Source: Sulfurimonas sp.
GTDB lineage: Bacteria; Campylobacterota; Campylobacteria; Campylobacterales; Sulfurimonadaceae
Assembly (NCBI GenBank): GCA_026988235.1
Contig: JALSLQ010000035.1
Span: 1 to 49,272, forward strand
Direction of reading: 5' to 3'
DNA length: 49,272 bases
The notes under the pieces are model-generated. The model was not told the origin of the DNA and did not search any database. It was given only the letters and a program-made list of their open reading frames with translations. Of this stretch, positions 1-49,272 are shown piece by piece. Made by a program: the position numbers and the translations under genes. Position 1 is the first letter of the stretch. Each line of letters opens with the position of its first letter.

Positions 1-12
1 GAGGATGTTGTT

Positions 13-234
13 TTGGTAAGAGTAGAATTTTTAGGACCGATACAAAAAGAGGCGTTGGAATTAGAGATAAGTAATCTCAACGAATTAGCAGCAATTTTGC
101 AAAAAGATGAAGCAATGAAAGAGTGGCTTGATACCTGTGCCGTGGCAGTCAATGACAATCTTGTTGCCTCTTTGGAATGTGAACTTAAAAATGGAGACAA
201 GATTTCTTTACTTCCTCCTGTTTGTGGAGGTTGA
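13..234 (+). CDS. moaD: Molybdopterin synthase sulfur carrier subunit MoaD
   Basis: Ubiquitin-fold sulfur carrier of molybdopterin synthase. Its C-terminal glycine is thiocarboxylated and donates sulfur to precursor Z in the cytoplasm. The 73-residue protein ends in VCGG, the required Gly-Gly tail, and its length suits MoaD. The start is a TTG about 8 bases after a GAGG ribosome-binding sequence at the window edge. The frame is open to the first base, so a slightly earlier start cannot be excluded. moaE follows after three bases, which separates this protein from the related ThiS. Confidence 0.9.
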   Translation: MVRVEFLGPIQKEALELEISNLNELAAILQKDEAMKEWLDTCAVAVNDNLVASLECELKNGDKISLLPPVCGG

Positions 235-237
235 GTC

Positions 238-684
238 TTGCTGAGCTTGCATAACGGGGCGCTTAATGTGCCTAAAATTTTACAAGAGTGGTATGAAGAA
301 GAGGCTGTCAGTAATTACGGTGCATACATTCCTTTTGTGGGAACGGTACGCAGTGAAGACGGCATTGAGGGGCTGAGCTTTGATATATATGAACCAATTT
401 TAGAGTCATGGTTTGCTTCATGGCAGAAAAAAGCAAAAGAAAAAGGTGCCATTATAAAAATGGCGCATTCTCGTGGGGATGTTATGCTCCATGAATCTTC
501 TTATATTGCAGCAGTTTTTTCGCCAAAAAGACGCGTTGCCTTAGAATTTATAGATGAATTTGTAGAAGACTTTAAAGCATCAGCACCTATTTGGAAGTAT
601 GATTTAAAAAATGGAAAAAGAATCTATGCAAAAGAGCGCTCCACTGCGATAAAGGGTAGTGGTATTTTAGGAGAAAAACAATGA
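238..684 (+). CDS. moaE: Molybdopterin synthase catalytic subunit MoaE
   Basis: Large subunit of molybdopterin synthase. It uses MoaD thiocarboxylate to insert the dithiolene sulfurs into precursor Z. The 148-residue length is normal. The C-terminal part carries the PIWKYD segment and a KERS stretch that match the lysine-containing active-site region of the family. The start is a TTG right after the moaD stop, with the moaD end GGAGG-like sequence as ribosome-binding site. Its last bases overlap the moeA start, so moaD, moaE and moeA look translationally coupled. Confidence 0.9.
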   Translation: MLSLHNGALNVPKILQEWYEEEAVSNYGAYIPFVGTVRSEDGIEGLSFDIYEPILESWFASWQKKAKEKGAIIKMAHSRGDVMLHESSYIAAVFSPKRRVALEFIDEFVEDFKASAPIWKYDLKNGKRIYAKERSTAIKGSGILGEKQ

Positions 685-1907
685 GTATAACAGGAAGCGA
701 TTTTATCTCTTTTGAAACAAGTCAAAACATGTTGGAGCTGTTACATGTAAACAATCATCGTTATGAAAGAGTTCCTTTAAGTGATGCACTTGGTCGTGTT
801 TTAGCACAGGATATCGTGGCAGAGTTTAATGACCCACAATTTCCTACAGCTTCAATGGATGGCTATGCAGTGCGTCATGAAGATTTACAAAAGGGTGAGC
901 TTCTTGTTCTTGGCGATAATCCTGCTGGACATGATGAAAGGCGCATATTGTCTAGTGGTGAGTCCATCAAAACATTTACGGGTTCCATGATGCCTGAGGG
1001 TGCCGACACGCTCATTCAAATAGAAAATGTCACATATAATGATGGGAAAATCATCATTAATGAAATGGTTGAACGAGGTAATGCCGTTCGTCCGGTCGGT
1101 GAGGGCTACAGAGCAGGTGAGGTACTGATAGAAAAAGGGGCAAAAATTGGTTTTGCACAAATCGGCGTGATGGCAGGACTGAATCAGGTCATGGTAAAAG
1201 TAGCACTTCGTCCTCGTGTGGCAGTCATTGCAACAGGAAGTGAAATACTTGACCTTGGAGAAAACTCTGACAATCCTGCACAAATCCGCAGCTCAAATAA
1301 CTATACCTTAGCAGCACTGTTTGAGCAGGTTGGGTCAGAAGTCATTCAACTTGGAACGGCTCCTGATGATAAAGATGCCATTATGAAAACATTTGAAAAT
1401 GCGCTTGAGTCTGCAGATATTTTGGTCAGTACTGGCGGAGTAAGTGTAGGAGATTATGATTTCGTTAAAGATATTATTCCCCGACTTGGTGCAGAGGTTG
1501 TTTATAAGGGTGTCGGTATTAAACCCGGACGCCATATTCTCGTGGCACAGCGAGGGCATAAGTTTATTTTGGCTTTGCCTGGCTTTGCCTATTCATCAAC
1601 AGTGACGGCAATTTTATATGTACTGCCCCTTATTGCCAAGATGCAAGGTAAAAATAAACCTTACAAAATTGTTGCGGCAAAACTGCAAGAAGATTTCAAA
1701 AAACGCAGTCGGTTTACTGAGTTTACAGCATGTAATGTTGTTGTCGAAGATGGTGAATATTTTGTAAATTTTGCAGGGAAAAAAGTAGGAAGTTCTGCAA
1801 TTTTAACCAATATGCTTAATGAAAGTGCCTTAATGGTAGCAGGCGAAGATGACAAGTTTTTAGAAAAAGGAACCTATGTGAATGTGATTTTGTTGGAGAA
1901 TTTTTAA
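681..1907 (+). CDS. moeA: Molybdopterin molybdotransferase MoeA
   Basis: Inserts molybdate into adenylated molybdopterin, the last step of Mo-cofactor synthesis. The 408-residue length is typical. The N-terminal PTASMDGYAVR motif (about residues 55-65) and the MogA-like domain motif GGVSVGDYDFVKD (about 250-262) are both present. The ATG overlaps the moaE stop by four bases. The cofactor would serve molybdoenzymes such as nitrate or formate enzymes elsewhere in the genome. A TTACATGTAA palindrome lies inside the gene, encoding Leu-His-Val. Confidence 0.95.
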   Translation: MSITGSDFISFETSQNMLELLHVNNHRYERVPLSDALGRVLAQDIVAEFNDPQFPTASMDGYAVRHEDLQKGELLVLGDNPAGHDERRILSSGESIKTFTGSMMPEGADTLIQIENVTYNDGKIIINEMVERGNAVRPVGEGYRAGEVLIEKGAKIGFAQIGVMAGLNQVMVKVALRPRVAVIATGSEILDLGENSDNPAQIRSSNNYTLAALFEQVGSEVIQLGTAPDDKDAIMKTFENALESADILVSTGGVSVGDYDFVKDIIPRLGAEVVYKGVGIKPGRHILVAQRGHKFILALPGFAYSSTVTAILYVLPLIAKMQGKNKPYKIVAAKLQEDFKKRSRFTEFTACNVVVEDGEYFVNFAGKKVGSSAILTNMLNESALMVAGEDDKFLEKGTYVNVILLENF

Positions 1908-2452
1908 TGAAAGCTTTGAGCGTAGAGCATACAACACAAGAAGTAAAAGAGCTAGACATTACTATGGTGGCAAATACCGTGTATACCTTTTTTAGCTCCA
2001 TTTTAATAGATGAACTCCCTACATTGAAAGAGCATATCATATATACGGACTCAAATGCACTTAGTGAGAGAAAAAAAGCCTATTTTATCGGTGAGCAGCT
2101 TATTTTAGGTGATGCTTTGATTTTAGGACGAGAAGATTTTAACGATACGGATGCAAAGATTACTAAAGAAGAGCTTTCTTCTTTAGTAGCCTTACATGTA
2201 AACGATTTTTATAAAGAAGTTTTGGACTTAATTGCCGATACGGATGTCAATTTATATAAGACATTTACAGTAGAAAAAAATGGTGAACAAATTGCTCTTA
2301 ATATAGAATGGGTACTTTATACTTTTAACATTGCGGATGAGAGAACAAAAGAGTATTTTATAAATGAATTAAAAAAAGTACCAGTGAATAAAGAAGATGT
2401 TGAGGCATACATGCAAAAAATGGCGCAACTCGCTATGAACGTGGCAAGCTAA
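1907..2452 (+). CDS. Hypothetical protein downstream of moeA
   Basis: I do not recognise this 181-residue protein. It has no signal peptide or membrane segment and is acidic and mostly helical in appearance, so it is probably cytoplasmic. Its ATG overlaps the moeA stop (TAATG), so it is co-translated with the moa genes. That suggests, but does not show, a role near molybdoenzymes. A TTACATGTAA palindrome at 2202-2211 encodes Leu-His-Val in frame. The ORF is intact and of normal codon character, so it is very likely a real gene. Confidence 0.75.
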   Translation: MKALSVEHTTQEVKELDITMVANTVYTFFSSILIDELPTLKEHIIYTDSNALSERKKAYFIGEQLILGDALILGREDFNDTDAKITKEELSSLVALHVNDFYKEVLDLIADTDVNLYKTFTVEKNGEQIALNIEWVLYTFNIADERTKEYFINELKKVPVNKEDVEAYMQKMAQLAMNVAS

Positions 2453-2453
2453 T

Positions 2454-3464
2454 ATGGTACTTGTAACCGGTGGTGCAGGCTACATAGGCTCTCATACATG
2501 TATAGAATTAGCCCAAGCAGGCTATGACTTTGTTGTGTACGACAATCTTTGTAATTCTTCTCAAGAAGCACTCAAGCGTGTTGAAAAAATAACAGGTAAA
2601 AAAATTTCTTTTATTCATGGAGATATACGGGATAAAGAGGCGTTGCAAAAAGTATTTGATACTTATAAAATAGATTCTGTTATTCATTTTGCAGGTTTAA
2701 AAGCTGTTGGTGAATCAGTAGAAAACCCCTTAGAATATTATGATAACAATGTTTACGGCACTATAGCTCTTTGTGAAGTTATGCAAAAAAACAACTGTAA
2801 AAAAATAATTTTTAGCTCTTCAGCCACCGTGTACGGCAATCCAAAAACGACGCCAATCAAAGAAAACTTTCCTTTGAGTGCGACTAACCCTTACGGACGA
2901 AGCAAGTTGTTTATAGAAGAAATTTTACGAGATATTTTTGTTTCAGATAACAAATACAAAATTATATTACTACGCTACTTCAACCCAGTGGGAGCACATA
3001 AATCAGGGCTTATCGGTGAAGACCCAAATGGAATTCCAAATAACTTGATGCCTTTTATCGCACAAGTAGCCGTTGGAAAAAGAAAACATTTAAATGTTTT
3101 TGGAAATGATTATAATACGGTTGACGGCACGGGAGTACGCGATTATATACATGTAGTTGATTTAGCAAAAGGGCATGTGCAGGCACTAAAAAAAATAGAT
3201 GCTTTAAATGATGTACTTACAGTAAACCTTGGAACAGGAAAAGGCTATTCCGTACTTGAAATGGCACAAGCATTTCAAAAGGTTTCAGGTAAAAAAATAG
3301 CATACAAAATTGCATCCAGACGTTTAGGTGACATAGCGAAATGCTATGCTGATCCGAGTTACGCCAAAGAAGTTTTAGATTGGAAAACTGTGCATACTAT
3401 AGATGAGATGTGTGAAGATATATGGAGATGGCAGTCTATGAATCCAGATGGTTATAACATCTAA
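2454..3464 (+). CDS. galE: UDP-hexose 4-epimerase, GalE family, Cys gatekeeper
   Basis: NAD-dependent short-chain dehydrogenase-type epimerase for nucleotide sugars. The N-terminal GGAGYIGSH Rossmann motif, Ser122-Ser123 and the catalytic pair Tyr147/Lys151 (YGRSK) are intact. Length is 336 against 338 in E. coli GalE. Aligning from the C-terminus, the E. coli gatekeeper Tyr299 falls on Cys297 (IAKCYAD). In GalE-family work a small residue there allows N-acetylated sugars, so UDP-GlcNAc/UDP-GalNAc activity is predicted. It sits one base after the previous gene and just before the Pel-like locus, so it may be a PelX equivalent. Calling the family is safe; the substrate is inference. Confidence 0.92.
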   Translation: MVLVTGGAGYIGSHTCIELAQAGYDFVVYDNLCNSSQEALKRVEKITGKKISFIHGDIRDKEALQKVFDTYKIDSVIHFAGLKAVGESVENPLEYYDNNVYGTIALCEVMQKNNCKKIIFSSSATVYGNPKTTPIKENFPLSATNPYGRSKLFIEEILRDIFVSDNKYKIILLRYFNPVGAHKSGLIGEDPNGIPNNLMPFIAQVAVGKRKHLNVFGNDYNTVDGTGVRDYIHVVDLAKGHVQALKKIDALNDVLTVNLGTGKGYSVLEMAQAFQKVSGKKIAYKIASRRLGDIAKCYADPSYAKEVLDWKTVHTIDEMCEDIWRWQSMNPDGYNI

Positions 3465-3496
3465 AAAGTAATTCTTTATATTGTATTAAATTAGGT

Positions 3497-3502
3497 TATA
3501 AT
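3497..3502 (+). promoter_or_regulatory. Putative -10 box for the polysaccharide locus
   Basis: A perfect TATAAT lies 22 bases before the PAP2 gene start, in the only real gap (59 bases) between galE and the locus. The upstream sequence is T-rich with no good -35 box, as is usual in Campylobacterota. The predicted leader would be only about 15 bases long. Confidence 0.5.
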
Positions 3503-3523
3503 ATGTCTTAAAAAAGTAGATGA

Positions 3524-4156
3524 ATGCAATGTTTGGCGGAGAAAAAGCTTAAATTTATAACTCTTTTGTCCTTTATTATGTTTGCAATATTGGTATTGAC
3601 TCTTAAATTAAATATGCTTAATAATATAAACAAGACAGTATATGATTTTTACAAGGAGTATGAAAACACAAGTTTGTATAATACTTCGATGACTTTTAGT
3701 AATTTCTTTGGGTCTATTCATTCTTTATTTATCTTTTTGGTGATAATGCTTGTTTTTTTAAAATTACACAAAATAAATGAATTGATTTTTTCTGTAATTT
3801 TTGCAACTCTAAGTATTGGGGCGACTTTACTATTGAAATATAATCTTCTTGTGCAAAGACCATTGAATACTATTGTTGATCTGAGTGGATATTCATTTCC
3901 TTCAGGACATGTTGTTATGAGCTTTTTGTTGGCAGTTGTATTTTTTTTAATGGTATCGAGTGTAGTGAAAAATAGCTTTATATTGCAAAGTATTAAACTT
4001 TTGTTGGTTGTTTATGTCTTTATATCAATGTTTACGAGGGTATTTATTTGCTCACATTGGATTTCGGATGTCATAGGAAGTATACTACTTGTTATGTTTT
4101 TATACGCAGTTGCTTGTTTGTTTTTTAATACAATAAAAAATAAAGTGAATTTATAA
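3524..4156 (+). CDS. PAP2-family membrane phosphatase
   Basis: Integral membrane phosphatase, probably recycling an undecaprenyl pyrophosphate or similar lipid carrier. All three PAP2 signatures are present: Lys105 to Arg112-Pro113, PSGH at 126-129, and Arg172/His178/Asp182. About five or six hydrophobic segments are visible. The gene begins the EPS transcript and abuts the TolC-like gene with no gap. A lipid carrier phosphatase would be unexpected for a strictly Pel-type synthase, but it fits the GT2 and YbhN-like proteins further down. The start has a weak ribosome-binding site. Confidence 0.85.
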   Translation: MQCLAEKKLKFITLLSFIMFAILVLTLKLNMLNNINKTVYDFYKEYENTSLYNTSMTFSNFFGSIHSLFIFLVIMLVFLKLHKINELIFSVIFATLSIGATLLLKYNLLVQRPLNTIVDLSGYSFPSGHVVMSFLLAVVFFLMVSSVVKNSFILQSIKLLLVVYVFISMFTRVFICSHWISDVIGSILLVMFLYAVACLFFNTIKNKVNL

Positions 4157-5662
4157 ATGGAGTCTTATATCAAAATATTAGTAAAGAATTTGCTTGTTAT
4201 TGGACTTTTATCGTCTTTTTTGCATGCAGAACCATATATGGTGAAGTTAGATGAGCCAAGTATTGTACAAAAGCTACATTTTCGAGATATAAATATTTCC
4301 AATGTATCCCAAACAGATAAAAGACCTCTGCTTGAAGACCCTAAAATATTACAAAAATATCAAATTCCAAGTAGTAACAAAAATGCAGATAATAATAATT
4401 ATGACATCTTGAATTTTAAGAATTTTCTTGCAGCTTTGTTTGAAAACAATGAAAACGCACAAGAGCTTTTTTATCAAAAAAAAATAGATTATTTGTTAAA
4501 TGAAATTAAAAAAGACAAGTATGGTTTTGATATTTTTTTAAATGCGTATGCCAGAACAGGCTCTTATATCTCAACACAGCAGACAAATCTGCCAACTACG
4601 CAGCCTGGACGTTTTGATGAATCAGGCATAGGTGCTGCGATTAATGCTAATAAATTACTTTATGATGGCCAGTACACTCTTATAAATAAAAATTATGATA
4701 TTTTACAAAAGAGACTTGCCAATATTAAGGCACTTAATGCAAAAGAGAAGTTATTACTCTTTGGTCTTAATATATATTCAAATCTATTTATTTCACAGGA
4801 AAAATTAAAACTTTTTAACGAAATGTATGATAAACAGGCTATCATGCAAAAAAAAATAGAAAAAGCATATAATCTTGGAGCAACTTCAGCATTAAATTAT
4901 ATTGATTCCAAAAATGATTTACTAAATTTAAAAAAAGCCGTTTTATCATTAACTTATGAACATTTGCATAATGAATATATTTTAAGACACAGTATAAAAG
5001 CCAAAGGTGAAAAAAGATATAGTTTACTACAAGAAAAAATGAATTTTGTATTTGATTCTTTGAGTGATTTGCAAAAAGAGGCAATACAAAATAGTAGTGA
5101 TATAGCTTTGGAATCAAACAAATTAAAAATAAATCAGACAGATTTTGTAGCACAAAAAAGAAGATATTATCCAACTGTCAATTTTAATGCACACTTGGGA
5201 TATGGTGTAGCAAATAATGCTTTATTTTTTAAAAATTTAAATAATACTGGATTTTCTCCCTATTGGGAGTTAGGTTTAACTGTAAATATTCCACTCTATA
5301 ATAGAGGGGATATACTTCTCAACAAAGAAAAAGAGCTTAATAATGTTTTATTGCAAAAAAATATACTCTCTTCAAAATCAAGAGAAATACTGATTGAAGT
5401 TGAACGCTCATATCACTCCATACAAATGATAAAACAACAGCAGAGTATATTGCAAGAACAGGTTAGATTGTTACACAAAAAAATAGAAATTGCAGCAAAA
5501 TTATATCTTGGAGGTGCTGTGCAATATCGTGACTATTCTGATGCTGTTAAAAATTATTTAGAATATAAAAGCCAAGTAATTGATTTAGATGAAAGATATA
5601 CAAAAGAGATGTTTTTATTAGCAAGCTTAATAGGAAAAAGAGATATGTATGGGCAGGATTAA
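4157..5662 (+). CDS. TolC-family outer membrane protein
   Basis: A secreted protein with an N-terminal signal (cleavage likely after LHA, about residue 24). After a linker of about 70 residues come long amphipathic helices and repeated short strands typical of outer membrane efflux channels: a trimeric beta barrel with a periplasmic helical tunnel. The 501-residue length is in the TolC range. It lies directly upstream of pelF and overlaps it by 14 bases. A TolC-like channel here could export the polysaccharide, in place of PelB/PelC, or pair with the HlyD-like lipoprotein at the other end of the locus. Its partner is inferred only from position. Confidence 0.75.
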   Translation: MESYIKILVKNLLVIGLLSSFLHAEPYMVKLDEPSIVQKLHFRDINISNVSQTDKRPLLEDPKILQKYQIPSSNKNADNNNYDILNFKNFLAALFENNENAQELFYQKKIDYLLNEIKKDKYGFDIFLNAYARTGSYISTQQTNLPTTQPGRFDESGIGAAINANKLLYDGQYTLINKNYDILQKRLANIKALNAKEKLLLFGLNIYSNLFISQEKLKLFNEMYDKQAIMQKKIEKAYNLGATSALNYIDSKNDLLNLKKAVLSLTYEHLHNEYILRHSIKAKGEKRYSLLQEKMNFVFDSLSDLQKEAIQNSSDIALESNKLKINQTDFVAQKRRYYPTVNFNAHLGYGVANNALFFKNLNNTGFSPYWELGLTVNIPLYNRGDILLNKEKELNNVLLQKNILSSKSREILIEVERSYHSIQMIKQQQSILQEQVRLLHKKIEIAAKLYLGGAVQYRDYSDAVKNYLEYKSQVIDLDERYTKEMFLLASLIGKRDMYGQD

Positions 5663-7136
5663 AATAGTATGGACAGGTGAAGGAACTTACCCTTATGTTA
5701 CGGGTGGAGTGAGTACCTGGGCTGATATTTTAATGCATGAGTTAAAAAATATTGACTTTGTTTTAATACCGATTCAAATGCATCCTTATGTAAAATTAAA
5801 ATTTGATATTCCTCCTAATGTTGTAGATATTATAAATGTGCCTCTTTGGGGGACGGAAGAGCCTATTGAATATATACGAAAAGTAGAGTTTTCCAAAATA
5901 TATGAAGCAAAAATAAAAACACAAGTTGATGGAAATATTGAGGTTTTAGAACCTATTATAATATTAGTGCTTGAACATATCTTTCGAGATAAAAATGATT
6001 TGGATGCTTTGGGTGATGCTTTGTATGATTTTTATGAGTATTTTCATATATATGATTACTATGAAACATTTAGAAGTGAAGCAATATGGAATATTTATAA
6101 AGAGTATATTTTAAAACATTATGAAAAAACCGAGGAAGATATACCGACTGTATTTGATATGATAGAGGGGCTTCGCTATTTATACAGGTTTTTTATATCC
6201 TTACTTCCAACTTTACCAGAGGCACATATATACCACTCTTCTGCTGCCGCTTTTTGTGGTCTTTCTTGTGTGATTGCAAAAAAGAAATATGGCAGTAAGT
6301 TTCTGCTTACCGAACATGGTGTTTATATAAGAGAACAATATTTGGCTGCATCAAGAAACCAAATGCCTTTTCGTACGAAAGAGTTTTTAATGGGGCTAAT
6401 TACATTGGTGTCAAAATTAAATTTTCACTTTGCAGATATTGTTTCTCCGGTATGTAATTATAACGCTAGATGGGAAAAAAAATGGGGAGTTGATGAAAAA
6501 AAGATTCATACAATATATAATGGGATAGATACAAATATTTTTAAAAAATTTAAAGTTGAAAAAGAGGAAGATAGACCGACTGTGGTTATGGTTGCTCGAA
6601 TTGATCCTCTTAAAGACATAGAAACATTTATAAAAACTGCGCAATTAGTTGCAAAAGAAATCCCTGATGTTTTGTTTAAATTATATGGTCCTATTGTCGA
6701 TGAAAAATATTATCATCACTGCCAAGATTTAGCAAAAGAATTGAATATAGAGCATAATTTTTTATTTGCAGGACTTACTAACAGCCCGCAAAGTGCTTAT
6801 AATGAGGGGGATGTTATTATGCTTACGAGTATTTCTGAAGCCTTTCCTTTTGTTGTTATTGAAGCAATGGCTTGTGAAAAAGTTGTTATATCTTCTGATG
6901 TAGGGGGAACAAAAGAGGTACTCGAAGGCTACGGATTTGTCATAAGACCCAAAGCTTATACCGAGTTTGCCAAAAAAGTGATTTATATATTAAAAAATCC
7001 CGATGTAGCTCTAGAAATGGGTATGGATGCGCGAGAATCTATTTTGAATGGTTTTACCATTGAAGATATGGTTGAAAATTATGGACGCTTATATAAAAAT
7101 TTATATAATGAATTTCAAGAACAAAAAGGGCAATAG
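5649..7136 (+). CDS. pelF: GT4 glycosyltransferase PelF
   Basis: Cytoplasmic GT-B glycosyltransferase predicted to polymerise the exopolysaccharide backbone from UDP-sugars. The N-terminal part carries the DUF3492-type start (EGTYPYVTGGVSTW), and Glycos_transf_1 follows from about residue 305. Arg317 and Lys322 fit the diphosphate-binding pair, and E397/E405 form the EX7E motif. Length is 495 residues. The start overlaps the TolC-like gene and the stop overlaps the pelG-like start, so the three are coupled. This is the best-recognised marker that the locus is Pel-like. Confidence 0.9.
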   Translation: MGRIKIVWTGEGTYPYVTGGVSTWADILMHELKNIDFVLIPIQMHPYVKLKFDIPPNVVDIINVPLWGTEEPIEYIRKVEFSKIYEAKIKTQVDGNIEVLEPIIILVLEHIFRDKNDLDALGDALYDFYEYFHIYDYYETFRSEAIWNIYKEYILKHYEKTEEDIPTVFDMIEGLRYLYRFFISLLPTLPEAHIYHSSAAAFCGLSCVIAKKKYGSKFLLTEHGVYIREQYLAASRNQMPFRTKEFLMGLITLVSKLNFHFADIVSPVCNYNARWEKKWGVDEKKIHTIYNGIDTNIFKKFKVEKEEDRPTVVMVARIDPLKDIETFIKTAQLVAKEIPDVLFKLYGPIVDEKYYHHCQDLAKELNIEHNFLFAGLTNSPQSAYNEGDVIMLTSISEAFPFVVIEAMACEKVVISSDVGGTKEVLEGYGFVIRPKAYTEFAKKVIYILKNPDVALEMGMDARESILNGFTIEDMVENYGRLYKNLYNEFQEQKGQ

Positions 7137-8713
7137 TGAACAAAGAACACACTGAAGATTTAAGCTCTTTATACAATGCAATTACAGATGAAAGAGGAAA
7201 ACCGCTTGATTTTTGGGAAGTAGCGGCATTGTTAGAAGTGTATGGGATTCGTGATATTGATGCCAAAAATGATTATGGGTTTGAAAATGTATTTGATATG
7301 GCGCAATACATGATGCAATATAAAAATAGTAAAACATACCCTGTTAAAGCATTAGTCAATTTTGAAAAATTACCACCATTTTGGGTAAGGGTTTTTAAAA
7401 ATTATTTAAGAGGTTTAGCTTTTGCTATGCCTATGTTTGTTCAAATATTTTTTACACTTTCCATAGGATATGCGATTTGGTCGGGGATAGAAATGGATCA
7501 AATGAAAGCAACGGTGATTGCCGTGGGTACATTTTTGGCACTTATTATAACAGGTGCATCTGCTCAAGCGATAGGAAGAAAAGGTTTGTTTTATCTTAAG
7601 CAGGGTGAGCTTATATTGGCTTCAAATATTACAACAGTTTTACTCAATTTCGGGTATATTTTTGTATTTATTGTCGGTGTTTTTCTTATTTTTTTTAATA
7701 TGTTTTTTGAAGTATTTCCAAGTTATTACTTTTTTGTTATGATCACTTTTTATTTTCTTTTATCTTTACTCTTTTTAAATATATCTATCTATTATATGTT
7801 TGAAGAATATAACAATATTCTTTATTTTTTTATTTTAGGAATTGTATTGGTATATATTGCTCACGGTATATTTAAAATAGGTTTGTCTGAAGCACAATTT
7901 ATAGCTTTAGTCTTTTTGGATGCCATTATTTCTTTATTGGCTTATAAAAAAATTAGAGATTTAAAAAATAAAGATTTGAAATCAGAAGGAGAGTCTTTAC
8001 CTCGGGCTTCTATTCTTTTTTATTCTTTAATACCGTTTTATTTGTATGGATTTTTGTATTTTACATTTTTAGTTACTGATAGGATGGTGGCATGGAGTAC
8101 AAGTGTTGAATCTAAGCCTTACTTTATATGGTTTAATGTCCCTTATGAGTTAGGACTAGACTGGGCATTAATTGCTTTGGTCTTATTGATGGGGCTCACT
8201 GAAATAAGCATTCATGAATTTATGTATAGAATTAATGATATGGTTGTGAAATATAAATACAAAGAGTATCAACAGTTTAATGATGAAATTTATAGATTTT
8301 TTAAAAAATTTAATATAGTATATCTCATTTTATCTGTTATAATTATAGCATTAACTTATTACGCTATATACTTTTCATATTATTATATGCAGTATGATTT
8401 TACAAAGAATTTTTTTGATAGTTTTACGCCTTTTGTATATTGGGTTGCGGCAATATCATATGCATTTATGGTAAATGGACTCATGAATGTATTGTTTATG
8501 TTTTCATTTTCAAGGCAGCATTTCTCCTTAAAGGCAATCAGTATAGCAACAATAGTGAATCTAATCGTTGGTATTATTCTCAGTAGAATGTTTGGACTAG
8601 AATATGCTGTATATGGATTATTCGTGGGCAGTATAGTATTTTGGGCATATAGTTTTTCTTATTCGGTAAAAATGTTTAAAAAATTAGAATTTTATTATTA
8701 TTCATCATTTTAA
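7136..8713 (+). CDS. PelG-like polysaccharide transporter
   Basis: A polytopic inner-membrane protein, with about 12 hydrophobic segments from residue 95 onwards, resembling the MOP/Wzx-like fold assigned to PelG. It starts with GTG overlapping the pelF stop. PelF followed directly by such a protein is the canonical pelF-pelG pair. It is 525 residues, longer than I expect for PelG, and the excess is a cytoplasmic N-terminal extension of about 75 residues with two acidic helical stretches. The identification leans on synteny as well as topology, so I leave the symbol empty. Confidence 0.7.
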   Translation: MNKEHTEDLSSLYNAITDERGKPLDFWEVAALLEVYGIRDIDAKNDYGFENVFDMAQYMMQYKNSKTYPVKALVNFEKLPPFWVRVFKNYLRGLAFAMPMFVQIFFTLSIGYAIWSGIEMDQMKATVIAVGTFLALIITGASAQAIGRKGLFYLKQGELILASNITTVLLNFGYIFVFIVGVFLIFFNMFFEVFPSYYFFVMITFYFLLSLLFLNISIYYMFEEYNNILYFFILGIVLVYIAHGIFKIGLSEAQFIALVFLDAIISLLAYKKIRDLKNKDLKSEGESLPRASILFYSLIPFYLYGFLYFTFLVTDRMVAWSTSVESKPYFIWFNVPYELGLDWALIALVLLMGLTEISIHEFMYRINDMVVKYKYKEYQQFNDEIYRFFKKFNIVYLILSVIIIALTYYAIYFSYYYMQYDFTKNFFDSFTPFVYWVAAISYAFMVNGLMNVLFMFSFSRQHFSLKAISIATIVNLIVGIILSRMFGLEYAVYGLFVGSIVFWAYSFSYSVKMFKKLEFYYYSSF

Positions 8714-8722
8714 GGGTTGATT

Positions 8723-10045
8723 ATGAGATGTTATAGCATAGGTATTTTATTTTTAGTTGGTTTTTTTGTTATAGGCTGTAGTACAAAATACGACAATACG
8801 CTTGAAAAAAAGATTCTTACTCCTGAATCTGTAGAAGTTTACGATATTGCTGTTAACAATGTATATGCTCAGCCAAATAACAGGACGCGTTTATTAAAAA
8901 AATTTCCTTTTATCTCAAATCAGCCTATTTTAGATTTTCATGGAAAATTTTCTGATGAGTTTTATGATAAACTTGATTATAGATATAAAGCAGCCCCTTT
9001 GAAGGATGTAGATTTTTGGAAACTTAGAACAAATCCTTTTTTAGAAGATTTTATTTATGTGCTTCCAACTTGGGTAAATAAGTTTCAAAGAGTCTCAAAT
9101 GATTTGTTTGTAAACATAGGGTACAGCTACAATCTTTCTTCCAAAGAACAAGAAATACTGAAATGGTGGATAGGCCAAGGTGGTATACTGTGGATAGAGG
9201 GAGGAATTTATTCCACACGCTATGACACTTTTAAGAGAAACGGCGAGATTGCTTCTAAACAAATCATGCAAAAAATCATACAAAAAAGCAAAAATATGAA
9301 CTTTTTTGATAAAAAAGTAAAAACATATATATATAAAAGTAAAAGAGTGGACTTTATAAACTATATTCCATTAAACATTACATTTAATACAGATAATACG
9401 CTTGCTTATTTTAAAGATATAAAAACATTAAAGATACAAACACAAAATTATCTTTCAGCTGATTTTTTACCACAGGCAGAGTACCTTATAAAGACTAATA
9501 TGCAAAAACCACTTGTCTCTTTCATTCCTTATGGGAAAGGGGGCGTCATATTTGTAAGACCATTTGAATTTAAAGACAAAAGATTTGATGGTGAGTTACT
9601 TCGTTGGAAGCTTCTTTACTTTTTGTTGAACAAAATGTATAAAAACAGTCATCAAGTTATAAAAGCTGAAGATACTACTGTAACTCAAAAACTCCAAAAG
9701 TATAAGCGTTTAGTTCTAAATAATTTAGAATTTGAGTATAAATCATCTCAAATAAAAAAAAAGAGTTTGCAACTTTTAAAACCTATTAGTGCTTATTTGC
9801 AAACACATAAAAATGTTCGTCTTTTAATAACAGGCTATACAGATAACATAGGTTCGAAAAAATATAATAAGCATTTGTCTACCCAAAGAGCACTCTCTGT
9901 CAGAACAGCCTTAGTCAAAATGGGTATTTCAGCAAAAAGGCTCTCCTGCATTGGATATGCCGATGAAAATCCAATTGCATCAAATGAAACATCGCAAGGA
10001 CGAGCTAAAAACAGAAGAGTAGAATTCATTATAATACAAAGGTAA
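8723..10045 (+). CDS. Lipoprotein with C-terminal OmpA domain
   Basis: The start is placed at ATG 8723, six bases after TAAGGG. The ORF-track TTG at 8717 has no room for a ribosome-binding site. The N-terminus is a lipoprotein signal with Cys19 following VIG. The middle part (about 40-310) contains a WWIGQGGILWIEGG stretch that resembles a glutamine amidotransferase-like (ThuA/DUF4159-type) fold. The last 110 residues are an OmpA peptidoglycan-binding domain (GYTDNIGS, then NRRVEF). It would anchor an envelope assembly to peptidoglycan beside the TolC-like and PelFG proteins. The middle-domain call is tentative. Confidence 0.75.
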   Translation: MRCYSIGILFLVGFFVIGCSTKYDNTLEKKILTPESVEVYDIAVNNVYAQPNNRTRLLKKFPFISNQPILDFHGKFSDEFYDKLDYRYKAAPLKDVDFWKLRTNPFLEDFIYVLPTWVNKFQRVSNDLFVNIGYSYNLSSKEQEILKWWIGQGGILWIEGGIYSTRYDTFKRNGEIASKQIMQKIIQKSKNMNFFDKKVKTYIYKSKRVDFINYIPLNITFNTDNTLAYFKDIKTLKIQTQNYLSADFLPQAEYLIKTNMQKPLVSFIPYGKGGVIFVRPFEFKDKRFDGELLRWKLLYFLLNKMYKNSHQVIKAEDTTVTQKLQKYKRLVLNNLEFEYKSSQIKKKSLQLLKPISAYLQTHKNVRLLITGYTDNIGSKKYNKHLSTQRALSVRTALVKMGISAKRLSCIGYADENPIASNETSQGRAKNRRVEFIIIQR

Positions 10046-10051
10046 GCAGAA

Positions 10052-12220
10052 ATGTTTTTACCAGATGCTTCTTTTATTGATTTACATGTAATATCTACCA
10101 TATTCTATAAAAATATTTGGTATTTGATAAAATTACTTTTAGTGGCATATGTTGTGTTTTATTATACTCCATCAAAAATTTTCCCTCAAGAACATATTAA
10201 AAGTGGTATGCAAAAAATAGTTTTTAACTTTGTGTATATGACTGCTTATATAGAAATAGTCGTTCCTTTTTTGATTTTTATTAAAATTTTCAGTCTTCTT
10301 TTCTTTATTTTAGTCTTAATCGCGACAAAATTTGCTTTTATGCACTTTTATTACAAACGAGATATTTTTAAAATTATGAATGATTTAAGAATCAACTTGA
10401 TGCTTAAAGTGCTTAATATCCTTGACAAACCAAATGAATTTAAACAAAATTTGCTTAAATATTTCCATGAAAATCTGATTACTTTTCAGCGTTCTATAAC
10501 CTTAAATACATTTTTAAAAAATATACTTTTCTATGCTATATTTATATATATCTTTTCTACGTTAATGCTTAGGGGTATGTTGAGTTATAGTGATCCTGTA
10601 CTCGATACTGCACAATTTATGGAATGGGTCGGTTATTTGCAAGAAAATATTTTATATGCAGACAATAAAACATTTGGTGCAGATTTTTATGGTATCTCAA
10701 TCTTAATATTTTTTGTTAATATTTTTACAAATATAGATCAAATAATATTATTTAGTCTTTATCCTATTTTATTGCTTCTTGCTTTATACTTTAGTATTTA
10801 TTATATTATAAAAGACATCACATCTTCTTCATATACTGCTTTGTTCGCCGTCATGGTACATGGGATGATTTTGATGACGCCTTTGTCTGATGTGTTGCTT
10901 GGAGAGATAGTTGTGACAGCTCATCCCCATCTCGTTAATTTTTACGGATTAAAATTTTATATGCCCACAAGCTTGGATGTACTTAAAAATGGAAATAATA
11001 TAGGGTTTACGCCCTACATCCGTTATATATCAGGAATGGCGTATGAACATGCCTCTATTTTTGTATTTTTAAATGCTCATTTTTTAATTAAAACATTAGA
11101 AACAAAATTTACAAAGTATTTTGTGATGTATACGTTAACACTTATGTTGGTTTTTATCTTCCATGGCGGTGGAGCTATTATCTTAATATTTATTAGTATT
11201 TTAATCGCTATAAATGGTGCTCTTTTTAGAAAAATAGATTTGAAGCTCCTTAAAAAAGGTATTTTAGCCATTTTATCGGCTGCAATTTTTGGAAATTTGT
11301 GGATATTGTCAATGTTAAAGTATGGTATACCGCAAGATTTTGGTGCAGCAGCTCCTATGCTTGATAAGTTAATGGGAACACAAAAAAATATTCAGAATAT
11401 TGCCGCAACAGGATTTTCTGAAGTCTCAATTATAAATATAACACAGTTTCAGTTATTTTTATTGATAAGTTTATTTTTTGCTTTTATTGTATCTTTTTTT
11501 TCAAAAAAAAAGTTTATTAATAGCTCGTATCTACTAATAGTATTTGCAATATTTATGCTATATTTTGGACCAAATGCAGGTTTGCCCTTATTGGCAAAAC
11601 AGGATAGACTTGCAGAATATATATTTTATGCAATTACTATTTTAAGTGCCTTTTACTTTTTTTACTTTATCTATAAACCAATATTGTTAGTATTTAAAAA
11701 ATATTCTAAGTCAGTATTTTTGTTGCTATTTTATACATTGTTTGTAATTTTATCTTTAGGCTTAACTATATGGGCAGATACAAATATTTTTTGGAAAAAT
11801 ATAAATCAAACACAATATACTTCAATTCCACAAATAATTTTGAGAATAAATAAACAAAATAGACCTTTTACATGGACAGCAGTAGCATATGTTCAAAGTT
11901 ATGCTAAAATTAAAAATAAAGGCTACCATATAAATAGTCAAAATTTCATTTTAAGATATAAGCCAAATGCTGAGTTTTTAACAATACCGACAGGAAAAAT
12001 CTTTATATTTGTTGAAAATTATCCAAATTCTTACAAAGGAATGGATGAGTGGTTTTATAGATGGAGAAATAGGATTCAATCAAATATGAAAAGTTGGATA
12101 GCTATATATACTATGAATCATAACAACATAAAGATATATGCACAAACAAAAACAGTTACAGCATATGAAATTGATAACAATGAATATATGAAATACCTAA
12201 GCAAAGGAAAAGCAAAGTGA
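10052..12220 (+). CDS. Large polytopic membrane protein, possibly GT-C type
   Basis: A 722-residue protein with roughly 14 hydrophobic segments and a soluble C-terminal domain of about 120 residues. An acidic stretch after an early membrane span (SYSDPVLDTAQF, near residue 177) and the overall shape resemble lipid-linked GT-C glycosyltransferases, but I cannot assign a family. It lies six bases after the OmpA lipoprotein and overlaps the HD-GYP gene by four bases, so it belongs to the EPS operon. Polymerase, acyltransferase or sugar transferase roles are all possible. Confidence 0.6.
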   Translation: MFLPDASFIDLHVISTIFYKNIWYLIKLLLVAYVVFYYTPSKIFPQEHIKSGMQKIVFNFVYMTAYIEIVVPFLIFIKIFSLLFFILVLIATKFAFMHFYYKRDIFKIMNDLRINLMLKVLNILDKPNEFKQNLLKYFHENLITFQRSITLNTFLKNILFYAIFIYIFSTLMLRGMLSYSDPVLDTAQFMEWVGYLQENILYADNKTFGADFYGISILIFFVNIFTNIDQIILFSLYPILLLLALYFSIYYIIKDITSSSYTALFAVMVHGMILMTPLSDVLLGEIVVTAHPHLVNFYGLKFYMPTSLDVLKNGNNIGFTPYIRYISGMAYEHASIFVFLNAHFLIKTLETKFTKYFVMYTLTLMLVFIFHGGGAIILIFISILIAINGALFRKIDLKLLKKGILAILSAAIFGNLWILSMLKYGIPQDFGAAAPMLDKLMGTQKNIQNIAATGFSEVSIINITQFQLFLLISLFFAFIVSFFSKKKFINSSYLLIVFAIFMLYFGPNAGLPLLAKQDRLAEYIFYAITILSAFYFFYFIYKPILLVFKKYSKSVFLLLFYTLFVILSLGLTIWADTNIFWKNINQTQYTSIPQIILRINKQNRPFTWTAVAYVQSYAKIKNKGYHINSQNFILRYKPNAEFLTIPTGKIFIFVENYPNSYKGMDEWFYRWRNRIQSNMKSWIAIYTMNHNNIKIYAQTKTVTAYEIDNNEYMKYLSKGKAK

Positions 12221-13722
12221 GTGTATTTGAGCAAAGTCGGTATTATTTTAATGAAGTTTTACCACAAATTATTCTTTCTAATGTATTAGAAATAAACAAT
12301 TTTTTAAGTTCCTTTTGGTTTGTTTTCTTTTTTATTTCAATTATTTTCTTTGTACTCATATTACAATTATTTAGAAAGAAACTTTATATAAAAGATACGC
12401 ATCAAAGTTTTGATGAATTTTTACATGAACTATGTGATAAAGTGCAAAAAAAAGATGTAGAAGAAAAACTTTTGGAATGTTCCCAATTAGTTAAAGCAAA
12501 ATATAGTGCTTTGTACGAGTTAAGGGGAGAAACATATATACTCATAGAGAGTAATACGGCGAATCATACAGATGTTAATGCTCCTCTAAGAGTAGGAAGA
12601 AAAACCTTACAAACATTTAAAAAAAGTGGAAATTATCGAGTGACATCAATTGTAAATAATAGTAAAGATAAGATGTTGCTACTTTTTAGCACGCAAAAAC
12701 TAAATATAGAAGCTGAATATGGGCATTTTGATATTATGCTGAGTTATTATGAACAAATCTCAAATAAATTTATGATTGAAGGTGTAGAAGAACAATCAGA
12801 TATAGGAAAAAATACCTCTATATCTTTAATGAAATTACAAATGGATAAAAATCAGTTTTTTAAATTTTTTGTGGCTCTTGTGATAAAGATTACAAAAGCG
12901 CAAGGTGCAAAACTTGTCACTAAAGATAATCAAATTGTTTTTGAGTATGCAACATCTAAAGATATTTCTTTGCAAAAAGTTTTTTATATCCGAAATACAC
13001 CATATAAATTAGAATTTTATGATACAAAAATATTAAGTAGTGAAAATGTTGCACAGGTCGGTGCATTTTTAGATATGGCTGGAAGTTCTTTAATGAATAT
13101 AGACCAAAATAGTGAAATGATACAAAATTATTTGTCATTTTTAAAGTTTACAAATGAAGCAATAGAATTGGAGAATAAATATTATAAAAATCACTCTTTC
13201 ATTGTTCAGACTATTTCTGTAGAGCTTGCAAAATCGCTCTTTTTATCTGAAAATGAGATAGACACTATCTCATTGGGTGCTTATTTGCATGATATTGGTA
13301 TGATTGGCGATCTTTTAGCGGTTATAAACAAAGATACATGTGAAGAGAAAGATATGAACTTAATAAAAGAGCATCCTCTTATCGGCAGTATCATTGTAGA
13401 ACCCATTTGCCATGTTTATCCCATTGAAAACATTGTTAAATATCATCATGAACGTTTTGATGGAAGAGGTTACCCATTTGGTCTCAAAGAATCACAAATT
13501 CCTCTTGAAGCACAAGTTGTATCTGTTGGAGAATTTTATGCAGGTATAACAAGTGATAGATCTTATAAACAGGGAAAAACTCATGAAGAAGCAGTTGTGG
13601 AAATACGAAATTTACGAGAAAAAATGTTTAGTGGGGTGATGGTTGATGCATTTTTAGATATTGAGCAGTCTCTCAAAACAAAAATAGATAAAATTAAAAT
13701 GAAAAAGGATGAACTTGCATAA
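12217..13722 (+). CDS. Membrane-anchored HD-GYP domain protein with GAF-like regions
   Basis: One N-terminal membrane segment (residues 33-52) is followed by two regions that look GAF-like (about 70-190 and 205-295) and a C-terminal HD-GYP domain (about 320-480), the c-di-GMP phosphodiesterase family. Retained residues are His326, His358-Asp359, His386, His410-His411 and the GRGYP loop (417-420). Two positions differ: HDIGK is HDIGM, and the usual metal-binding VAD is VGE (Glu439). It starts with GTG and overlaps both neighbours. P. aeruginosa pel uses PelD, a membrane GAF/degenerate GGDEF c-di-GMP receptor, so this protein could be the c-di-GMP input of the locus, as enzyme or sensor. Confidence 0.85.
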   Translation: MSVFEQSRYYFNEVLPQIILSNVLEINNFLSSFWFVFFFISIIFFVLILQLFRKKLYIKDTHQSFDEFLHELCDKVQKKDVEEKLLECSQLVKAKYSALYELRGETYILIESNTANHTDVNAPLRVGRKTLQTFKKSGNYRVTSIVNNSKDKMLLLFSTQKLNIEAEYGHFDIMLSYYEQISNKFMIEGVEEQSDIGKNTSISLMKLQMDKNQFFKFFVALVIKITKAQGAKLVTKDNQIVFEYATSKDISLQKVFYIRNTPYKLEFYDTKILSSENVAQVGAFLDMAGSSLMNIDQNSEMIQNYLSFLKFTNEAIELENKYYKNHSFIVQTISVELAKSLFLSENEIDTISLGAYLHDIGMIGDLLAVINKDTCEEKDMNLIKEHPLIGSIIVEPICHVYPIENIVKYHHERFDGRGYPFGLKESQIPLEAQVVSVGEFYAGITSDRSYKQGKTHEEAVVEIRNLREKMFSGVMVDAFLDIEQSLKTKIDKIKMKKDELA

Positions 13723-14407
13723 TAATTCTTCTGGTACAGCTATTGTCATTCCTCTTTATAACGAACAAACCGTTATTGCCGATGTTTTGCAAGAACTTCA
13801 TGAAAAATATCCTGAATATCTTTTAATTGTTGTGGATGATAATTCAACAGATGAGAGTGCAAAAAAAGCCTGCATGTCGAATGTTTATCTTTTGCATCAT
13901 ACTGTAAATTTGGGGCAGGGTGCAGCATTGCAGACTGGTCTTGAATATGCAAAAGAGTTAGAATGTAAATATGTCGTAACTTTTGATGCTGATGGACAAC
14001 ATGACCCTGATGACATAGCTTTATTTGTGCAAACATTACAAAATGATGAAGCGGATATTGTTTTAGGTTCAAGATTTTTAGGTAAAACACAAAATATGCC
14101 ATTGAGAAAAAAGTATTTACTGCAGGCATCGAGACTTTTTACATGGATGACAACGGGAATGTGGCTTACTGATTCCCATAATGGGCTTCGTGCTATCAAT
14201 ATAGAAAAATTTCCTCAGTTTGAGATTACACAAAACAGAATGGCACATGCTTCAGAAATAATTAGTATAATTAAAACACTGAAGATGCGTTATATTGAAA
14301 AACCATGCAATATACGATACACACAGTACTCTATAGAAAAAGGACAGTCTATGTTTAACAGCATTAATATTGTTATTGACTACTTTGTCGGGAATATGAT
14401 GAAATGA
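13709..14407 (+). CDS. GT2 glycosyltransferase, dolichyl-phosphate mannose synthase-like
   Basis: A soluble GT-A enzyme of 232 residues with the family-2 pattern: VIPLYNE near the N-terminus, VVDDNSTD, then DADGQHDP as the metal-binding DxD region. The closest subgroup is the DPM1-like enzymes, which load a sugar onto a polyprenyl phosphate. It lacks membrane spans. It overlaps the HD-GYP gene by 14 bases and the DUF2304 gene by four. GT2 plus DUF2304 is a common pair in lipid-linked sugar pathways. Confidence 0.85.
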   Translation: MNLHNNSSGTAIVIPLYNEQTVIADVLQELHEKYPEYLLIVVDDNSTDESAKKACMSNVYLLHHTVNLGQGAALQTGLEYAKELECKYVVTFDADGQHDPDDIALFVQTLQNDEADIVLGSRFLGKTQNMPLRKKYLLQASRLFTWMTTGMWLTDSHNGLRAINIEKFPQFEITQNRMAHASEIISIIKTLKMRYIEKPCNIRYTQYSIEKGQSMFNSINIVIDYFVGNMMK

Positions 14408-14730
14408 TATTTATTAAATTTTTACTTATTCTAATCCTTACTCTTGGTTTTGTAATTTTTTCTTTTTCTTCAAAGTTGAAAATATTTCAAAAACTTTTTA
14501 TAATAGCCGGCTATGCGGTCGTTTTTTTCTTTATTCTTTATCCGTCTTATTCGGATGACATTGCACATATGGCTTCTATTAAAAGTGGGACAGATCTCAT
14601 TGTTTATATAGTACTCGCTTTAACAGTATTAATGAATATTGTTCTTTATGTAGGACAAAATAATAACAATAGGATGATAACAAAAATTATAAGGGAAACT
14701 GCTAAAAAAAATGCAAAAAAATGTCAATAA
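14404..14730 (+). CDS. DUF2304-type small membrane protein
   Basis: A 108-residue protein with three hydrophobic segments and a short basic tail, matching the DUF2304 pattern. These proteins commonly lie next to DPM-like GT2 enzymes, as here, and may anchor them to the membrane. No catalytic motif is visible. It overlaps the next gene by 20 bases. Confidence 0.7.
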   Translation: MIFIKFLLILILTLGFVIFSFSSKLKIFQKLFIIAGYAVVFFFILYPSYSDDIAHMASIKSGTDLIVYIVLALTVLMNIVLYVGQNNNNRMITKIIRETAKKNAKKCQ

Positions 14731-15625
14731 CTCTATGCTTTTAACAAAGCCATTTCTTTATAAATTTAAAAATGCTTTAATGGAGTGTTATGGATATAAA
14801 AATTATATGGATTTTCTAATTGTTCCATCTTTATCAAGGCAAAAAACACTCTCATATCTCCCACTGCTTAACTATACGGACAGATGTTATGATGAGGTTG
14901 ATGATTTGCTAGAGTTAGCAAAAGACAATACTTTCCAAATAAGAACATTGAATTTTTTATACAGCGACTTCAAGCAGAATGACACAGTAACAATGCGCTT
15001 GGATATTGATACAAAATCAAGTGAACGCCTTTTTAGTGAAGATGTAAAATCACGATGCAGAAATAAAGTAAGAAATGCAGCAAAAAAGAATGATTACAAA
15101 CTTGTATATGGACATAATGCTCAAGATATAGAAGCTTTTTATGAAATTTTTAGTGACACAATGCATAAACACGGTACACCGGTATTGGATAAAAAAATAT
15201 TTTACGCTTTGGCTGAAGAGTTTGAAGATGAAATTATTTTTTTTACTCTTTATGATAATACGCAAGTTGTAGCAACTATGTGTATACTATTAGATGAAAA
15301 AATTGCATGGTACCCTTGGGGTGGTGTTAAAAATTCTTATGCAAATAAATTGGCAGGATATTATATTTATTGGGAAGTATTAAAATATATATGTGATTAT
15401 ACAGATAAAAAAATATTTGATTTTGGCAGATCTTCATATGGCGGGTCTACCTACAAGTTTAAATCACAATTTGGTGCGAAACCGGTAAAAATAGATATTT
15501 TAACATCTCAGCAGACTGATATTTATTCAAAATATTCTCTCGCATCACAAATTTGGAAAAAACTTCCCAAGCAAGTTGTCGATTTTATCGGTCCAAAATT
15601 ATGTAAATATTTGGTGGATTTATGA
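14711..15625 (+). CDS. FemAB/GNAT-like acyltransferase, EPS-associated
   Basis: A 304-residue soluble protein with the FemAB-like, GNAT-type layout seen in exopolysaccharide loci. The stretch CRNKVRNAAKKN (about 115-126) and the C-terminal FGRSSYGGSTYKFKSQFGAKP match the pattern I associate with FemAB-family proteins of XrtA/PEP-CTERM loci. A role in aminoacyl or acyl decoration of the polymer or its carrier is plausible but unproven. It is coupled to DUF2304 upstream and to the deacetylase downstream. No exosortase is in the window. Confidence 0.7.
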   Translation: MQKNVNNSMLLTKPFLYKFKNALMECYGYKNYMDFLIVPSLSRQKTLSYLPLLNYTDRCYDEVDDLLELAKDNTFQIRTLNFLYSDFKQNDTVTMRLDIDTKSSERLFSEDVKSRCRNKVRNAAKKNDYKLVYGHNAQDIEAFYEIFSDTMHKHGTPVLDKKIFYALAEEFEDEIIFFTLYDNTQVVATMCILLDEKIAWYPWGGVKNSYANKLAGYYIYWEVLKYICDYTDKKIFDFGRSSYGGSTYKFKSQFGAKPVKIDILTSQQTDIYSKYSLASQIWKKLPKQVVDFIGPKLCKYLVDL

Positions 15626-16374
15626 TGTGGCTTACTATAGATGTTGAAGAAGTAACTGATATGAATTTTGATGTGAAATGGAGAGAAAAACCACAGTTAG
15701 TGTATGAAGAGTATATAGATACTTTTATAGAGTTTTCTAAAAATCGTAAAGCAACTGCCTTCGTCCTTGGAAGTTTCGCGAAAAAATATCCTGATATAGT
15801 ACAAAAACTTTCTCAAAATGGTGTCGAAATAGCTTGTCATGGTTTGCATCATAATCTTGTATATACAGAAGAATTTGATACTTGGAGCAAAGATCTCTCA
15901 GAAGCAAAAAAGATTCTCCAAGAACTTACAGGCAAGCCAGTCCACGGATATAGAAGCCCAAGTTGGTCAATGCCTTTTGAAAAGAAATATTATGAAAAGT
16001 TGGCACAAATAGGGTTTACATATTCTTCATCTTATTTTCCTATGAAGAATTACATGTATGGAAATAGCATAAACAAAAAAACTCCTTTTATTATTTATAC
16101 TGACTATGGTGAAATTCAAGAACGACCAATACCTAAAAATATTATTCCTTTTAGCGGTGGTTTTTATTTGCGTGTACTACCATTATGGTTTTTAAAAATT
16201 TTGTTTAAAAGGACGAAAAATTCGATTTTGTATGTACATCCTTATGAGTTGATAGATGAAAATTTATTGCGTTATTATAAAAAATATGCTGCATATAATC
16301 TTGATTACTTTTTGGCATTTTATGCTTCAAGTAGTGCGAGAAATAAGATAAGAATACTTTTAAATGAAAAATAA
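15622..16374 (+). CDS. NodB-type polysaccharide deacetylase family protein
   Basis: A carbohydrate esterase 4 fold protein of 250 residues. The N-terminal TIDVEE supplies the catalytic/metal Asp motif, CHGLHHN carries the H-x3-H zinc pair, and GYRSPSWS is motif 3. There is no signal peptide, so as read it acts in the cytoplasm, like the DUF3473-type deacetylases of XrtA loci. If it deacetylates GlcNAc/GalNAc units it could replace the deacetylase half of PelA, but PelA works in the periplasm. ATG 15622 overlaps the previous stop; ATG 15625 is an equal alternative. Confidence 0.85.
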   Translation: MMWLTIDVEEVTDMNFDVKWREKPQLVYEEYIDTFIEFSKNRKATAFVLGSFAKKYPDIVQKLSQNGVEIACHGLHHNLVYTEEFDTWSKDLSEAKKILQELTGKPVHGYRSPSWSMPFEKKYYEKLAQIGFTYSSSYFPMKNYMYGNSINKKTPFIIYTDYGEIQERPIPKNIIPFSGGFYLRVLPLWFLKILFKRTKNSILYVHPYELIDENLLRYYKKYAAYNLDYFLAFYASSSARNKIRILLNEK

Positions 16375-17269
16375 AATCGTTCAAATTGTTTTACTAGTTG
16401 CTCTGTTTATCTATCTTTTTTATGGTTTTGATGTGAAAAAAATTGATTTTGATAAATTTTCTCTGTTGGGAACTTTTGCTACATTTGTTGTTGTATTTAT
16501 TTCTCAGGTAGTTTTGAGTATGCGATGGATGAAGATGTCTGACTTGTCTTTTAAAATTTCTTTTGAAACTATTATAGTTTCAAGTGCACTCAATATGATT
16601 TTACCGGCAAAACTAGGAGAACTTTCAAAAGCACTGTATCTCAAAAAGTTCTATAAATACAACTATCACAAAACACTTTCAATTATATTTGTAGAACGTT
16701 TTTTTGATGTCATTATGCTTTTTTTATTGCTGTGTATCTGGGCATATAGCTATACTTCAAGTGATATGGTTAAGTCTTCTTTAATTGTTTTGAGTATCTT
16801 AATTGTTATGACTATTTTCTTTTTTAATTCAAACAAAGCATTTGTGTCACTTAAAAAGATACCTTTGCAGTTTTTACGGATTTATTTACAAAAAATTTAT
16901 AAAGTTGTGCATAAAATGCTTAAATCACCTTTGTCTCTTTCTCTGTATACAGGACTACTATGGCTTACATATTTTCTTAGTACTTGTGTACTTTTTACTT
17001 ATGCAGTTCCTTTGCATTTGGATATTATGACGCTACTGGGGCTATTTATTTTTTCTACGATTGCATTATCTGTACCACTAGCCCCTGCAGGAATAGGTAC
17101 ATATGAAGCGGCTGTTGTTTTTTATTTAAGCATGTATGGTGTTAGTAAAGAAGACGCATTATTCGCTGCAACACTTTACCATATTTTATTATTTAGTGTA
17201 GATTTTTTGTTGTTATATCTATTTTTGTTTATAAAAGATATAAAACTCAAAGAGTTGATAAAACAATGA
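16364..17269 (+). CDS. YbhN/AglD-type (LPG synthase TM domain) membrane protein
   Basis: A polytopic inner-membrane protein of 301 residues with seven or eight spans, of the lysylphosphatidylglycerol synthase transmembrane/UPF0104 family. The PLAPAGIGTYEAAVV segment (about 240-254) is the characteristic conserved loop. Family members move or modify lipid-linked substrates. Here it may serve the polyprenyl-sugar branch implied by the GT2 and PAP2 proteins. It overlaps the genes on both sides. Confidence 0.85.
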   Translation: MKNKIVQIVLLVALFIYLFYGFDVKKIDFDKFSLLGTFATFVVVFISQVVLSMRWMKMSDLSFKISFETIIVSSALNMILPAKLGELSKALYLKKFYKYNYHKTLSIIFVERFFDVIMLFLLLCIWAYSYTSSDMVKSSLIVLSILIVMTIFFFNSNKAFVSLKKIPLQFLRIYLQKIYKVVHKMLKSPLSLSLYTGLLWLTYFLSTCVLFTYAVPLHLDIMTLLGLFIFSTIALSVPLAPAGIGTYEAAVVFYLSMYGVSKEDALFAATLYHILLFSVDFLLLYLFLFIKDIKLKELIKQ

Positions 17270-18684
17270 AAATATCTTTGTTACATGTAAGCTTTTTATT
17301 ACTCTTCTTTTCACTCTTTTGTAGAGCAGAAACTATTGAAAACTCTATACTTGCCAAAAAAAATTCTTTTTCTAGTTTTACAATAAAAGATGATGTGAAT
17401 ATAACGAAAAAAAAAGGAGAGTATACGCTTGCTTCACCATTTGGTGATAAGAGTGAAATGAAGTGGGCGAAAAAATTCAATATCGTTGAACTTGGTAATG
17501 TTGAAAATCAGGATGTGAGTTATGAGCTACTGAGTAAAAAAGGCTTGTTACATGTAGCGCATCCTATTGCTTACGACTGGATGCCTGCATTTTATTATTA
17601 TACTGAAGGAAAAAATAGAGAATTTGTTGATTGGCTGTATAAAAACAGGCATATGACAACATTAAACCCTCAGGGTCCTTTTTTACATTGTAAAGAAAAT
17701 CATTATGATTGGTGTCAGGATTATTACTATAACTTGGCAAATAAAGAAGTATTGCAAAAACGGGTAGATGATTTACTGAAAAATATGAAGCTTCGTGGTT
17801 TTAGAGGTCTCTTTTTTGATTGGGCATCAGGCAGTTATATTGAAGAAGAAGTTTATAAACCAATACTACAAATTTTTAATAAGATACAGACACAAAAAAA
17901 CTACTTTGATTTTGTAAGTCAGTTTTATCAAAAACTGAACGCTTTAAATATATTTGTTATAACAAATCAGGGATTTAGAAAAGCAAAATATATCCTTCCC
18001 TTTGTAAGTTATGATATGACAGAGAGTTATATAACAACCGATGTAAGAAAAAAAATAAAAATACAAGTAGAAAAAAAAGGTTGGGTTGATTCTGTCATGG
18101 TGACAAACTACTATCCAATTTATGAAGATTCAAAAAACTTAAAAGATTCATTGAAATTTATAGATTTACTTAGTAGTTATAAGAAAAAGTATAAAAAATA
18201 TGGTTTTAAGAATTTTATTTATCTTAATTATTTAGCACCTGAGTATGAGAAAGTGTATGAAAGTAGTTCGCTTTATCGTATGAAAAAGCCAAAAAATGGC
18301 ATATATTTTAGTTATGCCATGGCAAAACTAGCAGATAGCATGGTTTATGCAGAAGTCTCAGAAAATAGAAAGCTTGAGAGAGATGAGGTTTATTTTTATG
18401 ATTTAGGCAAAGCATTAGGAAAAAAATATGAAAAACTTGATGCCATAGACGGTTACATTCGTTTTTATAAAAAAGGTTTCGTTTTAGTCTCACAAGCGTA
18501 TTCTACAGAACTTTATCTCAAAATTAAATCTAAATATCTGAAAAAAAATACAAAGATTTATGATACATATAATGAAAATTATTTAAAAGTTGGCAAAGAA
18601 AGTGTAACTGTGCCTTTAAAATACCAACAAGAGACCTTTGGGCAAAAATATTTGCCATTGGGTAGAGTTTATTTATATTTTTGA
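17266..18684 (+). CDS. Secreted TIM-barrel glycoside hydrolase candidate
   Basis: A 472-residue protein with a signal peptide (cleavage after CRA, about residue 20). The body looks like a (beta/alpha)8 hydrolase of the GH114/GHL15-like type: an early strand WAKKFNIVELGN, then GFRGLFFDWASG near residue 185 with acidic residues at the strand end, and a C-terminal beta domain. PelA has an N-terminal GH166 alpha-galactosaminidase domain of related fold, so this could be the hydrolase half of a split PelA. I cannot assign the family firmly. The last 12 bases overlap the convergent HlyD-like gene. Confidence 0.6.
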   Translation: MKISLLHVSFLLLFFSLFCRAETIENSILAKKNSFSSFTIKDDVNITKKKGEYTLASPFGDKSEMKWAKKFNIVELGNVENQDVSYELLSKKGLLHVAHPIAYDWMPAFYYYTEGKNREFVDWLYKNRHMTTLNPQGPFLHCKENHYDWCQDYYYNLANKEVLQKRVDDLLKNMKLRGFRGLFFDWASGSYIEEEVYKPILQIFNKIQTQKNYFDFVSQFYQKLNALNIFVITNQGFRKAKYILPFVSYDMTESYITTDVRKKIKIQVEKKGWVDSVMVTNYYPIYEDSKNLKDSLKFIDLLSSYKKKYKKYGFKNFIYLNYLAPEYEKVYESSSLYRMKKPKNGIYFSYAMAKLADSMVYAEVSENRKLERDEVYFYDLGKALGKKYEKLDAIDGYIRFYKKGFVLVSQAYSTELYLKIKSKYLKKNTKIYDTYNENYLKVGKESVTVPLKYQQETFGQKYLPLGRVYLYF

Positions 18685-19671
18685 TTGTATTTCAATGACT
18701 TTTTCTTTTTTGTTGTGCAAAAAATATTTTTTAACACTTGCTTGCCCTTCTTTAGAGAGTTCAATTGTTACTAAAGCTCGTGTTCCCGGCTGAAGAATAT
18801 AATTTTGATTTGGGACAACTATATCAAGAGTCATACTATCAAATGTTGGATTTACTATAGGACTGATTTGTTTAATGGTAGACTTTACCATGTAAGGGGG
18901 AGTTGTGACAAAACTGACAGTTACTGCTTTGTTTACATGTAAAAAAGGAAGCAATCCCGTTGCAAAACCAGCTTTAACAATGACCTTATTAAGATTAATA
19001 ATAGTACACACTTTTTTGTCATTTCCTATTGTTTGACCCTCTTGTGCTTGAATATCTGCAACAAAACCATTAATAGTAGCATATCCATCTGCGTGTTTGA
19101 TTGCATACTGTAATTTTTTCAGTTCTATTTTTTTTGTTATGAGTGAGGCGTCAAGTGTTTTTAGTCTTTCATAGTTATTCGCATTTTGAGATTGTTGTGC
19201 GTTTAGCGTGTTTATATAGTTCTTTTTATAGTTATTTTGCTCAAAGTCTTGTATATAGCCTTCTGATTTGAGTAAAGCTATCTTTTTTAGCTCCATAGCA
19301 GCTAAATTGACATCTGCAGTATTATGTGCCGTGCGTATATTTGTAGCTAAATTGTTCCTGATTTGTTGTAAGGAAGCAATTTCTGCCTGCTTATTTTGTA
19401 TGTCTAAATTGATAAGTTCTTTATCAAGAGAATAGATATGCTCACCTTTTATAACTTTGTCCCCATACTTTATATATAAATGTTTTATTTTTCCCGATAT
19501 AGTAGATATAATATCTTGACGCTGTAGAGGATATACAGCACCTTCAATACGGATACTGACATTATTATCTGAAACTTTGAGTTCTTTTTCTTCTTGAGAT
19601 TTTGCACAACCATTCAAAATAAAAATAAGGAGTGTACTGAGTAGAAATAACTTTGTTGTATAAAAATTCAT
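18673..19671 (-). CDS. HlyD/MFP-type periplasmic adaptor lipoprotein
   Basis: A membrane-fusion protein of tripartite export systems, 332 residues, with a lipobox ending NGC (Cys22). The first half-lipoyl segment is around TISGKIKHLYIKYGDKV, a coiled-coil hairpin covers about 80-190, the second half-lipoyl is GFVADIQAQEGQTIG, and beta-barrel domains follow. It would bridge an inner-membrane transporter to a TolC-like channel. No RND or ABC pump is next to it, but a TolC-like protein is encoded in the facing EPS operon. It is convergent with that operon and overlaps its last gene. Confidence 0.85.
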   Translation of the reverse strand: MNFYTTKLFLLSTLLIFILNGCAKSQEEKELKVSDNNVSIRIEGAVYPLQRQDIISTISGKIKHLYIKYGDKVIKGEHIYSLDKELINLDIQNKQAEIASLQQIRNNLATNIRTAHNTADVNLAAMELKKIALLKSEGYIQDFEQNNYKKNYINTLNAQQSQNANNYERLKTLDASLITKKIELKKLQYAIKHADGYATINGFVADIQAQEGQTIGNDKKVCTIINLNKVIVKAGFATGLLPFLHVNKAVTVSFVTTPPYMVKSTIKQISPIVNPTFDSMTLDIVVPNQNYILQPGTRALVTIELSKEGQASVKKYFLHNKKEKVIEIQSKI

Positions 19672-19714
19672 ATGTTTTCCATTTTTTTGCTGACAGATTT
19701 TAACATAAATTTAT

Positions 19715-20266
19715 TTAAAACAATGTTGGTTCAAGGGCTTTAATTTTATAAGTTTTTCTATGTATTGCACAGTAACCATATTTTTTAATCATGGCTACAT
19801 GTAACTTCGTTCCGTAGCCTTTGTGCTTTTCAAACTGGTACTCGGGGTATTTTTTTGCTACTTCGAGAATATCTCTGTCATGGGTTACTTTTGCAAGGAT
19901 TGATGCAGCACTAACTTCAGGGACTTTGCCGTCTGCTTGTACCATTGTTTCAAGATTTTTCACTCCATAGGTCTGATTTCCGTCAAAAAGATACTCATCC
20001 GCTTGTAAGTTTTTTAAAATATCAATGAGCCCTTTTTTTAAGCATTTTGATATACCGTTGTCATCTATATCCTTTGCACAAAATTTTACAATATGATAAC
20101 TCGCATTTTTAACAATAAGCTCATATAAAGCTTCGCGTTTTTTGGCTGTTAATTTTTTAGAATCATTAAGCCCTTCTACCTTACCATGTAAGATACATCC
20201 TGCCATCACCAAATCGCCTGCCAGAGGACCTCTTCCTGCTTCATCTATGCCACATAAAATACCCAT
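19715..20266 (-). CDS. rnhB: Ribonuclease HII
   Basis: Cleaves the RNA strand of RNA/DNA hybrids and single ribonucleotides in DNA. The 183-residue sequence opens with GIDEAGRGPLAGD, including the catalytic Asp-Glu pair, and has NDSKKLT and the later HKGYGTK region of RNase HII. It is one base away from the upstream ATPase gene and likely co-transcribed with it. A TACATGTA core lies inside, again read as Leu-His-Val. Confidence 0.95.
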   Translation of the reverse strand: MGILCGIDEAGRGPLAGDLVMAGCILHGKVEGLNDSKKLTAKKREALYELIVKNASYHIVKFCAKDIDDNGISKCLKKGLIDILKNLQADEYLFDGNQTYGVKNLETMVQADGKVPEVSAASILAKVTHDRDILEVAKKYPEYQFEKHKGYGTKLHVAMIKKYGYCAIHRKTYKIKALEPTLF

Positions 20267-20267
20267 A

Positions 20268-21332
20268 TTAATCTCCTAAAGCCCAAATGTCAAAAGGAAT
20301 TATATCCACACTGCTAAGCGGATGAGAAATATTTCCCTCTTTATTCATTGTAATGACTGTGATTTTTGTAATGCCATAGCTAAATATAAAAGCTTCAATA
20401 CTTGCAAGTTTGTTAAATAATCTTCTTTCATCTACAAAAGGCTTGCAGAGTATAATTTCATCACTTTGAGGCAGATAAAAATCAATGCCTTCTTCATAAT
20501 AACACTCCGTAGAAGATTTTAAAAGCTCAAGAAAAACCATATTCTCAAACAGTTTTGCAAAGTTTTTTTCAATACTCAAAGCCCCTTTTAAAGAGGTGTC
20601 GCATAAATAAACTTTTTTTGTTGCACGGGTGTGCTTGTATTTTGCAAGGAGATGAATGTATCTTTTTTGTGTGAGCAAATCAAATGATGTATATAATTTG
20701 TCTTTGGAAATTTTGCGTGTAAGTTTGAGTCTTTCATATAATGTAAAGGCTGAGAGCTTTTGTGACATAAATTTCGTACATAAACAAAGTATGTCAAATT
20801 CAATCTCACTTAAAGTAAATTGTAAAATATTTTGAAGATATACAATCTGCTCATCAGGTGTAATAGTATGCATAAAAGCAAATCCGCCAAGCTGAAAGAA
20901 ATGATTGAGCGCACTTGAGTCATATTTGTGTTCATACGCCAAAAACTCTTCATAATCAAGAGGATAAAGCGTCAAACATTTTAAAACATCTATATCATAA
21001 GGTATTTCACTCGTAATAATTAGCTGAGTGACATTGACAAATTTAATCTCAGGGCTGTAATTATCCAAAACAAGCGTGTCAATTTGGTTTAAATTACAAA
21101 AAGATGCAAGAGAAGCATTGAGTTTTTCTTTGTCAATTCGGATATCTCTACAGTTAATATATAAGTAAGAACTTTTTTTTAAGGACAAAAGATAATTTTT
21201 TACAAGATGGCTTTTCCCACTTTTACTGATGCCATTGATTTGATACGATTTGTCATTGATAAAAACTTTTCTTTGTATATATTTTTCTACATGTAAATCA
21301 GTTTTGTAAAATTTTTCAAGTAATATTTCCAT
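20268..21332 (-). CDS. AAA-family ATPase (AAA_14/DUF4143-like)
   Basis: A 354-residue P-loop protein with Walker A at about 35-42 (GISKSGKS) and a Walker B-like strand IDTLVLDN near 84-91. PLDYEEFLAYE at about 124-134 matches the LxxLSxxEF region of AAA_14 ATPases. The C-terminal half resembles the DUF4143 nuclease-like part but is weakly conserved. These ATPases are widespread with no settled function. It is divergent from rpsJ and shares a 176-base intergenic region with it. Confidence 0.65.
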   Translation of the reverse strand: MEILLEKFYKTDLHVEKYIQRKVFINDKSYQINGISKSGKSHLVKNYLLSLKKSSYLYINCRDIRIDKEKLNASLASFCNLNQIDTLVLDNYSPEIKFVNVTQLIITSEIPYDIDVLKCLTLYPLDYEEFLAYEHKYDSSALNHFFQLGGFAFMHTITPDEQIVYLQNILQFTLSEIEFDILCLCTKFMSQKLSAFTLYERLKLTRKISKDKLYTSFDLLTQKRYIHLLAKYKHTRATKKVYLCDTSLKGALSIEKNFAKLFENMVFLELLKSSTECYYEEGIDFYLPQSDEIILCKPFVDERRLFNKLASIEAFIFSYGITKITVITMNKEGNISHPLSSVDIIPFDIWALGD

Positions 21333-21424
21333 AATTTTTCCAATTTTTAAACTCTCTAATTATATCACTTCCTTATTAAAAGGAAATAAATTATAAAGAA
21401 TTTTCATTTTTGCTCCCTAAATCC

Positions 21425-21453
21425 TTGAATATTATTAGCTTATTGAGTATAAT
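21425..21453 (+). promoter_or_regulatory. Sigma-70 promoter of the S10-spc block
   Basis: TTGAAT at 21425-21430 and TATAAT at 21448-21453 are 17 bases apart, an unusually good match for this lineage. Initiation near 21460 would give a leader of about 48 bases before rpsJ. The leader contains a small hairpin, GTTGG at 21470-21474 with CCAAC at 21483-21487, whose role is unknown. Confidence 0.75.
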
Positions 21454-21508
21454 TCTGCTCCCTTAAATAGTTGGGCTAGGATCCAACGAGTTCTTTAGAA
21501 GGAAAAAC

Positions 21509-21820
21509 ATGGAAAAAATTCGTTTAAAATTGAAAGCTTATGATCATCGGGTACTTGATAGATCTGTAGCATCAATCGTAGAGGCTGTAAAGCGTACAGG
21601 TGCCGTAATTCGTGGTCCAATACCTTTACCAACAAAAATTCGTAAATATACAGTATTGAAATCAGTTCACGTTAACAAAAAAGCGCGTGAGCAGTTTGAA
21701 ATTCGTATGCACGCAAGAATGATCGACATCGTTTCTGCAACACCGGAAACAGTAGATTCATTAATGAAACTAGATCTTGCACCGGAAGTGGACGTTGAAG
21801 TTCGCTCTATGGACAAATAG
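21509..21820 (+). CDS. rpsJ: 30S ribosomal protein S10
   Basis: Small-subunit head protein, also the NusE antitermination factor. At 103 residues it is full length, with the expected [14 protein letters not shown] start and the [10 protein letters not shown] loop. It follows an AGAAGG ribosome-binding site and is the first gene of the ribosomal block. Confidence 0.97.
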
Positions 21821-21828
21821 GAGTAATC

Positions 21829-22404
21829 GTGGAATATATTGTTGAAAAAATCGGTATGAGCCGTACTATCACAGTTCCGTCTAAGCCAGTTACTCTTTTA
21901 AGAGTTTTAGATGCGAAAGTGTGTGAAGTGAATGAAGGTACTGCTATTGTAGCTTACAACAGTGGTAAAAAAATGAATAAAGCAATAGAAGGTCAACAGA
22001 AGAAATACAATCTTCCAACTGAATTCAACCGTTTTGTTACTTTAGAAGTAGCAAACGCCGAAGCTGGTGAATTAGATTTAATTCCGCTTGTAGAAGCAAG
22101 TGTTCTTAAAACTACTTTCAACACAAAAGGTCGTGGTTTTTCAGGTGCAATGAAGCGTTGGAATTTCGGTGGTGGTCCTGCATCTCACGGTCACAGAATG
22201 GGTCGTAGAACAGGTTCAATCGGTAATGCTGAATGGCCAGGTCGTGTAATGAAAGGTAAGAAAATGCCAGGTCATTATGGAAACACACAAAATAGTGTAA
22301 AAAATGAAATCGTTTCTTATGATGCTGAAAACAAAATCATTGCGGTTTTAGGTTCAGTTTCAGGGGCTAACGGTTCTTTAGGTCGTGTAAAGGTAGCTTC
22401 GTAA
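21829..22404 (+). CDS. rplC: 50S ribosomal protein L3
   Basis: Early-assembly 23S-binding protein, 191 residues, shorter than the 209 of E. coli but typical of epsilonproteobacteria. The GHYGN and GGPASHG-RMG motifs of the central loop are present. The start is GTG, eight bases after rpsJ with a GGAG-type site. The stop overlaps the rplD ATG. Confidence 0.95.
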
Positions 22405-23018
22405 TGAGTGCAATTATTTTAAATGATAAAATGGAAAAAGCATCTGAGACGGCATTACCAGAGTCATTCTCTGGAATTAATCCTCATAACCTTTACCTTT
22501 ATGTAAAATCTGCTCAAGCTGCACAGCGTGCAAATACAGCGATTGCTAAAGGTAGAAGTGATGTGCGTGGTGGTGGTAAAAAACCATGGGCTCAAAAAGG
22601 TGGCGGGCGTGCTCGTGCCGGTTCTCGTCGTTCTCCTATATTTGTAGGTGGTGGTAAGGCATTTGGTCCTCAAAATAACCGTAACTACGATTTAAAAGTA
22701 AATAAAAAGCAAAAGAAACTTGCTTTAAACTTTGCTTTAAATGAGCATGCACAAAATGGTACTCTTTTTATCGTCGACAGTATTTCTGTTGAATCTGGTA
22801 AAACTAAAGATGCGGCAGCAATGTTCAAAGCTTTAGGGCAAAGAGATACACTTTTTGTTAAATCTTTATTAGATGAGTCAACATTTTTAGCGTTTGAGAA
22901 TTTACAGCAAACCTATGTTGTTGAATCTAATGAGTTAAACGCATACTTAGCTGCTAACTATCGCTCAATCGTGATAGAAAAAGCTGTATGGGAAACTTTA
23001 ACAAGTGAGGCTAAGTAA
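22404..23018 (+). CDS. rplD: 50S ribosomal protein L4
   Basis: Exit-tunnel ribosomal protein of 204 residues. The central loop carries [19 protein letters not shown] as expected. In E. coli L4 also represses the S10 operon; no equivalent leader structure is obvious here. The ATG overlaps the rplC stop and the stop overlaps the rplW ATG. Confidence 0.96.
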
Positions 23019-23299
23019 TGGCTGATATTACAGATATTAAATCTATTTTATATACAGAGAAGACTTTAGGTTTACAAGAAGATGGTGTTATAGTTGTTCA
23101 AACTGCACCGCGTATGACTAAAACAGGTCTTAAAGAGGTGTTTAGAGAGTATTTTGGAATTATTCCTTCAAAAATTAACTCTTTAAATCAAAACGGAAAA
23201 GTGAAAATGTTCCGTGGCAAAAAGGGTAAACAAAATGACTTTAAAAAGTTTTATGTCACTTTACCTGAAGGTGCACAAATAGAAAGTTTGGCGGTATAA
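23018..23299 (+). CDS. rplW: 50S ribosomal protein L23
   Basis: Protein at the tunnel exit, the docking point for trigger factor and SRP. It is 93 residues, with the [10 protein letters not shown] loop typical of L23. It overlaps rplD by one base and is one base from rplB. Confidence 0.95.
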
Positions 23300-23300
23300 G

Positions 23301-24146
23301 ATGGCAATTAAAACTTATAGACCGATAACTCCGTCTCGTCGTTTTTACACGAATGTAGATAGTTCAGATATCACTGCTAAAGCTAGCGTTCGTTCATTAT
23401 TAGTAAAACTTCCAACAACTGCTGGTCGTAATAATAATGGTCGTATCACATCTCGTCACAGACAAGCTGGTGCGAAAAAGCTTTATCGTATTATTGATTT
23501 CAAAAGAGATAAATTCGGCATAGCCGGTACAGTATCTGCAATTGAGTATGATCCATACCGTAACTGCCGTATTGCATTAATTACTTATGTGGACGGTGAA
23601 AAAAGATATATCCTGCAAGCAAAAGGTTTAAATGTTGGCGATATAGTTGAGTCTGCAGAGTCTGGTTTAGATGTGAAGCCGGGTAATACAATGAAACTCA
23701 AAAATATTCCTATTGGAACACTTGTTCATAATGTAGAGCTTAAAACTGGTAAAGGCGGACAAATGGTTCGTTCAGCTGGAACATCTGCTCAGATTATGGG
23801 TCGTGATGGAAAGTATGTATCTTTACGCATGCCTTCATCAGAGATGCGTTTAGTTCTTGGTGAGTGTTTAGCTACTGTTGGAATTGTTGGAAATGAAGAA
23901 TTTGCAAATATTGTAATTGCAAAAGCTGGTCGTCAGCGTCACCTTGGAATTCGTCCTCAAACTCGTGGTTCTGCAATGAATCCAATTGATCACCCGCATG
24001 GTGGTGGTGAAGGTAAAACGAACTCAGGTCGTCATCCGGTTACTCCTTGGGGTAAACCAACTAAGGGTGCTAAGACTCGTCGTAAAAAAGCTAGTGATAA
24101 ATTAATTATTACTCGCCGTAAACCAAATGCTAAAAGGGTAGGTTAA
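23301..24146 (+). CDS. rplB: 50S ribosomal protein L2
   Basis: Large-subunit protein near the peptidyl-transferase centre, 281 residues. The C-terminal [13 protein letters not shown] motif with its essential His is intact. The usual RHRGGGHK stretch reads RHRQAGAKK, as I recall for Campylobacter L2, which supports the phylum assignment. Confidence 0.97.
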
Positions 24147-24148
24147 TA

Positions 24149-24424
24149 ATGGCTCGTTCAGTAAAAAAAGGTCCATTCGTAGATGATCATTTAATGAAAA
24201 AAGTGGAGGCTATGAAAGCCGAAGCAAAGAAAAAACCTATTAAAACTTGGTCAAGAAGATCTATGATTCTTCCTGATATGGTTGGTTTAACAATAAATGT
24301 TCATAATGGTCGCCAATTCGTTCCTGTATATGTTACAGAGAACCACATTGGTTATAAATTTGGTGAATTCGCACCAACTCGTACATTTAAGGGCCATAAG
24401 GGCTCTGTTCAAAAGAAGGGGTAG
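24149..24424 (+). CDS. rpsS: 30S ribosomal protein S19
   Basis: Small-subunit head protein that binds with S13. It is 91 residues, opening with [14 protein letters not shown] and including the [10 protein letters not shown] motif. It lies two bases after rplB and two bases before rplV. Confidence 0.97.
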
Positions 24425-24426
24425 TC

Positions 24427-24744
24427 ATGGCTAGAGCATTATTAAAGTTTATCCGTGTATCACCTATTAAATCTCGTCTTATTGCGCGTGAAGTGCAGGG
24501 TATGAATGCAGAAGAAGCACTAGCAGCTTTAGAATTCACTCCAAATAAGGCAGCAAAAATTATCTCTAAAGTAATTGCATCTGCAGTTGCTAACAGTGGT
24601 AGTGAAGCTGAAGATTGTGTAATTACATCATGTCGTGTTGACAATGGTCCAGTACTTAAGCGTTTCCGTCCACGAGCTCGTGGTATGGCTTCAGGTATTA
24701 GAAAACCAACAGCACATATCTTAGTAGAAGTAGAGGGTAAATAA
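24427..24744 (+). CDS. rplV: 50S ribosomal protein L22
   Basis: Tunnel-lining ribosomal protein of 105 residues. The [16 protein letters not shown] start and the C-terminal [11 protein letters not shown] hook are characteristic. A normal member of the cluster between rpsS and rpsC. Confidence 0.96.
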
Positions 24745-24745
24745 T

Positions 24746-25462
24746 ATGGGTCAAAAAGTTAATCCTATTGGTTTGCGTCTTGGTATCAACCGTAATTGGG
24801 AATCTCGTTGGTTTCCAAACTTTAAAACTGCTCCGGCAGCTTTAGGGGAAGATTACAAGATAAGAACATTTTTAAAGAAAGAGCTTTATTATGCTGGTGT
24901 TTCTAACATCATCATTGAGCGAACAGTTAAAAGACTTCGTGTGACTATCGTTGCAGCTCGTCCTGGTATTATTATTGGGAAAAAAGGTGCAGATATAGAG
25001 AAGCTCAAAACTGCTGTTCAAAAACTTGTTGGTAAAGCTATTTCTATTAACATTAAAGAAGAGAAAAAAGCACAAACTTCAGCACAATTGGTTGCTGAAA
25101 ATGTTGCGACTCAATTAGAACGCCGTGTTGCATTTCGTAGAGCTATGAAAAAAGTTATGCAGGGTGCACAGCGTTCTGGTGCTAAAGGTATCAAAATTGC
25201 AGTTGCCGGTCGTTTAGGCGGTGCTGAAATGGCTCGTACTGAATGGTATTTAGAGGGACGCGTTCCTCTTCATACTCTTCGTGCAAAAATTGATTATGGT
25301 TTCGCTGAAGCACATACTACATACGGTATTATCGGTGTAAAAGTATGGATATTCAAAGGGGAAGTACTGACTAAAGGTATTCCTGCAGAAGCTAAAGAAG
25401 AGAAAAAAGAGCGTCGTGGTAGAAAACCAGTGAGACGTGAAAATAGTGAAAAGGCTGAATAA
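24746..25462 (+). CDS. rpsC: 30S ribosomal protein S3
   Basis: mRNA-entry protein with KH domain, 238 residues. It begins [12 protein letters not shown] and has the KH signature [13 protein letters not shown]. The C-terminal tail is charged and repetitive ([10 protein letters not shown]), within the family's variability. Confidence 0.97.
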
Positions 25463-25464
25463 TC

Positions 25465-25890
25465 ATGTTAATGCCAAAAAGAACAAAATATCGTAAAGTA
25501 ATGAAAGGTCGTAACCGTGGTTACGCTCGTTCTGGTTACAAGTTAGCTTTTGGTGACATCGCATTTAAAGCAGTAGAAGCTGGTCGTATCAACTCTCGTC
25601 AGATTGAGTCGGCTCGTATCTCTGCAACGCGTCATATTAAGCGTCAAGGTAAGATTTGGATTCGTGTTTTCCCTGCTAAGCCGTTAACTGCAAAACCTCT
25701 TGAAACTCGTATGGGTAAAGGTAAAGGTGCAGTTGATCAATGGGTAATGAACATTAAGCCAGGTCGTATAATCTTTGAAATGGGTGGTGTACCTGAAGAT
25801 ATTGCTCGTGAAGCATTAATTCTTGCGATGCATAAATTACCATTCAAATGTAAAATTGTTACTGCGGAGATGAACAATGAAATATTCTGA
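25465..25890 (+). CDS. rplP: 50S ribosomal protein L16
   Basis: Central protuberance protein contacting A-site tRNA. The 141-residue sequence opens [11 protein letters not shown], so the upstream ATG of the pair is the correct start. It includes [11 protein letters not shown]. The 3' end overlaps rpmC by 14 bases. Confidence 0.97.
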
Positions 25891-26065
25891 TTTAGCAGAT
25901 AAAAATTCAGCTGAACTTCAAGCAATGCTTAAAGAAAGAAAAACTGAGCTGTTTACTTTAAAAATTAAACAAAAGACGATGCAATTACAAAATACTAGCG
26001 AACTTAGAGTCGCTAAAAAAGATATTGCTAGAATTAATACTGCACTTGCTGCAGTAGAAAAGTAG
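25877..26065 (+). CDS. rpmC: 50S ribosomal protein L29
   Basis: Small protein at the tunnel exit, 62 residues, two helices, with [14 protein letters not shown] and the [11 protein letters not shown] region typical of L29. It starts inside the rplP end, so translation is probably coupled. Confidence 0.94.
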
Positions 26066-26074
26066 GGGCGAGCG

Positions 26075-26320
26075 ATGGCTAATAAGCGTGAAATTCAAGG
26101 TAACGTAATTAAAATTGCAGGCGATAAAACAGTAACTATTGTTGTTGAGCGTCGTGTAATGCATCCTCGTTATCATAAAGTTGTAAAGCGTTTCAAAAAG
26201 TACTTAGTACATGATGAGCGTAATGAAGTTAAAGTTGGAGACGAGATTGTTGCAATCGAGTGTCGTCCACTTTCTAAGACTAAATCTTTTAGACTTAAAA
26301 CAGTTGTAAAAGGAGCGTAG
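26075..26320 (+). CDS. rpsQ: 30S ribosomal protein S17
   Basis: Early 16S-binding protein with an OB fold, 81 residues. [19 protein letters not shown] at the start and [13 protein letters not shown] near the end are the S17 signatures. Spacing is nine bases after rpmC. Confidence 0.96.
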
Positions 26321-26322
26321 TA

Positions 26323-26691
26323 ATGATTCAAGGTTTTACTCGTTTAAATGTAGCTGATAATACAGGTGCTAAAGAGATTATGTGTATTAAGGTACTTGGT
26401 GGTTCTAAGCGTCGCTATGCTTCAATAGGTGATGTTATTGTTGCTTCTGTGAAAAAAGCGATTCCAACTGCTAAAGTGAAAAAAGGTAAAGTTGTAAAAG
26501 CTGTTGTTGTAAGAACTCATAAAGAAGTTCAGCGTGAAAACGGTTCATTAATTCGTTTTGATGATAACGCAGCAGTTATACTTGATGACAAGAGAGAACC
26601 AATCGGTACTCGTATCTTCGGACCAATTGGTCGTGAAGTGCGTTACGCAGGATTTATGAAAATTGTATCTCTTGCACCGGAGGTTGTGTAA
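26323..26691 (+). CDS. rplN: 50S ribosomal protein L14
   Basis: Intersubunit bridge protein of 122 residues. The [18 protein letters not shown] start and the [11 protein letters not shown] motif are intact. The stop overlaps the rplX ATG. Confidence 0.97.
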
Positions 26692-26921
26692 TGTCAAAGT
26701 TTAATTTCAAAAAAGGCGATATAGTAGAAATTATCGCTGGAGATGATCGTGGAACTAAGGCTGCTGTTTTAGCAGTAATGCCAAAGAAAAACAAGGTTAT
26801 CGTAGAGGGTTGTAAAATAGCTAAAAAAGCTATTAAGCCAACTGAAGAGAACACTAAAGGTGGGCATATCAAAAAAGAGATGCCTATTGATGTTTCAAAT
26901 GTACGTAAAGTGGAGGCATAA
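26691..26921 (+). CDS. rplX: 50S ribosomal protein L24
   Basis: Assembly-initiating protein with a KOW motif ([17 protein letters not shown]). It is 76 residues, so the C-terminal extension of many bacterial L24 proteins (about 100 residues) is missing, as is common in epsilonproteobacteria. Confidence 0.95.
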
Positions 26922-26925
26922 TTAG

Positions 26926-27471
26926 ATGGCTCGTTTAAAAGAAAAATATTTAGCACTCAAACCAGAAATTCAAGCAGCTTTAGATATTAAAAATGTAATG
27001 CAGATTCCTGCATTAGATAAAATTATTATCTCTGTTGGTGCCGGTTTTGCTATGAAAGATAACAAACTTATTCAAAATATTGAAGATACAATTACGACAA
27101 TAGCTGGTCAAAAAGCTACTACAGTAATTGCAAAAAAATCTGTTGCAGGTTTTAAAGTTCGTGAAGGCATGCCTGTTGGTATCCGTGTAACACTTCGTGG
27201 TGAAAATATGTACAATTTCTTTGATCGCCTTGTGTCGATTGCACTTCCTCGTGTAAAAGATTTCCGTGGTGTTGCTAGAAATGGTTTTGACGGTCGTGGT
27301 AACTATAACTTCGGTCTTCAAGAACAATTAATTTTCCCGGAAGTTAGCTATGATTCAATCATGCAAATCCATGGTATGAATATCACAGTTGTTACAACTG
27401 CTGATTCAGATAAGGCGGCATTTACTCTTTTAGAGAAAATGGGAATGCCTTTTAGTAAAGGGAGCAACTAA
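26926..27471 (+). CDS. rplE: 50S ribosomal protein L5
   Basis: 5S rRNA-binding protein, 181 residues, with [14 protein letters not shown] and RDFRG-like ([14 protein letters not shown]) motifs. It overlaps the S14 gene by one base. Confidence 0.97.
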
Positions 27472-27656
27472 TGGCTAAGAAGTCTATGATCGCTAAAGCA
27501 AAAAGAACTCCAAAATTTAAAGTGCGTGGATATACGCGTTGTCAGATTTGTGGTCGCCCACACTCTGTATTGAGAGATTTTGGAATTTGTCGTATCTGCT
27601 TTAGAAAAATGGCAAATGAAGGTTTAATACCAGGTGTTAGAAAGTCTAGTTGGTAA
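27471..27656 (+). CDS. rpsN: 30S ribosomal protein S14, zinc-binding type
   Basis: S14 type Z of 61 residues with two zinc-ligand CxxC pairs, CQIC and CRIC, separated by a normal distance. It keeps the ancestral zinc form and no C-minus paralogue is seen here. It is followed by the only sizeable gap (68 bases) inside the spc genes. Confidence 0.96.
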
Positions 27657-27687
27657 TATTTCCAAGTAGAAACTCCTAACAATAGCA

Positions 27688-27707
27688 GATGTCTTTTAGA
27701 AGACATC
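27688..27707 (+). promoter_or_regulatory. Hairpin between rpsN and rpsH
   Basis: A perfect 8-base stem, GATGTCTT and AAGACATC, encloses the loop TTAG. No U-run follows, so it is not a normal terminator. It sits 18 bases before the rpsH start in the 68-base gap. An S8 autoregulatory site, an RNase site or a transcript boundary are possible. Confidence 0.55.
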
Positions 27708-27724
27708 CACATTAAGGAAAAATA

Positions 27725-28123
27725 ATGGCAATTAATGATTTAGTGTCAGATGCGTTAACGCGTGTTCGTAATGCTGGTATGAGAAGATTACCCGTTACTA
27801 CTTTAGTACACTCTAAGAGTGTTGAAGCTGTAGCAAATATCTTAGTAGATAAAGGTTACATTGAATCTTGTAATGTAATTGAAGATGGCGTGAAAAAAAC
27901 TATCAAGGTCGTATTGAAGTACGGTGAAGATGGAAAAACTGTAATTAATGAAATGAAAAGAGTTTCTAAGCCCGGTCGTCGTGTTTACAAAGGCAAAGAA
28001 GACATTAAACGTTTCAAAAATGGTTACGGAACTATTATTGTTAGTACATCACATGGCGTTCTACCAAATGACAAAGCTTATGAGCTTGGTATTGGTGGTG
28101 AAGTTATGTGTACGGTTTGGTAG
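27725..28123 (+). CDS. rpsH: 30S ribosomal protein S8
   Basis: Central-domain 16S-binding protein of 132 residues, with [14 protein letters not shown] at the start and the C-terminal STSHGVL and GGEVMCTVW motifs. In E. coli S8 represses the spc operon by binding its mRNA. The hairpin just upstream makes that worth testing here. Confidence 0.97.
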
Positions 28124-28132
28124 GGAGATAGC

Positions 28133-28669
28133 ATGTCAAGAATTGGAAAAAATCCTGTAGAATTTGCGAGTGACATTACTGTTACTACAAATGGAAATGT
28201 TATAACTTTTGCTAAAGGCAAAAATAGTGTTGATTTAGATACAAAAGGGTATGTTACTTTCGCTGTAGAAGGCAATACTTTAACTTTTAAAAATCTTTCA
28301 GATTCTCGTGAGCATAGAGCTTTCTGGGGTACTTTTAGAGCATTGGCTCAAAATATCGTTACTGGTTTAACTACTGGTTATTCTAAGCAATTAGAAATCA
28401 ACGGTGTTGGTTATAGAGCAGCTGTAAAAGGAAAAGTTTTAAATCTTCAACTTGGTTTTTCTCATGATATTAATTATGATTTACCAGAAGCTTTAGAAGC
28501 AAGTGTTGAGAAGAATGTTATTACTCTTAAAAGCCATGACAAACAAATGTTAGGTCAAGTTGCTGCTGAGATTAGATCATTCCGTCCACCAGAGCCTTAC
28601 AAAGGTAAAGGTGTTAAATACATAGATGAGCATATCGTGCGTAAAGCCGGTAAAACTGCTAAGAAATAA
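28133..28669 (+). CDS. rplF: 50S ribosomal protein L6
   Basis: Two-domain protein near the factor-binding site, 178 residues. SRIGKNPVE at the start and the C-terminal [15 protein letters not shown] motif are diagnostic. Confidence 0.97.
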
Positions 28670-28682
28670 GGGAGGAAGATAG

Positions 28683-29039
28683 ATGAATGCTAAAGTATTA
28701 AAAAATAAAATTGCTAACCGTTTAAAGCGTAAGCGCCGTATTCGTGCAAAAATATCTGGGTGTGCTAAACTTCCTCGTGTTTCTGTATTTAAATCAAACC
28801 GTTACCTAAGTGTACAAGCAATTGATGATGCAACTGCAACAACAATTTGCTCAATACATTCAAAGGCTACTGGTCACAAAGCTAATAAAGAAGGTGCTGC
28901 TGCACTTGGTGAGGCATTTGCTGCTAAACTCAAAGAAGCAAACATCTCTGAGATTGTATTTGACCGTAATGGTTACCAATATCATGGCGTAATCGCTGCA
29001 TTTGGTGACGCAATTCGTGCAAACGAAATTAAGTTCTAG
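28683..29039 (+). CDS. rplR: 50S ribosomal protein L18
   Basis: 5S rRNA-binding protein, 118 residues, with the RLSVFKSN-like [11 protein letters not shown] segment and [11 protein letters not shown] near the end. A GGAGG site precedes the ATG. Confidence 0.96.
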
Positions 29040-29044
29040 GGGTT

Positions 29045-29488
29045 ATGATGGAAATCAATAGAGATGAATTTGAAGAAGCAATAGTAAATATTGGTCGTGT
29101 AACTAAAGTTGTTAAGGGTGGTAGAAGATTTCGTTTTACTGCACTTATCGTTGTTGGTAACAAAAACGGTACTGTAGGTTATGGTGTTGGTAAAGCAAAA
29201 GAAGTTCCTGATGCTATTCGTAAAGCTGTAGATAATGCTTTTAAAAATTTAACAACTGTTAAAATTAAAGGTTCTACTATAGCACACGATATTGAGCATA
29301 AATATAATGCTTCTCGTGTATTACTAAAACCAGCATCAGAAGGTACTGGTGTTATTGCCGGTGGAGCAGCGAGACCTGTTCTTGAACTTGCAGGGATTAA
29401 AGATATCCTTACAAAGTCAATCGGTTCAAACAATCCAAACACACTAGTGCGTGCTACAATTGAAGCACTTTCTCGTATAAAAGGATAG
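29045..29488 (+). CDS. rpsE: 30S ribosomal protein S5
   Basis: Decoding-accuracy protein of 147 residues, with [20 protein letters not shown] and the [17 protein letters not shown]-terminal motif. The gene is followed directly by rplO. rpmD (L30), which usually lies between them, is absent, a known trait of this phylum. Confidence 0.96.
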
Positions 29489-29491
29489 AAA

Positions 29492-29890
29492 ATGGGTATT
29501 GAAAACTTAACACCTGCAGAGGGTTCAACAGCTAATCGTAAGCGTGTTGGGCGCGGTCAAGGTTCTGGTACAGGTAAGACTGCCGCTCGTGGTCAAAAAG
29601 GTCAGAAATCTCGTTCAGGTTATAAAAGAAAAAGAAACTTTGAGGGTGGACAACAACCACTTGCAAAGCGTTTACCAAAAATTGGTTTTCACTCTAAAGT
29701 GTTGAAACCATATATAATTAACGTTGAAAAAATCAAAGCTGTTGCAGAGCTTGGTGAAATTACAATGGAGACAATCCGTTGTGTTCACAAAGTTGCTTCT
29801 TCAGTAACTAAAATTAAATTAGTAGGTGCTTCTGCAAAAGATTTAGCACCAAAAATTAAAGATGAAAACGTTACAACAACGGGTAACTAG
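29492..29890 (+). CDS. rplO: 50S ribosomal protein L15
   Basis: Late-assembly protein, 132 residues, with the glycine-rich [21 protein letters not shown] start and [14 protein letters not shown]. Two bases separate its stop from the secY GTG. Confidence 0.96.
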
Positions 29891-29892
29891 TT

Positions 29893-31155
29893 GTGAATAA
29901 AAATCTAGTAAATAAGATACTTATTACTATCGGGTTTTTATTTATCTACCGCCTACTGGCTTATGTGCCAGTACCGGGCGTAGATACAGCTGTTATTGCT
30001 TCTTTCTTCAACTCACATCAATCAGACTCATTAGGACTATTCAATATGTTTAGTGGTAATGCTGTTAAGAGAATGTCAATTATTTCACTTGGAATTATGC
30101 CTTATATCACAGCTTCTATCATCATGGAGCTTCTTGCTGCAACTTTTCCAACTTTGGGTCAGATGAAAAAAGAGCGCGATGGTATGGTGAAATATATGCA
30201 AATTATTCGTTATGCAACGATTGTTATTACAATCATTCAAGCAATTGGTGTAAGTGTTGGATTACAAAGCTTAACGGGACCTACAGGCAATAGTGCAATA
30301 CTCGCTGACCATAATACATTCATACTGCTTTCTGCTGTTTCAATGTTGGCAGGAACTATGCTTCTTATGTGGATAGGTGAACAAATTACACAAAGCGGTA
30401 TCGGTAATGGTATTTCCCTTATTATTTTCGCAGGTATTGTTTCGGCAATTCCAAGAGCAATTGGTCAAACTATTGAAATGGTGAACACGGGTGCGATGAG
30501 TTTTATTACTGTTATTGCTATTGTTTCTCTTATTTTAATCACTGTTGGCATAATTATATATGTCGAACTTGGCGAACGTCGAGTTCCCATTACCTATGCG
30601 AAAAAGACGATGATGCAAAATCAAAATAAACGTGTAATGAACTATATTCCAATTAAAGTAAACTTGGCTGGTGTTATTCCTGTTATTTTTGCAAGTGCTA
30701 TTTTAATGTTTCCGATGACAGTGCTCTCAAGTAGTACAAACCCTACGATTCAGGCAATTGCAGATTACTTAAATCCAAACAGTTACTTTTTTAACTTTTT
30801 AACATTTGCGTTTGTAGTTTTCTTTGCATTTTTCTATGCAAGTATTACATTTAATGCAAAAGATATAGCAGATAACTTAAAAAGGCAAGGTGGATTTATT
30901 CCTGGTATTCGTACCGGTAATGCGACAAAAGACTTTTTAAATGAAACTGCAAGTAGGTTAACATTTACGGGTGCCCTATACCTCGGATTGGTTGCAACTT
31001 TACCTTTTATGATTATCAAAGGTTTAGGCGTACCATTTTTCTTTGGCGGTACTGCTGTTTTAATCGTTGTTCAGGTTGCTCTTGACACAATGAGAAAAAT
31101 TGAAGCGCAGATATATATGAGTAAATATGAAACTTTAAGTGCGGTTGGTTTATAG
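29893..31155 (+). CDS. secY: Preprotein translocase subunit SecY
   Basis: Channel-forming subunit of the Sec translocon, 420 residues with ten membrane spans. The first span and plug region (YVPVPGVDT), the cytoplasmic GERRVPITYAKK loop and the PGIRTG motif are intact. The start is GTG. It is placed after rplO as usual, with no adk before map. Confidence 0.97.
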   Translation: MNKNLVNKILITIGFLFIYRLLAYVPVPGVDTAVIASFFNSHQSDSLGLFNMFSGNAVKRMSIISLGIMPYITASIIMELLAATFPTLGQMKKERDGMVKYMQIIRYATIVITIIQAIGVSVGLQSLTGPTGNSAILADHNTFILLSAVSMLAGTMLLMWIGEQITQSGIGNGISLIIFAGIVSAIPRAIGQTIEMVNTGAMSFITVIAIVSLILITVGIIIYVELGERRVPITYAKKTMMQNQNKRVMNYIPIKVNLAGVIPVIFASAILMFPMTVLSSSTNPTIQAIADYLNPNSYFFNFLTFAFVVFFAFFYASITFNAKDIADNLKRQGGFIPGIRTGNATKDFLNETASRLTFTGALYLGLVATLPFMIIKGLGVPFFFGGTAVLIVVQVALDTMRKIEAQIYMSKYETLSAVGL

Positions 31156-31157
31156 CA

Positions 31158-31916
31158 ATGGCTATTGCACTTAGAAAACCCAAAGAAATAGAAAAACTTC
31201 GTGCTGCCAACAAAATTGTTGGAGGTGCGCTTGATCTTCTTCGTAAAAATACTAAAGTCGGTATGAGCTTAAAAGAGATGGATGCCATGGCAGAGGACTA
31301 TATTCGTTCTCATGGCGCAAAACCCTCTTTTAAAGGCTTATATGGCTTTCCAAATGCAGTATGTACCTCACTTAATGAAGTTATTATTCACGGTATTCCT
31401 TCTGACTATAAACTCCAAGAGGGTGATGTGATTGGTTATGATATCGGTACTGAATTTGATGGATGGTTTGGCGATGCTGCAATTAGTATGGGTGTCGGAG
31501 AAATCAGCAAAGAGGATGAAGATTTAATTAACTGTTCAAAAGATACTTTGTATTACGCAATTGAAAATATCAAACAAGGTATGCGTTTTAAAGAACTTTC
31601 TTATTTAATGGAACAGTTTATTTTAAATCGCGGTTTTGTTCCTTTACGTAACTTTTGTGGACATGGTATAGGAAAAAAACCACATGAAGAACCAGAAATT
31701 CCAAATTATCTTGAGGGAAATAACCCAAAAGCGGGTCCTAAGATAAAAAATGGAATGGTTTTTTGTTTGGAGCCTATGATATGTCAAAAAGATTCTAAGC
31801 CAGTTATATTGGATAATGGTTGGGATGTTGTTAGTGCCGATGGTTTACGCGGTTCACATTATGAGCATACTGTTGCAGTTATCAATGGTAAAGCTGAAAT
31901 ATTATCTCTTGCTTAA
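31158..31916 (+). CDS. map: Methionine aminopeptidase, type I
   Basis: Removes the initiator methionine from nascent proteins. It is 252 residues with the metal ligands in YDIGTEFDGWFGDAA, the CGHGIGKKPHEEP motif and the late ProGluxxHxxxV-type end (YEHTVAV). It is two bases from secY and likely co-transcribed. Confidence 0.97.
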   Translation: MAIALRKPKEIEKLRAANKIVGGALDLLRKNTKVGMSLKEMDAMAEDYIRSHGAKPSFKGLYGFPNAVCTSLNEVIIHGIPSDYKLQEGDVIGYDIGTEFDGWFGDAAISMGVGEISKEDEDLINCSKDTLYYAIENIKQGMRFKELSYLMEQFILNRGFVPLRNFCGHGIGKKPHEEPEIPNYLEGNNPKAGPKIKNGMVFCLEPMICQKDSKPVILDNGWDVVSADGLRGSHYEHTVAVINGKAEILSLA

Positions 31917-31935
31917 GAGAAAAAGGACTTAAAAA

Positions 31936-32154
31936 ATGGCTAAAGCAGACGTTATTGAAGTTGACGGCAAGATTATTGAGGCTTTGCCTAATGCAACTTT
32001 TCGTGTTGAATTAGAAAACGGACATATTATTTTATGTCATATCGCAGGTAAAATGCGTATGCATTATATAAAAATACTTCCGGGTGATAAAGTAAAACTT
32101 GAGTTAACTCCATATTCTCTTGATAAAGGTCGTATCACTTACCGATACAAATAG
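31936..32154 (+). CDS. infA: Translation initiation factor IF-1
   Basis: OB-fold initiation factor of 72 residues ([20 protein letters not shown], then [17 protein letters not shown]). A strong AAAAGGA site precedes it. It is the last gene of this ribosomal transcript, with a hairpin terminator immediately after. Confidence 0.97.
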
Positions 32155-32156
32155 TC

Positions 32157-32180
32157 AAAAGAGGTCAAAGTGCCTCTTTT
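32157..32180 (+). terminator. Rho-independent terminator after infA
   Basis: An 8-base stem AAAAGAGG / CCTCTTTT with loop TCAAAGTG begins two bases after the infA stop and ends in a T run. It could also stop the convergent chorismate mutase transcript, since the opposite strand reads the same stem. Confidence 0.75.
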
Positions 32181-32184
32181 ACTA

Positions 32185-32478
32185 CTAGAAATTTCCACCG
32201 TTTCTAAGCTCGCTTATTTCAGTTTCCACCATTTCATTAATCATTATTTTAAATAGTTCAGATATCATATTTGGATTAACATTGAGTGCAATCGCTTTTT
32301 TGCGTACTTTTTGCATAATATCATCAATTCTCTCTTGCGCTTTTACTTCTGCAACACTCTCTTTGAAACCTGCTGCTTGACGAATGAGATGGCTACGCTC
32401 AGATATTAATTCCACAAGCTGTGCATCAATTTCATCGACTTCATCTCTTACTTCTTGCAGTGAATTACATTTTTTCAT
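32185..32478 (-). CDS. Chorismate mutase, AroQ type (PchB-like)
   Basis: An all-helical AroQ-class protein of 97 residues that would convert chorismate to prephenate in phenylalanine/tyrosine synthesis. The helix 1 pattern is VRDEVDEIDAQLVELISERS, then a mid helix with ERIDDIMQKVR. The start is put at ATG 32478, eight bases after GGAGC; the ORF track begins ten codons earlier without a site. It stands alone rather than fused to prephenate dehydratase. An isochorismate pyruvate lyase activity (PchB) is an alternative. Confidence 0.8.
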   Translation of the reverse strand: MKKCNSLQEVRDEVDEIDAQLVELISERSHLIRQAAGFKESVAEVKAQERIDDIMQKVRKKAIALNVNPNMISELFKIMINEMVETEISELRNGGNF

Positions 32479-32590
32479 CTTTGCTCCTTTTTTATTGTCT
32501 GTTAACACTATTGTAACAATTAAACTCTATAATCTTTCTTGCGATTCTCCTTGTATATCTTTAACATGATTCATTATGGATATGCGTCCA

Positions 32591-32616
32591 TAAAGCCCGA
32601 TGTCAATTGGGCTTTA
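32591..32616 (-). terminator. Hairpin at the end of the 67-residue gene
   Basis: TAAAGCCC at 32591-32598 pairs with GGGCTTTA at 32609-32616. On the minus strand it includes the last codons and stop of the small gene, and no U-run follows. On the plus strand TAATCTTTTTT follows, so it may be a terminator in that direction. Function is uncertain. Confidence 0.4.
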
Positions 32617-32806
32617 TAATCTTTTTTATTGCTTTTGGTAGATGCGCAAAAGGCATTTCAATAGTTGTTTTTTCATTGTCTTCAAGCTTTGTTACATGTA
32701 CCGTCATAAACGATGGATTAAATCGTAATACTTTGTATTGTATATTATCTTCTTTATAATGTATATCTTTCGTACTAAAATCAGTTATTTTTTTCTTTTT
32801 AGCCAT
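32603..32806 (-). CDS. Conserved-looking small basic hypothetical protein
   Basis: A 67-residue lysine-rich protein beginning AKKKKITDF. I do not recognise a family. Its start codon overlaps the stop of the CvfB-like gene (TAATG), so the two are translationally coupled, which argues that it is real and possibly RNA-related. A TACATGTA core is read as Val-His-Val inside it. Confidence 0.6.
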   Translation of the reverse strand: MAKKKKITDFSTKDIHYKEDNIQYKVLRFNPSFMTVHVTKLEDNEKTTIEMPFAHLPKAIKKIIKPN

Positions 32807-33663
32807 TATTTTGCCTTGAGGTATATGCCGGTGTCTTTGACTTCTATCTTACCTTCATCTTGTAGTTGTGTCAAAGAACGCTTAAACTCTTTTTTACTGA
32901 GCCCAAAGACATTTTTAATAAGCTCGGCATCACTTTTATAGTTATAAGGCATTATGCCTTTGTTTTGCTGCAAAAGCTCTAAGACTTTTTGTGCAGATGA
33001 GCCGTCTTTTTTACTACCGGGCTTTCTGAGAGTCAGGTCAATATTGCCGTCTTTTCGTACTGTTTTTACATAAGCAGTTCTTTTGTCTCCTAATTTTATC
33101 TCTTCAAATATCTCATTATGATAAATAAGCCCCTCATATTTATCATTGACAATACATTTAAAACCAAGTGGAGTTTTAGAGATAACTAATATCTCTGCTT
33201 CTTTGTTTACAGCCAAACCTTTGGGTTTTCTATCAAAAAAGTCACCAAGTTTTTCCGTGCCGACAAGTCTATGTGTGCGTTCGTCATAGATGATTTTTAC
33301 AAATCTTTTCTCGCCGACTTCAAAAGGAGTTTTTTGAAACATTTTAGGCACAAGTAAATCTTTTGGCAGTCCCCAGTTCATAAAAGCACCAAAAGGTGCG
33401 ACATCGACGACTTCTAAAAGTGCAAATTCATCCAGCATAGCAACCGGTTTATTGGTGTTTGCTACGAGTCTATCTTCTGAATCTGTGTATAAAAAGACAT
33501 CTACAAGTGAATTTTCACACATATCGTCAGTTACATATTGACCGGGGAGAAGGACATCATTGCCATCTTCTGCCATTAAATAGAGACCGGGTGTTGTGTC
33601 TCTATCGACACGAAGCGTATTTATTTTTCCCAGTTCTAGGTATGGGCTTATTTCTTTTTGCAT
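32806..33663 (-). CDS. CvfB-like S1 RNA-binding protein
   Basis: A 285-residue protein with the CvfB/YitL layout of three S1-like OB domains followed by a winged-helix domain. Visible markers are VAPFGAFMNWGLPKDLLVP (second S1-like unit, about residues 80-98), GFKCIVNDKYEGLIYHNEIF (third unit, about 164-183) and a C-terminal helix-turn-helix (FGLSKKEFKRSL). CvfB influences virulence factor expression in staphylococci; its direct target is unsettled. Upstream lies the REP-like hairpin region. Confidence 0.85.
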   Translation of the reverse strand: MQKEISPYLELGKINTLRVDRDTTPGLYLMAEDGNDVLLPGQYVTDDMCENSLVDVFLYTDSEDRLVANTNKPVAMLDEFALLEVVDVAPFGAFMNWGLPKDLLVPKMFQKTPFEVGEKRFVKIIYDERTHRLVGTEKLGDFFDRKPKGLAVNKEAEILVISKTPLGFKCIVNDKYEGLIYHNEIFEEIKLGDKRTAYVKTVRKDGNIDLTLRKPGSKKDGSSAQKVLELLQQNKGIMPYNYKSDAELIKNVFGLSKKEFKRSLTQLQDEGKIEVKDTGIYLKAK

Positions 33664-33715
33664 TGGTTATTCCGTTGTATTAATATTGTGACATTATAGC
33701 ATTAATAAATAGCCT

Positions 33716-33783
33716 GTCAGGTAACTTTATCGGAACTGGGGTTTAAAGCATAATGCCATGAAGTCAGGCAACTTTTTCGGAAC
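33716..33783 (+). repeat. Direct repeat pair in the cvfB-nnrS intergenic region
   Basis: GTCAGG(T/C)AACTTT(A/T)TCGGAAC occurs at 33716-33736 and again at 33763-33783, 19 of 21 positions identical. The second copy leads into the perfect hairpin arm. The first leads into a sequence (TGGGGTTTAAAGC) that looks like a decayed arm. Confidence 0.75.
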
Positions 33784-33845
33784 CCGTACTTTAGTGCGGG
33801 CTTTGTGGCTTTGAAAACTAAAGCCCGCACTAAAGTACGGGTTCC
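33779..33845. repeat. REP-like 26-base perfect inverted repeat
   Basis: GGAACCCGTACTTTAGTGCG at 33779 begins an arm running to 33804. Its exact reverse complement occupies 33820-33845, with a 15-base loop. Each arm also contains an imperfect self-palindrome around ACTTTAGT. Close relatives of the arm occur at 39908-40086, so this is a dispersed element. Palindromes of this form resemble REP/REPIN elements mobilised by RAYT transposases; no transposase is in the window. Confidence 0.85.
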
Positions 33846-33897
33846 AAGAAAACTTCTAAGTTTTACTATGTATGATTATACAAAAGCGTATAGTCAG

Positions 33898-35064
33898 TTA
33901 TAGTTTACTTCCAAAAACCAATACTTTAAAATATCTTCCACCCCAAACTAAAAAGAGTAAAAGCCAAGCAGTAAATGATATATCAAACAAAAAGTTTAAC
34001 CCCCAGTCAAAAGCTATATTGATGCTATAAAGTGCACGGAGCAGTACAACAATCTGAATGGAAAAAAATATTTTTGTAGCAAGTTTGTCTGCCTGTGGTG
34101 GTTGCCCCGAATGACCTAGTGTTACACGGGTGCCAAAGCCTATAAGGAGTGTCGTTAAAAAACCGATGCCAAGCAGGTGAATGTTTAAAAAGTAAAAAGA
34201 GGTATCAAGCAGGAGTTCAGCACCGAGGCTCAGTGCGGAGATGAAAAAAGCAAGTGGCAACCAAAACAATGCAAGATGTAGTACCCAAAGAATCGGTGGT
34301 GATTGCAAAGGATGCAGATCCCAACGCTTAAATTCAACAAACATATAGAGTGCTAGTAGAAGGTCTACAACTATTTGTACGCTTTTTATATCTGATGCTG
34401 CAAAAATACTTTTAAGGACAAATAGAACAAAAATAATTTTAACAAAGTTTTCATTTTTTACTGCAAAAGAGTGTGAGAAAAAAGGAATCATACGCTGTCC
34501 AACACTAAAGGCAAGAAAAATAAGGTACAGGTAAAAAGATATATTTACGGCTATCGGTAAAATTTCGGGAATAAATAAAGAGAGTATAAAAAGAAAATTT
34601 CCAAGTACGCCAAAATAATTTGCACTAAGAATCCAAAATGAGTCAGACTTATCTGCTGCCGCTCCTGTTTTATATATTTTTTGCAGTTTTAAAACAATAA
34701 AAAATTGTGCAAACAAACTAAGTATCATTGCCCCTAAACTCAAATACTCAGAACTAAAAGCACCGCCAATAAAAAGTAAAGAAGCTAGAGCATTAGCATA
34801 AAAGATTTTAGTGTAATATTTTTTTTCTATGTCCTTTGTTTGATTAAATCGGGGAAAGGTAGTAAATATAAAACCTGTAAAAAAGTTTGTAAAAACTAAA
34901 AATATGAGTGAATAGCTGTGAAACAGTAAAGCCGTTACATGTAAAGAGAAAATACCTTTATAATCCAATGCAAAAATAAGCATCATTACTATTGCATTAA
35001 TGATTCCAAGAAGGAAAAAAGGCTGATGGGGTTGTGATAAAAAATAATTTTCTTTTGTATTCAT
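33898..35064 (-). CDS. NnrS family membrane protein
   Basis: A polytopic protein of 388 residues with about 12 hydrophobic segments and the NnrS pattern: FFLLGIINAIVMM at the start, histidines in FHSYSLIF and FFSHSFA, and GFGTRVTLGHSGQPP near the end. NnrS is a haem- and copper-containing protein linked to nitric oxide/nitrosative stress and denitrification. The gene ends the minus-strand run of 33.9-36.3 kb, seven bases after the radical SAM gene. A Crp-family regulator lies nearby. Confidence 0.92.
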   Translation of the reverse strand: MNTKENYFLSQPHQPFFLLGIINAIVMMLIFALDYKGIFSLHVTALLFHSYSLIFLVFTNFFTGFIFTTFPRFNQTKDIEKKYYTKIFYANALASLLFIGGAFSSEYLSLGAMILSLFAQFFIVLKLQKIYKTGAAADKSDSFWILSANYFGVLGNFLFILSLFIPEILPIAVNISFYLYLIFLAFSVGQRMIPFFSHSFAVKNENFVKIIFVLFVLKSIFAASDIKSVQIVVDLLLALYMFVEFKRWDLHPLQSPPILWVLHLALFWLPLAFFISALSLGAELLLDTSFYFLNIHLLGIGFLTTLLIGFGTRVTLGHSGQPPQADKLATKIFFSIQIVVLLRALYSINIAFDWGLNFLFDISFTAWLLLFLVWGGRYFKVLVFGSKL

Positions 35065-35071
35065 AATCTTC

Positions 35072-36331
35072 CTATATTAAGTAATCTTGACCCAGTTTTT
35101 TGCAATATGCTCCAAGCATAGCGCGTTCAAAGTCGTTATTTGTAGCGTATTGGTACCCGAATGTTTTTGCCCACATATGATGTTCTTCCATGCACAGGTA
35201 GAAGAAAACTTTATCTTCTGTCTTGTACCATGGAGTGAAACTCTCGTAAGCATGTTTGAACATTTCTACTTTTGTGGCATCAGGGTATGATGTTTTTCCA
35301 CTTGCATTTTCATGCGGTATTTGTGTTATTTTACTTCTAAACTCCCGCTCGCGTAACTGCTTGATGACAGGTTTAATGAAGGTAAGGGTACCAAAACTTA
35401 CAAGGGCGACTTCTTTGGGAGAGAATTTTAGTATAAGTTCTTTATATACTTCTTGATATTCGTCAAGATAGCCTTCATACTCGACTATAGGATGAAAATG
35501 AAAACCGACTTTGACACCTTTGTCTGCCATTTTTCGAGCTGCTGTTATACGCTTGGCAAGAGAAGCGGTCAAATGCTCTTCATTGTCTATAATAGTTTGA
35601 GTATTGAGACTCCAGGTACAAAGTATATTTTTAGGAACTTCATTTTCAAGAAGATACTTTATATTGTCCGATTTTGTTTTAAATTCTAAAATGACATTAG
35701 GATTTTTTCTTGCAAAGCTAAAAAGAGCATCTAAAACACCCTCACGATTGCCAAACATAAGCGAATCTGATGCCTGACCGGTTCCAATGTGGTAGGTTTT
35801 ATTTGGATCAAGTTGGAGGTTTAAGAGTTTATCTGCAAAACTGCTGTCAAAGGTAATGGTGTTTTGATTGTAAAAACTTTGAATAGAACAATAAGAGCAG
35901 TCAAAACCGCAACTCTCAACCGCATCAAGTGTTAGCAGGTTGCAACAGCGTGTTTTTTCACTCGCAACGGGGCAAAGTCCAAGTCCAAAACCCTCTTTGG
36001 GAACGGTTTTGAAAGTATATTTTTGTTCTTGCGGAATATTTTTGAGGGTAAAATTTTTATAAGAATTTGGTTTGTTTCGTATATCTTCGTAGGCTTTTTT
36101 AAGTCTGGAGAAAACGACTTTTCTTTGGGGATGCTCAGGAAATATAGCGGTAATTCTTTTTTCATCCCACATCCCCAAATCTCTCGCGAAATTGATTATC
36201 TGTTTTATTTCCTGATAGGAAAAGTGATATTCAAAGGCTTTCTCTTTTATAGACTCTTGTTCATGTAGAGGCAACTTTTGAAAAAATGTGTTTTGTATTG
36301 CGTTGGTAAATTTTTCTGCATAGGAATTCAT
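35072..36331 (-). CDS. SPL-family radical SAM protein
   Basis: A 419-residue protein with the radical SAM cluster motif C141-GFD-C145-SY-C148. The long N-terminal region and the surrounding sequence resemble spore photoproduct lyase, which repairs UV-induced thymine dimers. Campylobacterota do not form spores, so the substrate is unknown; general DNA photoproduct repair or another thymine chemistry is possible. It is coupled to nnrS by position only. Confidence 0.85.
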   Translation of the reverse strand: MNSYAEKFTNAIQNTFFQKLPLHEQESIKEKAFEYHFSYQEIKQIINFARDLGMWDEKRITAIFPEHPQRKVVFSRLKKAYEDIRNKPNSYKNFTLKNIPQEQKYTFKTVPKEGFGLGLCPVASEKTRCCNLLTLDAVESCGFDCSYCSIQSFYNQNTITFDSSFADKLLNLQLDPNKTYHIGTGQASDSLMFGNREGVLDALFSFARKNPNVILEFKTKSDNIKYLLENEVPKNILCTWSLNTQTIIDNEEHLTASLAKRITAARKMADKGVKVGFHFHPIVEYEGYLDEYQEVYKELILKFSPKEVALVSFGTLTFIKPVIKQLREREFRSKITQIPHENASGKTSYPDATKVEMFKHAYESFTPWYKTEDKVFFYLCMEEHHMWAKTFGYQYATNNDFERAMLGAYCKKLGQDYLI

Positions 36332-36357
36332 ATAAGAATTCTAGCAAAAAAAGTTGA

Positions 36358-36855
36358 TTATTTTATAGGAATCAACTTAGCTTTTGGTTTTTTAATTTCT
36401 GTTTTAGGAATAGTTATCGTTAAAATACCATTTTTAAAGCTTGTTTGCAATTTATTTTCATTTATATTCTCCGGCAATTGAATTGATTTTTGAAACTCAC
36501 CGTAAAAAATCTCTTTTTTTACAAAATCTTTGGATTTCTCTTCTTTTGACTCCTTCTTCTCACCTTTGAGAGTCAGAATTTTATTGTCATCAATTGAAAG
36601 TTTAATGTTTTTTTTGTTAACTCCTGCCAAATCAAATTTTAATACTATTTTGTCTTTTGCGTCTTGAATATCCGTTCTTGGATAACTGAAATTATTTAAT
36701 GCAGAACTACTCAAATGTGATTCTATCAATGAATTAAAATATTGATTCATTCGTGCGAAATTGGCATCATAAGGACTCTTGTCATTGAGAGTCGTTGCAA
36801 ATGCAGAACCTGCAAGGAAAGTTGAAAGCAAAATGCTACTTACTATTTTTTTCAT
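36358..36855 (-). CDS. Exported Hsp20/alpha-crystallin family protein
   Basis: Small heat-shock chaperone of 165 residues with an unusual N-terminal signal peptide (KKIVSSILLSTFLAGSAFA, cleavage after about residue 20), so it should act in the periplasm. The alpha-crystallin domain spans about 65-155, with FDLAGVNKKNIKLSI and the C-terminal FKNGILTITIPK motif. The I-x-I-type tail may be LIPIK. The ATG follows an AGGAG site. Just upstream lies a fragment of a second Hsp20 gene. Confidence 0.88.
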   Translation of the reverse strand: MKKIVSSILLSTFLAGSAFATTLNDKSPYDANFARMNQYFNSLIESHLSSSALNNFSYPRTDIQDAKDKIVLKFDLAGVNKKNIKLSIDDNKILTLKGEKKESKEEKSKDFVKKEIFYGEFQKSIQLPENINENKLQTSFKNGILTITIPKTEIKKPKAKLIPIK

Positions 36856-36867
36856 AGGAAACTCCTT

Positions 36868-36985
36868 TATTTTTTGTCTTTTTAGACTCTAGTTTTTCAA
36901 GCGTCAGATAATCATCTTCGACTTTTAATTCTATATCTTCTTTTTTAACACCCGGTAAATCAACCTCGATTGTAAAGAAAAAGTA
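36868..36985 (-). pseudogene. Remnant of a second Hsp20 gene
   Basis: Reading the minus strand across the gap between the Crp-family gene and the exported Hsp20 gene gives FFFTIEVDLPGVKKEDIEL, then KVEDDYLTLEKLESKK. This is the start of an alpha-crystallin domain and aligns with the intact neighbour (FDLAGVNKKNIKLSI). There is no start codon, the upstream frame stops inside the regulator gene end, and the frame stops at 36836 within the next gene. It therefore looks like a truncated paralogue, probably the result of a deletion between tandem hsp20 genes. Confidence 0.8.
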
Positions 36986-36990
36986 TTTTA

Positions 36991-37674
36991 TTACTTAAGT
37001 AGCATTTGGGCAGTTTTTTCCAAAAGTTTTTGCAGATTTTTTACTTTTATATTGCGTCGAGCAGTCTCTATGATATTATCAGTCTTTAACTGTTTAATAC
37101 TCCGCTCAATAACATGACGGACAGTTCCAAGTAGTTTTGCTATTTCACTATTGGAGAGGTTCTGTAAAAGTTGATAGCGAAATCTATTGTTAGGATTTAG
37201 ATTTTGCACTAAAAGATTTAAAAAACGCTCTTTTGTGTCATATAGGGCAAGTTCGGTTGCCAATTCTTCTGTATAGCGCATATGGGTGGCAAGATAAGGA
37301 AAGAATTTTTTGTTAAAAGTTGCATCGTTTTCAAGCCAGTAACGAACCCTTTCAATAGGTAAACGCAGAACATGCGCATTTTCTAACACTTCATAAATGA
37401 CTTCATGTGGCTTGCCGTCAAGTAGTGAAATGACATCAAACATATCACCGCGTTTGTATATAAAGATGGTCTGCTCTTTGTTCGTTTGAAAATTAATTTG
37501 ATAGGTTTTTATTCTGCCATCTACTATAACATAAAAATATTTGAGTAGGTCATCAGGATAAAATGCAGAGGAGCCTTTCTTATACTCAAAGGGTTTTGCA
37601 TATTTGTAAAATTCTTCTTCAAAGGTTTTATTTGTATTGTCTAAAAGTTCTAAGTGTTTGGAATTATTTTGCAT
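36991..37674 (-). CDS. Crp/Fnr family transcriptional regulator
   Basis: A 227-residue regulator with a cNMP-binding-type beta roll (about 25-120), a dimer helix and a C-terminal winged helix-turn-helix (LSNSEIAKLLGTVRHVIERSIKQL). The protein has no cysteine, so it cannot be an iron-sulfur FNR; a haem-type (DNR/NnrR-like) or other ligand is possible. It lies near nnrS. A perfect TTGAT-N4-ATCAA site is present at 43786-43799. Confidence 0.9.
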   Translation of the reverse strand: MQNNSKHLELLDNTNKTFEEEFYKYAKPFEYKKGSSAFYPDDLLKYFYVIVDGRIKTYQINFQTNKEQTIFIYKRGDMFDVISLLDGKPHEVIYEVLENAHVLRLPIERVRYWLENDATFNKKFFPYLATHMRYTEELATELALYDTKERFLNLLVQNLNPNNRFRYQLLQNLSNSEIAKLLGTVRHVIERSIKQLKTDNIIETARRNIKVKNLQKLLEKTAQMLLK

Positions 37675-37686
37675 ACGGAAATTGTA

Positions 37687-38763
37687 TCATATTTCTGTTT
37701 TTTGTTTTTTTATAAACTCAAGTACGGATTGTTCATTGCCTCTAAATATAACAGGGATAGAAGTTTTTTGGATTTGATAATCATACATCGGGTCATAGTA
37801 TCTTTCTAGTAAAATGGTAATCCACTCTAAATATAATGCTGTCGCTTCTGCTTGTGTATGTTTGGAATAAGCTTCGTCAAAGAGTTGTGTGAGTTGTGTA
37901 TAGAGTTGATTGCCAAGGCGTTTTTGTATTCTTTTGAGTCCAGATTTCACATTTTGCCCCCAAAGGTACAGCCCTTTTTCCTCGTAAAGCTTCTCATACT
38001 CTTTGCCGGCATTCACAACATACTCTTCATAGGTTATTTGTGCGCGTAGTTCAATTGGAGTTTCAAGGAGTATAAGTTTTCCTTGCATAAAGTTGTCATA
38101 CACAGGTTTTGGAATGAACATTCTGCCGATATTATGGCTTTCATGCTCTAAAATAAGGGTGTGGAAATTTTTGTGATGAAACTGTATGAGTTTATAGGCA
38201 AGAGTATTTTCAAAGTCGATTTGTGTAGGTTGAGCATTGGCAAAACCGCCAAAAGAAGAACCGCGATGGTTTGCAATGCCTTCAAGGTCAATAGAATTTT
38301 CTAGTTTGTTTAAAAGAATAGTTTTGCCAGAACCGGTTCTGCCACCTAAAATAAGTGTTGGGGTACTAGCGCTTATTTGCTCTGTCTGTTGCATAAGAAA
38401 GTTACGAAAAGCCTTGTACCCACCTTTGAGCCTTTGTATTTCTATGCCTGCTTCTTGAAGCCATGCTTGTGCAATTCCTGAGCGTTGTCCTCCTCGAAAA
38501 CAGTAAAGCTTTGCATCAGGATTTACTTTTAAATACTCCTGCCACTGTGCTACCCTTTTTTCTTTGCCTTCATTTTTTATAAGTGACTCAGCAAGTTGTA
38601 CAGCCGCTTCATTTCCGCTTTCTTTATATTTTGTGCCTACAAGCTTACGCTCTTCATCGTCTAAAATTGGTAGATTTGTGGCGTTGATAAATTTTCCTTT
38701 TTCAAACTCAATAGGTGCGCGTACATCAAGTAGAGGTGTTTCATTGAGGACAATAGAAGTCAA
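37687..38763 (-). CDS. mnmH: tRNA 2-selenouridine synthase MnmH
   Basis: Replaces sulfur by selenium in 2-thiouridine at the tRNA wobble position, using selenophosphate. The 358-residue protein has an N-terminal rhodanese domain with the catalytic Cys in LYCFRGGQRSG and a P-loop GGRTGSGKT near 142-150. It ends where the Crp-family gene's leader begins and lies directly next to selD, its selenium donor gene, with no gap. Confidence 0.95.
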   Translation of the reverse strand: MTSIVLNETPLLDVRAPIEFEKGKFINATNLPILDDEERKLVGTKYKESGNEAAVQLAESLIKNEGKEKRVAQWQEYLKVNPDAKLYCFRGGQRSGIAQAWLQEAGIEIQRLKGGYKAFRNFLMQQTEQISASTPTLILGGRTGSGKTILLNKLENSIDLEGIANHRGSSFGGFANAQPTQIDFENTLAYKLIQFHHKNFHTLILEHESHNIGRMFIPKPVYDNFMQGKLILLETPIELRAQITYEEYVVNAGKEYEKLYEEKGLYLWGQNVKSGLKRIQKRLGNQLYTQLTQLFDEAYSKHTQAEATALYLEWITILLERYYDPMYDYQIQKTSIPVIFRGNEQSVLEFIKKQKTEI

Positions 38764-39795
38764 TTATATGACCTCGACCAAATATTTTGAAGACGGAATT
38801 GTTTTTCCTATTGGGCTTAAATCTAATCCTGCCTTTTTTGTAATGGTTAAAAAGTCCTCAAGTGCATCTTTGCGAACAGCACAAAGCAGTCCGCCAGAGG
38901 TTTGGGCATCACATAAAATATCTTGTTGTTGAGGTGTCATTGGTGAAATTTTATCGCCGTAACTCTCAAAATTTCGGCGTGTTCCACCCGGTACACAGCC
39001 CATTTGCAGGTATTTTTTGACATTTTGTAGTGTCGGTACTTTTTCAAACTCTATAACGGCACTGATATCGCTTCCCTCACAAATTTCGCTCAAATGCCCA
39101 AGTAAACCGAAACCCGTTACATCGGTGAGTGCCGTAACACCTTCGAGTTGAGAAATTTCTGCCCCAATTTTATTAAGTGTGCACATAGCATCTATGGCAA
39201 CATTAATGTCGCCTTCTGAAATTTTTCCTTGTTTTTGGGCGGTTGTGAGGATGCCAATACCAAGTGGTTTTGTTAAAAAGAGTTCACAATCAGCCACGGC
39301 GGTATTGTTTCTTTTGAGGTGTTCATTCTTTGCTATACCCGTGACGGCAAGTCCAAATATCGGCTCAGGGGAATCTATACTATGCCCACCTGCTAAAGGT
39401 ATGCCTGCTTCTTCGCAAACAGAACGACCGCCGTCAATGACTTCACGGGCTACATCGGCGTCAAGCTTGTTAATAGGCCAACCGAAGATGGAAATCGCCA
39501 TAAGTGGTTTGCCGCCCATTGCATAAATGTCACTGATGGCATTGGTGGCTGCTATGCGTCCAAAAGTAAAAGGGTCATCGACTATGGGCATAAAAAAATC
39601 AGTCGTGCTTAAAACAGAAGTACCGTTGCCCAAATCAAAGGCCGCGGCATCATCTTTGGAAGAGTTGCCGACAAGTAAATCAGGGTAGCTTATAGTTTCT
39701 CTTGTTGTTGTTAAAATAGTGTCAAGTAATTTTGGTGAAATTTTACAGCCGCAACCTGCACCGTGACTGTATTGTGTCAGTTTTATGTCTTTCAT
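38764..39795 (-). CDS. selD: Selenide, water dikinase (selenophosphate synthetase)
   Basis: Makes selenophosphate from selenide and ATP. The start is set at ATG 39795, where the family sequence [20 protein letters not shown] begins, after an AGGA site; the ORF track starts 20 codons too early. The active-site position is Cys (GCGC), not selenocysteine, so no SECIS is needed. The DDAAAF and later [10 protein letters not shown] motifs are present. Pairing with mnmH shows at least tRNA selenation. Confidence 0.95.
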
Positions 39796-39905
39796 AATGT
39801 ATAATGTCCTAAATTTATATTTTTTTAAAGTATCACATAGTAATCTTGTTTTCATAAGAATCAGGTTAAAATCACACGGTAATTCAAAACATTGTTGATT
39901 TTCAC

Positions 39906-40086
39906 AACCCAGACTTTAGTCTGGGCTGAGAGTGGCAAGAAAGTTACAACAGCCGGCACTAAAGTACCGGTTCCGACAGCTTTTGGAACCCAGACTTTAG
40001 TCTGGGCTGAGAGTGGCAGAAAATAGCAACAGCCGGCACTGAAGTACCGGTTCCGAGAGGTTTCGGAACCCGTACTTCAGTGCGGG
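39906..40086. repeat. Cluster of five REP-like palindromes in a tandem array
   Basis: Five short hairpins share the core ACTNNAGT. Type A is CCCAGACTTTAGTCTGGG at 39908-39925 and 39989-40006. Type B is CCGGCACTAAAGTACCGG at 39953-39970, with a one-base variant at 40033-40050. Type C is CCCGTACTTCAGTGCGGG at 40069-40086. Types A and B alternate with a period of about 80-81 bases, including the shared spacer GAGAGTGGCA. Type C matches the arm at 33779. The array fills the 326-base gap between selD and the HAD gene; the rest of the gap shows nothing recognisable. Confidence 0.85.
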
Positions 40087-40121
40087 CTTTAGGCTTAAAA
40101 ATAAAAACAATAAGGAAAAAA

Positions 40122-40565
40122 ATGCAAGAAAATATCAAACATATTGTTCTCGATTATAACGGAACGATTGCAAAAGACGGTGTATTAAAAGATGAGGTGA
40201 AAAAATTATTACCGCTTTTAGCACAAACATATACCTTACATGTAATCACTGCAGATACATTTGGCAGTGTACAAAAAGAGCTCAAAGAGTATGCGTTACA
40301 TGTAAAGGTGCTAGAGAGCCATAACCATACTATGGAAAAAGAGGCATATATTTCAGCGTTACATGTAACTGAATGTGTGGCTATCGGCAATGGAAACAAC
40401 GACATGAAAATGTTACAAAAAGCAACAATAGGCATTTGTATACTTGGAGATGAAGGTTGCAGCACAAAAAGCCTACTCGCTTCAGATATAGTGTGCAAAT
40501 CTATCACCGAAGCACTTGAGCTGTTTTTGTACCCTAAAAGGCTGACTGCGACGCTTAGGGTATAA
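40122..40565 (+). CDS. HAD-superfamily phosphatase, soluble P-type ATPase-like
   Basis: A 147-residue HAD-fold protein. The start is moved to ATG 40122 after TAAGGAA; the ORF-track start lies within a REP element. Motif I is LDYNGTIA, with Asn at the position of the second Asp, and motif IV is GNGNNDMKML instead of GDGxND. The DYNGT form matches the small soluble P-type ATPase-like group (COG4087 type), whose function is unknown. Three TTACATGTAA palindromes occur within 133 bases, each read as Leu-His-Val. The 3' end overlaps the convergent nitroreductase gene by 11 bases. Confidence 0.8.
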   Translation: MQENIKHIVLDYNGTIAKDGVLKDEVKKLLPLLAQTYTLHVITADTFGSVQKELKEYALHVKVLESHNHTMEKEAYISALHVTECVAIGNGNNDMKMLQKATIGICILGDEGCSTKSLLASDIVCKSITEALELFLYPKRLTATLRV

Positions 40566-41184
40566 ACTCCACGACTTCGTCAAATGGCAGTCTGATTTGT
40601 TTTGGTTGCGGATTTAATCTGTACCCAAAAGGTAGCACCATTGCAAGTTGAAATTTGCTTGTGTTGAGTTCAAGAATTTCTTCGACTTTTTCTTTTTCAA
40701 AACCTTCTATAGGACAGGAGTCTATTCCGATAAAAGCAGCACCAGTCATCATATTTGCAGCCGCAATGTAAGTCTGCTTTGCAGTCCAGCAGTAAATATT
40801 TTCATCACTGCTGAGTGTTTTTTCTAAATGTTTTGCATATAAATCCATATACATGTCAAGTGATTCTTGTGGCATATCGCGTCGTGCAAAGCGTTTTTCA
40901 ACTTCGCCCGATTCGGGTTTGACACTCTCTATACCGGCAAGGACAATGACAAGATGAGAACATGAAGTGACTTGAACCTGATTCCAACATGCCGGTCTGA
41001 GTTTGGCTTTTAGCGCTTCATTGGTAATGACTAGAAATTTCCAGGCTTCCATACCAAAAGAAGAGGGCGATTTTCTGCCACACTCCAAAATAAAGTGCAT
41101 ATCTTCATCACTTATTTTCTTTGTTTCGTCAAATATCTTACACGCATGGCGAAAGTTCATGGCATCCATAAATTCATTTTTCAT
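40555..41184 (-). CDS. Nitroreductase family protein
   Basis: FMN-dependent NAD(P)H oxidoreductase of about 209 residues. The N-terminal FRHACKIFDETKKI and KSPSSFGMEAWKFLVI segments are the family's FMN-binding region, and PIEGFEKEKVEEIL sits in the usual place. The start is at ATG 41184 after AAGGAT; the upstream ATG in the track has no site. The substrate is unknown; nitro-compound, flavin or quinone reduction are typical. Confidence 0.88.
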   Translation of the reverse strand: MKNEFMDAMNFRHACKIFDETKKISDEDMHFILECGRKSPSSFGMEAWKFLVITNEALKAKLRPACWNQVQVTSCSHLVIVLAGIESVKPESGEVEKRFARRDMPQESLDMYMDLYAKHLEKTLSSDENIYCWTAKQTYIAAANMMTGAAFIGIDSCPIEGFEKEKVEEILELNTSKFQLAMVLPFGYRLNPQPKQIRLPFDEVVEFIP

Positions 41185-41277
41185 TGTTTTATCCTTATAA
41201 TATGTCAAATTGCAATAAATTGCGAAGCAGTGGCGGAAAAGTTTTATAATAATAGCATAAAAATCAGGAGTAAAATG

Positions 41278-41622
41278 ATGGTTTTAGGGAAATGTCCATA
41301 TTGTGGTGATGGGGAGATTGAGGTACGCGATAAAGAGGTGCGAGGGAAAAAAGTAAAACTCTATGCCTGTTCAAACGCCCATTGGAAGACAGAAGATGGT
41401 GAGATGTTTGAAGTGACGCAGGATTCTACATGTAGCTTTAGAATCTGGCAAAATTCTTTGGCAAAATACGGTAAATGGCTAGGTTATAAAGAAGTGAGAG
41501 AACTTTTAAGTGAGGGGGAACTTGAAGTGGAACTGCTCAGTAAAAAATACGGTAAAAAAATTTACTACACGAAAACACTTGTTTTAAATGAAGAGTATGG
41601 CGTAAGTGTACTTTGGGATTAG
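41278..41622 (+). CDS. Stand-alone topoisomerase C-terminal zinc-ribbon protein
   Basis: A 114-residue protein starting at the second of two adjacent ATGs, seven bases after AGGAG; the track start 61 codons upstream lies in the nitroreductase region. CPYCGDGEIEVRDK is a zinc-ribbon half, followed by CSNAHWKTEDG. The later CSFRIWQNSLAKYG and LLSEGE resemble the Toprim_Crpt repeat at the end of topoisomerase III. No topoisomerase core is encoded, so it may bind DNA alone or act in trans. Confidence 0.72.
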   Translation: MVLGKCPYCGDGEIEVRDKEVRGKKVKLYACSNAHWKTEDGEMFEVTQDSTCSFRIWQNSLAKYGKWLGYKEVRELLSEGELEVELLSKKYGKKIYYTKTLVLNEEYGVSVLWD

Positions 41623-41640
41623 TTTGGCTAAAATTAAACT

Positions 41641-42864
41641 ATGTTAGAACAATATAAAGAAGCGATTGAAAAAAGCAATATTATCTCAAAGACCGATGTT
41701 AACGGCATCATCACTTTTGTGAATGATGAATTTTGCAAAATTTCAGGGTACTCAAAAGAAGAACTTCTTGGTAAAAATCATAATATCGTCAGACACCCCG
41801 ATGTGCCTGCTTCTGCATTTAAAGCTTTATGGGAGACGATAAAAGCAAAAAAAACCTATAAAGCTACGGTTAAAAACAGAGCAAAAGACGGGACAACTTT
41901 TTATGTTAATACCACGGTAATTCCCATACTTGATAAAAAAAATAACATAGAAGAGTTTATAGCAATTCGTTATGATGTAACAAAAGAAGTTTTTTATAAA
42001 AAAAGTTTGGAACAAAAAGAGAGAGAACTGCAAGAACTCAATGAAAACCTTGAAAAACGAGTAATAGAAAAGACAAAAGAGCTTAAAGAACTCAATGAAA
42101 CGCTTGAACTCAGAGTGCACGAAGAGATAGCTAAAAATGAAGAGAAACAAAAAGTGATGTTTTGGCAGTCACGGCTTGCAAGTCTAGGTGAAATGCTAGC
42201 AAATATTGCCCACCAGTGGAGACAGCCCTTAACAGAACTCAGCCTCACCCTCTTTAGCTTGAAAAAAGCCGCTGAAAATGAAAATATACAGGATGTTGAG
42301 AGCCTGTATAAAGAGAGTAAAGCGATTATACAAAACATGTCTACTACCATTGATGATTTTACCAACTTTTTTAAACCGACAAAACAGAAGCACTATTTTA
42401 AAATAGCAGACAGTGTTAATGAAGCATTGAATATTTTAGAAAAAATTATTACAAAAGAAATGATAAATATTCATACTACTTTCGAAGATGTGAAAGTGCT
42501 AGGTATTTCAAATGAACTAACACAGGTTATGATAAATCTCATACAAAATTCTAAAGATGCTTTTTTACAATCAGGCGTATTGCTCAGAGAAATACATATA
42601 CGCGTGAAAAAAGAAAAAGGTTTTGCGCTTATAGTATTTGAAGACAATGCCGGAGGCATACAAGAAAAAGAGATTTATAAAATATTTGAACCATATTTTA
42701 CTACAAAACATTCTTCTTCTGGTACAGGTTTAGGTTTGTTTATGTCCAAAATGATTTGTGAACAGGGCTTAAACGGTTCCATAGATGTAAAATCTAAAAA
42801 AAGTTTTACGACTTTTAGCATAAAAATTCCACTGCAAGATACGGATAGAGAAAATGCGCAATAA
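41641..42864 (+). CDS. PAS-domain sensor histidine kinase
   Basis: A cytoplasmic sensor kinase of 407 residues: PAS domain at about 10-115 (VNDEFCKISGYSKEELLGKNHNIVRHPD), coiled coil at about 120-175, phosphoacceptor His191 in IAHQWRQPLTEL, then a HATPase domain with an N box (MINLIQNSKDA), EDNAGGI and GTGLGLFMSK. The aerotaxis-like PAS suggests a redox, oxygen or small-ligand signal. No membrane segment is present. The stop overlaps the response regulator start by 11 bases. Confidence 0.92.
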   Translation: MLEQYKEAIEKSNIISKTDVNGIITFVNDEFCKISGYSKEELLGKNHNIVRHPDVPASAFKALWETIKAKKTYKATVKNRAKDGTTFYVNTTVIPILDKKNNIEEFIAIRYDVTKEVFYKKSLEQKERELQELNENLEKRVIEKTKELKELNETLELRVHEEIAKNEEKQKVMFWQSRLASLGEMLANIAHQWRQPLTELSLTLFSLKKAAENENIQDVESLYKESKAIIQNMSTTIDDFTNFFKPTKQKHYFKIADSVNEALNILEKIITKEMINIHTTFEDVKVLGISNELTQVMINLIQNSKDAFLQSGVLLREIHIRVKKEKGFALIVFEDNAGGIQEKEIYKIFEPYFTTKHSSSGTGLGLFMSKMICEQGLNGSIDVKSKKSFTTFSIKIPLQDTDRENAQ

Positions 42865-43543
42865 GTTTTTAAAAAGTTTAAAAGTTTTGTTGGTTGAAGA
42901 TGAGGAAAAACTCGCTTTACTGCTTAAAAATGCTATCGGAGGTAGTTTTCGCAGCTTTTTATTGGCAAAAGATGGTGATGAAGGTTTACAAATTTATAAA
43001 AAAGTTTTACCTGATGTTGTCATTACAGACATTATGATGCCCCATAAAACTGGTTTAGAAATGGCTAAAGAGATAAAAAAGTTAAACCCAAACAGTAAAA
43101 TTATCATATTGAGTGCCTTTAGTGAAGTAGAAAAGCTCTTAAGTGCTATAGATATAGGTGTACTCAAGTATTTTATCAAGCCTTTTGACCCGGATGAGGT
43201 GTTAGAATATATTCTTTCACTTGAAAATGTTATAGAAAGTAAACTTATAAATTTGCAAGATGGATTTTTCTTTAATAAGACTACAAAAAGTTTGTATAAA
43301 AATAATAGGTACATTGTGCTCTCAAAAAAAGAGGTTTTGTTTTTAGAAGTATTGCTCCAAAATAGTGAGGATGATAAGTGTGTTACAAAATATGAAGATA
43401 TTAAAAAATTACTTTGGAATGAAAAGGTGAGTGATGAAAGAGTTCGAACATTTATAAGACGTTTCAGAGAAAAAACTTCCAAAGAACTACTCATAAATGT
43501 CAAAGGACAAGGCTATTGCTTAGATTTATTTGTTGATGTATAA
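42854..43543 (+). CDS. OmpR-like response regulator
   Basis: The partner of the upstream kinase. The 229-residue protein has a receiver domain with the acidic pair in LVEDEEK, phosphoacceptor Asp59 (VVITDIMMP) and Lys in the FIKPFDPDE loop. A winged-helix output domain covers about 135-225 (RVRTFIRRFREKTSKELLINVKGQGY). The 3' end overlaps a small gene on the other strand by 18 bases. Confidence 0.92.
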   Translation: MRNKFLKSLKVLLVEDEEKLALLLKNAIGGSFRSFLLAKDGDEGLQIYKKVLPDVVITDIMMPHKTGLEMAKEIKKLNPNSKIIILSAFSEVEKLLSAIDIGVLKYFIKPFDPDEVLEYILSLENVIESKLINLQDGFFFNKTTKSLYKNNRYIVLSKKEVLFLEVLLQNSEDDKCVTKYEDIKKLLWNEKVSDERVRTFIRRFREKTSKELLINVKGQGYCLDLFVDV

Positions 43544-43669
43544 ATTAGCACCAGGATGATTTGGCTTTGAAATTGCCGGTTTTTTAAGTTCTTTTTTATC
43601 GTAGTGAACGATATTTTGTGCTTGAAGTGCAACCATTGCGAATGTAAATGCTAGTATGATTTTTATCAT
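43526..43669 (-). CDS. Small secreted peptide opposite the two-component system
   Basis: A 47-residue ORF below the track's size limit. The N-terminus is a signal peptide (IKIILAFTFAMVALQAQ, cleavage likely after LQA), followed by a 30-residue basic mature part with KKELKKPAISKPNHPG. An AAGGAAA site lies six bases before the ATG. A perfect Fnr-type palindrome is 117 bases upstream. I do not know a family. The convergent overlap with the regulator gene suggests a conserved arrangement. It could be a small periplasmic protein or a sensor ligand. Confidence 0.6.
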   Translation of the reverse strand: MIKIILAFTFAMVALQAQNIVHYDKKELKKPAISKPNHPGANLYINK

Positions 43670-43685
43670 GATATTTCCTTATAAA

Positions 43686-43711
43686 GAGTATGTAAAATAC
43701 TCGAATTTTTA
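43686..43711 (+). terminator. Hairpin after the response regulator gene
   Basis: GAGTAT and ATACTC (43686-43691 with 43697-43702) form a 6-base stem with loop GTAAA, followed by GAATTTTT. It may terminate the kinase/regulator transcript after passing antisense through the small peptide gene. On the other strand it lies in the 5' region of that gene. Confidence 0.4.
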
Positions 43712-43785
43712 AATAGGACAATTTTTGTCTGATTTAAACTTGAGGGAATAATAACTCATTCTTACAAAGAAAAAATTGATATATA

Positions 43786-43799
43786 TCAAGAAAATGAGT
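43786..43799. promoter_or_regulatory. Crp/Fnr-type operator TTGAT-ATAT-ATCAA
   Basis: The palindrome TTGATATATATCAA matches the Fnr/NnrR-type consensus TTGAT-N4-ATCAA exactly. It lies 117 bases upstream of the 47-residue peptide gene and just downstream of the nrdG stop. The simplest target is the peptide gene. The cysteine-free Crp-family protein at 36991-37674 is one candidate for the binding factor. Confidence 0.55.
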
Positions 43800-43801
43800 A
43801 T

Positions 43802-44503
43802 TTATCTCCACTTTACATGTAAACATTGTAAAAGCTGTGCTTTGTCGAACGATTTAGAGGATTTTTGTAGGTTTGCGATGTTGTTTTGAGTACCCACAAA
43901 CTCTTGAATATAATAAGTTTTGTTGTAGCCTCTGCTTTTTAAATCGGATATGATGCAGTTTATATCTGCTTCATCCAGTAAATCTGCATGCAGGGTTGTG
44001 CGTACTTCAAAGTCTATACCGCTTTTTATAAGCAAATCAAGTGTTGTACTAAATGCGTCATATTTATTTGAATGTGTAATGCGGGTAAATTTATGTTGAG
44101 GTGCTTTGTAGTCCAAGGCAACAAAATCAAGTAAGCCTAAATCAAGTAGCTCTGCTACATGTAAGCTGTTTGTACCGTTTGTATCGAGTTTGATTAAAAA
44201 TCCGAGTTTTTTAATGGCTGTGCAAAAAGAAACAAGTTCGTAAGAAGATGCTTCTCCCCCTGAGAGTACGACGGCATCTAATAAAGCAACTCTTGTTTGT
44301 AAAAAAGCGAGGGCATCTTCAAAAGTATGCTTGCCCTCTTTTGCAAAAACTATATCTTTGTTATAGCAAAAATCACAGCGCATATTGCATCCGCTAAACC
44401 AGAGAATGCAGGCAAGATGATTTGGATAATCTACATGTGTAAACTTTGTTATATCATAGATACATTTTTTACTCTTTAAACTGTTTGCGTTGTCTGTGCT
44501 CAC
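43802..44503 (-). CDS. nrdG: Anaerobic ribonucleotide reductase activating protein
   Basis: Radical SAM activase that installs the glycyl radical on class III ribonucleotide reductase. The 233-residue protein has the cluster motif C39-NMR-C43-DF-C46 preceded by ILWFSG, and SGGEA later. The start is GTG, inside the end of the 49-codon ORF that carries the glycyl-radical loop, so translation is coupled. This overlap ties the activase directly to its substrate domain. A TTACATGTAA palindrome lies at the 3' end. Confidence 0.93.
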   Translation of the reverse strand: MSTDNANSLKSKKCIYDITKFTHVDYPNHLACILWFSGCNMRCDFCYNKDIVFAKEGKHTFEDALAFLQTRVALLDAVVLSGGEASSYELVSFCTAIKKLGFLIKLDTNGTNSLHVAELLDLGLLDFVALDYKAPQHKFTRITHSNKYDAFSTTLDLLIKSGIDFEVRTTLHADLLDEADINCIISDLKSRGYNKTYYIQEFVGTQNNIANLQKSSKSFDKAQLLQCLHVKWR

Positions 44504-44618
44504 CGGTTTTTCCTATGTTAAAACTCTCAACAGGTCGATGATAACCCATGACTCGTGTATATACTATACATTTTTGTCTATTTTCTCTTACTAATGCTAA
44601 AATTTCATTTTTACTCAT
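44469..44618 (-). CDS. Stand-alone NrdD glycyl-radical domain
   Basis: A 49-residue ORF too short for the track, with a good AAGGAG site nine bases upstream. From residue 17 on it matches the extreme C-terminus of class III ribonucleotide reductases: CIVYTRVMGYHRPVESFNIGK, with Gly25 as the expected radical glycine (family pattern RVxGYxxPV). This loop is absent from the NrdD chain encoded upstream. The N-terminal helix of 16 residues appears to be an addition. It overlaps nrdG by 35 bases. By analogy with YfiD/GrcA for pyruvate formate-lyase, it may supply the radical in trans. Confidence 0.8.
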   Translation of the reverse strand: MSKNEILALVRENRQKCIVYTRVMGYHRPVESFNIGKTGEHRQRKQFKE

Positions 44619-44646
44619 GATGCTTACTCCTTAATTTTATTTCATA

Positions 44647-44695
44647 AAATGAAGGAACCCTTCATTTATTTTGTACGATGCCAGGAGTAATCCTG
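44647..44695 (-). promoter_or_regulatory. Two hairpins between nrdD and the glycyl-radical ORF
   Basis: AAATGAAGG (44647-44655) pairs with CCTTCATTT (44659-44667) around a three-base loop, a perfect 9-base stem. Next to it, CAGGA and TCCTG form a 5-base stem with a four-base loop (44682-44695). They occupy the 81-base gap between the nrdD stop and the small ORF, so they could adjust termination or mRNA stability and thus subunit ratio. Confidence 0.5.
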
Positions 44696-44699
44696 TCAT

Positions 44700-46838
44700 C
44701 TACGCTAACGCTAAGTTCCCTTCAGCAGGGAGCTTATGCAACTTTGTTGTGTTTTCATATTCATGTATCAGTTCTTCGTCACATTTTGGACAGTATTCGT
44801 GTTCTCCTGAAAGATACCCGTGTTTTGGGCACACTGAGAACAGAGGTGTAACCGTAATATAGGGTAGCCTGAAATTCGTAATGACATTTTTTACCAGTTT
44901 ACGACAGGCTTCTGTTGAGCTAAGCCGTTCTTGCATGTAAAGATGCAGTACCGTTCCTCCGGTATATTTTGTCTGCAGATCATCTTGCAGTGTCAGTGCT
45001 TCAAAGGGATCGTCCGTCAGACCGACAGGAATTTGTGAAGAGTTTGTATAGTAGATGTTTTCATCCATCCCAGCTTGTATGATGTTGTCGCCGTATCGTT
45101 TTTTGTCTTCTTTTGCAAATCTGTAGGTTGTTCCTTCTGCCGGAGTGGCTTCGAGGTTATAAAGATTGCCTGTTTCTTCTTGAAATACAATCATTCTCTC
45201 CCTAATATGATTTAAAATTTCAGTGGCAAAATCAATCCCTTGCGTAGAACTGATGTCATAAACGCCACCCGTAAAATTTAAAATCATTTCATTCATTCCA
45301 TTCACCCCGATAGTAGAAAAATGGTTTTTAAATCCTGGCAAATACCTTTTTGTGTAAGGAAAAAGCCCTCTGTCATACATCTCTTGAATAAAAACACGTT
45401 TTTTCTCCAAGGTAGATTTTGCATACTCCATTAACTCATCAAGTCGCCTCAGTAAAGAGGACATATTTCCTTTATGTAAAAAGCCAAGCCGTGCCATATT
45501 TATGGTGACAACCCCTATGCTTCCCGTCATTTCTGCACTGCCAAACAGGCCACCGCCTCGTTTAAGAAGTTCTCTTAAATCAAGCTGTAGTCTGCAACAC
45601 ATACTTCGGACATGTCCCGGTTTATAGGCTTCTTCGTTTGCTATAAGCTCTCCGTTTTTGTCGCGTTTATATTGGCTCCCTATGAAATTTTGAAAGTAGG
45701 AAGAGCCAATTTTTGCCGTATTCTCAAACAGCAGGTCTGTATTTTCACCGTACCAGTCAAAATCTTCTGTGATGTTGACGGTAGGTATAGGAAATGTAAA
45801 AGGTTGACCGGTTTTGTCTCCTTCTGTCATAACCTCATAGTAAGCTTTGTTGATGATGTGCATCTCTTTTTGAAAATGTTTATAGGTCATACTCATGAGG
45901 GATGAAGCACCCCTCTCTTGTGCTTTGAATCTAAGCTCCGTATCTAAAATATTTGTAAAAAGATGCTCTTGCTTACTCGTTGGAATTTGATCCTTCAAAT
46001 CATCAGGAACATTCCAATCTATAGTGATATTTGTAAAAGGTGATTGTCCCCATCGAGCAGGAACATTTAAGTTGTATATGAAACTACGAATACTTTTTTT
46101 TACCTCCTTATATGAAAGTTGATCCTTAAAAAGATAAGGTGCCAGGTATGTGTCAAATGATGAAAAAGCCTGTGCCCCTGCCCACTCACTTTGTAAAATA
46201 CCTAAAAAATTTGCCATTTGCCCAAGCGCTTCCCTGAAATGCTTTGGCGCATCGCTTTCCACTCTTCCCCGTACTCCGTTAAATCCTTCATCCAGAAGAA
46301 CCCTCAGACTCCAGCCGGCACAATAACCGGTCAAACAGTCCAAATCGTGTATGTGATAGTCCCCGTTTCTATGCGCATACCCCTCTTCTTTAGAGTAAAT
46401 TTTGTCAAGCCAGTAGTTTGCTATAACTTTGCCTGCCGTATTGTTTACAAGCCCTGCATTTGAATAGCCTGTATTGGAGTTTGCTTTGATTCTCCAATCA
46501 CTCCCATTTATATACTCTTCTATCGTTTGTGTAGAGTTAATATAAGTAGTGTCATCTTCAAGTAATTTGTCTCTTTGAAGTTTATGCAAATGTCTATAGA
46601 GTATAAAAGAGCGCATAACATCAAAATATTTTGCTTTGTATAACTCTTTTTCTATAATGTCTTGTATGTCTTCTACGGCAACAACCCGTTTAGTGTCGAG
46701 TTTTTGTATAACTTTTATGTATACTATTTCATCAAAATCTACATGTTCACTTAAAAAAGCTTTTTGAATGGCATCTTCTATTTTATAAGAGAAAAATTGT
46801 TTATAAGAACCGTCTCTTTTTAAAATATACTCTACCAT
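44700..46838 (-). CDS. nrdD: Class III ribonucleotide reductase NrdD without glycyl-radical loop
   Basis: Large subunit of anaerobic ribonucleoside-triphosphate reductase, 712 residues from ATG 46838 (AAGGAGA site; the track start lacks one). An ATP-cone occupies about 1-85 (EYILKRDGSYKQFFSYKIEDA), then the ten-stranded barrel with HDLDCLTGYCAGWSL and the active-site cysteine region RSMCCRLQLDL. Near the end is a zinc-type site, CPKHGYLSGEHEYCPKC. The chain then continues with an unrelated tail and stops, with no RVxGY glycyl-radical motif. That motif is on the next ORF. Together with nrdG this is an anaerobic dNTP-synthesis operon. Confidence 0.93.
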   Translation of the reverse strand: MVEYILKRDGSYKQFFSYKIEDAIQKAFLSEHVDFDEIVYIKVIQKLDTKRVVAVEDIQDIIEKELYKAKYFDVMRSFILYRHLHKLQRDKLLEDDTTYINSTQTIEEYINGSDWRIKANSNTGYSNAGLVNNTAGKVIANYWLDKIYSKEEGYAHRNGDYHIHDLDCLTGYCAGWSLRVLLDEGFNGVRGRVESDAPKHFREALGQMANFLGILQSEWAGAQAFSSFDTYLAPYLFKDQLSYKEVKKSIRSFIYNLNVPARWGQSPFTNITIDWNVPDDLKDQIPTSKQEHLFTNILDTELRFKAQERGASSLMSMTYKHFQKEMHIINKAYYEVMTEGDKTGQPFTFPIPTVNITEDFDWYGENTDLLFENTAKIGSSYFQNFIGSQYKRDKNGELIANEEAYKPGHVRSMCCRLQLDLRELLKRGGGLFGSAEMTGSIGVVTINMARLGFLHKGNMSSLLRRLDELMEYAKSTLEKKRVFIQEMYDRGLFPYTKRYLPGFKNHFSTIGVNGMNEMILNFTGGVYDISSTQGIDFATEILNHIRERMIVFQEETGNLYNLEATPAEGTTYRFAKEDKKRYGDNIIQAGMDENIYYTNSSQIPVGLTDDPFEALTLQDDLQTKYTGGTVLHLYMQERLSSTEACRKLVKNVITNFRLPYITVTPLFSVCPKHGYLSGEHEYCPKCDEELIHEYENTTKLHKLPAEGNLALA

Positions 46839-46866
46839 TGTTGTTCTCCTTAAGTGATGACGACAG

Positions 46867-46872
46867 TGTATA
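46867..46872 (-). promoter_or_regulatory. Possible -10 box of nrdD
   Basis: On the minus strand, TATACA lies 28 bases before the nrdD ATG, with a T-rich stretch upstream. A direct repeat, GTCAC-TTTTGT-GTCAC (46904-46919), lies further up and may be an operator. Both are suggestions from sequence alone. Confidence 0.3.
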
Positions 46873-46979
46873 AAAAGCGGCATTAAAAATCACTAAGAAA
46901 TTTTGTCACTTTTGTGTCACTCTAGATATGCCAAGTTTCATAAAATGCAAACTTAATAATACTTTTACATTAATTTGTG

Positions 46980-46985
46980 TATAAT
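46980..46985 (+). promoter_or_regulatory. -10 box of the rpmJ-rpsM-rpsK-rpsD-rpoA transcript
   Basis: A perfect TATAAT is preceded by a T-rich stretch and no clear -35 box, usual for this phylum. Initiation near 46992 would place the 5' end only a few bases before the first arm of the leader stem at 46995. Confidence 0.65.
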
Positions 46986-46994
46986 TCTCATCCA

Positions 46995-47101
46995 CTTTAG
47001 CGTTTTAACAAAGATAAAGAGTATTTCTACCTATATACTTATATATAGATAAAAGTATTGGCAGATAAAAATATATAGCCTTCTGCCTGAAAACGCTAAA
47101 G
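46995..47101 (+). ncRNA. Structured leader of the rpmJ operon
   Basis: CTTTAGCGTTTT (46995-47006) pairs perfectly with AAAACGCTAAAG (47090-47101). Inside are two further hairpins: CTATATA/TATATAG (47031-47037 with 47042-47048, four-base loop) and GGCAGA/TCTGCC (47060-47065 with 47082-47087). The predicted shape is a three-way junction closed by a 12-base stem, starting at the presumed transcript end and finishing 24 bases before the rpmJ ATG. An r-protein (S4 or S13) autoregulatory leader is the natural hypothesis. Confidence 0.6.
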
Positions 47102-47124
47102 AGAATGAATAACAAGGACTTACG

Positions 47125-47238
47125 ATGAAAGTAAGAGCTTCAGTAAAAAAAATGTGTGATGACTGTAAAGTTGTCAAAAGAAGAGGTATTGTAAGAGTAA
47201 TCTGCAAGAATCCTAAACATAAACAGAGACAAGGATAA
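47125..47238 (+). CDS. rpmJ: 50S ribosomal protein L36
   Basis: A 37-residue ORF, below the track limit. [20 protein letters not shown] with the zinc ligands Cys11, Cys14, Cys27 and His32 makes it the zinc-binding (C+) L36. An AAGGA site lies nine bases before the ATG. rpsM follows after two bases. Confidence 0.96.
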
Positions 47239-47240
47239 CC

Positions 47241-47603
47241 ATGGCTCGTATTTCTGGTGTAGATTTACCTAAGAAAAAGAGAATAGAGTATGGCTTAACA
47301 TACATCTATGGTATTGGTCTTCATACTGCTCGTCAAATATTAGACGCAACAGCTATAGACTATAACAAAAGAGTTTTCGAATTAAACGAAGAAGATGTAG
47401 CCGTTATTACAAAAGAAATCCGTGAAAACCATATGGTTGAGGGTGATTTGCGTAAAAAAGTTGCTATGGATATTAAGGCACTTATGGATTTAGGTTCATA
47501 CCGTGGTCTCCGTCACCGTCGTGGTCTTCCATGCCGTGGTCAAAAAACTAAGACAAATGCGCGTACTCGTAAGGGTAAACGCAAAACTGTCGGCGCAGCG
47601 TAA
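47241..47603 (+). CDS. rpsM: 30S ribosomal protein S13
   Basis: Small-subunit head protein contacting P-site tRNA, 120 residues. It starts [20 protein letters not shown] and ends with [18 protein letters not shown], as expected. Confidence 0.97.
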
Positions 47604-47614
47604 GGAATTATAGT

Positions 47615-48007
47615 ATGGCAAAAAGAAAAGCTGTTAGAAAAAAAGTAATAAAAAAGAATATATCTCGTGGTATTGTTCATATTGCAGCATCATTCAATAA
47701 TACATTAGTAACTATTACTGATGAAATGGGTAATATGATTGCGTGGAGTTCAGCAGGAAGTCTTGGTTTCAAGGGTTCTAAAAAATCAACTCCATTTGCT
47801 GCACAAGCAGCTGTTGAAGATGCAATTGCAAAAGCACAAGTACATGGCATAAAAGAACTTGGTATTAAAGTTCAAGGTCCTGGTTCTGGTCGTGAAACTG
47901 CAGTAAAAGCTGTTGGAGCTATCGAAGGAATCCGTGTTACATTTATGAAAGATGTTACACCATTACCACACAACGGTTGTCGCGCGCCTAAGCGTCGTAG
48001 AGTTTAA
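47615..48007 (+). CDS. rpsK: 30S ribosomal protein S11
   Basis: Platform protein of the small subunit, 130 residues, with [17 protein letters not shown] and the C-terminal [12 protein letters not shown]. Normal spacing within the alpha-operon genes. Confidence 0.97.
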
Positions 48008-48018
48008 GGAGATTACTG

Positions 48019-48645
48019 ATGGCAAGATATAGAGGTCCAGTAGAAAAAATCGAAAGAAGATTTGGAGTAAGCCTTAACCTAAAAGGTGAGCGTCGTTTAG
48101 CAGGAAAATCTGCTTTAGAGAAGCGTCCTTACGGTCCAGGTCAACATGGTCAGCGTCGTAAAAAAGTTTCTGAGTATGGTTTACAACTTAATGAGAAACA
48201 AAAAGCGAAATTTATGTATGGTATTTCTGAAAAGCAATTCCGTGCTTTATTCGTTGAAGCAAAACGCCGTGATGGAAATACAGGTACAAACCTTATTACA
48301 TTAATCGAGCAAAGATTAGACAATGTTGTTTATAGAATGGGATTTGCATCTACTCGTAGATTTGCTCGCCAACTAGTAACACATGGTCATATTTTAGTTG
48401 ATGGTAAAAAACTTGACATTCCTTCTTACCGTGCTAAACCGGGACAAAAAATAGAAGTAAAAGAAGCTAGTAAAACTAACAATCAAATTGTTCGTGCTAT
48501 TGAGCTTACAAACCAAACTGGTCTTGCTCCTTGGGTAGATATTGATGCTGAAAAAGTTTATGGTATCTTTACTCGTCTTCCAGAGCGTGAAGAAGTTGTT
48601 ATTCCAGTTGAAGAACGTTTAATTGTTGAGCTTTACTCGAAATAA
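48019..48645 (+). CDS. rpsD: 30S ribosomal protein S4
   Basis: Primary 16S-binding assembly protein, 208 residues, with [15 protein letters not shown] and an S4 RNA-binding domain around [20 protein letters not shown]. In E. coli S4 represses the alpha operon through a leader pseudoknot; a leader of different shape precedes rpmJ here. Confidence 0.97.
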
Positions 48646-48673
48646 TAATTTACTATAAAAAGGCGTAAAAAAT

Positions 48674-49272
48674 ATGAAGAAGATTAAAACTACTCCACTT
48701 GCTCCCCAAGAGTTTGAGGTAGAACAAATAAGTGAGAATGAAGCAAACATAATGGCATACCCTTTTGAAGTAGGGTATGCTATATCGTTGGCTCATCCAC
48801 TTCGCCGTTTTCTATTAAGCAGTTCAGTTGGGTATGCCCCAATTGCTATTAAAATCGAGGGTGCGAAACATGAGTTTGACTCAGTTCGTGGTATGCTTGA
48901 AGATATTTCAGATTTTATCTTAAATTTGAAAGAGATTCGCTTTAAACTTAATAATGATGCAGCAGAAGCAGAAATTAACTATAGTTTTGCCGGTCCGTGT
49001 ACTATTAAAGGTGCAGATCTTAGCAATGATGAAGTAGAAGTGGTAACACCTGATGCTCCGCTTGCAACATTAAATGAAGATTCAACACTTAACTTTACTA
49101 TTAAAATTGCACAGGGTATTGGTTATGTAGCAAGTGAAGATACTGCAGAGGAAGTTAATGATGATGAGTATATTGCGTTAGATGCGTATTTTACTCCGGT
49201 AAGAAGCGCAACATATAAAATTGATAATGTATTAATAGAAGACAACCCTAACTTTGAAAGAGTTATTATGAA
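48674..49272 (+). CDS. rpoA: RNA polymerase alpha subunit, 3' end outside window
   Basis: The first 199 codons of rpoA, missing from the track because no stop falls in the window. The alpha N-terminal domain begins after [17 protein letters not shown] and includes [20 protein letters not shown], the dimerisation region. A short AAAGGCG site precedes the ATG. The C-terminal domain lies beyond the edge. Confidence 0.95.

Follow-up and report, generated by a model that had tools for sequence, protein, structure and literature searches.

What is the folded RNA that precedes the rpmJ-rpsM-rpsK-rpsD-rpoA operon in this Sulfurimonas assembly, how widely is it kept, and which ribosomal protein (r-protein) might it sense? 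We address these questions starting from the window, by which we mean the whole 49,272-nt stretch of DNA that was analyzed; features lie on its + strand except where stated. The locus opens with a -10 box, TATAAT, at positions 46980 to 46985, recognized in the sequence and kept in its placement relative to the leader in relatives, from which a transcription start at ~46991 to 46993 is predicted. The leader itself extends from 46995 to 47101. Its closing stem, P1, supported by the fold and by covariation within the family, consists of a 5' arm (CUUUAGCGUUUU, 46995 to 47006) and a 3' arm (AAAACGCUAAAG, 47090 to 47101) that form 12 perfect pairs, just as an earlier note on this DNA had described. 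A junction strand seen in the alignments, J1/2 (AACAAAGAUAAAG, 47007 to 47019), leads into the P2 hairpin (47020 to 47059, with 47020 to 47037 paired to 47042 to 47059), which is followed by the P3 hairpin (47060 to 47087, with 47060 to 47065 paired to 47082 to 47087); both hairpins rest on the fold and on covariation. The distance from the 3' end of P1 to the rpmJ ATG (47125) is 23 nt. The rpmJ Shine-Dalgarno sequence, AAGGA, lies 12 nt past P1 at 47114 to 47118. The open reading frame of rpmJ (bL36), the first cistron, occupies 47125 to 47238, and the rest of the operon (rpsM, rpsK, rpsD at 48019 to 48645, and an rpoA truncated by the end of the window) occupies 47241 to 49270.

On the - strand, the divergent neighbor (44700 to 46883) is a 727-aa open reading frame resembling an anaerobic ribonucleotide reductase, and the operon in the window therefore begins with its own promoter; at Campylobacter-type loci, unlike the window, infA precedes the leader. 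The earlier note had also proposed checking that transcription does not start downstream of the first P1 arm. In most Sulfurimonadaceae a near-consensus -10 box is found 28 to 33 nt 5' of P2, and this position places the inferred start upstream of that arm. In some Sulfurimonadaceae (loci L046, L122, and L010), J1/2 could form an extra small hairpin upstream of P2 (AAC/GUU or CAC/GUG, longer in L046), which is absent from most of the family, including the window. The MAG additionally contains a second alpha-operon copy with its own leader (G000:C43:10216-10879), and the ~82% DNA identity between the copies indicates that the assembly mixes two Sulfurimonas-like genomes.

One predicted fold alone can mislead, particularly in AT-rich sequence, where a stable structure might arise by chance. 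In isolation, the leader folds at -29.6 kcal/mol into the three-way junction with two inner hairpins that had been reported, compared with -13.8 ± 2.9 kcal/mol for dinucleotide shuffles (z = -5.5, with 0 of 200 shuffles as low); tested with its flanks, it gives z = -3.85. Compensatory change points the same way, both within the family and across the order. In an alignment of 24 Sulfurimonadaceae in which P1 was aligned and 32 pairs were scored, ~92.7 to 92.8% of cells pair, and double-sided changes occur at 15 of the 32 pairs versus 8.7 in shuffles. Six of the 12 P1 pairs show such changes (for example, GCG/CGC in the window versus CUG/CAG in relatives).

For the wider comparison, regions upstream of rpmJ were taken at 240 loci of the order Campylobacterales. 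In the P2-P3 domain of 64 diverse sequences from the order, double-sided changes occur at 19 of 21 pairs, comprising all 13 modelled pairs of P2 and 6 of the 8 pairs of P3, whose remaining two are invariant (a GG at the opening of the hairpin and a CC at its close). Double-sided cells number 331 versus 99 in shuffles; when the P2-P3 partner is slid by one base, pairing falls from 92.5% to about 50%. Under a tree-based null that uses a FastTree tree and parsimony substitution counts, our own approximation of the R-scape test, 11 of the 21 pairs are significant at E < 0.05; the top eight column pairs by score are all pairs of the structure. Outside the window's family, cognate arms of P1, P2, and P3 pair better than arms swapped between sequences (0/2,000 permutations for each stem), and cognate arms likewise beat swapped arms inside it. 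The search for compensatory changes in Campylobacterota that the earlier note had suggested thus comes out in favor of the structure. These data indicate that the leader fold is under selection; the z score of -5.5 and the extensive compensatory change refute a chance fold, which no result of the analysis favors and which retains a negligible probability.

The structure is not confined to Sulfurimonas. A covariance model (R1) with other Sulfurimonas inside its training set and the window outside it recovers the window at 36.3 bits (E = 6e-6). The same model matches 172 of 298 sampled genomes of the phylum, nearly always once each, and this number is a lower bound because the strict filters miss many Sulfurimonas in which direct inspection finds the leader. 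The best 30 matches all lie upstream of rpmJ, and 86 of 99 chosen loci carry the leader before rpmJ at E ≤ 0.01. Leader-bearing families, assigned to genera through shared contigs, include those of Campylobacter, Arcobacter relatives, Sulfurovum, Sulfurospirillum, and Thiovulum relatives. The leader was not found in five sampled families (f2, f8, f14, f15, and f17), four of which are represented by one locus each, and none of the sampled phylum genomes from outside the order Campylobacterales was shown to have it. The folded RNA is conserved across most of this order, and the earlier observation is more general than stated.

One of the families without the leader, f14, resembles Helicobacter and has another small structure instead. 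This element (CAUAGUCGUUUAGGU...GGAGGACUAUAAACUC) lies about 100 to 260 nt 5' of rpmJ (L025, L224-L227, and L229) and is a hairpin whose AUAAACUCAAUG tail is strictly conserved; it shows little covariation among five sequences, and the one locus searched has no Rfam match. It is possibly a replacement r-protein leader.

The comparison across the order also changes the description of the leader itself. Outside the window's family, the motif reads P1 - GAAG - P2 - GG..P3..CC - P1', and J1/2 is a 4-nt GAAG in the alignments of most families other than Sulfurimonadaceae. In most relatives outside Sulfurimonadaceae, the P2 loop is complementary to a segment 3' of P1, forming a pseudoknot; the three-way junction of the earlier note is upheld, but this additional pairing had been missed. 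The loops vary (GCACC, CCACU, GGCAC, UUUGUGU, and others). In a 36-sequence alignment, the five pseudoknot pairs are 98.3% paired, and four of the five show double-sided change; at one pair, 16 sequences have CG and another 16 have GC. P2 loops swapped between species pair worse (0/2,000 permutations, outside the window's family). Of about 50 short-spacer leaders, 35 have the pseudoknot ending at -21/-22 from the rpmJ AUG, and in most leaders close to rpmJ its end is 8 to 12 nt 5' of the Shine-Dalgarno sequence. The leader is 94 to 484 nt from the rpmJ AUG in 26 of 87 nonredundant GAAG-type leaders, with the pseudoknot mostly kept beside it, and these distant leaders do not fit a mechanism that requires a fixed -21 spacing. 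Inserts of ~60 to 400 nt between leader and rpmJ occur in several families (L014, L016, L017, L037, L043, L094, L104, and others), and many hold a recurrent hairpin-like unit, TCACC..GGTG.AGCTTTAGTGA, with ends able to pair; the genome of the window does not contain the strict pattern of this unit.

In the window's family, no pseudoknot is detectable (P2-loop permutation test, 236/2,000 with two misassigned sequences excluded). No pairing of J1/2 with the 3' side was found there either, and pairing of J1/2 with the P3 loop is weak (12/2,000). Because the pseudoknot goes undetected in this family, the long and perfect P1 at the 5' terminus seems to be its own variant, standing in the pseudoknot's place. 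The 12-bp stem of the earlier note is real, and it represents the form that a wider class takes in Sulfurimonadaceae. Such a stem could also be read as a 5'-end stability element in which P1, needing no protein ligand, shields the mRNA from RppH and from 5'-exonucleolytic decay by RNase J; in the window, P1 does begin only a few bases from the predicted transcription start, and RNase J is the major ribonuclease of the related Helicobacter pylori (PMC8322730). A plain hairpin would suffice for that role, however, and the covariation in P2 and P3, the invariance of GAAG and of GG/CC, and the fixed-distance pseudoknot would be left unexplained, which makes this explanation improbable. The MFE fold of the window further contains a tentative hairpin around the rpmJ AUG (CUUAC-GAUGAAA-GUAAG, 47119 to 47135). 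Its cognate arms pair significantly better than noncognate arms outside the window's family (0/2,000) but not within it (137/2,000); other versions are ACUUUC/GAAAGU in Sulfurimonas and UAACC/GGUUA in Sulfurovum.

The earlier note had regarded the leader as separate from the alpha-operon leader of Escherichia coli and as possibly a distinct class of r-protein leader. No Rfam 15 family matches the leader at the gathering threshold, and Alpha_RBS (RF00140) has no match at gathering in the window. A permissive Rfam search of ten loci returned only two Alpha_RBS matches, both subthreshold (21.3 and 18.1 versus 38 bits) and both over the rpmJ/rpsM junction, off the leader. A survey of r-protein leaders (PMC7247131) makes no mention of Campylobacter, Helicobacter, or Epsilonproteobacteria and describes no r-protein leader from Campylobacterota. 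Searches of open-access papers, some on C. jejuni or H. pylori among them, turned up no earlier report of the leader; on that scope, it is likely but not certain that none exists. Given a covarying, conserved structure in a constant place before r-protein genes, and a 5'-untranslated-region location inferred from the near-consensus -10 box at a conserved distance, we interpret the leader as a new class of r-protein leader, that of the rpmJ-rpsM-rpsK-rpsD-rpoA operon, so that the earlier suggestion is right in kind.

In its general logic, the relation to the E. coli leader is closer than had been proposed. The gene set under control would be the same (rpsM-rpsK-rpsD-rpoA-rplQ), S4, the ligand in E. 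coli, is the probable ligand here, and most relatives of the window likewise place a pseudoknot near a ribosome-binding site. The E. coli leader, however, surrounds the rpsM start and forms a nested pseudoknot that comprises the rpsM ribosome-binding site, whereas the Campylobacterales leader lies before rpmJ, not between rpmJ and rpsM, and is a three-way junction with a pseudoknot upstream of the rpmJ Shine-Dalgarno sequence, the copy in the window having no detectable pseudoknot. The claim that the two are far apart in shape thus holds for the fold; their general logic is nearer, since in most relatives a pseudoknot forms a short way 5' of the ribosome-binding site.

Precedent also bears on the ligand. 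S4 is the confirmed ligand of leaders in gammaproteobacteria and Firmicutes and the predicted ligand in Bacteroidia, Clostridia, Flavobacteria, and Fusobacteriales (PMC7247131), and because of this precedent we favor S4, with fair confidence, as the likeliest ligand. The S4 leaders of Clostridia and Fusobacteriales are also predicted for rpsM-rpsK-rpsD-rpoA-rplQ, with S4 assigned by precedent (PMC7247131); they belong to other lineages, and no conserved GUAA or GAAA binding-site motif was seen here, where the conserved unpaired bases are the GAAG of J1/2, a separation that is drawn from the descriptions of those leaders. The B. subtilis-type rpsD leader is likewise an S4-dependent 5' leader that represses translation (PMC10931766, PMC7247131), but it controls a separate rpsD gene, has no pseudoknot, and uses GUAA as a mimic of 16S rRNA. 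The leaders of Bacteroidia and Flavobacteria are lineage specific and without rRNA mimicry, as is the Campylobacterales leader, but they are hairpins before rpsD (PMC7247131) instead of a three-way junction before rpmJ.

The same leader might instead respond to S13, S11, L36, L17, or an S4-containing complex. It stands before rpmJ and rpsM, and rpsD closely follows rpsM in every genome compared and never leaves the operon in the sample, so that gene context is neutral and cannot single out S4 from S13, S11, or L36. Reading the 16S rRNA of four relatives beside the leader revealed no convincing mimicry of the S4 site, and the conserved GUAA of Firmicutes and Fusobacteria S4 leaders was not found by eye in the leader alignments. 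Two short rRNA likenesses, GCGUGGAGGAU versus GCGUGAAGAAU and GCACC/GGUGC of h18 versus the Sulfurovum pseudoknot, were discounted because the pseudoknot sequence varies freely between families. Against another ligand, the 2020 survey lists none of these proteins for this operon, and all known alpha-operon or rpsD leaders have S4 as their ligand or predicted ligand (PMC7247131). We consider a ligand other than S4 a serious but unlikely alternative.

How might S4 act through such a leader? The conserved, covarying junction reaches from the predicted 5' end of the mRNA, or a few bases from it, to a point shortly before the rpmJ ribosome-binding site. Free S4 would bind the junction once its 16S rRNA sites are filled, and bound S4 would keep the leader in its folded state next to where the 30S subunit lands; initiation at rpmJ would slow, and the downstream cistrons would drop through coupling. 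In the window's family, the longer P1 stem would substitute for the pseudoknot. We put the probability of this reading, a previously undescribed class of autoregulatory r-protein leader in which S4 binding slows rpmJ initiation with a coupled fall downstream, at roughly 60%. Many r-protein leaders elsewhere work by transcription attenuation, and the leader-rpmJ distance varies in some clades, as an attenuator might allow; no terminator-like hairpin with a U tract was found in the window region or in the one relative scanned, and attenuation is very improbable.

Returning to translational control by S4, the E. coli protein acts by entrapment, in which pseudoknotted mRNA is trapped with the bound 30S subunit (PMC10931766). 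A pseudoknot abutting the start site at a constant distance suggests a similar logic here. More tentatively, and with rather less confidence than an even chance, we propose that the Campylobacterales leader may be an order-wide, independently evolved class in which, in most families, a pseudoknot at a fixed 21 to 22 nt before the first start codon, close to the border of the 30S footprint, lets S4 trap the initiating 30S subunit, convergent with the E. coli entrapment switch on a different fold, and in which the window's family has swapped the pseudoknot for a long 5'-terminal stem.

The leader is probably a means by which a ribosomal protein, most likely S4, represses its own synthesis. Within the literature covered, it would be the first r-protein leader described in Campylobacterota, and it would add to the known controls of the alpha operon a further one with an unrelated structure, of use in asking how one regulatory link comes to be reinvented. 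Naturally occurring variants that have or lack the pseudoknot, or that have leader-gene gaps of 40 to 480 nt, would allow the mechanism to be dissected before any mutant is designed. Since the leader is present in the family of Campylobacter and another structure in the Helicobacter-like family, these ideas would be testable in laboratory organisms.
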